Origin: Kitasatospora cheerisanensis KCTC 2395
GTDB lineage: Bacteria; Actinomycetota; Actinomycetes; Streptomycetales; Streptomycetaceae
DNA: 64,000 bases
Assembly (NCBI RefSeq): GCF_000696185.1
Contig: NZ_KK853997.1
Coordinates: 2,294,761-2,358,760 of the forward strand
Direction of reading: 5' to 3'
In this document: positions 1-64,000 of the stretch, piece by piece
Layout: each line of letters begins with the position of its first letter
Numbering within the stretch: position 1 is the first letter of the stretch
Program-made: the position numbers and the translations under genes
The notes under the pieces: generated by a model
What the model was told of the DNA's origin: nothing
Databases searched by the model: none
Seen by the model: the letters and a program-made list of their open reading frames with translations, nothing else

Positions 1-667
1 TGGCGGCGGTCGCGTAGATGTCCACGTACTCCTGGCCGGACAGCCGCATGATCTCGTACATCACCTCGTCGGTGACCGAGCGCAGGATGAACCGGTCGTT
101 CTCCATGCCCTGGTAGCGGGAGAAGTCCAGCGGACGGCCGATCCGGATGCCGGGGCGGACGCCGAAGTTGGGGATCACCTGGCCGGGCGGCTGCACCTTC
201 TCGGTGTCGATCATCGCGACCGGGATCACCGGAGCGCCGGTGGCCAGCGCGACCCGGGCCAGGCCGCCGACCTTGCCGCGGTACAGCTTGCCGTCGGGCG
301 AGCGGGTGCCCTCGGGGTAGACGCCGAACACCTCGCCGCGCTCGATCACCGCGATGCCGCTGCGGATCGCCGCCTCGCCGGCGCCGCGGGCGCCCGAGCG
401 GTCCACCGGCAGCTGGCCGACGCCCTTGAAGAACGCGGCGGTCAGCCGGCCCTTGATGCCGGGCGTGGTGAAGTACTCGGCCTTCGCGATGAACGTCACC
501 CGCCGCTTGAGCAGCGCGGGTAGGAAGAACGAGTCCGAGAAGGACAGGTGGTTGCTGGCGAGGATGGCCGGACCTTCGTCCGGAATGTTCTCCTCGCCCT
601 CCATCCACGGCCGGAAGAAGATCCGCAGCAGCGGCGCGACGATCATCTTCATCAGTCGGTAGAACAA
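1..667 (-). CDS. PlsC-family 1-acyl-glycerol-3-phosphate acyltransferase (3' end outside window)
   Basis: Membrane-associated acyltransferase that should transfer an acyl chain to lysophosphatidate in phospholipid synthesis. The visible part (about 222 residues) has the family's catalytic box SNHLSFSD (His40, Asp45) and the substrate-binding box PEGTRS near residue 116, preceded by a hydrophobic, basic N-terminus. The start is a TTG at 667 with GGAGG a few bases upstream; no ATG fits better. The gene runs off the left edge, so its C-terminus is unseen. It is divergent from the hydrolase gene at 832. Family assignment is firm; the exact acyl substrate is not known. Confidence 0.9.
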   Translation of the reverse strand, partial: MFYRLMKMIVAPLLRIFFRPWMEGEENIPDEGPAILASNHLSFSDSFFLPALLKRRVTFIAKAEYFTTPGIKGRLTAAFFKGVGQLPVDRSGARGAGEAAIRSGIAVIERGEVFGVYPEGTRSPDGKLYRGKVGGLARVALATGAPVIPVAMIDTEKVQPPGQVIPNFGVRPGIRIGRPLDFSRYQGMENDRFILRSVTDEVMYEIMRLSGQEYVDIYATAA

Positions 668-831
668 CCGGGGCCTCCTGTTGTGCGGACCGGACGATCC
701 TAATGCTTGCGCCCGCGCGCCCGTGCACCGGCGATCCGTCCGGCCCGGCTCCGGGCCTCTGTACGGGGCTTCCCGCCCGTGGGACGATCGAGCCACCCTC
801 ACCCTGCCCCGCACTTCCAGGAGTCCTGCCG

Positions 832-1611
832 ATGCCGCTGCTGCCGGGAGCCGAGCCGTACCGCCACGACGGCGGTCCGGTCGGCGTGCTGCTCGTCCAC
901 GGTTTCACCGGTTCCCCGCAGTCCATGCGCCCGTGGGCCGAACACCTGGCCGCCGCCGGGCTCTCCGTCTCCGCTCCGCTGCTGCCCGGCCACGGCACCC
1001 GCTGGCAGGACCTCCAGCCGACCCGCTGGGAGGACTGGTACGCGACCGCGGACGCCGCCCTCGCCGAACTGGCCGACCGCTGCGAGCAGGTGTTCGTCTG
1101 CGCGCTGTCGATGGGTTCCTCGCTCGCCCTCAAGCTGGCCGAGCGGCACGGCGACCGGATCTCCGGACTGGTGCTCGTCAACCCGTCGGTGCGCTCCGAC
1201 AACCCCGCGACGGTACTCCTTCCGGTGCTCCGCCACCTGGTGCCCTCGCTGCCCGGGGTCGCCGGGGACATCGCGCTGCCCGGCGCGGTCGAGGTCGGCT
1301 ACGACCGGGTTCCGCTGCACGCCGCCTGGTCACTGGCCCGGCTGTGGAAGAGCGTCCAGGCGGGAATGCCCGCCGTCACCCAACCCGTTCTGCTGTTGCA
1401 CAGTCCGCAGGACCACGTGGTCTCGCCGAGCAACTCGGCGATGGTGCTCGCCCGGATATCCTCGACCGATGTGACGGAGCTGCTGCTCGACCGCAGCTTC
1501 CACGTGGCCACGCTGGACCACGACGCCGGTCTGATCTTCGAGGCGAGCCTCGACTTCGTCCGGCGGCTGGCCCCGGCAGCGGCGGTCGATGCCGGGAACC
1601 ACTCGGGCTGA
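832..1611 (+). CDS. Alpha/beta hydrolase (carboxylesterase / monoacylglycerol-lipase type)
   Basis: 259-residue soluble serine hydrolase. The oxyanion-hole motif HGFTG lies at residues 23-27, the nucleophile elbow ALSMGS puts the catalytic serine at residue 93, and an Asp in SPQDHVV and a His in SFHVATLDH near the C-terminus complete a plausible triad. This resembles the short Est30-like carboxylesterases. The ATG at 832 is preceded by AGGAG; a longer in-frame extension upstream is not protein-like. The next gene starts 10 bases after the stop, so the two are probably co-transcribed. Physiological substrate unknown; a short-chain ester or monoacylglycerol is inferred from the family. Confidence 0.88.
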   Translation: MPLLPGAEPYRHDGGPVGVLLVHGFTGSPQSMRPWAEHLAAAGLSVSAPLLPGHGTRWQDLQPTRWEDWYATADAALAELADRCEQVFVCALSMGSSLALKLAERHGDRISGLVLVNPSVRSDNPATVLLPVLRHLVPSLPGVAGDIALPGAVEVGYDRVPLHAAWSLARLWKSVQAGMPAVTQPVLLLHSPQDHVVSPSNSAMVLARISSTDVTELLLDRSFHVATLDHDAGLIFEASLDFVRRLAPAAAVDAGNHSG

Positions 1612-1621
1612 AAGGCCGATA

Positions 1622-2218
1622 GTGAACGAGACCAGCAAGGCGAACGACGACGAGGACCTGCCCCGCGACGACCCGAAGGCGGCCGAGTCCGCCGAAGAAG
1701 CCGCGCCCGAGCCCGCCCCGCGGCGTCCCGCCGCCGGCAGCCAGGCCGAGCAGGACGCGATCTTCGCCGCGCTGGTCGCCCAGTTCGACGAGCCGGTGGA
1801 CGCCACCGACCCGGTCTGGCCGGACGCGGAGAACGTCCCCGAGCGCCCCGTCCGGCGGCCGAGCGCGCCCACCGGCCCCACCGGCCTCGGCGACTTCACG
1901 CCCCGCCCGGTCCCCCGCCCCGCCGCCGGCGGCCCGCGCGACTACTCCGTCGCGGAGGACGAGGACGAGGACCACTTCGTCCCGCCGGAGCCCCCGCCGC
2001 TGCCGCAGGCCGACACCACCGCCAAGTTCGCCTGGCTGGCCGTCCTCGGCGGGCCCGCGCTGCTGCTGTTCGACGCGGTGGTCTGGCGCGAGGTCTCCGG
2101 CTGGCCCGCCTGGGTCGGCGTCATCGCCTTCCTCGGCGGCTTCGGCACCCTGGTCTCCCGCATGAAGGACCGCGACGACGACGAGCCCGAGGACCCCAAC
2201 GGCGGCGCCGTCGTCTGA
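1622..2218 (+). CDS. Hypothetical membrane protein with acidic/proline-rich N-terminus
   Basis: 198 residues. The first roughly 140 are hydrophilic, rich in Glu, Asp, Pro and Ala, and likely disordered. They are followed by two hydrophobic segments (around WLAVLGGPALLLFDAVVW and WVGVIAFLGGFGTLVS) and a short charged tail. I chose the GTG at 1622 because GAAAGG lies just upstream and because it follows the hydrolase stop closely. No catalytic motif is visible and I do not recognise a named family; the layout suggests a small membrane-anchored protein co-expressed with the upstream hydrolase. Confidence 0.8.
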   Translation: MNETSKANDDEDLPRDDPKAAESAEEAAPEPAPRRPAAGSQAEQDAIFAALVAQFDEPVDATDPVWPDAENVPERPVRRPSAPTGPTGLGDFTPRPVPRPAAGGPRDYSVAEDEDEDHFVPPEPPPLPQADTTAKFAWLAVLGGPALLLFDAVVWREVSGWPAWVGVIAFLGGFGTLVSRMKDRDDDEPEDPNGGAVV

Positions 2219-2219
2219 C

Positions 2220-2285
2220 GCCCGCGCCGCGCACCGGGGCTGACGACCGCTCGGCCCGGCCCGGCCCGGCCGTCAGGGCGCGGGC
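2220..2285. terminator. Inverted repeat between convergent genes
   Basis: GCCCGCGCC (2220-2228) pairs with GGCGCGGGC (2277-2285), and inside it CTGACG (2240-2245) pairs with CGTCAG (2271-2276). It sits where the forward hypothetical gene and the reverse exo/endonuclease gene meet, so it probably ends transcription from both sides. The loop holds GGCCC repeats. Confidence 0.55.
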
Positions 2286-3031
2286 ACCCGCAGCGCCGCC
2301 AGTACCGGCAGGTGGTCCGTCGCCGCCCGCAGGTCCTCCGCCGAGACGCCCGGCAGCGGGTACGGCACCCCGCAGCCCAGCACGTCGATGTCCGGCGTGG
2401 CGAACACCCCGTCGATCCGCTGGTACGGCAGCGCCGGCACCGAGGTCAGCGTCCCGCCCCACGGCGCCTTCGCGTGAGCGTCCGTCAGCTCCTCCGCGAA
2501 CGCCCGCCAACCCGGGCCCTCCGGTGGCTCGTTGAAGTCCCCGGCCACCACCGAGGGCTCCCCCGGCCGCAGGTGACGCCGCAACAGCTCGAACTGCCGC
2601 AGCCGCTCCTCGGGTTGGAGACTCAGGTGGCAGCTCGTCACCGAGAACGGGCGCGACCCGCCGATCCGCAGCAGCGCACTCGCGAACCCGCGCGCGTGCA
2701 GCCCCCGGGTCTTCGGCAGCAGCACGTCCCGCAGCTCCACCACGTCCACCCGCAGCTTGCCGAGCAGCAGCGGCCCCGCCGCGACCCGGCCGCCGCCGGC
2801 CAGGATCACCATCCCGGTCCGGTGCGCGAGCCACGCCGCGGCCTTCTCGCTCTTCCAGTACCGCGGCGACTCCTGCACACACACCACGTCCGGATCGCAC
2901 GCCCGGATCACCCGAGCCACCGCCGCCCGGTCGTCGCGCAACGACCGCACGTTGTAACTCATCACCCGCACCCGCCGCGCGCCGTCCGGCTCCACCCCGG
3001 ACGACGCCAACGCAACATCAGTGTCCGTCAC
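2273..3031 (-). CDS. Endonuclease/exonuclease/phosphatase family protein
   Basis: About 252 residues with the EEP fold signatures in order: MSYNVRSL (metal-site Asn), VVCVQES (metal Glu), SCHLSL, VVAGDFNEPP (catalytic Asp/Asn) and a C-terminal ATDHLPVLA (Asp-His pair). This is a metal-dependent phosphoesterase, soluble, with DNA, RNA or an inositol/lipid phosphate as possible substrates. The GTG at 3031 is the longest reasonable start; the ATG at 2962, immediately before the first motif, is an alternative. It lies downstream of glk on the same strand, but a long hairpin separates them. Confidence 0.85.
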   Translation of the reverse strand: MTDTDVALASSGVEPDGARRVRVMSYNVRSLRDDRAAVARVIRACDPDVVCVQESPRYWKSEKAAAWLAHRTGMVILAGGGRVAAGPLLLGKLRVDVVELRDVLLPKTRGLHARGFASALLRIGGSRPFSVTSCHLSLQPEERLRQFELLRRHLRPGEPSVVAGDFNEPPEGPGWRAFAEELTDAHAKAPWGGTLTSVPALPYQRIDGVFATPDIDVLGCGVPYPLPGVSAEDLRAATDHLPVLAALRVPAP

Positions 3032-3107
3032 CTGACAGACAGTAACAGGACGGGAACCAGGAGGGCAGGGCTGTTCCGGCGGCACGTGGAACTGCCCGGA
3101 ACGGAGC

Positions 3108-3176
3108 GCACCCGCCCGGCAGGATCGCGCCGCGCACCATGACGTGCACGTGTCCGCGACCCGACCGGGCGGGTGC
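3108..3176 (-). terminator. Long nested hairpin downstream of glk
   Basis: A perfect 12-base inverted repeat (GCACCCGCCCGG 3108-3119, CCGGGCGGGTGC 3165-3176) encloses a second, imperfect hairpin at 3119-3162. It follows the glk stop at 3187 and is likely its terminator. The inner 44 bases resemble a segment at 8399-8442 (see findings). Confidence 0.6.
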
Positions 3177-3186
3177 CCCGGGAGAA

Positions 3187-4128
3187 CTAGCTGCGCGCCA
3201 GGTCCGCCGCCCCGGCGATCCCCGCCGCCGAGCCCATCGACGCCAGCACCACGTTGGCCCGCGGTCGGGCCGGACCCCCCGTCAGGTACTTCCCGAACGC
3301 GGCCGTGACCGGGTCGAGCAGCAGCCGGCCGGAGTCCGAGACGCCGCCGCCGAGGACGAAGACCGCCGGGTCGAAGAGCGCGGCGAGGTCGGCCATGCCG
3401 CGGCCGAGCCAGTCGGCGATCTCCGCGTAGCAGGAGAGGGCCAGCGGGTCGCCCTCCTCCGCGGCCTGGGTGATGTGGATGCCGCGGATGGTCTCGGCGA
3501 CGCCGTCGTTGAGTTCGAGCATGCGCTTGCCGGCGATCGGGTCGGCGGCGGCCTTCTCGCGGCCGTAGCGCCGCAGCGAGCGCCCGGAGCCGTACTGCTC
3601 CCAGCAGCCGTGGCCGCCGCAGCCGCAGAGCAGGCCGTCCGGGACCATGTTGAGGTGGCCGATCTCGCCGGCCACGCCGAACCGTCCGCGGTGCAGGCGG
3701 CCGTCGAGGACGATGCCGCCGCCGATGCCGGTGCCGACGGTGATCAGGACCATGTCCTCGTACTCGGCGGCGGCGCCGAACCGGAACTCGGCCCAGGCGG
3801 CGCAGTTGGCGTCGTTCTCGACCACGGTAGGCAGGCCGGTGAGCTCCTCGACGCGCTGCTTGAGCGGCTCGTTCTCCCAGGCGATGTTGGGCGCCATCAG
3901 GACGGTGGAGCGGTCCCGGCTGACGAAGCCGGGCGCGCCGACGCCGACGGCGGCGACGTCGGAGTACTGCTCCTTCAACTCCCGTACGCCCTGGGCGATG
4001 GCGTCGACCGCCCACTGGGGGTCGGCCGGGGTGGGCACCCGGGTCTTGGCCAGAATCTCGCCGGACTCGTCGACCACGCCTGCTGCGATCTTGGTACCGC
4101 CGACGTCCACGCCGATGGTCAGAGCCAT
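3187..4128 (-). CDS. glk: ROK-family glucokinase
   Basis: 313-residue cytoplasmic kinase that phosphorylates glucose to glucose-6-phosphate. The N-terminus carries the phosphate-binding loop DVGGTKIA; the mid-region has TVGTGIGGGIV and the ROK zinc signature CGCGGHGCWEQ near residue 165. Length matches ROK glucokinases of actinobacteria (about 315). The ATG at 4128 follows AGGGAC. In Streptomyces coelicolor the ROK glucokinase is central to carbon catabolite repression; the motifs and the neighbourhood fit that orthologue. Divergence from other genes upstream leaves about 200 bases for a promoter, including the inverted repeat at 4151-4167. Confidence 0.95.
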   Translation of the reverse strand: MALTIGVDVGGTKIAAGVVDESGEILAKTRVPTPADPQWAVDAIAQGVRELKEQYSDVAAVGVGAPGFVSRDRSTVLMAPNIAWENEPLKQRVEELTGLPTVVENDANCAAWAEFRFGAAAEYEDMVLITVGTGIGGGIVLDGRLHRGRFGVAGEIGHLNMVPDGLLCGCGGHGCWEQYGSGRSLRRYGREKAAADPIAGKRMLELNDGVAETIRGIHITQAAEEGDPLALSCYAEIADWLGRGMADLAALFDPAVFVLGGGVSDSGRLLLDPVTAAFGKYLTGGPARPRANVVLASMGSAAGIAGAADLARS

Positions 4129-4150
4129 GTGTCCCTCAGCTATTCACTCG

Positions 4151-4167
4151 TTCCCGCTCAGCGGGAA
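4151..4167. promoter_or_regulatory. Perfect inverted repeat upstream of glk
   Basis: TTCCCGCT-C-AGCGGGAA, 8-base arms around one base, 23 bases before the glk ATG. With a one-base centre it cannot form a good RNA hairpin, so a protein operator is more likely. Which regulator would bind is unknown. Confidence 0.4.
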
Positions 4168-4326
4168 ACGGTACCGGCTGAGGGGTGCCCACGTACACAG
4201 TCCGGCCTACATTATCCGAAGGCATTTCCCGGCGAACTTGGCCGCATGCATTCAGAAGTCATACCAACTGTCCCGTTCGGTGATGGCTCGAAACCATAAC
4301 GTGACAATGGCGAACCACCGGCTTAA

Positions 4327-4605
4327 CTACTTGTCGGAGGCCTCTTCGGCCCCGTCGAGGTCCACCCGCTCGGTCTCGGCGTGTTGGGGCGCCGACCAGC
4401 GCTGTTCGTGCCCAGCCACCGCGGCCCGGTACGCGGCCAGCAACTCCCCGCCGGCGGCGGCCAGGTGGCCGTACACCTCGGGGTTGGACTCGCGCAGCCG
4501 GCCACCGATCTCGACGGCCTTGCCGCCGAGTGCGGTCGCGAACTTCCGCACCTCTTCCACCAGCGGCGCGAAGTCGCCCGTCCCGCCCGGCTGTTCCGTA
4601 CCCAT
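4327..4605 (-). CDS. Small hypothetical protein (DUF5304-like), last gene of SRPBCC/ArsA operon
   Basis: 92 residues, helical and rich in Ala, Gly and Glu, with an acidic tail ending DLDGAEEASDK. The ATG at 4605 overlaps the stop of the ArsA-like gene (TGATG), with GGGAG upstream, so translation is probably coupled. I believe it belongs to the streptomycete family DUF5304, from memory of the gene neighbourhood; function is unknown. Constant association with the ATPase-like gene suggests a partner role. Confidence 0.75.
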   Translation of the reverse strand: MGTEQPGGTGDFAPLVEEVRKFATALGGKAVEIGGRLRESNPEVYGHLAAAGGELLAAYRAAVAGHEQRWSAPQHAETERVDLDGAEEASDK

Positions 4606-5795
4606 CACACGCTCCCGTCGGTCGGATTCCACTGCCCGCGCGGCCACAGCGCCGGGTCGGGGGTGAACCGCACCGACAGCGTCCCGTCGGCCAGGCCGGC
4701 CCCGCTGACCGTGCAACGGCGCAGCGCGGACGGGAGTGCCACGACCCGCCGGTAGCTTCCGGCGCCGAGGACCAGTTCGTCGCCGCGGCGCAGCAGTTCG
4801 AGGTCCTCGCGGTCGGCGCCGGGCAGCGGCAGATGCCATATCAGCAGGTTCTCGGCGGCCAGCCGGTCCTCGGTCCACGGCTCGCCGGACGCGGGGACGC
4901 CGGGGGCGCCGGCCCGGTAGAGCTGCTCGGCGAGCGCCTCCAGGCTGCCGTCGGGCTGCCGGGCGGTCAGCAGCGGGACGTCCAACTGTGCGGCCAGGTC
5001 GTTGAGTTGCTCGCGCTGCCGGGCGGCGGTGCGGGCCAGCCACGGGTCCGCGGAGTCGACCGCGGCGGCGGGGTGCGCGCCGTGCGCGACCACCGCGTCC
5101 AGCGGCAGGCCGTGCAGGGCGAGTCCGGCCCGGATCCGGGCGAGCGCGCGCGGCGCGGGGCGGGCGGCGTCCAGCACCAGGCGGACGGTGGTGCCGGGCG
5201 CGGTGATCGCGGCGGCGGCCTCGGCCAGCGCGGCGGACGCGGCGGTCCGGGCCTCGAACAGCTTGTCGGTGGGCATCGGGACGCCCGCCAGCCCGGCCAG
5301 CAGCGGGCGCAGCGCGCGGGCGGCCTGGCGCTGTTCGGGCAGCAACCGGGCCAGGTAGCGCTCCAGTTGGGCGGGCAGCGCCAGGGTGGCGATCAGTTCG
5401 GCGGGCGCCGGGGCGGCGACCACCAGCACCTCGGCGTCGGCCCGGGACAGCGCGCGCAGCAGGGCGAGGGCGCGGGTGCCGGGCAGCGGGGTGAGTTCCT
5501 CGGGGTCGAGCGGCTGGGCGCCGATCAGGTCGAGCGCGGGGGCGAGCCGGTCGCGGTAGCCGTCCAGCGCGGCGCGGAACGCGGCCTGCTCGTCGATCCG
5601 GACGGCGGCCAGGCACCGTTCCAGTCCGACGGGTTCGTGGCCGAGCCGGACGCCGAGCAGGTCGTCGACGGCCCGGTGCGGGTCGTCGGCGGCCAGCAGC
5701 AGGGTCTCGCTGCCCTGCCGGGCGTGGTGCAGGGCGGTGGCGGCGGCGATCCTGGCGGACTCCGGGCCGCTGATCAGTACGGTGCGGGTGGCCAC
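4605..5795 (-). CDS. ArsA/GET3-like protein with degenerate P-loop and C-terminal HSP20-like domain
   Basis: 396 residues, in the ArsA/GET3 ATPase family by overall layout. The N-terminus (VLISGPESARIAAATA) lies where ArsA proteins have GKGGVGKT, but the essential P-loop lysine is missing, so ATP hydrolysis is doubtful. The C-terminus (from about 320, LPLPGADREDLELLRRGDE to GTLSVRF) matches the small HSP20-like domain that closes many bacterial ArsA homologues. The GTG at 5795 lies 8 bases after the upstream SRPBCC stop; the next gene overlaps by one base. The operon suggests binding of a hydrophobic or membrane ligand. Confidence 0.82.
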   Translation of the reverse strand: MATRTVLISGPESARIAAATALHHARQGSETLLLAADDPHRAVDDLLGVRLGHEPVGLERCLAAVRIDEQAAFRAALDGYRDRLAPALDLIGAQPLDPEELTPLPGTRALALLRALSRADAEVLVVAAPAPAELIATLALPAQLERYLARLLPEQRQAARALRPLLAGLAGVPMPTDKLFEARTAASAALAEAAAAITAPGTTVRLVLDAARPAPRALARIRAGLALHGLPLDAVVAHGAHPAAAVDSADPWLARTAARQREQLNDLAAQLDVPLLTARQPDGSLEALAEQLYRAGAPGVPASGEPWTEDRLAAENLLIWHLPLPGADREDLELLRRGDELVLGAGSYRRVVALPSALRRCTVSGAGLADGTLSVRFTPDPALWPRGQWNPTDGSV

Positions 5796-5803
5796 GGGCC
5801 CGG

Positions 5804-6238
5804 TCAGCCCTCGACGCGCTTCTTCAGGCCGGCCAGCGCCCGGTCGATGATGACCTTCTCCGCCTTGCGCTTGATCATGCCGAGCATCGGGATCTTGACG
5901 TCCACGGCCAGCTGGTAGGTGACCTCGGTGCGGCCCTGGCCCGCGGGGGCGAGCCGGTAGGAGCCGTCCAGGGCGCGCAGCATCTGGCTCTTGACCAGGG
6001 TCCAGCTGACCTCGCGGTCGCCGTCCCAGGTGTAGGCGAGCACGTGCTCGTCGCGGATCGCGCCGGCGTCCAGCAGCAGGCGCACCTCGGCGGCGCGGCC
6101 GTCCGGTCCGGTCTGCAGGACCTCGATCTCCTTCAGTTCGTCGGTCCACTCCGGGTAACCGGCGAAATCGGCGATCACCGCCATCACCTCGGCCGGGGTG
6201 GCGTCGATGACAATGCTCGACCTGGTGTGCTCCGCCAT
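5804..6238 (-). CDS. SRPBCC-family (polyketide cyclase/START-like) protein
   Basis: 144 residues beginning with the typical SRPBCC strand-helix (SSIVIDATPAEVMAVIADF, YPEWTDELKEIEVL) and ending in the long C-terminal helix (KRKAEKVIIDRALAGLKKRV). These proteins hold a hydrophobic ligand in a deep cavity; no enzymatic residue can be assigned. It is first in a three-gene reverse operon with the ArsA-like protein and the small 92-residue protein. GGAGG lies just before the ATG at 6238. Confidence 0.88.
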   Translation of the reverse strand: MAEHTRSSIVIDATPAEVMAVIADFAGYPEWTDELKEIEVLQTGPDGRAAEVRLLLDAGAIRDEHVLAYTWDGDREVSWTLVKSQMLRALDGSYRLAPAGQGRTEVTYQLAVDVKIPMLGMIKRKAEKVIIDRALAGLKKRVEG

Positions 6239-6485
6239 TGCGGCCTCCGCGATCTCCCTGTGCTGCTGTACGCCCAGCAGAGGCTATCGCGGGCGGGACC
6301 GCGCGCTTCCCGCGCGGGCACCTACCGGCGGGTCACCTGTGGACTGCCGTAGGGTTCCCTTCGGTCCATCCCACGTCCGACCTGCGATGTGACGATTGGA
6401 ACAACGAGGCCGACCCCCCTGGTCGAACTCACCTACCCAGCAGTAACGTCCAGTCGTCCCGCAGCGTCGCAGACGAGGAGCAGTC

Positions 6486-8285
6486 TTGCTCGAGGAGTTC
6501 AGCCTTCCGGCCCGCTACCAGGTCCCGAGTGAGGGCAACCTCGCCGACCTGGTCCACCAGAACGCGGAGCGGCACCCGGGCGTCGCTGTGCTCAGCCGCA
6601 AGGCGGACGGGCAGTGGCAGGACCTCACCGCCGCCCAGTTCCTCGCCGAGGTGCACGCCGCCGCCAAGGGCCTGATCGCCGCCGGCGTCGGCCCCGGCGA
6701 CCGGGTCGCCGTGATGTCCCGCACCCGCTACGAGTGGACGCTGCTCGACTTCGCGATCTGGACCGCCGGCGCGATCACCGTCCCGGTCTACGAGACCTCC
6801 TCCGCCGAGCAGGTGCAGTGGATCCTCGGCGACTCCGGCGCGCTCGTCGTGATCACCGAGACCGACCAGCACGCCGCCGTGGTCGCCGGGGTCCGCGAGG
6901 CGCTGCCCGAGCTCAAGCACACCTGGCAGATCGAGCGCGACGGCATCGCCGCGCTGGTCCGCGGCGGCCAGGACGTCGCCGACCAGGTGATCGCCGAGCG
7001 CCGCGTGATCGCGAACGCCGACTCGATCGCCACCATCGTCTACACTTCCGGCACCACCGGCCGCCCCAAGGGCTGTCAGCTCACCCACGGCAACTTCCTC
7101 GCCGAACTGGGCAACGTCACCGCCCGGATGCCCGAGCTGTTCGTCACCGGCGAGTCCTCGGTGCTGCTGTTCCTGCCGCTGGCCCACGTGCTCGGCCGGA
7201 TCGCCGAGATCGCCGCGGCCATCGCCCCGGTCAAGCTCGGCCACGTCTCCGACATCCGGAACGTCACCGAGGAGCTCGGCTCCTTCAAACCGACGCTGAT
7301 CCTCGGCGTCCCCAGGGTCTTCGAGAAGGTCTACAACACCGCCCGCGCCAAGGCCCAGGCCGACGGCAAGGGCAAGATCTTCGACCGCGCCGCCGACACC
7401 GCCGTCGCCTACAGCCGCGCCCTCGACGCCGGCGGCCCCTCGCTCGGCCTGCGGATCAAGCACGCGATCTTCGACAAGCTGGTCTACGTCAAGCTGCGCA
7501 ACGCGCTCGGCGGCCGCTGCAAGACCGCCATCTCCGGCGGTGCCCCGCTCGGCGAGCGGCTCGGCCACTTCTACCGCGGCATCGGCTTCTCCGTCCTGGA
7601 GGGCTACGGCCTCACCGAGTCCTGCGCCGCCACCACCTTCAACCCCAACGTCCGGCCCAAGATCGGCACCGTCGGCCAGCCGCTGCCCGGCTCCTCGGTC
7701 CGGATCGCCGAGGACGGCGAGGTCCAGCTCAAGGGCCCGCAGATCTTCACCGGCTACTGGAACAACCCCACGGCCACCGCCGAGGCCCTCCAGGACGGCT
7801 GGTTCTCCACCGGCGACCTCGGCTCCCTCGACGCCGACGGCTACCTGACCATCACCGGCCGCAAGAAGGAGATCATCGTCACCGCCGGCGGCAAGAACGT
7901 CGCCCCCGCCGTGATCGAGGACCGCATCCGCGCCCACGCCCTGGTCGGCGAGGTCATGGTGGTCGGCGACCGCAAGCCCTTCATCGCCTGCCTGATCACC
8001 GTCGACGACGAGTTCTTCCCCCGCTGGAAGGCCCTCAACAACAAGCCCGCCGACGCGACCGTCGCCGACCTCCGCGAGGACCCAGACCTCCTCGCCGCCC
8101 TCCAGGCCGCCGTCGACGACGGCAACCAGGCCGTCTCCCACGCCGAGGCCGTCAAGAAGTTCCGCCTCCTCACCACCACCTTCACCGAGGCCAGCGGCCA
8201 CCTCACCCCGTCCCTCAAGCTCAAGCGCAACGTCGTCCTCAAGGACTACGCGGCCGACATCGAGGCCCTCTACACGAAGAAGTAG
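6486..8285 (+). CDS. Long-chain fatty-acid--CoA ligase (AMP-binding)
   Basis: 599-residue acyl-CoA synthetase of the FadD15/ACSL type, which adenylates fatty acids and transfers them to CoA. The ATP/AMP motif YTSGTTGRPKG lies near residue 182, the gate region GYGLTESCA near 378, the hinge motif GWFSTGDLG near 438, and TGRKKEIIVTAGGKNV near 457 contains the catalytic-lysine loop. Length fits the FadD15 group. The start is TTG at 6486 with GAGGAG five bases before it. It is divergent from the SRPBCC operon; 247 bases between them hold both promoters. A tandem repeat and hairpins follow the stop. Confidence 0.93.
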   Translation: MLEEFSLPARYQVPSEGNLADLVHQNAERHPGVAVLSRKADGQWQDLTAAQFLAEVHAAAKGLIAAGVGPGDRVAVMSRTRYEWTLLDFAIWTAGAITVPVYETSSAEQVQWILGDSGALVVITETDQHAAVVAGVREALPELKHTWQIERDGIAALVRGGQDVADQVIAERRVIANADSIATIVYTSGTTGRPKGCQLTHGNFLAELGNVTARMPELFVTGESSVLLFLPLAHVLGRIAEIAAAIAPVKLGHVSDIRNVTEELGSFKPTLILGVPRVFEKVYNTARAKAQADGKGKIFDRAADTAVAYSRALDAGGPSLGLRIKHAIFDKLVYVKLRNALGGRCKTAISGGAPLGERLGHFYRGIGFSVLEGYGLTESCAATTFNPNVRPKIGTVGQPLPGSSVRIAEDGEVQLKGPQIFTGYWNNPTATAEALQDGWFSTGDLGSLDADGYLTITGRKKEIIVTAGGKNVAPAVIEDRIRAHALVGEVMVVGDRKPFIACLITVDDEFFPRWKALNNKPADATVADLREDPDLLAALQAAVDDGNQAVSHAEAVKKFRLLTTTFTEASGHLTPSLKLKRNVVLKDYAADIEALYTKK

Positions 8286-8289
8286 GGGC

Positions 8290-8317
8290 GCACCGCCAGA
8301 GAGGCACCGCCAGAGAG
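8290..8317 (+). repeat. 14-base tandem duplication
   Basis: GCACCGCCAGAGAG occurs twice head to tail (8290-8303 and 8304-8317), four bases after the acyl-CoA ligase stop. Non-coding. Confidence 0.85.
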
Positions 8318-8346
8318 CGCACCCACAGGGGCGCGTGGGGGCACCT

Positions 8347-8449
8347 CCCAGCCCGCCAGGGCTGGGGGAGAACTGCGCGAAGGGGAACGCAGCTGTCAGC
8401 AAGATCGCGGCACGGGCCATGACCTGCACGTGCTCGCGACCTTGCTGAC
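8347..8449. terminator. Two hairpins between convergent genes (dispersed-type intergenic element)
   Basis: CCCAGCCC (8347-8354) pairs with GGGCTGGG (8359-8366). Then GTCAGCAAG (8395-8403) pairs perfectly with CTTGCTGAC (8441-8449), and the pairing continues inward with few mismatches. The element lies between the acyl-CoA ligase and the convergent mannosyltransferase and can stop transcription from both. The second hairpin resembles the one at 3119-3162. Confidence 0.65.
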
Positions 8450-8455
8450 GGCCAC

Positions 8456-9601
8456 TCAGTTCGCACCCTCCAGCAACCCCGTGAGCCGCTCCGCCAGCAT
8501 GTCCCAACGCCAGGCGTCGTGGACCCACTTGCGTCCGGCCTCCCCCATCTCCCGTCGCAGGTCCGCGTCCCCCAGGAGTCGCACCAGCCGCTCCGCCAGG
8601 ACGCTCTCCCCGCCCTTCCCGGGCACCACGTACCCCGTCTCACCCTCCCGTACGGCGTCCGGCGCGCCCCCGGAGTCCCCGGCGACGACCGGCAGCCCGG
8701 TCGCCGAGGCTTCCAGGTAGACGATCCCGAGGCCCTCGACGTCCAGCCCGCCCCGCCGGGTGCGGCACGGCATCGCGAAGACGTCCCCGGCCCCGTAGTG
8801 CGCCGGGAGCTCCTCCCACGGCACCGCGCCGGTGAAGACCACCGAGGACCGCACCCCGACCGAGTCCACGAGCTTCTCCAGCTCGCCGCGGTACGGCCCG
8901 CCGCCGACGATCAGCAGCACCGTCTCGGGCTGCGCCGCGAGCACCCGCGGGAGGGCCCGGATCAGGGTGTCCTGCCCCTTCCGGGGGACGAGCCGGGAGA
9001 CGCACACCACCACCGGCCGCTCGGAGAGCCCGAGCCGGGCCCGGACGGCGTCCCCGCCGGAGTCCGGCCGGAAGGTCGACTCGTCGACGCCGGGCGGCAG
9101 TTGGACCATCCGCGCGGCGGCTCGCGGGCCGACCGCCTTCGCGATCCGCGAGCGGGTGTACTCGCCGAGGTAGGTGAGGACGTCCGTGTTGCCGCCGATC
9201 CGCCGCAGCAGCTGCGCGGAGACCGGGAGTTGGGCCCACGCGGCCTCGTGCCCGTGGGTCATGCCGAGCAGCCGCTCGGCGCCGGCCCGGCGCAGCGTGG
9301 GGGCCATCAGGCCGAGCGGGGCGGCGGCCCCGAACCAGACGGAGGTGCACTTCTCGGCGCGCAGGATCTCGACGGCCCGCCGGGTGATCCGGGTGGTGGG
9401 CAGCATCATCTTCGTACGGTCGCGGACGACCGGGAAGGGTTGTGCGGCGTCGAACTCCGCGACCTCCCGGCCGTCGCGCCAGGTGGAGGCGTACACCACG
9501 ACCGACCCGGCGGGCTGCCGGACGGCCATGTTGTGGACGAACGCCTGGATGCCGCCTGGCCTGGGCGGAAAGTCGTTGGTGACGATGAGGGTTCTGTTCA
9601 T
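8456..9601 (-). CDS. pimB: GT4 glycosyltransferase, PimB-type mannosyltransferase
   Basis: 381 residues, the usual length for PimB' (GDP-mannose-dependent alpha-1,6 phosphatidylinositol monomannoside mannosyltransferase). N-terminal domain starts NDFPPRPGGIQAFV, with the diagnostic GMTHGHE near residue 128. The C-terminal GT-B domain has VCVSRLVPRKGQD, and the nucleotide-sugar site EGLGIVYLEASATGLPVV with the E-x7-E pattern. The protein acts at the cytoplasmic membrane face on glycolipid precursors. ATG at 9601. PimB is the closest family; another GDP-mannose transferase cannot be excluded. Confidence 0.85.
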   Translation of the reverse strand: MNRTLIVTNDFPPRPGGIQAFVHNMAVRQPAGSVVVYASTWRDGREVAEFDAAQPFPVVRDRTKMMLPTTRITRRAVEILRAEKCTSVWFGAAAPLGLMAPTLRRAGAERLLGMTHGHEAAWAQLPVSAQLLRRIGGNTDVLTYLGEYTRSRIAKAVGPRAAARMVQLPPGVDESTFRPDSGGDAVRARLGLSERPVVVCVSRLVPRKGQDTLIRALPRVLAAQPETVLLIVGGGPYRGELEKLVDSVGVRSSVVFTGAVPWEELPAHYGAGDVFAMPCRTRRGGLDVEGLGIVYLEASATGLPVVAGDSGGAPDAVREGETGYVVPGKGGESVLAERLVRLLGDADLRREMGEAGRKWVHDAWRWDMLAERLTGLLEGAN

Positions 9602-9803
9602 GTGCCGCGGCTCGCTCGGTCAGGGGGTGCTCGGAGTACCTGTGAGTGGTCCGTACGATAGGTCACCGTGCCCGTCCGCCGGGAACGCGGCCCGCACCCG
9701 TCGACGACGGCGCGGCGGGACCGTCGCAGGACCGGAAGGTTCGGACACGGTTCGGAGAAGTTTGAGGACACCGCCGCAACCGATGCGATGTGCTGGTGGT
9801 CCT

Positions 9804-9839
9804 TACCGGTACCCCCGGCGCGCGTGCCAGGTACCGGTA
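9804..9839. promoter_or_regulatory. Two copies of the palindrome TACCGGTA
   Basis: TACCGGTAC at 9804-9812 and GTACCGGTA at 9831-9839 are two copies of an 8-base palindrome, 28 bases apart, also forming a perfect 9-base inverted repeat. They end 25 bases before the GT87-type gene. The paired spacing suggests a dimeric regulator; an RNA stem is also possible. Confidence 0.4.
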
Positions 9840-9864
9840 CGACGCGACGACCCGAAGGAGCGTA

Positions 9865-11229
9865 GTGGAGTCAGCCCAGGCCGAACGGCCCGGCAGTTCG
9901 GAGCCCCCGGCGCTGTCTGCCTCGTCCGGTTCCGTGCCGAGCCGTCGTCCGCTGTGGGCCCTGGCGGCCGGCTGGACGGTCTCCCGGACACTGCTCGTGC
10001 TGGTCGTCACCGGCGTGCTGCGGATCGCCAGCACGGACGTGACGGCGGACGTCTCGGTGATCTACCACAGCTGGTACGAGGTGCTGCGCACCGGCACGTT
10101 CCCGCTGGACGACGTGACCTGGCAGTACCCGCCGGGCGCGGCGCTGGTGATCCTGCTGCCGGGCCTGCTGCCCTGGTCGTACCTGGTGTCGTTCTTCGTG
10201 GTCTGCGTCGTGGTGGACGCCGCGGCGATGGGCCTGCTGATGCGCGCGGGCGTCCGGAAGGGCCGCAGCTACCTGGGCGCCTGGTACTGGGTGGTGGGCG
10301 TGCCGCTGCTCGGGCCGACGGTGTACTGCCGGTACGACATCATCGTGACGGCGCTGGCGGTCGCGGGTCTGCTGGTGGCGCTGCGGCGGCCGGTGCTGAG
10401 CGGCGTTCTGCTGGGCCTGGGCGGCCTGTTGAAGATCTGGCCGCTGCTGGCGCTGATCGGCACCCCGCGCGGCCGCCGCACCCGGCGGGCGTGGACCTCG
10501 GCGGCGGCGTTCGCGGCGGCGCTGGGCTTCCTGCTGACGGCGGGCATGAACGGGGCGTTCGAGTTCCTGAAGTTCCAGTCGGAGCGCGGGATCGAGATCG
10601 AGTCGCTGGGCGCGCTGCCGCTGCACTTCGCGAAGCTGGCGGGGTCGTGGAACGGCACCGTGACGATGAACTACGGCTCGGTGGAGTTCCTCGGCCCGTG
10701 GGTGCCGGTGATCTCCAAGGTGATGGTCGGCATGACGGTGGCCGGTTTCGGCTGGCTGCTGATCTGGCGCCTGCGGGCGGCCCGTTGGACCTCGGCGACC
10801 ACCTTCGACGCGGCGCTGTGCGCCCTGCTGATCTTCACGGCGACCAGCCGGGTGATCAGCCCGCAGTACATGATCTGGCTGGTCGGCCTGGCGGCGGTGT
10901 GCCTGACGGTGCGCGGCAGCAGCCAGCGTCCGGTGGCGGTGCTGGTGCTGGCCGCCACGGTGCTGACCACCTTCGAGTTCCCGGTGATGTTCGGCATGGT
11001 GAACCGCAGCGAGCTGCCCGGCGTGCTGGTGCTGACGGCCCGCAACCTGGTGCTGCTGGCGGCCACGGTGCTGTCGGCGTACCGGCTGTGGCGCTCCACC
11101 CGGCGGCGCGAGGCGCTGACCACGGTGGTGCTGCCGGCCGGGCAGCTCGTCCCGCAGTACCCGGTGCGGCCGGGCATCGCCTACGAGCAGGACCTGCTGG
11201 ACGACCTCAGCCCGGCGGACCGCGCCTGA
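9865..11229 (+). CDS. Polytopic membrane glycosyltransferase-like protein (GT87 / DUF2029 type)
   Basis: 454 residues with about ten hydrophobic segments. Early in the protein lie YHSWYEVLRTGTFPLDDVTWQYPP and several aromatic-rich loops, the layout of GT-C mannosyltransferases that use polyprenyl-phosphate sugars. The GTG at 9865 follows GAAGGAG with four bases spacing; the longer in-frame ORF to 9790 lacks a ribosome site and would add basic, non-membrane sequence. It follows a PimB-type gene transcribed the other way, so a role in mannosylated glycolipid assembly is reasonable but inferred. Confidence 0.8.
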   Translation: MESAQAERPGSSEPPALSASSGSVPSRRPLWALAAGWTVSRTLLVLVVTGVLRIASTDVTADVSVIYHSWYEVLRTGTFPLDDVTWQYPPGAALVILLPGLLPWSYLVSFFVVCVVVDAAAMGLLMRAGVRKGRSYLGAWYWVVGVPLLGPTVYCRYDIIVTALAVAGLLVALRRPVLSGVLLGLGGLLKIWPLLALIGTPRGRRTRRAWTSAAAFAAALGFLLTAGMNGAFEFLKFQSERGIEIESLGALPLHFAKLAGSWNGTVTMNYGSVEFLGPWVPVISKVMVGMTVAGFGWLLIWRLRAARWTSATTFDAALCALLIFTATSRVISPQYMIWLVGLAAVCLTVRGSSQRPVAVLVLAATVLTTFEFPVMFGMVNRSELPGVLVLTARNLVLLAATVLSAYRLWRSTRRREALTTVVLPAGQLVPQYPVRPGIAYEQDLLDDLSPADRA

Positions 11230-11259
11230 CCCTCCGCCGCCCGTCCCCGCACCCCTCGA

Positions 11260-11295
11260 CTGTCCTGCAAGTTTCTGAAAGAGCTTGCAGGGCAG
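11260..11295 (+). promoter_or_regulatory. CTTGCAG-type inverted repeat upstream of PfkB kinase
   Basis: CTGTCCTGCAAG (11260-11271) and CTTGCAGGGCAG (11284-11295) form an inverted repeat with one mismatch in 12, 26 bases before the kinase ATG. The CTTGCAG half-site recalls those described for LacI-type MalR/Reg1 regulators of Streptomyces maltose and amylase genes. Regulator identity is inferred. Confidence 0.55.
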
Positions 11296-11320
11296 TGCTT
11301 TTCGCTGCCACCATCGCCGG

Positions 11321-12223
11321 ATGATCGACTACGACATCCTGATCGTCGGCGGCGTCGGCGTGGACACCATCGTGCGGGTGGACCGCCTGGAGGTCCCGCC
11401 CGGCCGCGACTCGGTGGGCGTGCCCCCGGTGCTCGACTACCCGGCGCACACCGGGAACGGCGTCGCACTCGCCTGCCACGCGCTGGGTCTGCGCACCAAG
11501 TTCGCCGACTTCCTCGGCGACGACCCGCAGGGCGCCCTGGTGCTGGCCGAATACGCCCGCCGCGGCCTGGACTTCAGCCACCTGCCCGCCCCCGCCGGCA
11601 CCCCGCGCAGCGTCAACCTGGTCGACGCGGACGGCCTGCGGTTCTCCTTCTACGACGGCCGCCACCCGGCGGACGCCCGGCTGCCGCGCGAGTTCTGGCT
11701 GCCGCTGCTGGAGCGCTCCCGCCACGTCCACCTGTCGATCACCGGCGTCAACCGGGACCTCTACCCGGACATCGAGCGTCTGGGCCGCTCCAGCTCCACC
11801 GACCTGCACGCCTGGGACGGCGAGAACGAGCACCACCGCCACTACGCGCTCCGCTCGGACCTGGTGTTCCTGTCCGCGGCGGCCCTCGCCAACCGCCCGG
11901 AGGCGGTGATGCGCTCGGTCCTGGCCCAGGGCCGGGCCGAGCTGGTGGTGGCCACCGCGGGCGCGCACGGCTCCTTCCTGCTGACCCGCGAGGACGAGGC
12001 GCCCCGGCACTTCCCGGCCGTGGACCCGGGCGCGCCGATCGTGGACAGCAACGGCGCGGGCGACGCGTTCGTCTCCGCCTTCCTGCACCGCCGGCTGGCG
12101 GGCCGCCCGGTCGAGGAGTGCATGCGGGCCGGCGCGGCGGCCGGCGCGTTCGCCTGCACCACGGCGGGCACCCACACCGCGTTCCTGGACGCGGCGGGCC
12201 TGGACCGGGCGCTCGCGGGCTGA
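11321..12223 (+). CDS. PfkB-family carbohydrate kinase
   Basis: 300-residue ribokinase-fold sugar kinase. The N-terminus DILIVGGVGVDTIVRVDR gives the first beta sheet; the anion hole and catalytic base lie in DSNGAGDAFVSAFLH near residue 245 (GAGD motif). The ATG at 11321 fits the kinase N-terminus better than upstream codons. An inverted repeat like a LacI-family operator lies 26 bases upstream, so the gene may be induced by a sugar. The substrate cannot be read from sequence. It converges with a metallopeptidase gene only five bases away. Confidence 0.88.
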   Translation: MIDYDILIVGGVGVDTIVRVDRLEVPPGRDSVGVPPVLDYPAHTGNGVALACHALGLRTKFADFLGDDPQGALVLAEYARRGLDFSHLPAPAGTPRSVNLVDADGLRFSFYDGRHPADARLPREFWLPLLERSRHVHLSITGVNRDLYPDIERLGRSSSTDLHAWDGENEHHRHYALRSDLVFLSAAALANRPEAVMRSVLAQGRAELVVATAGAHGSFLLTREDEAPRHFPAVDPGAPIVDSNGAGDAFVSAFLHRRLAGRPVEECMRAGAAAGAFACTTAGTHTAFLDAAGLDRALAG

Positions 12224-12228
12224 GCCGG

Positions 12229-13508
12229 TCAGGCCCGGAGGGTGGCCACCTCGGCCTCCCAGTCCTTGGTGAACTCGGCGACGCCGAGGCCGAGTTCGGC
12301 CCGGAAGGCACGCTCCAGCCCGCCGCTGCCGTTCTGCCCGACGGCCCGGTACAGCGCCACCAGCCGCTCCGGGCCGTACCGGCGGGCGATCAGGTCGCAG
12401 GCCAGCCAGGACAGCTCGTAGGCCTGCGCGATGCCGGCCGAGCCGGCGGTGAAGGCGTCGTCGGCGGGCAGCCCGCTGGGCAGCCGTCCGGCCCGGACGT
12501 CCTTGGCGAGTTCGGGGGCGATCTGCCGGACGGTCCGCCCGGCGCCCTGGTAGCCGGTGTAGTCGGCGACGCCCTCGGACAGCCACAGCGGCGTCCACGG
12601 CCTGGTGTCGGCCCGGGTGGCGACGTGGGTGGCCTCGTGGGTGACCACCACCCGCCGCCCGAGGTCGCTGAGCTGCCGGTACGCGTCCGGGTTGACCACG
12701 ATCCGGTCGGCGGGGGTGTGCGTCGGCGCGCCGCCGACCGCCAGGGTGACTGCGGCTATCCCCTGGTACGCGTCCGCGGAGACGTCCATCCGGCGGGCGA
12801 ACTGCTGGACGGTGAGCGGCAGTTCGAGCAGCAGCCGGCCGGGCTTCCAGGCGCCCCAGACCGATTCGACGATCGGCATCGAGCGCTCGGCGAGGGCGGC
12901 CAGGTCGGCCAGTTCGGCGTCCTCGCCGAGCCCCAGCACCAGGCAGTGCGGCGCGTTCGCGGACCGGACGGCGCCCAGGTCCCAGGGCGCGGCGGCGCCG
13001 GTGGGCACCTCCCGGACCACCCGCCAGCCGGCCCGGTCGCGGACGAGTTCGACCTGCCGCTCCAGCAGCGCCGGGTAGTCGTCCACGCCGGAGATCCGGT
13101 AGCCGAGCTCGGCGCCGACGGTCAGCCGGTCCACGCCCGGCGCGGGCTCGGTGAAGGTGGTCGGCCGCAGCGTGTACTCGGTGAACCGGATCGCGGCGGT
13201 GCGGGCCAGCAGGTCCCGGTCGGCCTCCTCGGCGCCCGGGGCCGTCGGCATCAGGCCGGCGTCGCGCCGCAGGATCGCCTCCGCGCGCTGCGCCAGCGCC
13301 CGGGTGACGGCCTCCCGGCTGCCGGCCGGCGTGCCGGGCCGGGCGGGGCGGCGGCCGCGCCGGACGGCTCGGCGGGCCGGACCCGGGGCAGCGAGAGCTG
13401 GGCGGCGCACCCGGCGGCGGCCAGCAGGGCGGCCCGCCGGGACAGCGGCGCACCGGCCCGCCGCGGGGCCTGCGGCAGGTCGGTGACCAGGGGCTCGTGC
13501 TGGTTCAG
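12229..13508 (-). CDS. Putative secreted zinc metallopeptidase (HEATH motif), frame broken near 13337
   Basis: The C-terminal 340 residues (12229 to about 13251) are a gluzincin-like domain with VVTHEATHVATRA, where HEATH supplies zinc ligands and the catalytic Glu, and WLSEGVADYTGY about 20 residues later for the third ligand. Upstream, a twin-arginine-like leader (LSRRAALLAAAGCAAQ) is in another frame. One base added to CCGGGCC at 13334-13340 joins them in one smooth reading. The frame has no ATG, GTG or TTG start; a CTG at 13508 overlaps the NlpC/P60 stop (CTGA). If taken literally, translation may begin at the ATG at 13251. Confidence 0.7.
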
Positions 13509-14557
13509 ACCCGCACCACCGAGTTGACCGGCATCGCGCTGACGCTCTCGTAGCGGACCCGGGCCCCGGGGTGGGGCGCATGCACGACGACACCGCCGCC
13601 GGCGTACATGCCGACGTGGTGCCTGTCCTTGAAGAAGATCACCAGGTCTCCGGGCCGGGCTTCGGCGAGGCTCACCCGCCGGCCGGCCGAGGCCTGTTCC
13701 TGCGAGGTCCGCGGCAGGGTCACTCCGGCCTGCCGCCACGCCCAGTACATCAGACCGGAGCAGTCGAACGTGCCGGGCCCGGTGGATCCGTACACGTACG
13801 GGGAGCCGATCTTCGAGACGGCGGCGGCCAGCGCGGCCGCGGCGCGCTCGGAGGCGGGGGGCTGGTCGCCGAGGTCGAGCCGGTCGGCGCCGCGGGCGGC
13901 GCGCGCCTGGGCCTCCCGGGCGTCCTCGTCGGCGAGCCGGGCCCGGTCGGCGGGCGCGAGCCGCCCCAGCAGCCGCTGGGCCTGGGCGAGGCGGCTGCGG
14001 ACCTCCTCCTTGGCGGCGGCCAGCCGGTCCCGGGCCTGTTCGAGCTCGGCGAGCTTGGCGGTGGTCTCCTGCCGGCGCTGGTCGAGCCGGCGCTGCCGCT
14101 CGCGCAGGTCGCGCAGGATGTCGTTCTGCCGGTCGGTGGCCTGGCCGAGCGAGCGGGCGCCGGACAGGTAGGCGGCCGGGTCGTTGTCGAGCATCAGCCG
14201 GACGGTGGGGTCGATGCCCTGGGAGCGGTACTGGGCGGCGGCGACGGCGCCCAGGTCGGCGCGCAGCCGGTTGAGCTCGTCCTGCCCGGCGGCGACCTGC
14301 CCCTGCAGCGTGCCGGCCTCGGTCTGCAGCCGCTTCTGCTGCTCCAGCGCGGCGTTGTACTTCTCGGACGCCTGCTCGGTCTCCTCGTACAGCCGGTCGA
14401 CCTGCGCCTTGACCTCGCTGCGGTCCGGCGGGTCGGCCGGGGTGGCGGTGGCCGGGCCGACGCCGAGCTGGAGCACTCCGGCCGCGGCGGCCGTGAGCGC
14501 CAGGACGCGGGCGAGGCGCTGGACACCGGGCAGTGGGGGGCGACGGTGCACGGACAC
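13505..14557 (-). CDS. Secreted NlpC/P60 peptidoglycan endopeptidase (paralogue 1)
   Basis: 350 residues: signal peptide (VLALTAAAAGVLQLGVGPATATP), a coiled-coil region (about 45-210) rich in Gln, Glu, Arg and Lys, and a C-terminal NlpC/P60 domain. The catalytic Cys is in FDCSGLMYWAW, the His in HVGMYAGGG, and a polar third residue in VVHAPHPGA. It should cleave D-Glu-diaminopimelate bonds in the cell-wall stem peptide. The GTG at 14557 matches paralogue 2 in spacing from GGAG (9 bases). It shares layout with paralogues at 14782 and 16383, all reverse strand. Confidence 0.9.
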   Translation of the reverse strand: MSVHRRPPLPGVQRLARVLALTAAAAGVLQLGVGPATATPADPPDRSEVKAQVDRLYEETEQASEKYNAALEQQKRLQTEAGTLQGQVAAGQDELNRLRADLGAVAAAQYRSQGIDPTVRLMLDNDPAAYLSGARSLGQATDRQNDILRDLRERQRRLDQRRQETTAKLAELEQARDRLAAAKEEVRSRLAQAQRLLGRLAPADRARLADEDAREAQARAARGADRLDLGDQPPASERAAAALAAAVSKIGSPYVYGSTGPGTFDCSGLMYWAWRQAGVTLPRTSQEQASAGRRVSLAEARPGDLVIFFKDRHHVGMYAGGGVVVHAPHPGARVRYESVSAMPVNSVVRV

Positions 14558-14637
14558 GTGCGACGACTCCGTTCCTGCGGCCGGCCTCCGCCGCCGCCCG
14601 CGGCTCGGGCGGCCGTCCGCACGGGGGGCCGGGCCAG

Positions 14638-14667
14638 AGGTTAGCGAGTCGGACGGATCCAGTCCAA
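14638..14667 (-). promoter_or_regulatory. SigA-like promoter of NlpC/P60 paralogue 1
   Basis: On the reverse strand TTGGAC (14667-14662), an 18-base spacer and TAACCT (14643-14638) lie about 80 bases before the GTG start at 14557. Confidence 0.5.
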
Positions 14668-14732
14668 ACCCCGACAGCACCGAATATTTGACCGCGAATC
14701 GGACACCGGAACGAGCCCGCCGGGAAAGGCAA

Positions 14733-14764
14733 CGGCCCGGCACCCCGTGCGGGGTACCGGGCCG
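14733..14764 (-). terminator. Hairpin terminator of NlpC/P60 paralogue 2
   Basis: CGGCCCGGCACCCCG (14733-14747) pairs with CGGGGTACCGGGCCG (14750-14764) with a single G-U-type mismatch, 17 bases after the stop at 14782. Confidence 0.7.
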
Positions 14765-14781
14765 GAGGCTCCGACGGTCCG

Positions 14782-15855
14782 TCAGATCCGGACGATCTTG
14801 TTGATCGGCATCACGGTGGCCGACTCGTAGCGGACCTGCGCGCCGGTGTGCGGGGCGTGCACGATCTGCCCGTTGCCGACGTACATGCCGACGTGGTGCT
14901 GGTCGCCGTAGTAGATGATCAGGTCGCCCGGACGGGCGTTGGCGATGTTGGTGCCGAGGCTGGTGCCGGCGCCCGCCTGGGCCTGCGAGGTGCGCGGGAT
15001 GGACACGCCCGCCTGCGCGTACGCCCACTGCATCAGGCCGGAGCAGTCGAAGGTGCTCGGGCCGGCCGCGCCGTACGAGTACCAGCTGCCCAGCTTGGAC
15101 AGCGCGGCGCTCATCGCGGCGCCCGCGTAGCCGGCCGGGGCCGGGGCCGCGGCCACGGCGCCGAGGTCGGCGCGGGCGGTGTCGCGGGAGGCACGCTCGG
15201 CCTGGGTGCGGGACTCGGAGGCGGCCTTGGCCTCGGCCGCGGCGAGCTCGTCGCGCTCCTTCTGGGTGAGCGTGTTGAGCAGCTCCTGCGCCTTGGCCAG
15301 CTTCGCCTGGACGTCCTCCTTCTCGGCCTTGAGGGCCTTGGTGGTGGTGTCCAGCTCGGCGAGCTTCTGCTCGGCCTCCTTGCGCTGGCCGTCGAGCTTG
15401 GCCTGCTCGGCCTTGAAGCTCTTCAGCAGGTCGGCCTGGGTGGCGCCGACGGTGTTGAGCGTGCCGGCCTGCCCGAGGAAGGTGTCGGGGCTGCTGGACA
15501 GCATCAGCTGCATGGTCTGCGGGATGCCGCCGCTGCGGTACTGCTCGGCGGCGATGGTGGCCAGGCTCTCCTGAACGGTGGTCACCTGGTCCTGCTGGCG
15601 GGCCAGCTGGTCCTGCAGCTGGGAGACCTGCTTCTGCAGGTTCTGCTGCTTCTCGACCGAGGCGTTGAGCGCTTCGGTCTTCACCTCGGCGTCTTCGTTG
15701 AGCTGGTCGACCTGCTGCTTGACCTGGTCCTTGGTGGGCGCCGGGTCGGCGTGCGCGCCGGTCTGGGCGGACAGCGCCACGGCGGTGGCGGCAGCGGCAG
15801 TGAGAATCGAGACCCGGGCACGGCCGACGGGCTTGGGACGACGATGGGACGCCAC
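14782..15855 (-). CDS. Secreted NlpC/P60 peptidoglycan endopeptidase (paralogue 2, c-di-AMP riboswitch-controlled)
   Basis: 357 residues with signal peptide (ILTAAAATAVALSAQTGAHA), a long Lys/Glu/Gln coiled coil (about 40-220) and a C-terminal NlpC/P60 domain: catalytic Cys in FDCSGLMQWAY, His in HVGMYVGNG, and HAPHTGA. GTG at 15855 has GGAG nine bases upstream; an earlier in-frame GTG would put the ribosome site inside the gene. Its roughly 280-base leader contains a ydaO-type c-di-AMP aptamer, so expression should respond to a nucleotide tied to cell-wall turnover and osmotic state. It probably remodels peptidoglycan during growth or germination. Confidence 0.92.
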   Translation of the reverse strand: MASHRRPKPVGRARVSILTAAAATAVALSAQTGAHADPAPTKDQVKQQVDQLNEDAEVKTEALNASVEKQQNLQKQVSQLQDQLARQQDQVTTVQESLATIAAEQYRSGGIPQTMQLMLSSSPDTFLGQAGTLNTVGATQADLLKSFKAEQAKLDGQRKEAEQKLAELDTTTKALKAEKEDVQAKLAKAQELLNTLTQKERDELAAAEAKAASESRTQAERASRDTARADLGAVAAAPAPAGYAGAAMSAALSKLGSWYSYGAAGPSTFDCSGLMQWAYAQAGVSIPRTSQAQAGAGTSLGTNIANARPGDLIIYYGDQHHVGMYVGNGQIVHAPHTGAQVRYESATVMPINKIVRI

Positions 15856-15865
15856 GAAGGCGGAC

Positions 15866-16005
15866 TCCTTCTTCCTCACACCGCCTACCGGGTGAGCTGA
15901 CGGGTTCGGGCCGGAAGAGATGCCCTACGGCGCCTCACCGCCCGCTGTCGCGGCCGACCTGGCGCCGATTCACCCCGGGGGAACGTGGTTCCCCGGCTCC
16001 GTTCG
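15866..16005 (-). ncRNA. ydaO-yuaA (cyclic di-AMP) riboswitch
   Basis: Reading the reverse strand, the leader carries the conserved blocks of the actinobacterial ydaO element in order: GAGCCGGGGAACCA, then GGGGTGAATCGG, then CGTAGGGC, then GACC-like and CCCGAACCCGTCAGCT, then CACCCGGTAGGCGG, ending about 10 bases before the ribosome-binding site of the NlpC/P60 gene at 15855. Block order, spacing and position before a cell-wall hydrolase all match known streptomycete examples. Boundaries are approximate. Confidence 0.9.
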
Positions 16006-16134
16006 ACAGCACCCCCGCAGGGGATCCCCGTCGGCGGATCACGTTCTGACGATCCGCCCGCTGCGTCACGGACTCGGCGGCGACCTCCGCCGTCGCCCCC
16101 CATGGGCGATCGACTCTGCGGCGGTCGAAGCACG

Positions 16135-16164
16135 ACCCTAGTAACCGATCCGTGATCCGTTCAA
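16135..16164 (-). promoter_or_regulatory. Promoter of the riboswitch/NlpC/P60 transcript
   Basis: Reverse-strand TTGAAC (16164-16159), 18-base spacer, TAGGGT (16140-16135). Transcription from here gives a leader of about 270 bases containing the whole aptamer. A similar N18-TAGGGT arrangement precedes paralogue 3 (17489-17518). Confidence 0.55.
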
Positions 16165-16278
16165 ATCCTTGTCAGAAAAAAATCTGATTCTGAGTCAATG
16201 TGAATGGGAAAACTGACCGAAAGTAAGGGATTCGTTGCACAGTGCGCAGCATTTCCCTCCGTTCGGCTCAGAAACGCA

Positions 16279-16328
16279 ACGCCCGGACGTGTCGTAGATC
16301 ACAGGAGGATCTCGACCCGTCCGGGCGT
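16279..16328 (-). terminator. Hairpin downstream of NlpC/P60 paralogue 3
   Basis: ACGCCCGGACG (16279-16289) pairs perfectly with CGTCCGGGCGT (16318-16328); the loop contains a second small stem (AGATC/GATCT). It begins about 55 bases after the stop at 16383. Confidence 0.5.
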
Positions 16329-16382
16329 GTCACGGTGCGTCAGTTGTCGCCCTATGGGGCGTATGTCCGATTCTTCGGGGCG

Positions 16383-17420
16383 TCAGACCCGGCGGATCGT
16401 CGAGATCGGCAGGGTGTCGGCCTTCATGGTCTTCACCACGTCGCCGGTGCGCGGCGCGTGCACCACCAGGCCGTTGCCGATGTACATGCCCACGTGGTGC
16501 CGGTCGCTGTAGTAGACGACCAGGTCGCCGGGCTGGGCGTTGCGCCAGTCGGTGCCCACGTTGGTGCCGACGGTGGCCTGCGACTGCGAGGTGCGCGGCA
16601 GCGAGACGCCGGCCTTCGCGTACGCCCAGACCATCAGGCCGGAGCAGTCGAAGGTGCTCGGGCCGGTCGCGCCCCACACGTAGGCCGCGCCCTGCTTGCT
16701 GAGCGCCGCCGACACCGCGGTGGCCGCGTAGCCGCTGGCCGGCGGCAGGGTGGACGGGTCGACCCGGGAGGAGCTGCGCGAGGCCGCGCCGTCACCGCCG
16801 CGCAGGATCGCGGCGCGGTCGGCGGCGGACAGCTGGCTGAGCAGCTTCTGCGCCTGCTGCAGCTTGGTCTGCACGTCGTTCTTGGCGTCGTTGAGCGCCT
16901 GGGTGGAGCTGTCCAGCTCGGCCAGGACGGCCGCGGCCTCCTGCTTCTGCTGGTCCAGCCGGCGCTGCTGGTCCTTCAGCGAGCGCAGCGTCTCGGCCTG
17001 GGTGCTGGCGGCCTGGTCGAAGGAGGAGGCCTGGTCCAGGTACTTGTCCGGGTCGGAGGAGAGCATCAGGCGCATCGACGGGTCGACGCTGCCCTGGCGG
17101 TACTGGTCGCCGGCCACCGCCGCCAGCCCGGAGGCCAGGTCGGTCAGCTGCTCCTGGCCGCGGGCCACCTGGTCCTGCAGCTGGTCGGCCTGCTTGCGCA
17201 GCTGGTCGGCCTTCTCCTTGGCGCCGTTGTACTTCTCGGCGGCCTGCTCCTGCTCCTCCAGCAGCTTGTCGACCTGCGCCTTGACCTCGTCCTTGCTCGG
17301 CTGGGCCGGCGCGGCGTGCGCACTCACCTGGGCCGACAGGGCGACCGCGGTCGCGGCGGCAGCGGTGAGCACGGTCACCCGGGCGCGACTCGGCTGCTTG
17401 GGACGGCGGTGGGAGGCCAA
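16383..17420 (-). CDS. Secreted NlpC/P60 peptidoglycan endopeptidase (paralogue 3)
   Basis: 345 residues, same plan as paralogues 1 and 2: signal peptide (VLTAAAATAVALSAQVSAHA), coiled coil (about 35-205, KEKADQLRKQADQLQDQVA), and NlpC/P60 domain with Cys in FDCSGLMVWAY, His in HVGMYIGNG and HAPRTGD. The start is TTG at 17420, six bases after GGAG, by alignment with paralogue 2, whose mature N-terminus (ASHRRPK) it shares. It has its own promoter (TGGACG-N18-TAGGGT) and lacks the riboswitch. Probably a cell-wall hydrolase with overlapping function. Confidence 0.92.
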   Translation of the reverse strand: MASHRRPKQPSRARVTVLTAAAATAVALSAQVSAHAAPAQPSKDEVKAQVDKLLEEQEQAAEKYNGAKEKADQLRKQADQLQDQVARGQEQLTDLASGLAAVAGDQYRQGSVDPSMRLMLSSDPDKYLDQASSFDQAASTQAETLRSLKDQQRRLDQQKQEAAAVLAELDSSTQALNDAKNDVQTKLQQAQKLLSQLSAADRAAILRGGDGAASRSSSRVDPSTLPPASGYAATAVSAALSKQGAAYVWGATGPSTFDCSGLMVWAYAKAGVSLPRTSQSQATVGTNVGTDWRNAQPGDLVVYYSDRHHVGMYIGNGLVVHAPRTGDVVKTMKADTLPISTIRRV

Positions 17421-17488
17421 GGGGGGCTCCTTCTTCCTGCTGGACTCACCCGTACGGGCGATAGTCCGGAATATAGGTTTGACGCCAG

Positions 17489-17518
17489 ACCCTAGTGAAG
17501 TCCCCACCCCCGCGTCCA
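17489..17518 (-). promoter_or_regulatory. Putative promoter of NlpC/P60 paralogue 3
   Basis: Reverse-strand TGGACG (17518-17513), 18 bases, TAGGGT (17494-17489), giving a leader of about 60 bases. The -35 is weak. Confidence 0.4.
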
Positions 17519-17612
17519 CTCCCCGGGGGCTCCCGGATCCGCTTCTCCGCCCGCCTTCACGACACCGACACACTCCGGCCGCCGGAGGGCCTCTGACCTG
17601 CCGTCAGTCCGT

Positions 17613-19037
17613 TCAGCTGCGCGACAGCCGGTTCAGCAGCAGCACCGAGGCCACCGGGCGGGCGCCGGCCTTGCGGACCCCGTCCGCGACCTCCTTGTCG
17701 GTGGAGACCACCACCACCGGCCGCCCCTGCGGCTCGGCCCGCACCAGGCGGCGGATCAGCTCGTCCGCGGTCTCCCCGGTCCGGCTGAACCGGACCCGCA
17801 CACCGCGCGGCGGGGCCATGATCACCGGCACGTCCAGGTCCTGGCCGTCGAACACGCAGGTCACCTCCGCCTGGGTCCGCTGCGCCAGCATCGCCAGCCC
17901 GCCCAGCAGCCTCAACCGCTGCTGCTCCAGCGGCAGTTGCGGGTAGCCGGTCTTGGTCACGTTGTAGCCGTCCACCACCAGGTGGACCTGCGGGATGGCC
18001 AGCAGCTGGTCCAGCAGCGCCGGGTCGTCCTCGGCCAGGCCGCGCCGGGCCACGTCGTGCGGCGAGGCCGAACCGGGCTCCACCGCCTCCACCAGATCGG
18101 CCGGGCGCAGCGCCGTCACCGGCAGCGCCAGCTCCCGCTGCAGGCCCTGCGCGGACTGCAGCACGGTGTCCAGCAGCAGGCGCAGCCGCATGTCCTCGAC
18201 GCTGCGGCCCTCCCGGGCGGTGCGCCGGCCGCTCTCCACCGCGGCCTCCAGCTCGGCGACCCGGTGCCGCAGCCGGCGGGCCTCGCTCTCGGCGGCGCTG
18301 CGCTCGCTCGCGGCGGCGGCCCGGGCGGCCTCCAGCTCGGCGGCCAGCCGGCGGCTCTCGGCCTGCGCCCGGCGGGTGTCGGCCTCCAGCGAGCGGACCT
18401 TCTTGCGCAGCGAGTCGGCCTCCCGCCGCACCCCTTCGGACTCGGCGCGGTGCCGCTCCAGTTCGCCGCGGGCGGCGGACCGGGCCTCGGCGAGTTCCTC
18501 CTGCAGCTTCTCGGCGAGCCGGACGGCCTCGGCGGCGGCGCCCTCGGCGTCGACCCGCTCGGCCTGCTCGCCGGCCTCCTCGACCAGCCGGGCCCAGCCG
18601 GCCGGCCGCACCAGGTAGGCGGCGGCGGCCACGTCCATCGGATCGGCGGCGGCCGGCACGGTGCCCGCCTCCAGCGCGCGCACCAGGTCGGGCTGGCCGA
18701 GCCGCAGCCGCTCGGCTATCCGCAGCCGGAACGCCGGGTCCGACTCCAGTGCGGCGGCCAGCGCGGTCGCCGCGTACTTGGCCCGCCGGGCCGGGGTGAA
18801 CTTGGCGTACGGGCGCAGCGCGGCGGGCAGTTCACCGGCCGCGATGCCGCCGAGCGCGTCGGAGGCGATGCCGACCACCCGGCGCCGGACGCCCTCGGGC
18901 AGCACCCGGACGGCCATCTCGCCGTTGCCGTCCTCGGAGTCCGGGGCGGTCGCGGCCGCCGCGGGCCCGTCGGTCTGCTGGACCGGAGCGGGCGCGGTCC
19001 CGTCCGTGCCCGCGGGCGCGTTCGCTGCCTCCGCCAC
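17613..19037 (-). CDS. NYN-domain (YacP-like) putative RNA-binding/nuclease protein
   Basis: 474 residues. Residues 1-40 are Ala/Pro-rich; about 60-150 form a helical segment with repeated Ala/Arg; 165-270 are a clear coiled coil (long runs of Glu, Ala and Arg with hydrophobic heptads). The C-terminal 140 residues are a NYN/YacP PIN-like domain: HLVVDGYNVTKTGYP (metal Asp and Asn), VTCVFDGQD and VVVSTDKEVADGV, a set of acidic residues typical of metal-dependent RNases. GTG at 19037. Likely cytoplasmic and acting on RNA; substrate unknown. Confidence 0.88.
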   Translation of the reverse strand: MAEAANAPAGTDGTAPAPVQQTDGPAAAATAPDSEDGNGEMAVRVLPEGVRRRVVGIASDALGGIAAGELPAALRPYAKFTPARRAKYAATALAAALESDPAFRLRIAERLRLGQPDLVRALEAGTVPAAADPMDVAAAAYLVRPAGWARLVEEAGEQAERVDAEGAAAEAVRLAEKLQEELAEARSAARGELERHRAESEGVRREADSLRKKVRSLEADTRRAQAESRRLAAELEAARAAAASERSAAESEARRLRHRVAELEAAVESGRRTAREGRSVEDMRLRLLLDTVLQSAQGLQRELALPVTALRPADLVEAVEPGSASPHDVARRGLAEDDPALLDQLLAIPQVHLVVDGYNVTKTGYPQLPLEQQRLRLLGGLAMLAQRTQAEVTCVFDGQDLDVPVIMAPPRGVRVRFSRTGETADELIRRLVRAEPQGRPVVVVSTDKEVADGVRKAGARPVASVLLLNRLSRS

Positions 19038-19159
19038 TGTTCTCGGCTCCGATCCTGGTCCGGGGGCGGGCCCCGGCGGGTGCCGGGGGCGTTGGAATCC
19101 GCCGCTGCTTGCAATTGTCCCGTCTACCGTGCCGCACCGACAGCACCCCGCCGACGAGT

Positions 19160-19204
19160 CCGCCCCGCGTCCCTTGTCCGGGGACGGACGGGGACGCGGG
19201 GCGG
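19160..19204 (-). terminator. Hairpin terminator of the zinc-ribbon gene
   Basis: CCGCCCCGCGTCCC (19160-19173) pairs perfectly with GGGACGCGGGGCGG (19191-19204), 11 bases after the stop at 19215. Confidence 0.7.
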
Positions 19205-19214
19205 TGGAAGTGCG

Positions 19215-19481
19215 TCAGCCCTGCTCGGGGGCGCCGTCCGTGAGCTCCTCGGCGCCGGGGCGGGCCACCAGCTCGACCTGGTCCACGGCGTTGCACCAGC
19301 GGCAGCGCACCGACTCGATGGTCTCGGAGAGCACCTGGGTCTCCTCGACCTTGGAGTCGCCGGACAGGTCGAAGTGCAGGAAGTCGATCACCCGCGAGGA
19401 GCGGGTGACGTCGAAGCGGGTGAGGTTGCCGCACAGGGTGCAGCGCCAGCGGGTCTCGGCAGTCGGCGCGGCGATGGTCAT
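19215..19481 (-). CDS. Small zinc-ribbon protein
   Basis: 88 residues with two CxxC knuckles, WRCTLCGN near residue 13 and VRCRWCNA near residue 59, enough for one tetrahedral zinc site. The middle (TRSSRVIDFLHFDLSG) and the acidic tail show no other motif. The start has AGGGACC-like sequence upstream of the ATG at 19481. A zinc-ribbon of this size often binds nucleic acid or a protein partner; no specific function is known to me. It is followed by its own strong terminator. Confidence 0.85.
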   Translation of the reverse strand: MTIAAPTAETRWRCTLCGNLTRFDVTRSSRVIDFLHFDLSGDSKVEETQVLSETIESVRCRWCNAVDQVELVARPGAEELTDGAPEQG

Positions 19482-19633
19482 CAGAGTGGTCCCTCTCGGC
19501 TGGTCCCGGTTTCCGGGCCTCCAGCCTATTGCCTGTGCTCCGGGGGCCGGGTCACCGGTCCACAGCCCGGACGCTCACCTGGACGGAGCAGCGCCCGGTG
19601 TCGCGGGTGCGCCCCCGAGGAATGCTCACCGTC

Positions 19634-20437
19634 ATGGTGCTCTCCGCCCCTGCCCGGGCCGGCTCGCCGGCGGCCGAGCGGGCCGCCCGCACCCCGGTCG
19701 TCAGCTACCTGCTGATCGCGCTGTCCGCGCTGGTCCTGATCGTCGGCCCGTCCGGTCCGGACCCGTCGTACGGCGGCGGCGACGCCCGGGCCTGCGCCGA
19801 GCAGCGCTACGAGCACCGCTGGGGCGCGGTGCCGGCCGAGTTGCTGAGCGGCAGCCCCCTGACGGCCGCTCAGCTGTCCGCGCTGCCCCCGGCGGCGCCG
19901 GGCTGCGTGCTGCCGCCCACGCCCGGCAAGGTTCCCGAACTGTCGGTGCTCACCTCGCTGTTCGTCCACGCGGGCTGGCTGCACCTGATCGGCAACCTGC
20001 TGTTCCTGTTCGTCTTCGGCCCGGCCGTGGAGTCGCGGCTGGGCCGGTTCCGCTTCCTGACCGGCTACCTGGCGATCGGCTACCTGGCCACCTACGGCTA
20101 CGCGGTGGCCGAGGCGCACACCGCGGACGGGATGCGCGCCCTGGTCGGCGCGTCCGGCGCGATCGCCGGGGTGCTGGGCGCGTACCTGCGGCTGTGGCCG
20201 CGGGCCCGGGTGACCGCGCTGGTGCCGGTCCTGCTGTTCCTCCCGCTGCGCCTGCCGGCCTGGCTGGTGCTCGGGCTGTGGTTCGCGCTGCAGGGCTGGT
20301 CCGTCGGCGCGGGCGGCAACGGGGTGGCCTATCTGGTGCACGTGATCGGCTTCGTGACGGGCTGGCTGTTCGCCTGGGCCGCCCGTCCGGCGGGCGATAC
20401 CCTGGGCGCACCTTCTCGAACAGGAGTTGCTCAGTGA
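19634..20437 (+). CDS. Rhomboid-family intramembrane serine protease
   Basis: About 267 residues with six or seven membrane segments. Rhomboid marks: HLIGNLLFLFVFG in the second segment, the catalytic serine in GASGAIAG near residue 174, and the partner His in HVIGFVTGWLFA near the C-terminus. It should cut single-pass membrane proteins within the bilayer. An ATG at 19622 is in frame but has GAGG only one base away; the ATG at 19634 is preferred. The last codons overlap the AsnC-type gene by four bases (GTGA), indicating translational coupling. Confidence 0.9.
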   Translation: MVLSAPARAGSPAAERAARTPVVSYLLIALSALVLIVGPSGPDPSYGGGDARACAEQRYEHRWGAVPAELLSGSPLTAAQLSALPPAAPGCVLPPTPGKVPELSVLTSLFVHAGWLHLIGNLLFLFVFGPAVESRLGRFRFLTGYLAIGYLATYGYAVAEAHTADGMRALVGASGAIAGVLGAYLRLWPRARVTALVPVLLFLPLRLPAWLVLGLWFALQGWSVGAGGNGVAYLVHVIGFVTGWLFAWAARPAGDTLGAPSRTGVAQ

Positions 20438-20715
20438 TCACCGCGATCGTCCTCATCAACACCAGCGTCGACCGGATCCCCGAGATCGCCGAGGCGATCG
20501 CCGCCATCGAGGGCATCAGCGAGGTCTACTCGGTCACCGGCACCTACGACCTGGTCGCGATGGTGCGGGTGCGCAACCACGAGGACCTGGCCGAGGTGAT
20601 CCCCGGCCGCCTCAACAAGATCCCGGGCGTCTCCAACACCGAGACCCACATCGCGTTCCGCACCTACTCGCAGCACGACCTGGAGGCCGCGTTCTCGCTC
20701 GGCCTGGACGAGTAG
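20434..20715 (+). CDS. Lrp/AsnC ligand-binding (RAM) domain protein without DNA-binding domain
   Basis: 93 residues that cover only the RAM (regulation of amino-acid metabolism) half of Lrp/AsnC proteins: ITAIVLINTSVDRIPEIAE, the turn GTYDLVAMVRVRNHEDL, and the C-terminal strand THIAFRTYSQHDLE. There is no helix-turn-helix, so it may sense a small ligand or form mixed oligomers with full regulators. The GTG at 20434 overlaps the rhomboid stop by four bases, with AGGAG upstream. Stand-alone RAM proteins are common in actinobacteria; their ligands are mostly unknown. Confidence 0.88.
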   Translation: MITAIVLINTSVDRIPEIAEAIAAIEGISEVYSVTGTYDLVAMVRVRNHEDLAEVIPGRLNKIPGVSNTETHIAFRTYSQHDLEAAFSLGLDE

Positions 20716-20719
20716 CCGC

Positions 20720-22096
20720 TCAGCGCCCCCGGCCCCGGTCGATCTGCTCGGTGGCGACGCAGCGCCCGCCCTCGTTGCGGTAGCTCCACCGCGCGCCGTC
20801 GGTGACCAGGTCCCGAACCGCCGTCAGGAACCGGTCCAGGTGCTCGACGGGGGTGCCGGCGCCGAAGCTGACCCGGATCGCGTTCAGGCTGCGCTCCCCC
20901 GGCAGCGAGGGCTCGGGGGCGCCGCACTCGCTCGGCGCGGCGTCCTCGCCGCCGAGCAGGGTCCGCACCAGCGGGTGCGCGCAGAACAGCCCGTCCCGGA
21001 CGCCGATGCCGTACTCGGCGGACAGCGCGGCCGAGAAGTGCGAGCTGTTCCAGCCGCGCACCACGAAGGACACCACGCCGACCCGGTCGGCGTGCTCGCC
21101 GAACAGGCTGAGCACCCGCACCTCGGGGATCGCGGCCAGACCCTCCGTCAGCTTCGCCACCAGCGCCCGCTCCCGGGCCTCCAGCTCGTCGAAGCCGGCC
21201 TCGGTCAGCGCCCGGCAGGCCGAGGCGATCGCGTACGCGCCGATCACGTTCGGCGAGCCGGCCTCGTGCCGGGCCGGACCGGTGTGCCACTCCACCGCCA
21301 CCGAGCCGTCCAGTTCGCGCGCCACGGTCCGGCTCGCCCCGCCGCCGGCCAGGTACGGGTCGGCCGCGTCCAGCCAGTCCGACCGGCCCGCCAGCACGCC
21401 GGCGCCGAACGGCGCGTACAGCTTGTGGCCGGAGAACGCGATCCAGTCGACGTCCAACTCCCGCACCGAGACCCGGTGGTGGGGCGCCAGCTGGGCCGCG
21501 TCCAGCACCACCCGGGCGCCGTACCGGTGCGCGACCGCGGTCAGTTCGCGGACCGGCCACAGCTCGCCGGTGACGTTCGACGCGCCGGTGACGCAGAACA
21601 GCTTCGGCCCGTCGGCCGCGCCGAGCAGCGCCTCCTCCAGCGCGGCCACCGCCTCGGTGTGCGAACGCGGGGCCCGCAGGTAACGCACCGTCAGGCCCTC
21701 GCGGCGCCAGGGCAGCAGCGACGCGTGGTGCTCGGTCTCGAACGCGAACACCTCGGTCCCGGCCGGCACCGCCCCGGCCAGCAGGTTCAGCGAGTCGGTG
21801 GTCGCCCGGGTGAACACCACCTGGTCGCCGTCCCGCAGGTCCAGGAACTCGGCGACGGTCCGCCGGCTCTGCTCGAACAGGTCGGTCGACAGCTGCGACA
21901 GGTACCCGGCGCCCCGGTGCACGGACCCGTAGTACGGCGCGTACGCCGCCACGTCCTCCCACACCCGGGCCAGCGCCGGCGCGCTCGCCGCGTAGTCCAG
22001 CGCCGCGTAGCCGACCTTCTCCCCCGACGCCAGCGGAACCTCGACGTCCTGGCCCAGCACGGCCAGCGGCTCACAGATTTCGGTGGTCACGGACAT
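20720..22096 (-). CDS. SufS-like class V aminotransferase / cysteine desulfurase (SAM-IV riboswitch-controlled)
   Basis: 458-residue PLP enzyme. LDYAASAP and FETEHHASLLPW are typical of the group; VTGASNVTGELWP and VLDAAQLAPH bind the cofactor, and the PLP lysine is in FSGHKLYAPFGAG near residue 225. VRDGLFCAHPL near 375 aligns with the SufS active-site loop (RTGHHCAQP), so the cysteine needed for desulfurase or selenocysteine lyase chemistry is present. ATG at 22096 with GGAGGAG upstream. A SAM-IV riboswitch in the leader ties it to sulfur-amino-acid metabolism. Confidence 0.9.
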   Translation of the reverse strand: MSVTTEICEPLAVLGQDVEVPLASGEKVGYAALDYAASAPALARVWEDVAAYAPYYGSVHRGAGYLSQLSTDLFEQSRRTVAEFLDLRDGDQVVFTRATTDSLNLLAGAVPAGTEVFAFETEHHASLLPWRREGLTVRYLRAPRSHTEAVAALEEALLGAADGPKLFCVTGASNVTGELWPVRELTAVAHRYGARVVLDAAQLAPHHRVSVRELDVDWIAFSGHKLYAPFGAGVLAGRSDWLDAADPYLAGGGASRTVARELDGSVAVEWHTGPARHEAGSPNVIGAYAIASACRALTEAGFDELEARERALVAKLTEGLAAIPEVRVLSLFGEHADRVGVVSFVVRGWNSSHFSAALSAEYGIGVRDGLFCAHPLVRTLLGGEDAAPSECGAPEPSLPGERSLNAIRVSFGAGTPVEHLDRFLTAVRDLVTDGARWSYRNEGGRCVATEQIDRGRGR

Positions 22097-22144
22097 GGGT
22101 GCACTCCTCCACGGGACAAGGACCCCGGGGGTGCAAACGACCGG

Positions 22145-22263
22145 AAGTCCGCGCTTGCCGCGCGGACGGATCGCCACGCAGCCCGGTCCTCACCCAGGGC
22201 ACCCCGCCACGGACGGAGGGTTGCCGGACAGCAAGCTGGGGCTTGTCGCTGCCACTCATGACC
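22145..22263 (-). ncRNA. SAM-IV riboswitch
   Basis: Reverse-strand blocks match the actinobacterial SAM-IV aptamer in order: GGTCATGAGTGGCAGCGACA, AAGCCCCAGCTTGCTG, CCGGCAACCCTCC (SAM-I/IV core), GGCGGGGTGCCCTGGGTGA, GACCGGG, and finally GCGCGGCAAGCGCGG, the extra 3' pseudoknot stem that distinguishes SAM-IV from SAM-I. It ends about 35 bases before the ribosome-binding site of the SufS-like gene. SAM binding would lower expression when sulfur supply is ample. Confidence 0.93.
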
Positions 22264-22360
22264 TGCGCAGCACGATACACGAGCGGCCCGTCGACTCAAG
22301 CCCCGTCCACTCCGTGGACTGCCCGCCCGACGCCCCGTCACTCCCGCGCCCGCGAACGGC

Positions 22361-22404
22361 AAGGTCCGCCCGGCGGGAGCAACTCCCCTCGCCGGGCGGA
22401 CCTT
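22361..22404 (-). terminator. Perfect hairpin terminator of trpD
   Basis: AAGGTCCGCCCGGCG (22361-22375) pairs over 15 bases with CGCCGGGCGGACCTT (22390-22404), just after the trpD stop at 22411. Confidence 0.85.
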
Positions 22405-22410
22405 TGACGC

Positions 22411-23481
22411 TCACTGGGTCGCTTCGGCCCACCGCTTCAGCAGCTCCCCCGCCGCCCCGGAGTCGATCGCCGCCGCCGTCCGCGCCATCCCCGCCGCGAG
22501 CTGCTCGCCGAGCGGCGCGTCCGTCAGCTCCAGCGCGACCAGCGCGGCGGCGCTGTTGAGCAGCACCGCGTCCCGCACCGGCCCGCGCTCGCCGTTCAGG
22601 ACGCGCCGCGCGACGGCCGCGTTGAACTCCGCGTCCGCGCCCCGCAGCGCCTCGATCCCGACCAGCTCGATGCCGACCTCCCGCGGGTCGAACCGGGTCT
22701 CCGTCACCTCGCCGTCCCGGATCACCCAGACGTGGGACGTGGTGGTGATGGTCAGCTCGTCGAGCCCGTCGTCGCCCCGGAAGACCAGCCCCTGCCCGCC
22801 GCGCCGGGCGAGGACGCCGGCGATCAGCCCGGCCAGCCGGGTGTCGAAGCAGCCGACGGCGTGGGCGCCGACCTTGGCCGGGTTGGTGAGCGGGCCGAGG
22901 ATGTTGAACACGGTGGGGACGGCGAGTTCGGCGCGGGCCTGCGCCGTGTACCGCATCGAGGGGTGGAACTTGGCGGCGAAGCAGAAGGTCAGCCCGACCT
23001 CCTCGGCCACCGCCGCGACCCGCTCGGCGGACAGGTCGAGATTGATGCCGAGCCGCCCGAGCACGTCCGAGGAGCCGGACGCCGAGGAGGAGGCCCGGTT
23101 GCCGTGCTTGACCACCTTCGCGCCGGCCGCCGCGGCGGCCACCGCCGACATGGTGGAGATGTTGACGGTCTTGGCCCGGTCGCCGCCGGTGCCGACGATG
23201 TCGACGGCCGGCCCGGGGATCTCCAGCGGCACGGCGTGCGCGTACATCGTCTCGACCAGGCCGGCGATCTCCTCGACCGTCTCGCCCTTGCCGCGCAGCG
23301 CGATCAGGAAGCCGGCCACCTGCACGGGGCTGGCCTCGCCGCTCATGATCCGGTCCATCGCCCAGGCGGTGTCCGCCTGGGCGAGGTCCTCGCCGCGGAG
23401 CAGGGCGCTCAGGACGTCGGGCCAGGTGCGGACCACCTGCGCGGGGTCGCTACCGCCGTTCGCAGAGTGCACGTTCACCAT
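22411..23481 (-). CDS. trpD: Anthranilate phosphoribosyltransferase
   Basis: 356-residue enzyme for the second step of tryptophan synthesis, joining anthranilate and PRPP. The PRPP site is [18 protein letters not shown] near residue 95, [17 protein letters not shown] follows at about 122, and NILGPLTNP near 187 and GDDGLDEL near 240 are family blocks. The ATG at 23481 has GGAG six bases away. It stands alone, not in a trp operon, as is common in streptomycetes; regulation by attenuation is not visible in the 147-base upstream gap. Confidence 0.95.
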
Positions 23482-23602
23482 GGCCGTCTCCAGCTCTCGT
23501 CTTGTCGCAGAGGAATGGAGTCAGCCTATCGAGCGAGCGGGGACGGCCGCCCTGACTTGCCGTCCCCTTCTCTCCAGTTGAGACGCCGGGTGAGACGCGC
23601 GG

Positions 23603-23618
23603 CCGGCCGCACGGCCGG
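23603..23618 (-). terminator. Short GC-rich hairpin after the receiver gene
   Basis: CCGGCCG (23603-23609) and CGGCCGG (23612-23618), extended by outer GCGGCC pairing, 11 bases after the stop at 23629. Confidence 0.4.
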
Positions 23619-23628
23619 AGCGGCCGCC

Positions 23629-24054
23629 TCAGTGCGCGGCCGGCGCCCGCCGGGCGAGCCGGGCCCGCAGCAGCGTGGTCGCGGCGTCGGCGAGCGCGAC
23701 CGGGTCGACGGGGTGGGAGATCGCGGCGTCGGCCCGGCTCCAGGCGGCCAGCCAGGAGTCCTGCGGGCGGCCGATCAGCACCAGCACCGGCGGGCAGCCG
23801 TAGATCTCGTCCTTCAGTTGCCGGGTGAGGCCGAGTCCGCCGGCGGGCACCGCCTCGCCGTCCAGGACGCACAGGTCGACGCCGCCCTTCTCCAGTGCCC
23901 GCAGCACCGCGGCGGAGGTGGCGCACTCCAGGTACTCCACCGCGGGGACGTCCCCGGCGGGGTGCCGGCCGAGGGCGAGGGTCACCTGCTCACGGGTGTT
24001 GCGGTCGTCGCTGTAGACGAGAACGGTGAGCGTCTCGTCGGAGTGCTGCGCCAT
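23629..24054 (-). CDS. Orphan receiver-domain protein with degenerate phosphorylation site
   Basis: 141 residues forming a single response-regulator receiver fold. The N-terminal acidic pair is present (LVYSDDRNTREQ) and the phospho-acceptor Asp appears to be in LCVLDGEAVP. The conserved Lys of the receiver active site is replaced by His (ISHPVDPVALA), and the usual Thr/Ser switch is not clear. It has no output domain. It lies next to ctaE-qcrCAB, transcribed the other way. Likely a protein-interaction module rather than a classical two-component regulator. Confidence 0.82.
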   Translation of the reverse strand: MAQHSDETLTVLVYSDDRNTREQVTLALGRHPAGDVPAVEYLECATSAAVLRALEKGGVDLCVLDGEAVPAGGLGLTRQLKDEIYGCPPVLVLIGRPQDSWLAAWSRADAAISHPVDPVALADAATTLLRARLARRAPAAH

Positions 24055-24370
24055 GTCCCCTGCTTCCTGGTGCTCGTCCTCTTATATGTGTCCGCGCGGA
24101 CCGCGACGGCGCGCGGGCCCCGACCGAACGGCCCAGTGTGACCCGGACCACGTCCTGGGACGGATGCTACTCCGGCGGGCCCGTCCTGAAGAGACCCCGA
24201 CGCGATCTCGCTCAAGCCGCCGCGCCACGGGCTCACCCCCGCGGCCCACTTCCCTCACCCGATCCGAACAACCGTCAGAAAACGGGCGAGGTGCGAGGCG
24301 GGCATACCTCACGCACCGGACACTCCGAGGGAGACCCCCCGGCGTGAAGACGGAATAAGGGACCGACATA
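24055..24370. other. 316-base divergent promoter region, receiver gene / ctaE-qcrCAB
   Basis: No credible ORF. Contains GTGCGAGG and CCTCACGCAC (about 24291-24316) as an imperfect inverted repeat with a two-base bulge about 55 bases before ctaE, and AAGGGACC as the ctaE ribosome site. I cannot assign a clear -35/-10. Confidence 0.6.
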
Positions 24371-24991
24371 ATGTCCGTCGTGGCGACAGCAACAGCAACA
24401 GAAACCGGACACGCGCACGGAGCGGTCAACAGGCCGAACCTGGTCAGCGTGGGAACCATTGTCTGGCTGAGCTCGGAGCTGATGTTCTTCGCGGCCCTGT
24501 TCGCGATGTACTTCACCCTCCGCTCGGTCAAGGGCGCCGAGTTCTGGCACGAGAAGGCCCATGCCCTCAACGTGCCCTTCTCCTCGGTCAACACCACGAT
24601 CCTGGTGCTCTCCTCACTCACCTGCCAGCTCGGCGTGTTCGCCGCCGAGCGCGGTGACGTGAAGAAGCTGCGCTCCTGGTTCGTGATCACCTTCGTGATG
24701 GGCGCCATCTTCATCGGCGGCCAGATCTTCGAGTACACCGACCTGGTCAAGAAGGACGGCCTGTCGCTGTCCTCCGACCCGTACGGCACGGTGTTCTACC
24801 TGACCACCGGCTTCCACGGACTCCACGTGACGGGTGGTCTGATCGCCTTCCTGCTGGTCCTCGGCCGGACCTACGCGGCGCGGCGCTTCACCCACGAGCA
24901 GGCCACTGCGGCGATCGTGGTGTCGTACTACTGGCACTTCGTCGACGTTGTGTGGATCGGCCTGTTCGCGACCATCTACCTGATCAAGTAA
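24371..24991 (+). CDS. ctaE: Cytochrome c oxidase subunit III
   Basis: 206-residue integral membrane subunit of the aa3-type terminal oxidase, with about five membrane segments. Family blocks visible: [20 protein letters not shown], the conserved region [19 protein letters not shown] and a C-terminal [20 protein letters not shown] at 24371. It heads the operon with qcrC, qcrA and qcrB, an arrangement typical of actinobacteria, where bc1 and aa3 form a supercomplex. Confidence 0.96.
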
Positions 24992-25082
24992 CAGCCGCCC
25001 CGCCCCTGACCCGGCGTCACCTCGACGCATGGGAGTCGGGGGCAGGCTGCTGCCGACCAGATCCTGACACCGGGGTTATTCC

Positions 25083-25904
25083 GTGAAAAAGCTCTCCGCA
25101 CGACGGCGCCACCCACTGGCGGCGGTCGTCGTTCTACTTCTCGCCCTGGCGGCCACCGGGGGGCTGTACGCCGCTTTCGCGCCCGCCGAGAAGGCGCAGG
25201 CCGACAGCTCCTCGCAGTCGCTCGCCATCGACGAGGGCAAGAAGCTCTTCGCCGTCGGCTGCTCCTCCTGCCACGGCCTGAACGGCCAGGGCACTTCTGA
25301 CGGTCCGTCGCTGGTCGGCGTCGGCTCTGCTGCTGTCGACTTCCAGGTCGGCACCGGCCGCATGCCGGCCCAGCAGCCGGGCGCGCAGGTGCCGCGCAAG
25401 AAGACCGTCTACTCCCAGTCCGAGATCGACCAGCTGGCCGCCTACGTGGCCTCGCTCGGCCCGGGCCCGGTCGTCCCGACCCCGGACCAGTACCAGCCGT
25501 CCGAGGACAAGCTCACCAACGCCGAGCAGGTCGCCAAGGGTGGCGAGCTGTTCCGCACCAACTGCGCCCAGTGCCACAACTTCGCCGGCAAGGGCGGCGC
25601 GCTGACCGACGGCAAGTACGCCCCGTCCCTCGAGGGCGTGGACGCCAAGCACATCTACGAGGCCATGCAGACCGGCCCGCAGAACATGCCGTCGTTCCCC
25701 GACACCACCATGCCGGAGGAGCAGAAGCGCGAGATCGTGGCCTTCGTCCGTAACACGAACGACGAGCCCAACCCCGGTGGTCTTGCGCTGGGCAGCCTCG
25801 GTCCGTTCACCGAGGGCCTGTTCAGCTGGATCTTCGGTCTCGGCACGCTGATCGCGATCGCGATCTGGGTCGCCGCCCACACCACCAAGGCCAAGAAGTC
25901 ATGA
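25083..25904 (+). CDS. qcrC: Diheme cytochrome c subunit of the cytochrome bc1 complex
   Basis: 273 residues. An N-terminal membrane segment (VVVLLLALAATGGLYAAFA) precedes two cytochrome c domains with heme sites CSSCHG and CAQCHN, and distal Met candidates later in each domain (QNMPSFPDT). A C-terminal anchor (LFSWIFGLGTLIAIAIWVA) follows. This cytochrome cc carries electrons directly to cytochrome oxidase in actinobacteria, which lack a soluble cytochrome c. GTG at 25083; its TGA overlaps the qcrA ATG. Confidence 0.95.
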   Translation: MKKLSARRRHPLAAVVVLLLALAATGGLYAAFAPAEKAQADSSSQSLAIDEGKKLFAVGCSSCHGLNGQGTSDGPSLVGVGSAAVDFQVGTGRMPAQQPGAQVPRKKTVYSQSEIDQLAAYVASLGPGPVVPTPDQYQPSEDKLTNAEQVAKGGELFRTNCAQCHNFAGKGGALTDGKYAPSLEGVDAKHIYEAMQTGPQNMPSFPDTTMPEEQKREIVAFVRNTNDEPNPGGLALGSLGPFTEGLFSWIFGLGTLIAIAIWVAAHTTKAKKS

Positions 25905-26968
25905 GCCACGACATGTCAGAGAACCTGCCGGAGGCGCACGGCGCCTCCCACGGCACTGAGGTCGTCACCCACGACGACCCGTTCGCCGACCCGGGCCTGC
26001 CGGCCCACGAGCCGCGTCGGACCGACATCGACGAGCGGGCCGCCAAGCGGGCCGAGCGCCAGGTGTCGCTGATGTTCGTGGTGTCGATGCTGGCGACCGT
26101 CGGCTTCATCGCGTCCTACGCGTCGATCGACGCCGACAAGCTGGTCTACATCTTCCCGCTGGGCAAGGTCAGCGCCCTCAACTTCGCCCTGGGCATGACC
26201 CTCGGCGTGGCGCTGTTCTGCATCGGCGCGGGCGCGGTCCACTGGGCCCGCACCCTGATGTCGGACCACGAGCTGCCGGCCGAGCGTCACCCGATCGAGG
26301 CCTCGGACGAGGTCCGCAACGACGTCATCGAGCAGTTCAAGACCGGTGCCGCGGAGTCCGGCTTCGGCCGCCGCAAGATGATCCGCAACACCCTGATCGG
26401 CTCGATGGCCCTGGTGCCGCTGTCCGGTGTGGTGCTGCTGCGCGACCTGGGCCCGCTGCCCGAGGACAAGCTCATGCACACCGGCTGGGCCGAGGCCAAG
26501 CCGGCCGAGCCGATCCGCCTGGTCAACATGAACACCGACCAGCCGATGAAGCCCGAGGACATCATTCAGGGCTCGCTGACCTTCGCCAAGCCGCACGGCC
26601 TGGAGGAGTCGGACGAGGACTTCCAGCAGCAGATCGCCAAGGACGCCCTGATGCTCGTCCGGATCGCTCCGGAGGACATCAAGGACGCCAAGTCCCGGGA
26701 CAAGGGCTTCGAGGGCATCCTCGCCTACTCGAAGATCTGCACCCACGTCGGCTGCCCGATCTCGCTGTACGAGCAGCAGACCCACCACGCGCTCTGCCCC
26801 TGCCACCAGTCGACCTTCGACCTGGCGGACGGCGCTCGCGTCATCTTCGGCCCGGCCGGCCACCCGCTGCCCCAGCTGAAGATCACCACCGATGAGCAGG
26901 GCTTCCTGGTCGCCACCGGCGACTTCGACGAGCCCGTCGGCCCGAGTTACTGGGAGCGCAAGCGATGA
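25901..26968 (+). CDS. qcrA: Rieske iron-sulfur subunit of the cytochrome bc1 complex
   Basis: 355 residues with three predicted membrane segments in the N-terminal half (actinobacterial type) and a C-terminal Rieske domain binding [2Fe-2S]: CTHVGCPISL and CPCHQSTFDL supply two Cys and two His ligands. It passes electrons from menaquinol to the cytochrome cc. Start overlaps qcrC by four bases (ATGA) and its own stop overlaps qcrB's ATG, so the three are translationally coupled. Confidence 0.96.
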   Translation: MSHDMSENLPEAHGASHGTEVVTHDDPFADPGLPAHEPRRTDIDERAAKRAERQVSLMFVVSMLATVGFIASYASIDADKLVYIFPLGKVSALNFALGMTLGVALFCIGAGAVHWARTLMSDHELPAERHPIEASDEVRNDVIEQFKTGAAESGFGRRKMIRNTLIGSMALVPLSGVVLLRDLGPLPEDKLMHTGWAEAKPAEPIRLVNMNTDQPMKPEDIIQGSLTFAKPHGLEESDEDFQQQIAKDALMLVRIAPEDIKDAKSRDKGFEGILAYSKICTHVGCPISLYEQQTHHALCPCHQSTFDLADGARVIFGPAGHPLPQLKITTDEQGFLVATGDFDEPVGPSYWERKR

Positions 26969-28626
26969 GCACCGCGAGCGGCACCAACAGCGGTGCCTCC
27001 AAGCCGGCCAGCACGCGCGCCAAGCCCGCCAACAAGGCCGAGGCGGCTGCGGACTGGGTCGACGGCCGGCTGGGGATCTACTCCCTGGCCAAGGCCAACC
27101 TGCGCAAGATCTTCCCGGACCACTGGTCCTTCATGCTCGGTGAGATCTGCCTCTACAGCTTCATCATCATCATCCTCACGGGTGTGTACCTGACGCTGTT
27201 CTTCAAGCCGAGCATGGCGGAGACCGTCTACCACGGCAGCTACCTGCCGCTGAACGGCATCCGCATGTCGGAGGCGTACGCCTCGACGGTGAACATCAGC
27301 TTCGAGGTCCGCGGCGGTCTGCTGATCCGTCAGATCCACCACTGGGCCGCGCTGGTCTTCGTCGCCGCGATGTTCGTGCACATGATGCGCGTCTTCTTCA
27401 CCGGCGCGTTCCGCAAGCCGCGCGAGATCAACTGGCTGTTCGGCTTCCTGCTGCTGTGCCTGGGCTTCTTCGACGGCTTCTTCGGCTACTCGCTGCCGGA
27501 CGACCTGCTGTCGGGTACCGGTATCCGCTTCATGGAGGGCGCGATCCTGGCGGTGCCGATCGTCGGCACCTACATCCAGATGTTCCTGTTCGGCGGCGAG
27601 TTCCCGGGCACCGACATCATCCCGCGCTTCTTCACCATCCACGTGCTGCTCATCCCGGGCATCATGCTGGGCCTGCTGGTCGCGCACCTGATCCTGGTCT
27701 TCTACCACAAGCACACCCAGTGGGCGGGCCCGGGCAAGACCGAGAAGAACGTCGTCGGCATGCCGCTGATGCCGGTCTACATGGCCAAGGCCGGTGGCTT
27801 CTTCTTCCTGGTGTTCGGCATCATCGCGGCGATGTCCGCGATCGCCACCATCAACCCGGTGTGGGCGTACGGCCCGTACCGTCCGGACCAGGTGTCCACC
27901 GACGCCCAGCCCGACTGGTACATGGGCTTCGCCGAAGGCCTGATCCGCTTCATGCCGGGCTGGGAGATCTCCGTCTGGGGCGGCCACACCCTGAACCTGG
28001 GCGTGTTCATCCCGCTGATGATCTTCCCGCTGGTCCTGGTCGCGATCGCGGTCTACCCGTTCATCGAGTCCTGGGTCACCGGCGACAAGCGCGAGCACCA
28101 CATCCTGGACCGCCCGCGCAACGCCCCGGTCCGCACCGCGCTCGGCGCGGCCTGGATCTCGCTGTACCTGGTCCTGCTGGCCGGTGGTGGCAACGACCTG
28201 ATCGCCACCCACCTGCACATGTCGATCAACACGATCACGTACTTCGTCCGGGTCGGCTTCTTCGTGGTGCCGGTCATCACCTTCTTCGTCACCAAGCGCT
28301 GGTGCCTCGGCCTGCAGCGCCGTGACAAGGACAAGGTGCTGCACGGCCGCGAGTCGGGCATCATCAAGCGCCTGCCGCACGGTGAGTTCGTCGAGGTCCA
28401 CACCCCGCTGTCGCAGGCGGACCTGCACACCCTCACCTCGCACGAGCAGCCCGAGCCCCTGGAGCTGCCGGCCGAGACCGACGAGAACGGCGTGGCCCGC
28501 AAGGCCGGCGTGGTCGCCAAGACCCGGACGAAGCTCTCCGAGGGCTTCTACGGCGAGGGCAACCAGATCGCCAAGCCCACCTCCGAGGAGTACCTGGAGA
28601 TCACCAGCGGCCACGGCCACCACTGA
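26965..28626 (+). CDS. qcrB: Cytochrome b subunit of the cytochrome bc1 complex
   Basis: 553 residues, longer than mitochondrial cytochrome b because of the extended C-terminus usual in actinobacteria. The heme-ligating His pairs are in RQIHHWAALVF / MFVHMMRVFF and in FFTIHVLLIPGIM / HLILVFYHKH. The quinol-site motif PDWYMGFAEG replaces PEWY. The protein spans the membrane eight or more times and oxidises menaquinol. A strong terminator follows the stop. Confidence 0.97.
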   Translation: MSTASGTNSGASKPASTRAKPANKAEAAADWVDGRLGIYSLAKANLRKIFPDHWSFMLGEICLYSFIIIILTGVYLTLFFKPSMAETVYHGSYLPLNGIRMSEAYASTVNISFEVRGGLLIRQIHHWAALVFVAAMFVHMMRVFFTGAFRKPREINWLFGFLLLCLGFFDGFFGYSLPDDLLSGTGIRFMEGAILAVPIVGTYIQMFLFGGEFPGTDIIPRFFTIHVLLIPGIMLGLLVAHLILVFYHKHTQWAGPGKTEKNVVGMPLMPVYMAKAGGFFFLVFGIIAAMSAIATINPVWAYGPYRPDQVSTDAQPDWYMGFAEGLIRFMPGWEISVWGGHTLNLGVFIPLMIFPLVLVAIAVYPFIESWVTGDKREHHILDRPRNAPVRTALGAAWISLYLVLLAGGGNDLIATHLHMSINTITYFVRVGFFVVPVITFFVTKRWCLGLQRRDKDKVLHGRESGIIKRLPHGEFVEVHTPLSQADLHTLTSHEQPEPLELPAETDENGVARKAGVVAKTRTKLSEGFYGEGNQIAKPTSEEYLEITSGHGHH

Positions 28627-28647
28627 TCCCTAGCTGTCACGCCACGT

Positions 28648-28683
28648 CAGAACCCCCATCGGCCCCGGCCGGTGGGGGTTCTG
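28648..28683 (+). terminator. Terminator of ctaE-qcrCAB
   Basis: CAGAACCCCCA (28648-28658) and TGGGGGTTCTG (28673-28683), 11 perfect pairs, 22 bases after the qcrB stop. Confidence 0.85.
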
Positions 28684-28716
28684 GCATATCTGTCCGGCAC
28701 CGGCCTGACGCCCTGT

Positions 28717-28728
28717 TATGTTGGCCGG
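28717..28728 (+). promoter_or_regulatory. Putative leaderless promoter (-10 TATGTT, then GTG)
   Basis: TATGTT at 28717-28722, six bases, then the GTG at 28729 with no ribosome site. One of four identical layouts in the window. Confidence 0.5.
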
Positions 28729-29094
28729 GTGCACGTGGCGATCGACCCCCACTCCTCCACGCCGCCCTACGAGCAGGTGCGCTCGCAGATCGCGGCCCAG
28801 GCCCGCACGGGTGAACTCCCGATCGGCCTGAAGCTCCCCACCGTCCGCGCGCTGGCCGAGCAACTCGGCCTGGCCGCCAACACGGTGGCCCGCGCCTACC
28901 GCGAACTCGAGGCGGACGGCGTGGTCGAGACCCGCGGCCGGGCCGGCACCACCATCGCCCCCACCGGCGACACCTCGCACCGCCTGGCCGCCGACGCCGC
29001 CACCGAGTACGCCGCCCGCACCGCCCGCCTCGGTCTGAGCCGCGACGAGGCCCTGGCCGCGGTCGTCACCGCCCTGGACGCGATCCACCGCTGA
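28729..29094 (+). CDS. Short GntR-family (YtrA-type) transcriptional regulator
   Basis: 121 residues: an N-terminal winged helix-turn-helix (PPYEQVRSQIAAQARTG, LPTVRALAEQLGLAANTV, YRELEADGVVETRGRAGT) and a short helical tail of about 40 residues, the YtrA subfamily layout. No ribosome site precedes GTG 28729 but a TANNNT box lies six bases upstream, suggesting a leaderless message. The GTG at 28735 is an alternative. It lies between the bc1 operon and the accessory amidohydrolase module; YtrA regulators often control adjacent transporters, but none is next to it. Confidence 0.87.
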   Translation: MHVAIDPHSSTPPYEQVRSQIAAQARTGELPIGLKLPTVRALAEQLGLAANTVARAYRELEADGVVETRGRAGTTIAPTGDTSHRLAADAATEYAARTARLGLSRDEALAAVVTALDAIHR

Positions 29095-29153
29095 CCGGGA
29101 GCGACCCGCTCGCCGCCGCGGAACCGCCGGCAGGCCGGACCGGAACGAACAGA

Positions 29154-29203
29154 ACGACGGTGCGACCGGCTCCCCGCCGAGGGGAATCCGGTCGCACCGT
29201 CGT
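29154..29203. terminator. Hairpin between convergent GntR and amidohydrolase genes
   Basis: ACGACGGTGCGACCGG (29154-29169) pairs perfectly with CCGGTCGCACCGTCGT (29188-29203), 16 bases; serves both directions. Confidence 0.75.
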
Positions 29204-29221
29204 CGTGTCCGGCCGCCGTCC

Positions 29222-30826
29222 TCACACCGCCCGGTGCGTGACCTCGCCGTCCGACACCGTCAACAGCACCGGCACGTCGGCCAGTTCGGTGTCGGGCACG
29301 GTCAGCGGGTCCTGCCCGAGCACCGTCAGGTCCGCGCGGTGGCCGATCGCCGGCCGGCCGGCCCGGTCCTCCTCGCCCGCCACCCAGGCGGGGGCGAGGG
29401 TGTAGCCGGCCAGCGCCTGGAGCGGCGTCAGCGCCTGCCCGGGCAGGTGCGGCGGCTGCCGCAGGTCGCGGCCGGGCCGCCGGTGCCGGGCGCCGGCCAT
29501 CACGCCCAGCGGTTCGAACGGCGCGATCGGCCAGTCCGAGCCGAGCACCACCCGGGCGCCGGCCGCGGCCAGGTCGCGGCAGCGGAAGGCCCGGTTGGCC
29601 CGTTCCTCGCCGAGCCGGCGGGACCAGTTGTCGGTGTGGTCGGCCCGGGTGTACTCGGTGCAGTGGGTGGGCTGCATCGAGGCGGCCACGCCCAGCGCGG
29701 CGAACCGGGCGACGGTGTCGTCGGGCACCGTCTCGATGTGCTCCACCCGGTGCCGCACGGCGCCCTTCCCGTGCGCGGCCACCGCCTCCTCCACCGCGTC
29801 CAGCACGTGCCGGACCGCCGCGTCCCCGATCGCGTGCGTCGCGGTCGGCACGCCGGCCCGGTGGAGCTCGCCGATCACCCGGGTGTACTCGGCGGGGTCG
29901 GGCCAGAAAGCGCCGGTCGACTCGCCGTGGCAGTCCGGGCGTTCCAGCCACGCGGTGCCGTTGTCGATGGTGCCGTCCATGAAGAGCTTCGCCCCGGCGA
30001 TCCGCCAGCGCCGGCCGCCCTCGCCCTGGCGCCGGACCAGCTCGGCCAGGTCCGCCGGGCTCGTTCCGGGCTGCACCCAGGGGGCGATCCGCAGCCGCAG
30101 CGGGAGCTGTCCGCGCTCCTCGAGGGCCGCGTAGACGGCCAGGCTCTCGCCGTTGGCGTCCATCGCGTGGCCGCCGGTGAGGCCGGCCGCCGCCATCCGC
30201 CGGAGCACCTCGGCGGTGGCCCGGCAGAGCTCCTCGAAGTCCGGCCGGGGTGCGACCGCCTCGACCAGTTCGCAGGCGGCGTCCTCCAGCAGCAGGCCGG
30301 TCGGGCGGCCCGCCGGGTCGCAGACCACCTCGGCGGAGCCCTGCTCGAAGCGGCGCGGCCCGTCGATCCCGGCCAGTTCCAGCGCCCGGCGGCTGGCCAG
30401 CATGGAGTGCGCGTCGAACAGGTCGATCGCGGCGGGAACGCCGTCCAGCACCGGGCCGACGCTGTCGGCGGAGACCGGCCGGTCGCCGAAGACGTTCGGG
30501 TCCAGGCCCCAGCCGCGCAGCCACTGGCCGGCCGGCAGTTCCCGCACCGCTGCGGCCAGCACGGCCCGGACGCCCTCCAGGTCGGTGCACCGCGACAGGT
30601 CCACCCCGGCGGTGCGCTCGGCGCCCGAGACGGGGTGCAGGTGGCCGTCGGTCAGCCCGGGGACGACCACCGCGCCGCCGAGGTCGAGCACCTCGGCCCC
30701 CGCCCCCGCGTCCGCCTCGAAGCCGGCGATCCGCCCCGCGCGCAGGACGAGCGTGTCGTGCGGCAGGAAGGCCCCGCTGCCGGGGTCGAGCAGCCGGGCG
30801 TTGGTCAGGACGAGGTCGGGGTGCAC
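29222..30826 (-). CDS. Amidohydrolase (YtcJ-like)
   Basis: 534-residue metal-dependent hydrolase of the amidohydrolase superfamily. Visible metal-site motifs: GLTDGHLHP near residue 65 (HxH), GAKLFMDGT with the carbamylated-lysine position, THAIGDAA, HRVEHIE, and the C-terminal Asp in VLGSDWPIAPF. YtcJ-type proteins open cyclic or acylated amides; the specific substrate is unknown. GTG at 30826 follows GAGGAG. The TetR gene lies immediately upstream on the same strand, and an NCS1 permease is divergent to that, suggesting uptake and hydrolysis of a nitrogen compound. Confidence 0.88.
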   Translation of the reverse strand: MHPDLVLTNARLLDPGSGAFLPHDTLVLRAGRIAGFEADAGAGAEVLDLGGAVVVPGLTDGHLHPVSGAERTAGVDLSRCTDLEGVRAVLAAAVRELPAGQWLRGWGLDPNVFGDRPVSADSVGPVLDGVPAAIDLFDAHSMLASRRALELAGIDGPRRFEQGSAEVVCDPAGRPTGLLLEDAACELVEAVAPRPDFEELCRATAEVLRRMAAAGLTGGHAMDANGESLAVYAALEERGQLPLRLRIAPWVQPGTSPADLAELVRRQGEGGRRWRIAGAKLFMDGTIDNGTAWLERPDCHGESTGAFWPDPAEYTRVIGELHRAGVPTATHAIGDAAVRHVLDAVEEAVAAHGKGAVRHRVEHIETVPDDTVARFAALGVAASMQPTHCTEYTRADHTDNWSRRLGEERANRAFRCRDLAAAGARVVLGSDWPIAPFEPLGVMAGARHRRPGRDLRQPPHLPGQALTPLQALAGYTLAPAWVAGEEDRAGRPAIGHRADLTVLGQDPLTVPDTELADVPVLLTVSDGEVTHRAV

Positions 30827-30851
30827 GGGTGGCTCCTCAGCGGTGGTGCGG

Positions 30852-31484
30852 TCAGTGCGGGGCGCCCAGCGCTCCTGGCGGCAGGGCGAGTTCGCGTTCG
30901 GCGAGGGCGTACGCCATCCCGGTGATCGCCGCCGGTCGCCCGGTGCGGTCGGTGTTGGCGTGCGCCCCCAGGCCGTCCAGGACGACCAGGAGTTGGATCG
31001 CGGTGACGTGCGGGTCCGGGGTGCGGAACTCCCCGGACTCGACGCCGTCGCGCAGCAGTGCCGTCAGCCCGTCCCGCCAGAGCGCCTCCTGCTGGCCGAC
31101 CCGTTCCCGCAGGGCGGGCCGGAACCGGCTGAGGTGGCGGGCGTTCAGCCACAGCCGGCTCAGCTCGTCGTAGCGCCGCCCCTCGGTGCGGCCGAGGAAG
31201 CGGGCCAGCCGCCGGACCGCCGGCAGGGCCGCGTCGGCCTCCGGCAGCAGTTCGGCCAGTTCGCCGCCGGCGGCGGTGCCGAAGGCCTCGGCGACCAGCT
31301 CCTCGGCGACCGGGAAGTAGTGGCTGATGAGGCCGGGACGGACGTCCAGCTCCTCGGCGACCCGCCGCATCGTGATGCACTCCAGGCCCTCGGCGAGGGC
31401 GATCCCGGCCGCGGCGGCCACGATCTCCGCCCGCCTGGCCTCGGGGTTCTTGCGCACCCGTTTCGGCTGAACGCTTGACGACAT
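30852..31484 (-). CDS. TetR-family transcriptional regulator
   Basis: 210 residues. N-terminal helix-turn-helix: RRAEIVAAAAGIALAEG, CITMRRVAEELDVRPGLISHYFP (recognition helix and the TetR signature), followed by an all-helical ligand domain. It is divergent from the NCS1 permease and upstream of the amidohydrolase. The shared promoter contains a perfect inverted repeat (31495-31516) that is almost certainly its operator. The likely ligand is the permease's substrate or its product. Confidence 0.93.
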   Translation of the reverse strand: MSSSVQPKRVRKNPEARRAEIVAAAAGIALAEGLECITMRRVAEELDVRPGLISHYFPVAEELVAEAFGTAAGGELAELLPEADAALPAVRRLARFLGRTEGRRYDELSRLWLNARHLSRFRPALRERVGQQEALWRDGLTALLRDGVESGEFRTPDPHVTAIQLLVVLDGLGAHANTDRTGRPAAITGMAYALAERELALPPGALGAPH

Positions 31485-31494
31485 GCCTCGCACG

Positions 31495-31516
31495 CTATTG
31501 GATGTGCGACCAATAG
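31495..31516. promoter_or_regulatory. TetR operator in the divergent promoter
   Basis: CTATTGG (31495-31501), 8 bases, CCAATAG (31510-31516): perfect inverted repeat that lies 11 bases before the TetR ATG (31484) and 78 bases before the permease ATG (31594). AT-richer than its surroundings. Binding would repress both genes. Confidence 0.7.
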
Positions 31517-31593
31517 ACAAGCCGACTTCCGCACCGGCCGCTCCCGCACCGCCGACCGCACCGGCATCCGTACTCGAAACCTCGGAGGACTCC

Positions 31594-33027
31594 ATGGAAT
31601 CCACGATTCCAGACCCCCGCACGGAGCTCCCCACGCCCCCACCGGCGGCCGACCGGGCCGGACGGATCGAGGCCCACGGCATCGACCACATCCCCGACTC
31701 CGAACGCCACGGCCGCCCCCGGGACCTGTTCGCGGTCTGGGCCGCCCCCAACGTCAGCTACCTCAACCTGGTGGTCGGCGGCACGCTGGTGCTGATCGGG
31801 CTCGACCTGTGGCAGTCGCTGGCCGTCATCGTGGTCGGCAACCTGCTCTGGGCCGGCGTCGGCCTGCTCGCCGTCAGCGGCCCGGCCGCGGGCGCCCCCA
31901 GCGAGGTCATCATGCGGGCGATGTTCGGCGTCCGCGGCAACCGGGTGAACATCGCCGTCACCGGCTGGCTGGTGTCGGTCTGCTACCTCGCCCTCAACTG
32001 GGCCGCCGCCTCGCTCGCCGCCTTCGGCCTCGCCGAACGGGCCGGCCTCACCCCGGGCGCCCCGCTGAAGGTGCTGGTCATCGTGCTGATCGCGGCCGCC
32101 ACCCTGGCCATCTCGGTGTACGGCCACGCCACCATCGTCCGCCTCTACGGGCCGTTCACCCTGGTGCTCACCGCGGTCTTCCTGCTGCTCACCGGCTACC
32201 TGCTGACCGGCGGCCACACCGACTGGCACTACCGTCCCGCCGACCCGCTGCACGGCACCGCCCTGGTCGCCGCCCTGGCCGGCGGCACCGCGCTGATCGC
32301 CTCCGCCCCGCTGTCCTACTCCACCAGCGCCGACTTCTCCCGCTACCTCCCCCGCACCACCTCGCCCCGCGCGGTGGCCGGCTGGACGGCGCTCGGCGCC
32401 TTCGTCCCCAGCGTCCTGTTCACCGCCCTCGGCAGCCTCGCCGCCACCACCCTCGACATGACGGACCCGCAGTCCGCCCTCACCGCCGTCCTGCCCGGCT
32501 GGTTCCGGCCACTCTTCCTGCTGGCCATCGTCCTCAGCGCGGTCGCCAACAACGCCATGACCGCCTACTCCTCCGGCCTCGCCCTGCAAGCCGTCGGCCT
32601 GCGCATCCGCCGCTCCCGCAGCGTCGCCCTGGACGGTGCGCTGGGCGTCGCGCTCACCCTGTACGCGCTGCTGGTCTCCAACTTCCTCGACACCGTCAAC
32701 AACATGCTGGAGCTGATGGTCGCCCTCACCGGCCCGGTCATGGCCGTCTACGCCACCGACGTCCTCTGGCGCCGCAACCGCTACCACGGCCCCGCCCTGA
32801 CCGACGAGACCCCCGGCTCCCCCCACTGGTACTTCCACGGCGTCAACCGGGCCGGCGCGGCCGCCCTCGTCCTCGGCACCGCGGCTGCCACGCTGTGCCT
32901 GTCCACCCAGCTCTTCACCGGCCCGCTCGCCCACCTCGCCGGGGACACCGACCTGTCCCTCCCCGCCGGCATGCTCACCGCCGCCGCGACGTACTGGCTC
33001 CTCATGCCCCGCCGCGGCACCGCCTGA
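31594..33027 (+). CDS. NCS1-family purine/cytosine permease
   Basis: 477 residues with twelve predicted membrane segments. Family features include the N-terminal ERHGRPRDLFAVWAAPNVSY, the helix-1 region with GGTLVLIGLDLW, and GAPSEVIMRAMFGVRGNR. NCS1 proteins import nucleobases, hydantoins, allantoin or related compounds with a cation. The ATG at 31594 follows GGAGG; an upstream in-frame ORF would cross the TetR operator. Its terminator is the hairpin at 33050-33086. With the TetR and amidohydrolase genes it makes a compact uptake/catabolism module. Confidence 0.9.
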   Translation: MESTIPDPRTELPTPPPAADRAGRIEAHGIDHIPDSERHGRPRDLFAVWAAPNVSYLNLVVGGTLVLIGLDLWQSLAVIVVGNLLWAGVGLLAVSGPAAGAPSEVIMRAMFGVRGNRVNIAVTGWLVSVCYLALNWAAASLAAFGLAERAGLTPGAPLKVLVIVLIAAATLAISVYGHATIVRLYGPFTLVLTAVFLLLTGYLLTGGHTDWHYRPADPLHGTALVAALAGGTALIASAPLSYSTSADFSRYLPRTTSPRAVAGWTALGAFVPSVLFTALGSLAATTLDMTDPQSALTAVLPGWFRPLFLLAIVLSAVANNAMTAYSSGLALQAVGLRIRRSRSVALDGALGVALTLYALLVSNFLDTVNNMLELMVALTGPVMAVYATDVLWRRNRYHGPALTDETPGSPHWYFHGVNRAGAAALVLGTAAATLCLSTQLFTGPLAHLAGDTDLSLPAGMLTAAATYWLLMPRRGTA

Positions 33028-33049
33028 CCCTTCGGCGGGCCGACAGCGG

Positions 33050-33086
33050 AGGTCCGCCCGGGAGCAGCACGCTCCCGGGCGGACCT
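33050..33086. terminator. Bidirectional hairpin between permease and L,D-transpeptidase genes
   Basis: AGGTCCGCCCGGGAGC (33050-33065) pairs perfectly with GCTCCCGGGCGGACCT (33071-33086), 16 bases with a 5-base loop. Its place argues that the transpeptidase gene ends before it, at 33096. Confidence 0.85.
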
Positions 33087-33095
33087 CGCCGTACG

Positions 33096-34405
33096 TCACC
33101 GGCCCGCGGCCCCCGCCGCCGGGGCCGACGCAGCCCCGACGCCGGAGCGCTCGCCCCGGCCGACGGGGCGGGCGTCGCGTTCACGCCCTCCGCGGGCGTC
33201 GCCGTGGTCACCGGCTTGCCGAGGGCGCTGTGCTTCACGTACTCGTCCCAGTCCACGTTCCAGTCGCCGAAGCCGTTGCCGAACGGCTCCATCTCGTGGC
33301 CCCGGCTGTTGACCACCTGCACGAGGTCGCCGACCCGGGTGTTGTCGAAGAACCACTTCGCGTTGTCGGTGCTCATGCCGGTGCAGCCGTGGCTGACGTT
33401 CTCCCGGCCCTGCGCCCAGGTCGACCAGGGCGCCGCGTGCACGTACTCACCGCTCCAGGTCACCCGGGTGGCCCACTGCACGTCCAGGTCGTAGGACTCG
33501 CTGCTGCCGTCGGGTATGCCGATGGTCTCGCCGCTCATCCGGACGCTGGCCTCCTGGCCCAGCACCACCTTGACACCGTTGCGGGTGTCGAAGCCCGGCT
33601 TGCCGGTGGTGACCGGGATGGTCCTGACCACCTCGCCGTTGCGCTTGTACGTCAGCTCGTCGCTGCCCGCGTCGATCACGGCCTCGATCCGGTCGCCGGT
33701 CCGCAGCGCGAGGCTCTGCTTCTCGCCCCCGTAGACGCCGTCGGCTATTCGCTCGCCCGGCAGCTCGTAGGCGAGCTTCACCGTGGTGTTGGCCGGCCAG
33801 TAGTCCTGCGGCCGGAAGTGCAGGTTCTGGTCGTCGATCCAGTACCAGGCGCCGGTGACGGCGGGCTGCGAGGTGACGGTCAGTCCGCGTTCGATCTGCT
33901 GGCGGGCCGCCGCGTCGGTGACCTTCTCGGAGAGCTTGACGGTGAGCGGCTGGCCGACGCCGTAGACGCCGCTGCCGGAGCTGTCGGGGCCGAGTTCGGC
34001 GTTGACGACGTGCTGCGCGGCGGCCGTGGTGAAGCTGGAGTCGATCTCGCCGCTGCCGCCCCTGCCGTCCTCCGCGGCGACCTTGACGGTGTATCCGGCG
34101 CCCGCCCGCAGCGGGTCGGTGGTCTGCCAGTGCTGCCCGTCCGCGGCCAGCTGTCCGGCGACGGGCTTTCCGTCGGGTCCGGTGACGGTGACGGCGCCGA
34201 GCTTGGTGGTGCCGTCCGTCGTGACGCTGAACGCCTTCGCCGGGTCGACCTTGTCGCCGGCGGCCGAGGTGTGGATCAGCGGGGCCACGTCGATCCGGTG
34301 GGGCGAGTTCTTCGACTCTCCGCCGCCGGAGCAGGCCGCGGCCGGTGTGATCACCAGCAGGGCGGCGAGCGCGGTCCGGGTACTGACTGTCCGAGAGCCC
34401 TTCAA
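33096..34405 (-). CDS. L,D-transpeptidase lipoprotein (C-terminal frame shifted near 33135)
   Basis: Lipoprotein (lipobox ITPAAACSGGG) of about 435 residues that makes 3-3 cross-links in peptidoglycan. Two Ig-like domains (about 40-240) precede the YkuD domain with HAAPWSTWAQ and the catalytic Cys in NVSHGCTGMS near residue 350. TTG start at 34405, five bases after GGGAGG. As written, the main frame runs to 33002 through a strong terminator, ending in Arg-rich sequence. One base added to CCCC at 33134-33137 gives an Ala/Pro tail ending AAGR and a stop at 33096 before the terminator. Confidence 0.88.
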
Positions 34406-34504
34406 CGGAACCTCCCAGGGTTGGAACCTGCCTCGAAGCGTAGGAAGGCGTCACCCCTGGGGCACTCCGGGTAACCCGGGCGGGGGAATCCGCGGCAACG
34501 ACGA

Positions 34505-34538
34505 GAGCCGGGCACCCCCCGGAGGGAGTACCCGGCTC
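34505..34538 (-). terminator. Terminator of ctaCDF
   Basis: GAGCCGGG (34505-34512) and CCCGGCTC (34531-34538), following the ctaF stop by about 30 bases. Confidence 0.65.
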
Positions 34539-34565
34539 GCCGTGCGGCTTGCGCGATCCGGAACC

Positions 34566-34982
34566 TTACTGGTTCTGGTTCTCGCCGCGGTAGAACTCGA
34601 AGACCCAGCCGTACAGGCCGATCAGCAGGACCGGGATCGACCAGAACAGCAGCCACCAGCCGAAGATGACGCCCAGGAAGGCCAGCGCGCCACCGATCGC
34701 CAGGGAGAGCGGCTGCCAGCTGTGCGGGGCGAAGAAGCCCAGCTCGCCGGCGTCGTCCGAGACCTCGGCCTCGGGGTTGTCGCCCGCACCGGTATCCACC
34801 CGCTTGGCGGTGAACGCCAGGTAGAAGCCGATGAAGGCGCACAGGCCGAAGGCCAGGAACAGCGCGGTGGTGCCCGCGGCCTCAAGGCCGTGGTCGGACT
34901 TGGTGGTCCACACGAAGTAGGTGATCGCGATGGCCAGCGTGAACACGGCCAGACCGGCGAAGATCTTTCCCTGTTCCTTCAT
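34566..34982 (-). CDS. ctaF: Cytochrome c oxidase subunit IV (actinobacterial)
   Basis: 138-residue membrane protein with four hydrophobic segments (GLAVFTLAIAITYFVW, LFLAFGLCAFIGFYLAF, PLSLAIGGALAFLGVIFGW, LLFWSIPVLLIGLYGWVF) and an acidic loop between the second and third. It matches the small fourth subunit that actinobacteria add to the aa3 oxidase. Its ATG overlaps the ctaD stop by one base (TGATG), showing translational coupling at the end of ctaC-ctaD-ctaF. Confidence 0.93.
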   Translation of the reverse strand: MKEQGKIFAGLAVFTLAIAITYFVWTTKSDHGLEAAGTTALFLAFGLCAFIGFYLAFTAKRVDTGAGDNPEAEVSDDAGELGFFAPHSWQPLSLAIGGALAFLGVIFGWWLLFWSIPVLLIGLYGWVFEFYRGENQNQ

Positions 34983-36757
34983 CAGACGTCACCCTCCTTC
35001 TTGCCCTTGCCCAGGGACGGGCGGTCGTAGTGCGCGGGGGTCACACCCTCGAAGTGCTTCGCCGGCTCACCGTGGTTCTCCAGGTAGTCCAGCGCGGCGA
35101 TCTCCGGGTGGTGCAGGTCGAACGCCGGGGATTCCGAACGGATGCGCGGCAGCGTGGTGAAGTTGTGCCGCGGCGGCGGGCAGGAGGTCGCCCACTCCAG
35201 CGAACGGCCGTAGCCCCACGGGTCGTCGACGTTGACCTTCTCGCCGTACTTCGCGGTCTTCCACACGTTGTAGAGGAACGGGAGCATCGACAGGCCGAGC
35301 AGGAACGAACCGATGGTCGACACCGTGTTCAGCGTGGTGAAGCCGTCGCCGGCCAGGTAGTCGGCGTAGCGGCGGGGCATGCCCTCCGCGCCGAGCCAGT
35401 GCTGGACCAGGAAGGTGGTGTGGAAGCCGAAGAACAGCGTCCAGAAGGTGATCTTGCCGAGGCGCTCGTCCAGCATCTTGCCCGTCATCTTCGGCCACCA
35501 GAAGTGGAAGCCGGCGAACATCGCGAAGACGACGGTGCCGAACACCACGTAGTGGAAGTGCGCGACGACGAAGTACGAGTCCGAGACGTGGAAGTCGATC
35601 GGCGGGGAGGCGAGCAGAACACCCGTCAGACCACCGAACAGGAAGGTGACCAGGAAGCCGATCGTCCAGAGCATCGGGGTCTCGAAGCTCAGCGAGCCCT
35701 TCCACATGGTGCCGACCCAGTTGAAGAACTTCACACCGGTCGGGACCGCGATCAGGAAGGTCATGAACGAGAAGAACGGCAGCAGTACCTGGCCGGTCAC
35801 GTACATGTGGTGCGCCCACACCGTCACCGAGAGGCCGGCGATGGCGATGGTCGCGGCGATCAGGCCGGAGTAGCCGAACATCGGCTTGCGGCTGAACACC
35901 GGGATGATCTCGGAGACGATGCCGAAGAACGGCAGCGCGATGATGTAGACCTCGGGGTGACCGAAGAACCAGAACAGGTGCTGCCACAGCATGGCGCCAC
36001 CGTTGGTCGGGTCGAAGACGTGGGCCCCGAACTTGCGGTCCGCCTCCAGGGCGAACAGCGCGGCGGCCAGCACCGGGAAGGCCAGCAGGATCAGCACGGC
36101 GGTCAGCAGGACGTTCCAGACGAAGATCGACATCCGGAACATCGTCATGCCGGGCGCGCGCATGCAGATGATCGTGGTGATGAAGTTGACCGCACCGAGG
36201 ATGGTGCCGAAGCCCGAGAAGGCCAGACCCATGATCCACATGTCGGCGCCGATGCCCGGCGAGCGGACCGCGTCCGACAGCGGCGAGTAGGCGAACCAGC
36301 CGAAGTCGGCCGCACCCTGCGGGGTCAGGAAGCCCGCCACCGCGATGATCGAGCCGAACAGGTACAGCCAGTAGGCGAACATGTTCAGGCGCGGGAACGC
36401 GACGTCGGGGGCGCCGATCTGGAGCGGCATGATCCAGTTGGCGAAGCCCGCGAACAGCGGGGTGGCGAACATCAGCAGCATGATCGTGCCATGCATGGTG
36501 AACGCCTGGTTGAACTGCTCGTTCGACAGGATCTGCGTACCCGGCCGGGCGAGCTCGGCGCGCATGACCAGGGCGAGCACGCCGCCGATCAGGAAGAACG
36601 CGAACGAGGTCGCCAGGTACAGGGTGCCGATCGTCTTGTGGTCAGTGGTGGTGAGCCACTTGATGATCGCGTTGCCCGGCTTGCGCACACGAGGGGTCCC
36701 CGAGGTGACGGCCCCGGCTCCCCCACCGGCCGCGGCGGGCTCGTTGAGGATGGTCAC
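34982..36757 (-). CDS. ctaD: Cytochrome c oxidase subunit I
   Basis: 591 residues with twelve membrane segments; the catalytic subunit that reduces oxygen and pumps protons. Heme a and a3/CuB ligands are visible: [25 protein letters not shown] (His and the cross-linked Tyr), [10 protein letters not shown] (CuB His pair) and [13 protein letters not shown]. The GTG at 36757 overlaps the ctaC stop by four bases (GTGA). Confidence 0.97.
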
Positions 36758-37611
36758 TTCTCTTCACTACTTCCCGTGGGGAGGATGCCTGCGGGAACCG
36801 CGCCGGCCTGGCCCTTGTCGCGGAGTCCCTTCAGGTGCGCCTCGTACTCGTCGTGCGAGACGACCTTCACGTTGAAGAGCATCCGCGAGTGGTCGACGCC
36901 GCAGAGCTCGGCGCACTTGCCACGGAAGGTGCCGTACGCGGTCGGGGTCACCTCGAACTCGTTGACCACACCGGGCACGACGTCCATCTTCATCATGAAG
37001 TTGACGGGCCAGAAGTCGTGGATGACGTCGTTGGAGGTCAGCCGGAACTTCACCGACTCGTTGATCGGCAGGTAGAGGGTCGGAGCCTCCTTGGTGCTGC
37101 CGACCTCGTACGCCGCCGTGGTGCTCGACGGGTCGGGGATCTCGCTGTTCTCGTAGTTGAACGCCCAACTCCACTGGAAGCCCACCACGTTGATGGTGTG
37201 CTGGGGCTTCTCGGAGACCTTCGTCAGGGTGGCCTCGTCGCGCGCGACGAAGTAGAACAGCACCGAGACGATGACGAGGGGGACCGCGGTGTACAGCGCC
37301 TCGATGGGCACGTTGTACCGGGTCTGAGCGGGGATCTCCACCTTGGTGCGGCTGCGCCGGTGGAAGATCACGCTCCAGAGGATCAGACCCCACATCAATG
37401 CACCAACAACCAGAGCCGCGATCCACGAGCCCTGCCACATGTGAAGGACCAGCGGGCCTTCCTTGGTGACGGGACTGGGGAGGCCAAGCCTGGGCAGGTC
37501 GTTGGCCGAGCAGCCGGTGGCGGTCGCGATGACGAGGCCCAGTGCCAGCGCCTGAGGCAGCTTCCGCCGCATCGTGCGCCGCGGCGAGCGGTCGGAGCCG
37601 TTGGGACTCAC
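36754..37611 (-). CDS. ctaC: Cytochrome c oxidase subunit II
   Basis: 285-residue lipoprotein. The signal region ends in a lipobox ([12 protein letters not shown]); two membrane segments follow ([30 protein letters not shown]), then the CuA domain with VIHDFWPVN and the binuclear copper site [15 protein letters not shown] at 37611 is preferred (GAAGG seven bases upstream); an in-frame upstream extension to 37722 lacks a ribosome site. First gene of ctaC-ctaD-ctaF. Confidence 0.95.
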
Positions 37612-37965
37612 GTAGCGCCTTCCCGAAGTCTCGCCCGCGAACGCACCACCCTCAGGAGTCCGTTGATCTGGTCTCCCCGGCGGCCCGGCCACGGGCACGG
37701 TTTGAATGCTTATGCGGGCCAAACGCTACTCCATCCTTATGCGGCACTCACGGGCAGCCCCCGCTAACGCGCCGCCCGGCTACCCGATCAGCCCCCGAGG
37801 GGTGAAGCACCCCGGAACAGCGGACGGAGTCGCAGGTCATGGCGGACTTCCGAGCCTCCCACGACCGAACGGGCGACCGCACTGCGACACGCGGGTGACG
37901 GACCGTCGGACGCTGCCGAGGCCGGGAGGAATCCCCCCGTAAGGGGCGTCGTCTACGGTGGCCCC
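37612..37965. other. 354-base divergent region, ctaC / cysteine desulfurase fusion
   Basis: Contains two perfect direct repeats CTTATGCGG (37709-37717, 37736-37744), 27 bases apart, on the ctaC side, and the leaderless promoter of the desulfurase at 37954. No credible ORF. No clear -35/-10 for ctaC. Confidence 0.6.
37954..37965 (+). promoter_or_regulatory. Putative leaderless promoter (-10 TACGGT, then GTG)
   Basis: TACGGT (37954-37959), six bases, then the start GTG at 37966 with no ribosome site. Confidence 0.55.
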
Positions 37966-39354
37966 GTGCCCTACTTCGACGCCGCCTCCACCGCTCCGCT
38001 GCACCCCGTCGCCCGCCAGGCGCTGCTCGCCGCCCTCGACGAGGGCTGGGCCGACCCCGCCCGGCTGCACCGCTCCGGCCGGCAGGCCCGGATGCTGCTC
38101 GACGCCGCCCGGGAGACCGTCGCCGAGGTGCTCGGGGCCCGCGCCGACGAGATCGTCTTCACCGCATCCGGCACCCAGGCCGTCCAGTTGGGCGTCCTCG
38201 GCGCGCTCCGCGGCAACCGCCGGCGCGGCGCCCACCTGCTGCACTCCGCGGTCGAGCACTCCGCCGTGCTGCACACCGCCGAGCGGTGGACCGCCGACGG
38301 CGGCGCCGCGGACGCCGTCCCGGTCGACCGTCACGGCCGGGTCGACGCCGCGGAGTTCGCCGCCGCGCTGCGGCCGGACACCGCGCTCGCCGTCCTCCAG
38401 TCCGCCAACCACGAGGTCGGCACCCTGCAGCCGGTCGCCGAGACCGCCGCCCTGATCGGGGACGTCCCGCTGCTGGTGGACGCCGCGCAGAGCGCCGGCC
38501 GGCTGCCGGTGCCGGGCGGCTGGTCGGTCCTGACGGCCAGTGCGCACAAGTGGGGCGGCCCGGCCGGCGTCGGCGTGCTGGCGGTCCGCAAGGGCGTCCG
38601 GTACGTCTCCCCGCTGCCCGCCGACGACCGGGAGAGCGGGCGGGTGCCGGGCTTCGTCAACGTCCCCGCGATCGTGGCCGCCGCCGCCTCGCTGCGGGCG
38701 GTCCGGGCCGAGGCCGAGACGGAGAACGCCCGGCTGCGCGAACTGGTCGAACTGATCCGGCGTCGGATCCCGCAGCTGGTCCCCGAGGTGGAGGTGGTCG
38801 GCCACCCGGAGCTCCGGCTCCCCCACCTGGTCACCTTTTCCTGCCTGTACGTGGACGGCGAGGTGCTGCTCGGCGAACTCGACAAGGCCGGCTTCGCCGT
38901 CAACTCCGGCTCCTCCTGCACCTCCAGCACGCTGACGCCGAGCCACGTGCTGGCCGCGATGGGCGTCCTCACCGAGGGCAACGTCCGTGTCTCGCTCCCG
39001 CCGGGCGCCGCCGCCGCGGACGTCGAGCGCTTCCTCGACGTGCTCCCCGGCGTGGTCGCCGCGATCCGCGGCCCGCTCGGCCTCGACCTCCCCGCCCCGG
39101 CCCCCACCGCCGACGCGCTCGTCCTCGACACCCTCGGCAAGCGCTGCCCGCTGCCGATCATCGAACTCGCCAGGCGCATCCCCGAGGTCGCCCCCGGCGG
39201 CCGCGTCGCCGTCCTCTCCGACGACGAGGCGGCCCGCCACGACATCCCCGCCTGGTGCGACATGTGCGGCCACACCTACGCGGGCGAAACCCCGGCCACC
39301 GCCTACGGCGCGGACCGCGGCACGGCGTACCTGGTGGTGAAAGGGCACCACTAG
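37966..39354 (+). CDS. IscS-type cysteine desulfurase fused to a TusA-like sulfur carrier domain
   Basis: 462 residues. About 1-375 are an IscS/NifS PLP enzyme: YFDAASTAPLHP, VFTASGTQAVQLG, LQSANHEVGTLQ, the PLP lysine in ASAHKWGGPAGVG, and the active-site Cys loop NSGSSCTSSTLTPSH. From about 385 a TusA-type domain follows (LDTLGKRCPLPIIELARRI, with its persulfide-carrying CPLP cysteine). Sulfur from cysteine can thus be passed within one chain. The GTG at 37966 has no ribosome site but a TACGGT box six bases upstream. Confidence 0.92.
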   Translation: MPYFDAASTAPLHPVARQALLAALDEGWADPARLHRSGRQARMLLDAARETVAEVLGARADEIVFTASGTQAVQLGVLGALRGNRRRGAHLLHSAVEHSAVLHTAERWTADGGAADAVPVDRHGRVDAAEFAAALRPDTALAVLQSANHEVGTLQPVAETAALIGDVPLLVDAAQSAGRLPVPGGWSVLTASAHKWGGPAGVGVLAVRKGVRYVSPLPADDRESGRVPGFVNVPAIVAAAASLRAVRAEAETENARLRELVELIRRRIPQLVPEVEVVGHPELRLPHLVTFSCLYVDGEVLLGELDKAGFAVNSGSSCTSSTLTPSHVLAAMGVLTEGNVRVSLPPGAAAADVERFLDVLPGVVAAIRGPLGLDLPAPAPTADALVLDTLGKRCPLPIIELARRIPEVAPGGRVAVLSDDEAARHDIPAWCDMCGHTYAGETPATAYGADRGTAYLVVKGHH

Positions 39355-39461
39355 GGGCCCGGGGAACGGCGGGGCCGGGACTGCTGGCGGGCGACGGGGC
39401 GCAGAGGGTCGGGTCGTTCCGGGTTCCCATTCCGGCCCGAGCCCCACGCGCCCCGGCGGAC

Positions 39462-43069
<3,608 letters not shown>

Positions 43070-43092
43070 CCGCCGTTCGGTCCCGCGGGTGC

Positions 43093-44460
43093 TCAGCGCA
43101 TGGTGTCGAGGATCTCCTGGACCATCTCCATGGTGGTGCCGGGGTGCAGGAAGGCGAAGCGGGCGACGGTCTCGCCGTCCCAGCCGGTGGGGGTGACGAA
43201 GCCGATCTGGTCGGCGAGCAGTCGGCGGGACCAGCGGTAGTAGTCGTCGTGGGTCCAGCCGGTGCGGCGGAAGCAGACCGCGGTCAGCTGCGGGTCGTGG
43301 AGCAGTTCGAGGTGCTCGGTGTCGCGGATCAGCTGCGCGGTGTCCCGGGCGAGGCGCAGGCCGGTCTCGATGGCGTCGGTGTAGGCCTGGACGCCGTGCA
43401 CGGCGAGCGAGAACCAGAGCGGCAGGCCGCGGGCGCGCCGGGTGAGGTGGTAGGCGTAGTCGGTGGGGTTCCACTCGTCGCCCTCGGTGTGCAGGACGTC
43501 CAGGTAGCCGGCGTCCTGGGTGTGCACGGCGCGGGCCAGCCGCGGGTCGCGGTAGAGCAGCGCGGCGCAGTCGAACGGGGCGAACAGCCACTTGTGCGGG
43601 TCGACGACGAAGGAGTCGGCGTGCTCGATGCCGTTGTAGCGCTCGCGCACCGAGGGGGCGAACAGTCCGGCGCCGCCGTAGGCGCCGTCCACGTGGAACC
43701 ACATCTCGCGCTCGCGGGCGACCTCGGCGATGCCGGCGAGGTCGTCGATGATGCCTTCGTTGGTGGTGCCGGCGGTGCCGACCACGGCGATCACGGTCTC
43801 GGGGTGCGGGTCGGCGGCGAGGGCGGCGCGCAGCGCGGCGCCGGTGAGGCGGCGGTCGACGGCGGGGACGGGGAAGGCCTCGACGCCGATGATGTTGAAG
43901 GTGTTCTTGACCGAGGAGTGCACCTGGTCGGCGACGGCGATCCGCAGCCGGGCCTCCGGCCCGACGCCCAGCCGGCGGCGGGCGGTGTCGCGGGCGACCA
44001 CCAGCGCGGACAGGTTGCCGGCCGAGCCGCCGGAGACGAAGGTGCCGCCGGCCTCGGCGGGCAGGCCGGCCCGGTCCGCTATCAGCCGCAGCACCTGGTT
44101 CTCGGCGGCGATCGCGCCGGCCGCCTCCAGCCAGGAGATGCCCTGCAGGGAGGCGCAGGAGACCACCATGTCGAACAGCAGCGCGGCCTTGGTGGGGGCG
44201 CACGGGATGAAGGACAGGTAGCGCGGGCTGTCGGCGGAGATGACGGCCCGGGACAGCTCGTGGTCGTACAGCTTGAGCACGTCGGCGGCGTCGTTGCCGT
44301 GCTCGTTGAGGAGTCCGGCGAGGACCTCCCGCAGGTGCGCCCCGTCGCCGGGGTGGTCGAGCGGGACGGGGTCGTACTGCAGCCGTTCGCGCATGTAGTC
44401 GAAGACCAGGTCGACCAGCTCGTTGTCCGGCTTGTGCATGCGGTCGGGCGCTGCGTACAC
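43093..44460 (-). CDS. Pyridoxal-phosphate-dependent (group II) amino-acid decarboxylase
   Basis: 455-residue PLP decarboxylase of the aromatic-amino-acid/glutamate/diaminobutyrate group. TFVSGGSAGNLSALV binds PLP phosphate, VVGTAGTTNEGIIDD and MWFHVDGAYGGAG hold the ring, and the Schiff-base lysine is in VVDPHKWLFAPF near residue 305. Substrate cannot be set from motifs alone. GTG at 44460 with AGAGGA upstream. The AsnC gene lies immediately upstream on the same strand with a 15-base palindrome between; it is the likely regulator. Confidence 0.88.
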   Translation of the reverse strand: MYAAPDRMHKPDNELVDLVFDYMRERLQYDPVPLDHPGDGAHLREVLAGLLNEHGNDAADVLKLYDHELSRAVISADSPRYLSFIPCAPTKAALLFDMVVSCASLQGISWLEAAGAIAAENQVLRLIADRAGLPAEAGGTFVSGGSAGNLSALVVARDTARRRLGVGPEARLRIAVADQVHSSVKNTFNIIGVEAFPVPAVDRRLTGAALRAALAADPHPETVIAVVGTAGTTNEGIIDDLAGIAEVAREREMWFHVDGAYGGAGLFAPSVRERYNGIEHADSFVVDPHKWLFAPFDCAALLYRDPRLARAVHTQDAGYLDVLHTEGDEWNPTDYAYHLTRRARGLPLWFSLAVHGVQAYTDAIETGLRLARDTAQLIRDTEHLELLHDPQLTAVCFRRTGWTHDDYYRWSRRLLADQIGFVTPTGWDGETVARFAFLHPGTTMEMVQEILDTMR

Positions 44461-44503
44461 GGGTGTCCTCTTCGCTGCGGTGCGGTGCGTGGGGGTCTTG
44501 ATC

Positions 44504-44509
44504 AGCGTA
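44504..44509 (-). promoter_or_regulatory. Putative -10 of the decarboxylase gene
   Basis: Reverse-strand TACGCT about 45 bases before the GTG; no clear -35. Confidence 0.3.
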
Positions 44510-44584
44510 GGCAGCGGGGCCGGGCGGGCGCGCGTCGGAACGGGGCCGGTCAGGGCCGGTTTCGAGCGTGTTCGGGGGGTGCGG

Positions 44585-44599
44585 CGCAGGAATCCTGCG
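44585..44599. promoter_or_regulatory. 15-base palindrome between AsnC regulator and decarboxylase
   Basis: CGCAGGA-A-TCCTGCG, perfect 7-base arms around one base, directly after the AsnC stop and about 125 bases before the decarboxylase. The centre is too short for an RNA stem-loop, so a protein site is likelier; Lrp/AsnC proteins use palindromes of this length. Confidence 0.45.
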
Positions 44600-45061
44600 T
44601 CAGATGAGCTGGGAGAGCACCACCGAGGACCGGCTGCGCTGGACGCCGGGCTCCTTGCGGATGCGTTCGATGACGGCTTCCAGGTGGCGGGTGTCGGCGG
44701 CCCGCAGGTGGACCAGGGCGTCGGGGTCGCCGGTGACCGTCCAGGCGGCGGCGACCTCGGGGAACTGGCGCAGCGAGGCGAGCAGTTCCTCGGGCGAGGT
44801 GCGGGGGCGGCAGTAGACCTCGACGAACGCCTCGGTGCCCCAGCCGAGCAGGGCGGGGTCGAGCACGACGGTGAAGCCGCGGACGACGCCGCGCGCCCGC
44901 AGCCGGTCGATCCGGCGGCGGACGGCGGTGGCGGACAGGTTGGTGAGCAGTCCGATCTCGGCGTAGGAGGCGCGGCCGTCGCGGCTGAGGTGGTCGAGCA
45001 GCAGGCGGTCGGTGTCGTCGAGGGCCGCCCGGCCGAGGTCGGGCGGCCGGTGGGTGCTCAT
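44600..45061 (-). CDS. Lrp/AsnC-family transcriptional regulator
   Basis: 153 residues: N-terminal helix-turn-helix (DDTDRLLLDHLSRDGRASYAEI, LTNLSATAVRRRIDRL) and a RAM ligand-binding domain (GTEAFVEVYCRP, VAAAWTVTGDPDALVHL). It probably senses an amino acid and regulates the adjacent decarboxylase gene, for which the enzyme's substrate would be the natural ligand. ATG at 45061. The pair is close and in the same direction. Confidence 0.92.
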   Translation of the reverse strand: MSTHRPPDLGRAALDDTDRLLLDHLSRDGRASYAEIGLLTNLSATAVRRRIDRLRARGVVRGFTVVLDPALLGWGTEAFVEVYCRPRTSPEELLASLRQFPEVAAAWTVTGDPDALVHLRAADTRHLEAVIERIRKEPGVQRSRSSVVLSQLI

Positions 45062-45163
45062 GGCGGGGCTCCACGGGTGGTGCGGGTGAGGGTGTCGCGA
45101 GCCGCGGCCCCCGCACAGGGGCGGACTCTGCGGGGCCCATTCTCGCGGACGCCGGACGTGCGT

Positions 45164-46090
45164 TCAGTCCACCAGCAGGACGATCTTGCCGCGGGTGCGC
45201 CCTTCGGCGTTGAGGGCCTGGGCGGAGGCGGCCTGGCCGAGCGGGAAGGTGGAGGCGACCGGGACGGTGAGCAGTCCGTCCTCGGCGAGCCGGGCGACGG
45301 CGGCGAGGTCCTCGGGGTCGGGGCGGGTCCAGATGTAGTGGCCGCCGAACTCGGTGACCCGGTAGTCGACGGCGGAGGCGATCCGGGTGGGGTCCTTGGC
45401 CAGGGCGGTGGAGACGTCGAGGGCCTCGCCGCCGACCAGGTCGAGCACCGCGTCCACCCCGTCGGGGGCGAGGGCGCGGACGCGTTCGGCCAGGCCCTGG
45501 CCGTACTCGACGGGTTCGACGCCGAGGCCGCGCAGGTAGGTGTGGTTGTGCGGTCCGGCGGTGCCGATCACCCGGGCGCCGAGGGCGCCGGCGATCTGGA
45601 CGGCGATCGAGCCGACGCCGCCGGCCGCGGCGTGGATCAGCACGCTCTCGCCGCGGCGCAGGTGCAGGGCGTTCACCAGGGCCTGCTGGGCGGTGAGCCC
45701 GGCGGTGGGCAGGCCGCCGGCCTCGGCCCAGGAGAGCGCGGCGGGTTTGCGGGCCAGGGTGCGGACGGGGGCGGCGACGAGTTCGGCGTAGGTGCCGTGC
45801 TCGATGACGTCCTTGCGGACGTAGCCGATCACCTCGTCGCCGGGCCGGAACTCGGTGACGGCGCCGCCGACGGCCTGCACCACGCCGGCCAGGTCGAAGC
45901 CCATGACCAGCGGGAAATGCACGTCGAGGATGCCGTCGAGGTGCCCCTCGCGGATCTTCCAGTCGACGGGGTTGACGCCGACCGCCCGGGTGCGGACGAG
46001 GACGGAGTCGGGGCCGACCTTGGGGTCCGGGAGCTCGGTGTACTCGACCACGTCGGGGCCGCCGTAGCGGTTGATCGCGATTGCCTTCAT
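45164..46090 (-). CDS. NADP-dependent quinone-oxidoreductase-like MDR protein
   Basis: 308 residues of the medium-chain dehydrogenase/reductase superfamily, zinc-independent quinone oxidoreductase type. VVEYTELPDPKVGPDSVLVR is the N-terminal start; VDWKIREGHLDG and PLVMGFDLAGVVQAVG bind the substrate side; the NADPH motif is LIHAAAGGVGSIAVQIAG near residue 150. No zinc-ligand cysteine cluster. ATG at 46090 with GGAGGGC upstream. It is divergent from nadA. Substrate unknown. Confidence 0.9.
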   Translation of the reverse strand: MKAIAINRYGGPDVVEYTELPDPKVGPDSVLVRTRAVGVNPVDWKIREGHLDGILDVHFPLVMGFDLAGVVQAVGGAVTEFRPGDEVIGYVRKDVIEHGTYAELVAAPVRTLARKPAALSWAEAGGLPTAGLTAQQALVNALHLRRGESVLIHAAAGGVGSIAVQIAGALGARVIGTAGPHNHTYLRGLGVEPVEYGQGLAERVRALAPDGVDAVLDLVGGEALDVSTALAKDPTRIASAVDYRVTEFGGHYIWTRPDPEDLAAVARLAEDGLLTVPVASTFPLGQAASAQALNAEGRTRGKIVLLVD

Positions 46091-46275
46091 GCCCTCCAGC
46101 CAACCCGGGGCACGGCCGGTTCTCGCGCCGGAAGCATCCATCCTGGTGAGCGGTTCTCGTCACATCGACAGGATGGCCATCGTCAGGCTGACGACAACCG
46201 GTTATCATAGATAGCGTCAGATAGACGAGAAGGCTGGTCGGGAACGATCCGGCCGCATCAGGAGGGCAGCCGCCC

Positions 46276-47457
46276 GTGACCACCACCACCGAGACGTACG
46301 GCGTCGACCCCACTCCCTCGCCGCTCGCCCTGCTGCTGCTCGGCCGCGAGGCCGACCCGAACAGCGAGCGCGGCGTGGAGTGCCCCGGCGACCTGCCCGC
46401 CGCCTCCGACCCGGACCTGGTGGCGCGCGCCCGCGCCGCCAAGGAGAAGCTCGGCGACCGGGTCTTCATCCTGGGCCACCACTACCAGCGCGACGAGGTC
46501 ATCGAGTTCGCCGACGTCACCGGCGACTCCTTCAAGCTGGCCCGCGACGCCGCGGCCCGCCCGGAGGCCGAGTACATCGTCTTCTGCGGCGTGCACTTCA
46601 TGGCCGAGTCCGCCGACATCCTCACCTCCGAGCGCCAGCAGGTCGTCCTGCCGGACCTCGCCGCGGGCTGCTCGATGGCCGACATGGCCACCGCCGAGCA
46701 GGTCGCCGAGTGCTGGGACGTGCTGACCGACGCGGGCGTCGCGGACGTCACCGTGCCGGTGTCGTACATGAACTCCTCCGCCGACATCAAGGCCTTCACC
46801 GGCAAGCACGGCGGCACCATCTGCACCTCCTCCAACGCCAAGCGGGCGCTGGAGTGGGCCTTCGAGCAGGGCCAGAAGGTGCTGTTCCTGCCGGACCAGC
46901 ACCTGGGCCGCAACACCGCGGTGCTGGAGATGGGCTTCGCGCTGGAGGACTGCGTCCTCTACAACCCGCACAAGCCGAACGGCGGCCTGACCGCCGAGCA
47001 GCTGCGGGACGCGAAGATGATCCTGTGGCGCGGCCACTGCTCGGTGCACGGCCGGTTCAACCTGGACTCGGTCAACGAGGTGCGCGAGCGGATCCCCGGC
47101 GTGAACGTGCTGGTGCACCCGGAGTGCCGCCACGAGGTGGTCACCGCCGCCGACCAGGTCGGCTCGACCGAGTACATCATCAAGGCGCTGGACGCCGCCG
47201 AGCCCGGCTCCAAGTGGGCCATCGGCACCGAGCTGAACCTGGTCCGCCGGCTCGCCAAGGCGCACCCGGACAAGGAGGTCGTCTTCCTCGACCGCACGGT
47301 GTGCTTCTGCTCCACCATGAACCGGATCGACCTGCCGCACCTGGTGTGGGCGCTGGAGTCGCTCGCCGAGGGCCGGGTCCCGAACGTGATCACGGTGGAC
47401 GCCGAGACCGAGAAGTACGCCAAGGCCGCGCTCGACCGCATGCTGGCCCTGCCGTAA
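46276..47457 (+). CDS. nadA: Quinolinate synthase
   Basis: 393 residues. Condenses iminoaspartate and dihydroxyacetone phosphate to quinolinate in NAD synthesis. [4Fe-4S] ligands are spread as in other NadA proteins: near FCGVHFMAES, VHPECRHEV and TVCFCSTMNRI. FILGHHYQRDEV near residue 64 and GHCSVHGRF near 255 bind substrate. GTG at 46276 follows GGAGGGC. The upstream 185 bases carry CTGACG (46188-46193) and CGTCAG (46215-46220) around an AT-rich TATCAT core, a possible operator/promoter. Confidence 0.95.
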   Translation: MTTTTETYGVDPTPSPLALLLLGREADPNSERGVECPGDLPAASDPDLVARARAAKEKLGDRVFILGHHYQRDEVIEFADVTGDSFKLARDAAARPEAEYIVFCGVHFMAESADILTSERQQVVLPDLAAGCSMADMATAEQVAECWDVLTDAGVADVTVPVSYMNSSADIKAFTGKHGGTICTSSNAKRALEWAFEQGQKVLFLPDQHLGRNTAVLEMGFALEDCVLYNPHKPNGGLTAEQLRDAKMILWRGHCSVHGRFNLDSVNEVRERIPGVNVLVHPECRHEVVTAADQVGSTEYIIKALDAAEPGSKWAIGTELNLVRRLAKAHPDKEVVFLDRTVCFCSTMNRIDLPHLVWALESLAEGRVPNVITVDAETEKYAKAALDRMLALP

Positions 47458-47483
47458 CGATTCGCCGCCCGGCCGCGGGCACG

Positions 47484-47521
47484 CGAGAGGGCGGGCACCC
47501 CACGGGGTGCCCGCCCTCTCG
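47484..47521 (+). terminator. Perfect 18-base hairpin terminator of nadA
   Basis: CGAGAGGGCGGGCACCCC (47484-47501) and GGGGTGCCCGCCCTCTCG (47504-47521), loop AC. Also faces the convergent pspAA gene. Confidence 0.9.
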
Positions 47522-47539
47522 TCACGAACGGCGCCCGAA

Positions 47540-47833
47540 CTACTCCGGGATGCCCGGGATCAGGCCGTCGCCCTCGTCGCGCAGCAGCTCGCGGACCTGG
47601 TCCAGGGACGCCTCGGCGTCCGGCAGGATCAGGTCGGACGGCTCCAGCGACTCCGGCGGCAGCGGCGTGCCGACCTCCCGGACGGCCGACAGCAGGTTGC
47701 CGAGAGCCGCCTTGAAGGCCGCCTCGTCGCCCGCCTCGACGGCCTGGAGCAGATCGTCGTCCAGCTGGTTCAGCCGGTTCAGGTCGCCCTCGGCGACCTC
47801 GAACTGCCCCTCACCCAAGACCCGCATGATCAT
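47540..47833 (-). CDS. pspAA: PspA-associated protein PspAA
   Basis: 97 residues: a compact start (MRVLGEGQFEVAEGDLNRLN) then acidic helices (DDDLLQAVEAGDEAAFKAAL, SLDQVRELLRDE). Size and position, 27 bases downstream of pspA on the same strand, fit the PspAA protein that accompanies actinobacterial PspA. It probably modulates PspA assembly at the membrane. ATG at 47833 or 47827. Confidence 0.87.
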   Translation of the reverse strand: MIMRVLGEGQFEVAEGDLNRLNQLDDDLLQAVEAGDEAAFKAALGNLLSAVREVGTPLPPESLEPSDLILPDAEASLDQVRELLRDEGDGLIPGIPE

Positions 47834-47860
47834 GCTGGTACGTCTCCCCTGCTCCCGGGC

Positions 47861-48649
47861 TTACTTCTGGTAGTTGATGGTGGGCGGCGGGGTGTCGTTC
47901 TTCCCCTGCTCGATCGCCTGCGGCTGGGAGGCGGGGGTGCCGCCGGTCAGCTCGGCCTTCATCCGGGCCAGCTCCAGCTCGACGTCGCTGCCGCCGGCCA
48001 CCCGCTCCAGCTCGGCCTCGATGTCGTCCTTGCGGCCCAGGCCGCTGGCGTCGTCGAGCGCGCCGGAGGCCAGCAGCTCGTCGATCGCGCCCGCGCGGGC
48101 CTGCATCTGCGCGGTCTTGTCCTCGGCCCGCTGGATCGCCAGGCCCACGTCGCCCATCTCCTCCGAGATGCCGGAGAAGGACTCGGCGATCCGGGTCTGC
48201 GCCTGGGCGGCGGTGTAGGTGGCCTTGATGGTCTCCTTCTTGGTGCGGAAGGCGTCCACCTTGGCCTGGAGGCGCTGGGAGGCGAGCGTGAGCTTCTCCT
48301 CCTCGGCCTGCAGGGCCTGGTACTGCGTCTCCAGGTCGGTGATCTGGGACTGCAGGTTGGCCTTGCGGCTGAGCGCCTCGCGCGCCAGGTCCTCGCGGCC
48401 GAGCGACAGCGCCTTGCGGCCCTGGTCCTCGTACTTCGAGGACTGCTGCTGCAGCTGGGTCAGCTGGAGCTCCAGGCGCTTGCGGGAGGTGGCCACGTCG
48501 GCGACGCCCCTGCGCACCTTCTGCAGCAGTTCCAGCTGCTTCTGGTAGGAGTAGTCGAGCGTTTCGCGCGGGTCCTCCGCCCGGTCCAAGGCCTTGTTCG
48601 CCTTGGAGCGGAAGATCAGCCCCATACGCTTCATGATTCCGTCGCTCAT
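47861..48649 (-). CDS. pspA: Phage-shock protein A (PspA/IM30/Vipp1)
   Basis: 262 residues, almost wholly helical coiled coil. The amphipathic N-terminus (MKRMGLIFRSKANKALDRAEDP) binds membrane, and LDYSYQKQLELLQKVRRGVADV and the Gln/Glu-rich hairpin follow. It forms membrane-repairing ESCRT-III-like assemblies under envelope stress. A flexible C-terminal tail (TPASQPQAIEQGKNDTPPP) is added. pspAA is downstream. The promoter lies in the 200-base gap shared with the divergent DUF3043 gene. Confidence 0.94.
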   Translation of the reverse strand: MSDGIMKRMGLIFRSKANKALDRAEDPRETLDYSYQKQLELLQKVRRGVADVATSRKRLELQLTQLQQQSSKYEDQGRKALSLGREDLAREALSRKANLQSQITDLETQYQALQAEEEKLTLASQRLQAKVDAFRTKKETIKATYTAAQAQTRIAESFSGISEEMGDVGLAIQRAEDKTAQMQARAGAIDELLASGALDDASGLGRKDDIEAELERVAGGSDVELELARMKAELTGGTPASQPQAIEQGKNDTPPPTINYQK

Positions 48650-48841
48650 GGGCCTCGATAGCCCCCTTCTTCGGGCCTGGGTTTGCGTCTCGTGACAGGT
48701 CGAGTGTATGCGCGACGGGCTCCCCGGCGCAGTCCACCGGCCAGCAACAATGCTGCTACAGCGGGCGGCCGTTCGGCATCGTCCTCACGATCGATATCGG
48801 TTCGCGTCCGGGGCCGGGCCGGAAAGCGGCCGGTCAACCCG

Positions 48842-48853
48842 TACGCTGGGAGT
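48842..48853 (+). promoter_or_regulatory. Putative leaderless promoter (-10 TACGCT, then GTG)
   Basis: TACGCT (48842-48847), six bases (GGGAGT), then GTG at 48854. GGGAGT could also act as a weak ribosome site, so leaderless translation is less certain here. Confidence 0.45.
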
Positions 48854-49453
48854 GTGTTTCGACGCCGCTCTGATGAATCCGCTGCCGCCTCCACCGTCAC
48901 CATGACGAAGGAGGACGAGAAGCTGCCCCGCGACCCGCAGGCCCCCAAGGGCCGGCCCACGCCCAAGCGCAGTGAGGCCGAGGCCAACCGGAAGACCCGG
49001 GTCTCCGTCCCCAAGGACCGCAAGGAGGCCGCCAAGCAGGCCCGCGAGCGGATGCGGGTCGAGCGCGAGAAGCAGCGCACCGCGCTGCTGGAGGGCGACG
49101 AGCGCGCCCTGCCGGCGCGCGACAAGGGCCCGGTGCGCCGCTACGTCCGCGACTTCATCGACTCCCGCTGGGCCGCGGCCGAGTTCTTCCTGCCGTACGC
49201 CGTCGTGGTGCTGGTGCTCTCCATCACCAAGATCGGCTACCTGCAGCTGCTGTCCACGCTGCTGTTCATGGTCTTCTTCGTGGTCGTCATCCTCGACTTC
49301 GTCCGGATCGGCTTCACGCTGCGCAAGGGCCTCGCCGAGCGCTTCCCGAACGAGAACACCCGCGGCGCCGTGATGTACGGCCTGATGCGCACCCTGCAGA
49401 TGCGCCGGCTGCGGCTGCCCAAGCCGATGGTCAAGCGGGGCGAGCGGCCCTGA
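48854..49453 (+). CDS. DUF3043-family membrane protein
   Basis: 199 residues. The first 110 are very charged (KEDEKLPRDPQAPKGRP, KRSEAEANRKTRV, KEAAKQARERMRVEREKQR). RYVRDFIDSRWAAAEFF marks the DUF3043 core, with two membrane segments (LPYAVVVLVLSITKIGYL, LLSTLLFMVFFVVVILDFV) and a basic tail. Function unknown. The GTG at 48854 has a TACGCT box six bases upstream. Its stop overlaps the methyltransferase frame (CTGA at 49450). Confidence 0.85.
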   Translation: MFRRRSDESAAASTVTMTKEDEKLPRDPQAPKGRPTPKRSEAEANRKTRVSVPKDRKEAAKQARERMRVEREKQRTALLEGDERALPARDKGPVRRYVRDFIDSRWAAAEFFLPYAVVVLVLSITKIGYLQLLSTLLFMVFFVVVILDFVRIGFTLRKGLAERFPNENTRGAVMYGLMRTLQMRRLRLPKPMVKRGERP

Positions 49454-49662
49454 CCGCGGAAGCCGTTCCGCCGTACTGGGCCCCGCCGGCGCAGCAGCCG
49501 GTCGGGGCCTTCGGCACGCCGGGCATCCCCGCCCAGTACGGGACCGGGGCGCCGCGCGGCCGGCACGGCCGGCTGCCGGCCCGTGGCGGGCCGTACCACA
49601 GCGGGGCCGGCGAGTGGCTGGAGCGGCACGGCGGGCTGCACAACCTGGTCCGCCAGGAACTG

Positions 49663-50355
49663 GTGACCCGTCAGCTCGCCGAGCAGCTCACCCGCGGCAC
49701 CGCGCTGCGGGTGCTGGACGTCGGCTGCGCCGAGGGCACCCAGGCGCTGCGGCTGGCCCGCGCCGGGCACTTCGTCACCGGCATCGACCCGGACCCGAAC
49801 ATCCTCGCCGTCGCGCACCAGGCGCTGGCCGCCGAGCCGCCCGAGGTCCGCGAGCGGGTCCAACTGCTCACCGGCGACGGCCACCAGGTCGGCCGCTGGT
49901 TCGGGCCGCGCAGCTTCGACCTGGTGCTCTGCCACGGCACCCTGATGTACCTGCCCGACCCGGACCCGATGCTCGCCTCGGTGGCCCGCATCCTGGCGCC
50001 CGGCGGGCTGCTCTCGCTGCTGGTCCGCAACGGCGACGCGCTGGCCATGCGGGCCGGGCTGACCGGCGACTGGCGGGCCTGCCAGGAAGCCTTCGACACC
50101 ACCCGCTACACCAACCGCCTCGGCCTGCCCGCCCGCGCCGACCGGCTCGCCGAACTCTCCACCACGCTCGCCGAGTTCGCCGTCCCGGTGCGCCGCTGGT
50201 ACGGGGTGCGGGTGTTCACCGACACCATGCCGGACGAGGCCGCCCCGGTGGACGGCCGCCAGCTCGGCCAGCTGCTGGACGCCGAGGAACGGGCCGGCAA
50301 GCAGGACCCGTACCGGCACGTCGCGGCGCTGCTGCACGTGGTCGGGATGAAGTGA
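49663..50355 (+). CDS. Class I SAM-dependent methyltransferase
   Basis: 230 residues from GTG 49663 with SAM motif I VLDVGCAEGTQALRLA, the acidic loop GIDPDPNIL, LLTGDGHQV, and motif post-II DLVLCHGTLMYLPDP. The frame stays open upstream with protein-like sequence (GGPYHSGAGEWLERHGG, LHNLVRQELVTRQLAEQL) back to 49450, about 71 more codons, but without ATG, GTG or TTG. The first codon, a CTG at 49450, overlaps the DUF3043 stop. The true protein is probably longer than the standard start gives. Substrate unknown. Confidence 0.85.
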   Translation: MTRQLAEQLTRGTALRVLDVGCAEGTQALRLARAGHFVTGIDPDPNILAVAHQALAAEPPEVRERVQLLTGDGHQVGRWFGPRSFDLVLCHGTLMYLPDPDPMLASVARILAPGGLLSLLVRNGDALAMRAGLTGDWRACQEAFDTTRYTNRLGLPARADRLAELSTTLAEFAVPVRRWYGVRVFTDTMPDEAAPVDGRQLGQLLDAEERAGKQDPYRHVAALLHVVGMK

Positions 50356-50379
50356 TTGTGACGGGGGCCTGACGGCCGG

Positions 50380-50580
50380 TCAGCCCTCGTGCAGGCTCAT
50401 CGGGTAGATGTCGCGGCCGTCCTCGACCAGCACCACGCGGTCGACGCCGTCGTCCAGCAGCGTCTTCCACTCCTCGCCGATCCAGGACTCGGCGTCGCCC
50501 TGGCTGGAGAACTCCTCGGCGCCGCCGTCCTGGGCCACCACGGCGCCGTCGCTCTTCTCGTACCGCCAGGTCCACACCAT
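50380..50580 (-). CDS. Small hypothetical protein
   Basis: 66 residues, VWTWRYEKSDGAVV at the start and DRVVLVEDGRDIYPMSL near the end, alternating strands and acidic turns. ATG at 50580 has GGAGG six bases before it; an upstream in-frame ATG at 50649 lacks one. I recall similar short proteins at this position in streptomycetes, with no known function. Confidence 0.8.
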   Translation of the reverse strand: MVWTWRYEKSDGAVVAQDGGAEEFSSQGDAESWIGEEWKTLLDDGVDRVVLVEDGRDIYPMSLHEG

Positions 50581-50672
50581 GCCGGGCTCCTCCGGGTCAA
50601 CGCTGCTGAAGGGTTGCGACAGTAGCGTGCCCACCTGGGATGCGGGCATGCGCCGTCCGGCAGGATGATCGC

Positions 50673-51233
50673 ATGGCCCTCCCCCGCACCCTGCTGCTCG
50701 GCGGCGCCCGCTCGGGCAAGTCCACCCGCGCCGAGCAGCTGCTCGCCGACCGTCCCGACGTCCTGTACGTCGCCACCTCCGGCACCCGCGACGGCGACGC
50801 CGACTGGGCGCACCGCGTCGACCTGCACCGGGCCCGGCGGCCCGCCGGCTGGCGCACCGCGGAGACCTGCGAACTGGAGGCCGTGCTGGCCGACGACTCC
50901 GACCCCGCGCCGGTGCTGATCGACTGCCTGGCGCTGTGGCTGACCGCCGTCATGGACGAGCACCGGGCCTGGGACGACGAGCGGTGGGCGGACGGCGGAC
51001 GGGAGGCCGTCGAGGCGCGCTGCGCGGCACTGGCCGCCGCCTGGGCCGGCACCCGGCGGACGGCCGTCGCGGTCAGCAACGAGGTGGGCATGGGCGTGGT
51101 CCCCGCCACCGCCTCCGGACGGCGCTTCCGGGACACCCTCGGGCGGCTCAACATGGCCGTCGCCGAGGCCTCCGAACAGGTGCTGCTGGTGGTCGCCGGA
51201 CAGGTGCTGACCATCAAAGCGAGGGCCGTGTAG
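50673..51233 (+). CDS. cobU: Bifunctional adenosylcobinamide kinase / guanylyltransferase
   Basis: 186 residues. The P-loop LLGGARSGKSTRAEQ lies at about 7-20; VLYVATSGTRD and the VLIDCLALWLTAVMD block follow; VSNEVGMGVVPA and RFRDTLGRLNMAVAEAS are CobU-specific. It phosphorylates adenosylcobinamide and attaches GMP in cobalamin assembly. ATG at 50673 with AGGA eight bases upstream. cobT starts 11 bases after its stop, then cobS: a lower-ligand/nucleotide-loop operon. No cobalamin riboswitch is visible. Confidence 0.94.
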   Translation: MALPRTLLLGGARSGKSTRAEQLLADRPDVLYVATSGTRDGDADWAHRVDLHRARRPAGWRTAETCELEAVLADDSDPAPVLIDCLALWLTAVMDEHRAWDDERWADGGREAVEARCAALAAAWAGTRRTAVAVSNEVGMGVVPATASGRRFRDTLGRLNMAVAEASEQVLLVVAGQVLTIKARAV

Positions 51234-51244
51234 ATTGCCGAGCG

Positions 51245-52363
51245 ATGGACACCACCGTGGATCTCGACACTTTCTCCTCGCTCGTCGAACGGCCTGACGA
51301 GAGTGCGCGCCGCGGCGCCGAGGAGCGCTGGCAGCAGTTGGCCGTGCCGCGCGGCGGCCTGGGCCGGCTCCAGGAGCTGGCGGCCTGGCTGGCGTCCGCG
51401 CAGGGCGAGGCGCCGACCCGCCCGCTGGGCACCAGCCGGGTCCTGCTGTTCGCCGCCGACCACGGCGTCGCCTCGCTCGGCATCTCCGCGCTCGACGCCC
51501 GCGGCGGCACCGCCGAGCGGGTCCGCGCGGTGCTCGACGGCACCGCCCCGGTCTCGGTGCTGGCCCGCCGCTACGGCGCGGACGTCCGGGTGGTCGACAT
51601 CGCCGTGGACGCCGACCCGGCCGAGTTCCCCGAAGAAGTCGTCCGCCACCGCGTCCGGCGCGGCTCCGGCCGGATCGACGTCGAGAACGCGCTGACCCCG
51701 GACGAGGCCGCGCGGGCCTTCCGGGCCGGCATGGCCGTCGCCGACGAGGAGGCCGACGCCGGGACCGACCTGGTCCTGCTCGGCGACCTCGGCGTGGGCT
51801 CCACCACCGTCGCCGCCGTGCTGATCGGTGCCCTCTGCGGCACCGACGCCGCCGCCGTCACCGGCCGCGGCTCCGGCATCGACGACCGGGTGTGGATGAC
51901 CAAGTGCGCCACGGTCCGCGACGCGCTGCGCCGGGCCCGCCCGGTGCTCGGCGACCAGCTCGCGCTGCTCGCCGCGACCGGCGGCGCGGACTTCGCGGCG
52001 ATCACCGGCTTCCTGCTGCAGGCCGCCGTCCGCAAGCTCCCGGTCGTCCTCGACGGCGTGGTCTCCGCGGCGAGCGCGCTGGTCGCGCAGCGGATCGCGT
52101 TCCGCGCCCCCGAGTGGTGGCGGGCCGCCGCGCTGACCGGTGAGCCGGCGCAGGCCAAGGCCTACGACCGCCTCACCCTGACGCCCCTGCAGGACACCGC
52201 CGTCACCATGGGCGAGGGCGTCTCCGCAGTGCTCGCCCTCCCGCTGCTCCAGGCCGCCGGCGACACCCTCGCCGAACCGGCCGCCGTCCCCACCGCGAAG
52301 CCGCTGCCGCCGCGGGCCCCGGCCAAGCTGCCGACGGCGGCGGAGCTGCTCGGGCGCTACTGA
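51245..52363 (+). CDS. cobT: Nicotinate-nucleotide--dimethylbenzimidazole phosphoribosyltransferase
   Basis: 372 residues. Makes alpha-ribazole phosphate for cobalamin's lower loop. CobT blocks: VPRGGLGRLQELAAWL, LFAADHGVASLGISAL, LVLLGDLGVGSTTVAAVL, VVLDGVVSAASALVA, and the C-terminal TPLQDTAVTMGEGVSAVLAL with the catalytic glutamate in GEG. ATG at 51245. Confidence 0.95.
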   Translation: MDTTVDLDTFSSLVERPDESARRGAEERWQQLAVPRGGLGRLQELAAWLASAQGEAPTRPLGTSRVLLFAADHGVASLGISALDARGGTAERVRAVLDGTAPVSVLARRYGADVRVVDIAVDADPAEFPEEVVRHRVRRGSGRIDVENALTPDEAARAFRAGMAVADEEADAGTDLVLLGDLGVGSTTVAAVLIGALCGTDAAAVTGRGSGIDDRVWMTKCATVRDALRRARPVLGDQLALLAATGGADFAAITGFLLQAAVRKLPVVLDGVVSAASALVAQRIAFRAPEWWRAAALTGEPAQAKAYDRLTLTPLQDTAVTMGEGVSAVLALPLLQAAGDTLAEPAAVPTAKPLPPRAPAKLPTAAELLGRY

Positions 52364-52374
52364 GGCCCCGGCCG

Positions 52375-53145
52375 GTGAGCAACGAGAGCACCGCCGCGTC
52401 CCCGGTCTCGCACGGCCTGCGGTTCGCCTTCGGCACCTTGACGGTGTTTCGGGTCCGGGTGCACCGCTGGGACCGGGCCGCGGGCGGCGCCGCGATGGCG
52501 CTGGCGCCCGTGGTCGGCCTCGTGGTCGGAGCGCTGGCCGGCGCCGTCGGCGCGCTGGTCGCGTGGCGGGGCGGGGCGCTGCTGGGTGCCGTCGCGGTGG
52601 TGGCCGTCGGCGCGGTGGCGACCCGCGGGCTGCACCTGGACGGGGTGGCCGACGTCGCGGACGGGCTGGGCAGCGGCAAGCCCGCCGAGGACGCCCTGCG
52701 GATCATGAAGCAGTCGGACATCGGGCCGTTCGGCGTGCTGACGCTGCTGCTGCTGATGCTGGCTCAGGTCGCTGCGCTGGCCGGGCAGTTCGGGGCCTCG
52801 CCGTGGCGCGGGGCGCTCGCCGCCGGCGTCGCGGCGACCGCGGGCCGCACCGCGCTGCTGTGGGGGTGCCTGCGCCCGGTGCCGGCCGCCCGGCCCGGCG
52901 GGCTGGGGGCGATGGTCGCGGGCACCGTCCGCCCGGCGACGGCGGTGCTGGTGACGCTGCTGGTGGCCGCCGCTGCGGCGGCGCTGCGCTGGCAGTGCGG
53001 GGTGGCGGTGCTGCTCGGGGTGGCGCTCGCGGGGGGCCTGCTGCGGCGGTGCGTGCGGCGCTTCGGCGGGGTGACGGGGGACGTGCTGGGGGCGCTGGTG
53101 GAGACCTCGGCGACCGGGACGCTGGTGGCGCTCGCGCTGGCATGA
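52375..53145 (+). CDS. cobS: Adenosylcobinamide-GDP ribazoletransferase
   Basis: 256 residues with six or more membrane segments. The metal-binding catalytic motif RGLHLDGVADVADGLGS is clear near residue 83, followed by DALRIMKQSDIGPFG. It joins adenosylcobinamide-GDP and alpha-ribazole in the membrane to complete the nucleotide loop. GTG at 52375, 11 bases after cobT; end of the cobU-cobT-cobS operon. Confidence 0.94.
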   Translation: MSNESTAASPVSHGLRFAFGTLTVFRVRVHRWDRAAGGAAMALAPVVGLVVGALAGAVGALVAWRGGALLGAVAVVAVGAVATRGLHLDGVADVADGLGSGKPAEDALRIMKQSDIGPFGVLTLLLLMLAQVAALAGQFGASPWRGALAAGVAATAGRTALLWGCLRPVPAARPGGLGAMVAGTVRPATAVLVTLLVAAAAAALRWQCGVAVLLGVALAGGLLRRCVRRFGGVTGDVLGALVETSATGTLVALALA

Positions 53146-53358
53146 CGGCGCGTCCGTCCGGGAACTCACGCACCGTCACAACTCGCGGCGGTTCGTGCAC
53201 GGGGGCAGGCGGGGCGGCGAGATCCCAGTATGCGGACTACCATGCGGTGAGCACCCTGGCCCCATGCCCCGTTTTGCCGCGAGGTCTGCCTGGGTTTTGC
53301 CGGTCGGCAATGGAGCCGGCGCCGGCTGTGGACCGCGAAAGAACAGGACGCATTTGTC

Positions 53359-54855
<1,497 letters not shown>

Positions 54856-55239
54856 CCCGATGACGTGAGGGGCCCGACACCAACGGTGTCGGGCCCCTCA
54901 CGCATTACCAGCCGGTAGTGACCGGTGCCAATTCGAGGATCTGTTCGCCTCCGGCGAAACTTGATTCCGCAGTGCGGAACCAGGCTGGCGAAGACCCCCG
55001 TACGGAGTACCGCCGAACGCCGATTTCCCGGCCGTGAGCTGGGACGATACCTCCAGGACCGGGTCACCCCACCGCTCCGCGGACCGCACCGGGGTCCGGC
55101 CGGGGCACCCTCCGACGCCACCCGCCGCCAACAAGTGCAAAGATGTATTTCCGGCACGACTGGGCGCCCTTACAAGGGCACTCACCCACCGGACCGCGAC
55201 CGGCCCGGCGATCCGCACCTTTTGCATGGAGGACGTGAC
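54856..55239. other. 384-base gap, pepA / lpdA
   Basis: Holds the pepA terminator (54864-54902) and then the lpdA leader and promoter. A perfect palindrome TTCCGCA-G-TGCGGAA lies at 54965-54979. Open frames here do not look like protein. Confidence 0.65.
54864..54902 (+). terminator. Perfect hairpin terminator of pepA
   Basis: CGTGAGGGGCCCGACACC (54864-54881) and GGTGTCGGGCCCCTCACG (54885-54902), 18 pairs, loop AAC. Confidence 0.9.
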
Positions 55240-56628
55240 GTGGCGAACGACGCCAGCACCGTTTTCGACGTAGTCATTCTCGGAGGCGGAAGCGGCGGCT
55301 ACGCCGCGGCCCTCCGCGGCGCTCAGCTGGGTCTGAGCGTCGCGCTGATCGAGAAGGGTGAGCTGGGCGGCACCTGCCTGCACCGCGGCTGCATCCCGAC
55401 CAAGGCGCTGCTGCACGCCGCCGAGGTCGCCGACGAGACCCGCGAAGCCGCCGAGTTCGGCGTTCTCGCCAGCTTCCAGGGCATCGACATCAAGGGCGTC
55501 CACAAGTACAAGGACGACGTCGTCTCGGGCCTGTACAAGGGCCTGCAGGGCCTGGTCGCCTCGCGCAAGGTCACCTTCATCCAGGGCGAGGGCCGGCTGT
55601 CCTCGCAGACCTCGGTGGACGTCAACGGCCAGCGCATCGAGGGCCGCCACATCGTCCTCGCCACCGGCTCCGTCCCGCGCTCGATCCCGGGCCTGGAGAT
55701 CGACGGCAACCGGGTCATCTCCTCCGACCACGCGCTGAAGCTCGACTACATCCCGAAGTCGGCGATCATCCTCGGCGGCGGCGTCATCGGCTGCGAGTTC
55801 GCCTCGGTCTGGAAGTCCTTCGGCGTCGACGTCACCATCGTCGAGGGCCTGCCGCACCTGGTGCCGCTGGAGGACGAGAACTCCTCCAAGCTGCTGGAGC
55901 GCGCCTTCCGCAAGCGCGGCATCAAGTTCGAGCTGAAGTCCCGCTTCTCCGGCGTGGAGTACACCGCCGACGGCGTCCGGGTCTCCACCGAGAACGGCAA
56001 GTCCATCGAGGCCGACGTGCTGCTCGTCGCCATCGGCCGCGGCCCGGTCTCGGCCGGCCTGGGCTACGAGGAGCAGGGCGTCGCGATGGACCGCGGCTAC
56101 GTCCTGGTCGACGAGTACCTGCGCACCAACGTGCCGACCATCTCCGCCGTCGGCGACCTGGTCCCGACCCTGCAGCTGGCCCACGTCGGCTTCGCCGAGG
56201 GCATGCTGGTGGCCGAGCGGATCGCCGGCCAGAAGGTCGTCCCGATCGACTACGACGGCATCCCGCGGGTGACGTACTCCAACCCGGAGGTCGCCTCCGT
56301 CGGCCTGACCGAGGCCAAGGCCGTCGAGCAGTACGGCAAGGACAAGATCGTCACCCTGAAGTACAACCTCGCCGGCAACGGCAAGAGCAAGATCCTCAAG
56401 ACCGCCGGCGAGATCAAGCTGGTCCAGGTCAAGGACGGCGCCGTCGTGGGTGTCCACATGGTCGGCGCCCGCATGGGCGAGCAGGTCGGCGAGGCCCAGC
56501 TGATCTACAACTGGGAGGCCCTGCCCGCCGAGGTCGCGCAGCTGATCCACGCGCACCCGAGCCAGTCCGAGGCCCTCGGCGAGGCCCACCTCGCGCTGGC
56601 CGGCAAGCCGCTGCACGCGCACGACTGA
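55240..56628 (+). CDS. lpdA: Dihydrolipoyl dehydrogenase (E3)
   Basis: 462 residues. FAD motif VVILGGGSGGYAAALRGAQ, the redox-active disulfide GGTCLHRGCIPTK (CxxxxC), NAD motif AIILGGGVIGCEFASVW, and the dimer-interface acid/base pair HAHPSQSE near residue 447. It reoxidises lipoamide of pyruvate and 2-oxoglutarate dehydrogenases. GTG at 55240 with GGAGG seven bases upstream. The E2 gene begins 58 bases downstream, forming the classic lpd-E2 pair. Confidence 0.96.
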   Translation: MANDASTVFDVVILGGGSGGYAAALRGAQLGLSVALIEKGELGGTCLHRGCIPTKALLHAAEVADETREAAEFGVLASFQGIDIKGVHKYKDDVVSGLYKGLQGLVASRKVTFIQGEGRLSSQTSVDVNGQRIEGRHIVLATGSVPRSIPGLEIDGNRVISSDHALKLDYIPKSAIILGGGVIGCEFASVWKSFGVDVTIVEGLPHLVPLEDENSSKLLERAFRKRGIKFELKSRFSGVEYTADGVRVSTENGKSIEADVLLVAIGRGPVSAGLGYEEQGVAMDRGYVLVDEYLRTNVPTISAVGDLVPTLQLAHVGFAEGMLVAERIAGQKVVPIDYDGIPRVTYSNPEVASVGLTEAKAVEQYGKDKIVTLKYNLAGNGKSKILKTAGEIKLVQVKDGAVVGVHMVGARMGEQVGEAQLIYNWEALPAEVAQLIHAHPSQSEALGEAHLALAGKPLHAHD

Positions 56629-56686
56629 TCGCGCCCCCGTCCCCCTTCATTCCTGAACGCAAGACTTGATAGGAGTCGCTGGAACC

Positions 56687-58463
56687 ATGGCGGTCTCAGT
56701 AACACTGCCCGCGCTGGGCGAGAGCGTGACCGAAGGCACCGTCACCCGCTGGCTGAAGGCCGAGGGTGAGCGCGTGGAGATGGACGAGCCCCTGCTCGAG
56801 GTCTCCACCGACAAGGTCGACACCGAGATCCCGGCGCCGGCCTCCGGCATCCTGGCCTCGATCAAGGTCGGCGAGGACGAGACCGTCGAGGTGGGCGCCG
56901 AGCTGGCGATCATCGACGACGGCTCCGGCGCCCCCGCCGCCGCCCCGGCGCCCGCCGCCGAGGCCGCTCCGGCTCCGGCCGCCGAGGCTCCGGCCGCGCC
57001 GGTGGCCGAGGCCCCGCCGCCCCCGCCGAGGCCCGGCTGCCGCTCCGGCCGCCGCCGCCCCGTCCGCCGACGCCACCCCCGTGGTGCTGCCGGCGCTGGG
57101 CGAGTCGGTCACCGAGGGCACCGTCACCCGCTGGCTGAAGGCCGAGGGTGACACCGTCGCCGTCGACGAGCCGCTGCTCGAGGTCTCCACCGACAAGGTC
57201 GACACCGAGATCCCCTCCCCCGTGGCGGGCACCCTGGTGAAGATCCTGGTCGGCGAGGACGAGACCGCCGAGGTCGGCGCCCAGCTCGCGCTGATCGGTG
57301 CCGCGGGCGCGGCCGCCGCCGCTCCGGCCCGGCTGCCGCTCCGGCTGCCCCGGCCGCTCCGGCCCGGCGCCCGCCGCCGCTCCGGCTCCGGCCGCTGCCC
57401 CGGCCCCGCGCCGGCCGCTCCTGCCGCCCCGGCCGCTGCCCCGGCTCCGGTTGCCGCCGCCCCGGCCGCTCCGGCCCCGGTCGCCGCTCCCGCTCCGGTT
57501 GCCGCCGCGCCGGCCGCTGCCGCTCCGGCCGCGGACGCCGGTGACGCCTACGTCACCCCGCTGGTGCGCAAGCTCGCCGCCGAGCACGGTGTCGCGCTGT
57601 CCGCCGTCGCCGGTACCGGTGTCGGTGGCCGCATCCGCAAGCAGGACGTGATCGCCGCCGCCGAGGCCGCGAAGGCCGCGCCGGCTCCGGCCGCCGCCCC
57701 CGCTGCCGCCGCCCCGGCGAAGGCCGCCGCCGCTCCTTCCGAGCTGCGTGGCCAGACCGTCAAGATGACCCGCATGCGCAAGGTCATCGGCGACAACATG
57801 CTGAAGGCCCTGCACGAGCAGGCCCAGCTGACCAGCGTGGTCGAGGTGGACGTCACCAAGATCATGTCGCTGCGCGCGAAGGCGAAGGACTCCTTCCTGG
57901 CCCGCGAGGGCGTGAAGCTGTCCCCGATGCCGTTCTTCGTGAAGGCCGCGGCCCAGGCGCTGAAGGCCCACGCGGTCATCAACGCCCGGATCAACGAGGC
58001 CGAGGGCACCATCACCTACTTCGACACCGAGAACATCGGTATCGCGGTGGACTCCGAGAAGGGTCTGATGACCCCGGTCATCAAGGGTGCGGGCGACCTG
58101 AACATCGCCGGCATCTCGAAGAAGACCGCGGAGCTGGCCTCGAAGGTCCGCGGCAACAAGATCACCCCGGACGAGCTGTCCGGTGCGACCTTCACCATCT
58201 CCAACACCGGTTCGCGCGGTGCGCTGTTCGACACCGTCATCGTCCCGCCGAACCAGGTCGCGATCCTGGGCATCGGCGCGACGGTGAAGCGCCCCGTGGT
58301 GATCGAGGCCGACGGCGGCACCGCCATCGGCATCCGCGACATGACCTACCTGTCGCTCTCCTACGACCACCGCCTGGTGGACGGCGCGGACGCCGCCCGC
58401 TACCTGGTCGCGGTCAAGGAGATCCTGGAGGCCGGCGAGTTCGAGGTCGAGCTCGGCCTGTAA
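56687..58463 (+). pseudogene. sucB: 2-oxoglutarate dehydrogenase E2 (dihydrolipoamide succinyltransferase), frame broken in the linkers
   Basis: E2 core subunit with two lipoyl domains (lysine in [11 protein letters not shown], about 56687-56925 and 57082-57300), an E3-binding domain ([15 protein letters not shown], about 57546-57660) and a C-terminal acyltransferase domain ending [14 protein letters not shown] with the HxxxDG active site. The first lipoyl domain is in a different frame from the rest. Both Ala/Pro linkers read as Arg-rich nonsense where bases seem missing (57017-57036, 57326-57410). All domains are intact, so this is more likely sequence error than a dead gene. ATG at 56687. 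Confidence 0.88.
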
Positions 58464-58480
58464 GGCGCCCCGGTTCCGTC

Positions 58481-58520
58481 CGCGAGCCCCGCACCGTCCC
58501 CGGACGGCGCGGGGCTCGCG
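58481..58520 (+). terminator. Hairpin terminator of lpdA-sucB
   Basis: CGCGAGCCCCGC (58481-58492) and GCGGGGCTCGCG (58509-58520), 12 pairs, 18 bases after the stop. Confidence 0.75.
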
Positions 58521-58603
58521 CGCGTCCGGGCACTTGTCGGGCTGTGCCGTCGGCGGTGCGATCGGGTGCGGGCGCGGTGCGGATTGTGGATGCTTGAGCG
58601 GTG

Positions 58604-59119
58604 ATGGACGAGACGGCATTCTGGCAGCTGATCGACGACTCCCGGGACGCGGCCGGGGGTGATCCGGACGAGCAGGCGCAGGCCTTGGTGGAACGGCTGA
58701 TGGGGCTGACCCCCGACGACGTGCTGGACTTCGCCCGGCAGTTCGAGGCGCGGTTCCAGCGGGCCTACACGGTGGAGCTGTGGGGCGCCGCGTACCTGCT
58801 GCTCGGCGGGGCCTCCGAGGACAGCTTCGACTACTTCCGCTGCTGGCTGATCGGCCAGGGCCGGGAGGTCTTCGAGGGCGGGGTGCACGACCCGGACGAA
58901 CTCGCCGAGCTGCTCCCCGACTTCGACGAGGAGGAGGACGGCGACGCCGAGGAGCTCGGCTACGCCGCCGACGAGGCGTACGAGCGGCTGACCGGCCTGC
59001 CGCTGCCGGACCTGGGGGTCCGTCAGCCGCCGGTGGCGCAGGGCGCGCCGTTCGACTTCGCGGACAAGACGGTGATGGCGGCCCGCTACCCCCGGCTGTG
59101 GGAGCTGTACGGGGACTGA
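58604..59119 (+). CDS. DUF4240-family protein
   Basis: 171 residues. Opens with DETAFWQLIDDSRDAAGG and continues with the DUF4240 pattern (LDFARQFEARFQRAY, FDYFRCWLIGQGREVF, DPDELAELL, YAADEAYERLTG). Soluble, acidic, with no catalytic residue identified. Often found near stress or toxin-related genes, but nothing here supports that. ATG at 58604; a GTG directly before it (58601) is an equal alternative. Confidence 0.87.
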   Translation: MDETAFWQLIDDSRDAAGGDPDEQAQALVERLMGLTPDDVLDFARQFEARFQRAYTVELWGAAYLLLGGASEDSFDYFRCWLIGQGREVFEGGVHDPDELAELLPDFDEEEDGDAEELGYAADEAYERLTGLPLPDLGVRQPPVAQGAPFDFADKTVMAARYPRLWELYGD

Positions 59120-59141
59120 CGGGCCGTCGGAGGCCGTCGGC

Positions 59142-59197
59142 GCCTGCTGCTCGGCCTGCTGCCCGGTCTGCTGCCTGCTGCTCGGTGCCTGCTGCGG
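59142..59197. repeat. CTGCTG-rich imperfect short tandem repeat
   Basis: Units such as GCCTGCTGCTCG, GCCTGCTGCCCG and GTGCCTGCTGCGGG follow each other between the convergent DUF4240 and DUF2510 genes. Non-coding simple repeat. Confidence 0.6.
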
Positions 59198-59200
59198 GCG

Positions 59201-60088
59201 TCAGGAGGCCTGGCGGATGCCGTGCATGATCCGGTCGAGCACGGCGGGCTGCGGGGCCTTGGGGTCGTCGTCCACGCCGCCGTGCAGGATCACGTAGCCG
59301 CCGCCGCTCGCCGGGACGGCCGCCACCACCACGTAGCCGGCCGGGCCCTCGGCCTGCGGGTGGACGTACCAGCGGATCGCCCAGCCGGACGCGCCCGCGA
59401 CGTCGAGGGTGCCGGAGCTCTGCTCGTCGTGGTCCTTCAGGTCGCCGAAGACGCTGGGGGCGTAGGCGGCGATCTCGTGCTCGGCGGCGGTCCGCGCGTC
59501 CGGGGCGTCGACCGGATCGGCGGCGACGGCGAACTGGCCGCGCACGCACAGCGAGCTGGACTGGCTGCACGCGTACTGGCCGGAGATCTCCAGCACGGAC
59601 GCCTGGTCGGTGGCGGGCTCGGCCGTCCAGCCCTCGGGCAGCGGCACGCCCCAGCCGTGCGTCCGGTCGGCGATGGTCAGGGACGGGTCGATGCTGCCGT
59701 CCGGCGTCGGGGAACTGCTCCGGGACGGGCCCGGGCTGGACGTGGCGATGGTGAGCGACGGCGACGGGTCGGGCTTCTTCGCGGCCTCGGGCTGCAGCGC
59801 CCACACGGCGACGGCGACCGCGCCGATCACCACCGCGACCACGGCGCCGGTCGCCCCGAGCACCAGGCCGCGACCGCCGCCCCCGTTCGGCGGTGACGGC
59901 GGGGCGGTGCTCGGGCCGGCGCTCCAGGACTCGGCCGTGGTGGCCGGGCCGGTGCTCCAGGACTGGGTGACGGCGTCGTTCAGCCGGTTCGCCGGGCGGT
60001 GGGAGTCCGTCCAGGCGCTGCCGTCCCACCAGCGTTCCTGTCCGGTGCCGGGGACGGGGTACCAACCGGGCGGCGTCGGATTGCTCAC
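59201..60088 (-). CDS. DUF2510-domain membrane protein
   Basis: 295 residues. The N-terminal DUF2510 motif is PPGWYPVPGTGQERWWDGSA; a Ser/Thr/Pro linker, one membrane segment (GLVLGATGAVVAVVIGAVAV) and a second Pro/Ser linker precede an outside domain of about 170 residues with a Cys pair (YACSQSSSLCVRG), probably a disulfide. Function unknown. GTG at 60088 has no ribosome site, but TACGGT lies six bases upstream. Confidence 0.85.
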   Translation of the reverse strand: MSNPTPPGWYPVPGTGQERWWDGSAWTDSHRPANRLNDAVTQSWSTGPATTAESWSAGPSTAPPSPPNGGGGRGLVLGATGAVVAVVIGAVAVAVWALQPEAAKKPDPSPSLTIATSSPGPSRSSSPTPDGSIDPSLTIADRTHGWGVPLPEGWTAEPATDQASVLEISGQYACSQSSSLCVRGQFAVAADPVDAPDARTAAEHEIAAYAPSVFGDLKDHDEQSSGTLDVAGASGWAIRWYVHPQAEGPAGYVVVAAVPASGGGYVILHGGVDDDPKAPQPAVLDRIMHGIRQAS

Positions 60089-60100
60089 GCCGGTACCGTA
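60089..60100 (-). promoter_or_regulatory. Putative leaderless promoter (-10 TACGGT, then GTG)
   Basis: Reverse-strand TACGGT (60100-60095), six bases (ACCGGC), GTG at 60088. Confidence 0.55.
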
Positions 60101-60187
60101 CCGCCCTGCCCCTGCGCCCGGGAGCGCCGGGTCGGTCACGAATCGGGCAGCGCCGCAGGGCAGTTGACGGACCGAGAGGATCGTCGG

Positions 60188-60691
60188 TCAGTCCAGGGCC
60201 CGGCCCATCCACACGTCGTCGACGTAGGCGTCCTCCAGCAGGAAGTGTCCGGGCAGCACACCGAGCACCTCGAACCCGTTGCGCTCGTACAGCCGCCGGG
60301 CGGGAGCGTTGTGGCCGAGCACCCGCAGCGTCAGCCGGCGGGCGCCGGCCGCGCGGGCGGCGTCGCAGGCGGCGGCGAGCAGGGCGTCGCCGACGCCCCG
60401 GCCACGGGCCTGCGGGAGCAGCGCCAGGCCCTGGATCTGCCGGACATGGGCGTTCGACGCCAGCGGGATCTCCTGCACCTGGCGGATGTAGCCGACCACC
60501 TCGCCGTCGAGCTCGGCGACCAGGTACTGATCGGGCCGGTGCTGCGGATCGAAGACGGGCGCATCGGCCGCCCCCTTCGGAGCGACTTCGCTCAGCGGTG
60601 ACCAGACGGCATGGTCGACGGCGCGAATCGCCTGCTCGTCCAGCTCCTGCGCGGGTCGGATGATCGGATCGGTCGATGGCATGGCCGCCAT
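60188..60691 (-). CDS. GNAT-family N-acetyltransferase
   Basis: 167 residues: IIRPAQELDEQAIRAVDHAVW, then ELDGEVVGYIRQVQE, the acetyl-CoA loop LLPQARGRGVGDALLAAACD near residue 98, and RRLYERNGFEVLGVLPGH. Single GNAT domain; substrate unknown. ATG at 60691 or at 60682. Ribosome site weak. It faces the repeat-rich 739-base gap on its 5' side. Confidence 0.88.
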   Translation of the reverse strand: MAAMPSTDPIIRPAQELDEQAIRAVDHAVWSPLSEVAPKGAADAPVFDPQHRPDQYLVAELDGEVVGYIRQVQEIPLASNAHVRQIQGLALLPQARGRGVGDALLAAACDAARAAGARRLTLRVLGHNAPARRLYERNGFEVLGVLPGHFLLEDAYVDDVWMGRALD

Positions 60692-61430
60692 GGTAGGCGC
60701 ACCCCATCCGTTCGTGCCGGGAATTGTCTCCGCGCCAAGGGGCAGGCGGAACGCGAGCGCCCTGCGCGGGCGGCGTCGGAACGGAAGGCGGACGGGGTGG
60801 ACGACGGAGAACGAGAAGCGCCGCAGCGCACGGGCGCACCGGACTGCTGCGGGCAACGGACGCGGCGGCAGGCACCACGGCTCCCGGCAGGTCGGGCGAT
60901 CGGCAGACGGATCAGCTGGTCGGCGGAGAACGAGCAACGCCGGGCCGGAGAACGGACACGGCGCACGCAGCACCGGGACCGCCCGGAGCGGCCGGACGGC
61001 GTCGGAGCGGACGGTGGACCGGGCGGACGGCGGGGAACGAGAAGCGCCACAGGCCGCGGGCGCACCGGGGACGAGCCCGGGCCGCTGCGGCCGACGAACG
61101 CGGCGGCTCCCGGCGGGCCGGGCGATCGGCAGACGGATCAGGTGGTCGGCGGAGAACGAGCGACGCCGGGCCGGACCTCGTGGACAGGCCCGACTGTTGC
61201 CAGCGGGCGAACAGCGGCGGGCCGCAGGCCGTGCGTGCGGGCGGGTACCGGGAAGCTGCGGGCGGGTCGGGTGATCGGCCGAGGGCCGGGTCGGGGGCGC
61301 GCGGCGCGGGACCGGGCTCGGTGTGCCGGTGGTCGGGGCTGCGCTGAGGTGGCGTCAACTCTGGACAGACCGGGGCGGTGTGCGGGTCGTAGCCGTCGGC
61401 GGGGTCGTGAGGGCTGGGAGGATGGGCGGT
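60692..61430. other. 739-base gene-free region, GNAT / SDR epimerase
   Basis: Divergent intergenic region dominated by the 226-base tandem duplication (60780-61231). Long open frames exist on both strands, but all are Arg/Gly/Ala-rich, overlap each other and change frame between repeat copies, so I do not call them genes. The two promoters must lie near its ends. Confidence 0.6.
60780..61231. repeat. Imperfect tandem duplication, period 226 bases, with about 113-base subunits
   Basis: GGAGAACGAGAAGCGCC at 60806 recurs as GGGGAACGAGAAGCGCC at 61032; GGGCGATCGGCAGACGGATC at 60894 recurs at 61120. Both are 226 bases apart. A related block, GGAGAACGAGC-ACGCC at 60925 and 61151, splits each unit at 119 bases. 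A partial older copy lies before 60806 (CGGCGTCGGA, GGACGGGGTGGACGAC). Confidence 0.8.
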
Positions 61431-62350
61431 ATGCGTATCGCGGTGACAGGTTCCACGGGGTTGATCGGGTCCGCGCTGGTGGACTCCTTGGTGGGGGACG
61501 GGCACGAGGTGCTGCGGCTGGTGCGGCGGCGGTCGCGGACCGGGCCGCAGGCGGACGGGACGGTCGGGGTGGGGTGGAACCCGCTGCTGATGCAGATCGA
61601 CGGCGCCGCGCTGGAGGGTGTGGACGCGGTGGTGCACCTGGCCGGGGCGGGCGTCGGGGACCGGCGGTGGTCGGACGCCTACCGGCGGGAGATCCGGGAC
61701 AGCCGGGTGCTCGGCACCGAGACGCTGGCCGCCGCGCTGTCCCGGCTGAAGACGCCGCCGGAGGTGCTGGTGAGCGCGTCGGCGGTCGGCTGGTACGGGC
61801 AGACCGGCGACCAGGTGATCGACGAGCGGGCGCCCAGCGGCAGCGACTTCCTGTCCGTGGTGTGCCAGGAGTGGGAGGGGCCGCGCAGCCCGCCGCGGAC
61901 GCCGGGATCCGGGTGGTGCACCCGCGCACCGGGCTGGTGTTCGATCCGCGGGGCGGTGCGGGGGCCCGGCTGCTGCCGCCGTTCAAGCTCGGGCTGGGCG
62001 GCCGGCTCGGCAGCGGCCGTCAGTACTGGAGCCTGATCTCACTGGCCGACGAGGTCGCCGCGCTCCGTTTCCTGGTGGAGCACCGGGAGTTGAGCGGTCC
62101 GGTCAACGTGACCGGGCCCGCGCCGGTCACCAACGCCGAGCTGACCACCGAGCTGTCCGGGCAGTTGGGGCGGCCCGCGGTGTTCGCGGTGCCGGAGTGG
62201 GCGTTGCGCGCGGTGCTCGGGGAGATGGCCGTCGAGGTGGTGGGCAGTCACCGGGTGGTGCCGAGGGCCCTGTTGGACGCGGGGTTCGAGTTCGGTGACC
62301 CGGACTTGGCGTCGATTGTGTCGGCGGCGTTGGGGCGGCGTTCTTCCTGA
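61431..62350 (+). pseudogene. TIGR01777/DUF1731-family SDR epimerase, frame broken at 61877-61880
   Basis: Extended short-chain dehydrogenase-like protein of about 305 residues once repaired. NAD(P) motif VTGSTGLIGSALVDSLV at the start, VVHLAGAGVGDRRWSDAYR, VSASAVGWYGQTGD, then RVVHPRTGLVFDP, and the C-terminal DUF1731 region (PVNVTGPAPVTNAELTTE, VPEWALRAVLGEMA). The two halves are in different frames. One G added to GGGG at 61877-61880 gives CQEWEGAAQPAADAG and joins them cleanly. ATG at 61431 after GGGAGG. Probably intact in the organism; function of the family is unknown. Confidence 0.87.
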
Positions 62351-62690
62351 CGCCTCCGCAATGGGCTCCTGACGGCACGTCAGGGGGGCGCACGGGTGCA
62401 TGGGGACGGCGCGTGGGGTGTGAACGGTGACAGTGTGCGCCCGTTCCTGCTCTGCGCGCCAGGTTTGACGCACGGTGGGTGACCGAACCGAATCGACGTG
62501 TTCCCGCTTCCGGTCCGATCACCCGATTGGGTATCCGGCGCTTGTCTGGGTAGCCGGGTGACTGGGCATCACACCGACGGACCACGTTGTCCTGTCCCCC
62601 GCGGCCCGCCCCGGCACCCACCCGCACGCTCGCGGGCACCGCCGCGCGCGGCGGCCGCGGAGGGCTCCGCCAGGGAGGGAGCACCCACTC
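62351..62690. other. 340-base gap before the FAD oxidoreductase
   Basis: Contains a short hairpin (62368-62384) after the SDR gene; the rest should hold the oxidoreductase promoter, but no clear -35/-10 is visible. No credible ORF. Confidence 0.55.
62368..62384 (+). terminator. Short hairpin after the SDR gene
   Basis: CCTGACG (62368-62374), loop GCA, CGTCAGG (62378-62384), followed by a G-rich stretch. Confidence 0.45.
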
Positions 62691-64000
62691 GTGCCCGCAC
62701 ATGACTTCATCAGCCGTGTCCACGCCACCGACCCCGACGCGATCGTGGTCGGCGCAGGCGTCGCCGGGCTGGCCACCGCTGCCGCACTGACCGCCCGGGG
62801 CCTGCACGTCCAGGTCCTGGAGGCCACCGAGCGCGTCGGCGGCCGCACCGCCACCCGGGAACTCGACGGCTTCCGCCTCGACCTCGGCGGCCACCTGCTC
62901 AACACCGCCCATCCCGAACTCGGCCGCAGCCTCGACCTGGACCGGCTGGAGCTCCGCCCGCTCGCCCCGGGCGTCCTGGTGCACAGCAGCGGCCGCACCT
63001 ACCGGGCCGGCGACCCGCACCTCACCCCCGCCCGGCAGGCAGCCACCCGCAGCCCGCTCGGCACCCCGCTGGACCGGGCCCGGCTGGCCGCCATGCTGTC
63101 CCGCCTCGCCGCCACCCCCACCGCCAAGCTGGCGGCCCGTCAGGAGACCACCGCGGCCCGGGCGCTGGCCGACCGCGGCCTGCCCGCCCGCACCGTGGAC
63201 GGCTTCCTGCGTCCGCTGCTCGCCGCGCTGCTGTCCGACCCGGCGCTGGGCACCTCCAGCCGGGTCGCCGACCTGGTGCTGCGGGCCTACGCCCAGGGGC
63301 GGCTGTGCCTCCCGGCGGCGGGGATCGGCGCCGTCCCCGCCCAGCTGGCGGCCGCACTGCCCGAGGGGACGGTGCGGTTCGGCGTGGAGGTCACCTCGGT
63401 CGGCGCGGACGGCGTGGAGACCGCCGCGCACGGCCGGATCCGGGCCCGCGCGGTGGTCGTCGCCACCGACGCGGCGACCGCCGGCGCGCTGCTCCCGGGG
63501 CTGCGGCAGCCCGGGTTCCACCCCGTCACCACCTACTACCACGCGGCCAACCGCTCCCCGCTGGGCGAGCCGATGCTGCTGCTGGACGCCGAACGCTCCG
63601 GCATCTCGCACTCGCTGGTGCTCAGCGACGCCGACCCGTCCTACGCCCCCGACGGCCGCGCGCTGATCGCCACCACCGTGCTCGGCCGCCGCGCCTTCGA
63701 CTCCGGCGGCCCGGCCGGCGACGAGCCGGCGGTCCGCCGCCGGCTGGCCGAGCTGTACGGCGTCTCCACCGCCGCCTGGGAGTTCCTGACGGTCCGCCAC
63801 GTCCCGGACGCGGTGGTCTCGATGCCTCCGCCGCACCACTTCCGCCGCTCCGTCCGCCTGCTGGCCGGCCTCTACGTCTGCGGCGACCACCGCGACACCG
63901 GCACCCTCAACGGCGCCCTCGCCTCGGCCCGCCGGGCCGCGGGCGCGGTGCTGCGCGACCTGGGGGTGCGGACGGACCCGGGGGTCGTCGAGGCAGCGGC
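62691..64000 (+). CDS. FAD-dependent oxidoreductase (amine-oxidase/protoporphyrinogen-oxidase type), cut by window end
   Basis: At least 436 residues, no stop before the edge. The dinucleotide-binding motif is IVVGAGVAGLATAAAL near residue 24, then VLEATERVGGRTATRELDGF, and the C-terminal FAD motif YVCGDHRDTGTLNGALASAR near 403. This is the NAD(P)-binding Rossmann flavoprotein family that includes monoamine oxidases, phytoene desaturases and protoporphyrinogen oxidases; the substrate is unclear. GTG at 62691, nine bases after AGGGAGGGAG. Confidence 0.88.
   Translation, partial: MPAHDFISRVHATDPDAIVVGAGVAGLATAAALTARGLHVQVLEATERVGGRTATRELDGFRLDLGGHLLNTAHPELGRSLDLDRLELRPLAPGVLVHSSGRTYRAGDPHLTPARQAATRSPLGTPLDRARLAAMLSRLAATPTAKLAARQETTAARALADRGLPARTVDGFLRPLLAALLSDPALGTSSRVADLVLRAYAQGRLCLPAAGIGAVPAQLAAALPEGTVRFGVEVTSVGADGVETAAHGRIRARAVVVATDAATAGALLPGLRQPGFHPVTTYYHAANRSPLGEPMLLLDAERSGISHSLVLSDADPSYAPDGRALIATTVLGRRAFDSGGPAGDEPAVRRRLAELYGVSTAAWEFLTVRHVPDAVVSMPPPHHFRRSVRLLAGLYVCGDHRDTGTLNGALASARRAAGAVLRDLGVRTDPGVVEAA

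Follow-up and report, generated by a model that had tools for sequence, protein, structure and literature searches.

The closest described systems are two Streptomyces loci. The S. lividans TK24 reannotation places a SAM-IV riboswitch before SLIV_26975, labelled "Cysteine desulfurase (Thiamine metabolism)", in a table that also holds metH and metK RNAs (PMC8079986). In S. clavuligerus, SAM-IV is described before CRV15_21540, a class-V PLP gene given as a cysteine desulfurase, with premature transcript ends in the leader from which transcription attenuation was suggested (PMC8269248). The pairing of switch and gene is therefore known, and the locus described here is its Kitasatospora member. 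In Mycobacterium avium, SAM-IV has been reported before the O-acetylhomoserine sulfhydrylase gene (MetY, MAV_4315; PMC3774663); this system shares its switch class and proposed regulon with our locus but controls MetY rather than the PLP enzyme. A survey published in 2005 described no conserved RNA structure upstream of actinobacterial methionine operons (PMC1262725), and a C. glutamicum table places SAM-IV at cg1478 (PMC3890552); a further paper merely cites SAM-IV (PMC6746716). Our additions are a constant link between switch and enzyme, standing beside MetX and MetY, and a change of leader between genera.

We analyzed a stretch of 64,000 nucleotides from Kitasatospora cheerisanensis KCTC 2395, hereafter the window. 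On its minus strand, a trpD-type gene (22411-23481) is followed by the SAM-IV aptamer (22146-22263) and, 49 bases from aptamer to start codon, by the PLP gene (20720-22096). Like the published leaders of SLIV_26975 and CRV15_21540, the window leader carries SAM-IV before such a gene; unlike most Streptomyces loci examined, it lacks a reading frame of six codons between aptamer and gene. The features are as follows.

22146-22263, minus: SAM-IV riboswitch aptamer (RF00634, 102.2 bits, model positions 1-116)
22209-22214, minus: 5' strand of pseudoknot PK-2 in the P3 loop (GUCCGU), covarying with the 3' tail
22157-22182, minus: P5 hairpin, lying between P1 and the tail of PK-2 (located from the list of pairs)
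22147-22152, minus: 3' strand of PK-2, the proposed switching strand (pair list and covariation)
22120-22134, minus: expression-platform linker, in which GCACCCC can pair with the ribosome-binding site and GGGGUCC with the PK-2 tail
22101-22110, minus: Shine-Dalgarno region GGAGGAGUGC, paired in the predicted linker fold
20720-22096, minus: class-V PLP enzyme, 458 aa, SufS-like, with K225 (SGHK) and C372 (FCAHP) (profile, alignments and structure)

A sequence-only reading of this DNA had proposed a SAM-IV riboswitch at 22145-22263, with no strand given. The covariance-model search (cmscan) of the window agreed, returning a full-length match to RF00634 on the minus strand at 22146-22263 (E 1.2e-17; 102.2 bits against a gathering score of 38). 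The reading was also correct that all SAM-IV blocks are present, as model positions 1-116 are complete and covariation backs both pseudoknots and P5. The window RNA has P1, P2, P3, P5, PK-1 and PK-2 in common with RF00634 and with the cryo-EM structure (PMC6890682); we saw no difference within the aptamer, and only the expression platform is clade-specific. The RNA would be expected to bind SAM. A search of the whole genome (8.17 Mb) found no second SAM-IV, and at least one is present in 70/70 genus genomes searched, the window's genome included.

To count covariation, we aligned 51 SAM-IV sequences (50 distinct) drawn from the window, from other loci inside and outside the genus and from additional copies, with both pseudoknots written into the structure. 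Among the 50 distinct sequences, 94.4% of cells were paired compared with 84.3% after shuffling, and 25 of 42 pairs had changed on both sides compared with 18.3 in shuffles; 0 of 500 shuffles reached the real value in either case, a count that is not a probability because the alignment rows are related. Sliding the partners by 1-3 columns lowered pairing to 30-44%. Changes on both sides were seen in 5/6 pairs of PK-2 (92.7% of cells paired), 2/5 pairs of PK-1 (99.6%) and 10/10 pairs of P5 (85.1%), and the window thus has the two pseudoknots, with P5 before the PK-2 tail, that mark the class. The sequence-only reading had pointed to a 3' pseudoknot stem, GCGCGGCAAGCGCGG, absent from SAM-I. It had the right region, that of PK-2 and P5, but GCGCGGCAAGCGCGG does not form a single stem: the 3' arm of P5 makes up its first part, and the 3' strand of PK-2, whose partner is the P3 loop at 22209-22214, its last. 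PK-2 joined to P5 is what is new in SAM-IV relative to SAM-I, according to the cryo-EM report (PMC6890682).

The aptamer precedes a gene for a PLP enzyme of SufS fold with the SufS-type cysteine loop, as had been claimed. The loop, RDGLFCAHP, is present, and its cysteine C372 is kept in 132/132 distinct sequences, the window's own among them. H123 and K225 are equally invariant, K225 and C372 corresponding to the PLP lysine and catalytic cysteine of SufS. The predicted structure (mean pLDDT 88.7) best matches M. tuberculosis SufS (9ddd, 8odq; TM 0.84-0.85 on target length, 33% identity). The best-ranked NCBIfam model is likewise SufS (TIGR01979), at 258.6 bits against a subfamily cut-off of 475.1, and a separate gene of the same genome scores 531.5 bits to that model even in a partial match of 350 residues; the enzyme is therefore SufS-like, as had been read, and not SufS. 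Four relatives also score below 475.1. The enzyme falls under the cut-off of all 19 NCBIfam models that it matched. Compared with SufS, it shares the fold, the PLP lysine and the catalytic-type cysteine, but it has CAHP where two aligned SufS read CTQP and CALP, its cysteine is followed by a low-confidence loop of 18 residues (385-402), and no suf neighbours were seen: in the window, the neighbours are the trpD-type gene, a gene with an AsnC-type domain and a rhomboid gene. Two further cysteines, C391 in the low-confidence loop and C446 near the C-terminus, are invariant in 113 closer relatives and absent in 19 distant ones. The closest named relative by this protein is from Kitasatospora sp. 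CB01950 (97% identity). As residues and fold agree, the enzyme likely desulfurates cysteine, and SAM level may accordingly be coupled to cysteine desulfuration through the switch.

The PLP gene adjoins the aptamer in 29 of the best 30 genus loci, the exception (L002) being a second copy in its genome, and SAM-IV lies upstream of the gene in 14 of 16 loci of relatives in a second set (all but L075 and L077). Across 298 genomes of the phylum, an orthologue (E 1e-60 or better) was found in 36, including 17/17 genomes of the window's family. We then searched 39 chosen genomes, 23 of the 36 orthologue carriers (only 4 of the 16 g2 genomes among them) and 16 non-carriers of the same class, assigning a SAM-IV to a gene on the right strand within 600 bases. 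There were 49 SAM-IV in these genomes, of which 18 stand before the PLP orthologue, 16 before MetY, 4 before MetX and 11 before others; the last group is unassigned, and three of its members (in G113, G247 and G077) sit 523-767 bases upstream of MetY-family relatives that score below the cut-off. At least one SAM-IV occurs in 18/23 carriers, in each of which the orthologue itself is preceded by one. The remaining 5 carriers have none genome-wide, and an Rfam scan of their five loci brought no family to its gathering score. In the genus loci, in the relatives' loci and across the 39 genomes, SAM-IV was thus found in leaders of genes for sulfur or methionine metabolism.

Since SAM-IV stands before MetX, MetY and the PLP gene, the enzyme is placed with homocysteine formation. 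This upholds the link of switch and enzyme to sulfur metabolism that the sequence-only reading had drawn; its further suggestion, that the switch tells what the enzyme is for, does not follow from the window alone and gains its force from the 39-genome comparison. The most economical reading is that the enzyme would mobilise the sulfur from which homocysteine is made, regardless of the homocysteine synthase involved. So far the enzyme is named only generically. Since it shares the SAM-IV set with MetX and MetY and its own switch is constant, the feeding of sulfur into homocysteine is the first role to test. We found no conserved sulfur-gene neighbour, the commonest neighbour family occurring in 5 of 21 sources, in a survey where gene calling missed the orthologue in L121 and L136 and where L118 ends before it. 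MetY exceeds its cut-off in 33/40 genomes, so correlation with MetX/MetY does not discriminate, and we dropped this co-occurrence as functional evidence; MetY also exceeds its cut-off in 15/16 chosen genomes lacking the orthologue, so the MetX/MetY route does not require the PLP gene. The window genome's own MetX/MetY pair has neither SAM-IV nor SAM-I in a genome-wide search for these two classes.

That genome's one SAM-I riboswitch precedes a threonine-synthase-type gene, behind which lies the gene for a small protein of sulfur-carrier type with GGC at its end; we take the two to be MetM and MetO. MetM and MetO are reported from Streptomyces albulus, with a SAM riboswitch upstream of MetM (PMC12172450). 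Our first idea, that the PLP enzyme is the dedicated sulfur donor for the carrier MetO and the homocysteine synthase MetM, draws on the SAM-IV and SAM-I found in this genome standing before the PLP gene and metM/metO, on the presence of both the PLP gene and MetM in 17/17 phylum-sample genomes of the window's family, and on G340, where a MetM-like gene and the orthologue lie 16 kb apart. It is nonetheless improbable. In the phylum sample, taken as the same 298 genomes in both searches since the handles shown agree, a MetM-like gene occurs in 111 genomes and together with the orthologue in 22/36 carriers; it is missing at the threshold used in the other 14. No MetO/CysO-like protein was found at E 0.001 in 8 of 24 carriers searched, and two genomes (G229, G235) have MetM and no orthologue. 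With these absences, the dedicated role is not supported as a general function, and the co-occurrence searches left the idea unsupported. In all 14 carriers lacking MetM, MetY exceeds its cut-off and there is a MetX-like match of at least 380 bits, which we read as MetX because the cut-off of the MetX model was reached by no genome and no control. A GroEL-type gene was seen by eye between the MetM-like gene and the orthologue of G340 (G340:C3:930524-949559).

A broader assignment, in which the enzyme is a cysteine desulfurase serving thiamine, tRNA or Fe-S thiolation in general, would fit the SufS fold, the active-site residues and the "Thiamine metabolism" label of the S. lividans table; we give it a small chance, as another gene of the genome passes the curated SufS cut-off, the SAM-IV placement points to methionine, and the TPP switches in the excerpted table stand at other genes (PMC8079986). 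It is also unlikely, if a little less so, that the enzyme applies the same chemistry to another substrate, such as selenocysteine, cysteine sulfinate or a homocysteine-type thiol, serving to recycle sulfur at low SAM levels. The scores below cut-off for all 19 models and the pattern of C391 and C446 would suit such a divergence, but the active-site residues are, as far as the alignments show, those of cysteine desulfurases.

We rate it somewhat better than an even chance that the whole explanation is a SAM-IV OFF switch for a stand-alone SufS-fold enzyme, distinct from the housekeeping SufS, that feeds the homocysteine route. When SAM is bound, PK-2 would be held together by the P3 loop and the 3' tail; the linker could then fold back over the ribosome-binding site and mask it, so that translation stops. 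With little SAM, GGGGUCC of the linker would take GGAC of the PK-2 tail, opening the aptamer and freeing the ribosome-binding site. The enzyme would then take sulfur from cysteine through C372 as the persulfide cysteine, and the sulfur would pass to the homocysteine-forming route of the cell, be it MetX/MetY, MetM/MetO or both, as both are encoded in this genome.

In the predicted fold of the window, GCACCCC (22128-22134) lies opposite GGAGGAGUGC (22101-22110), and GGGGUCC (22120-22126) is complementary to the PK-2 tail GGAC. Predicted folds pair at least three of the four bases of GGAG of the ribosome-binding site in 50 of 51 distinct genus-type leaders (64 passed the pattern used, and leaders failing it were dropped). 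The linker motif GG(G)GUCC, or its variant GGGAUCC, complements the tail (GGAC, GGAU or GGGC) in 102 of 114 distinct leaders, with both sides changed in 5 of the 102, and is missing in the other 12; the mean best pairing between linker and tail is 7.01 of 8, compared with 6.01 (sd 0.06) for shuffled linkers. PK-2 and the helix between linker and tail are mutually exclusive, which gives a simple two-state model. Energy-based folding speaks against it: the lowest-energy structure predicted for the 186-base leader recovers the aptamer only in part and does not outscore shuffled sequences (z -0.91), the 63-base linker fold is only mildly better (z -1.94), and RNAalifold on the 51 leaders returned the tail/linker helix and did not recover the masking hairpin. 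That the window's switch works instead by transcription termination, as the premature transcript ends in S. clavuligerus might suggest (PMC8269248), is possible but doubtful, given only 49 bases between aptamer and start, a ribosome-binding site inside the predicted hairpin, and a different organization of the sister-genus leaders.

This sister genus of the same family (g2) is taken as Streptomyces; some Kitasatospora-type loci bear other genus names. A short reading frame lies 3' of the aptamer in 16/16 g2 loci (L059-L074): here and in Streptomyces loci among L176-L215, a frame of six codons, mostly VSKRMR with stop TAG, stands between SAM-IV and the PLP gene. We searched for the pattern, with one mismatch allowed, in the 16 g2 genomes and the window's genome. 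It occurs exactly once in 15/16 g2 genomes (the copy in G328 is more divergent), never reversed, and not in the window's genome. Of 80 named loci, 78 have an aptamer that could be read; 36 of these carry the strict form and all are named Streptomyces; a relaxed form adds 6 loci of Streptacidiphilus, in which residue 2 is encoded by other codons, including a different serine codon family. The 36 loci lacking the frame are mostly of Kitasatospora type, plus L157 and L164 of Streptacidiphilus and L213 of Streptomyces. Exact matches recur among the named loci for 0/16 g2 loci and 12/30 genus loci. In the strict form, codon 4 is CGA and the stop TAG in 36/36, while in the PLP gene itself CGA makes up 1.1% of arginine codons and TAG 2 of 38 stops. 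The synonymous and conservative changes suggest that the frame is translated. The stretch after it is C-rich (C 0.42, G 0.25), figures that have no control and make action of Rho there only a suggestion.

We found no report of a six-codon reading frame between SAM-IV and a gene in the literature searched. Interplay of riboswitch and upstream frame is known from the B12 riboswitches of M. tuberculosis, which have translated uORFs (PMC11260477); the likeness lies in a riboswitch with a short upstream frame, but the ligand class differs, and on the SAM-IV side the putative frame belongs to Streptomyces relatives and not to the window. About as probable as its opposite, in our view, is that the output device of SAM-IV changed between sister genera. 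Kitasatospora, the window included, would mask the ribosome-binding site directly; Streptomyces and part of Streptacidiphilus would act via the frame x-[S/N/Q]-[K/Q]-R-M-R-UAG with its rare CGA arginine codon, translation deciding whether transcription continues; and in every leader that retains the linker motif, the PK-2 tail would be the strand that switches. The comparison of leaders offers a natural experiment on how a single aptamer may be coupled to two types of output.

Additional SAM-IV copies were seen at other genes. Some precede a large regulator (L050-L056, where the aptamer lies at locus position 2001 or 5001), with AAA_16 domains in L050 and L054 and a LuxR-type GerE domain in L054, the rest being assigned by likeness of their first residues; we found no report of a SAM-IV/LuxR pairing in Streptomyces in the literature searched. 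Others precede luciferase-like monooxygenases (the minus-strand copies of L041, L044 and L048; two L041 proteins tested) or an ABC permease (L042, L044, L045, L046 and L048; L042 and L048 tested), and the two kinds are divergent in L044 and L048. These loci are possibly a SAM-controlled sulfur-scavenging cluster. In L078, a SAM-I (1065-1154, minus) is divergent from the SAM-IV and PLP gene and stands before a frame that by eye resembles 2-oxoglutarate oxygenases. The window also holds a c-di-AMP (ydaO/yuaA) riboswitch at 15866-16046 on the minus strand (63.5 bits; gathering score 38). Finally, a strong inverted repeat seen by eye at about 22361-22405, between the trpD-type gene and the aptamer, is probably the terminator of the trpD-type gene.
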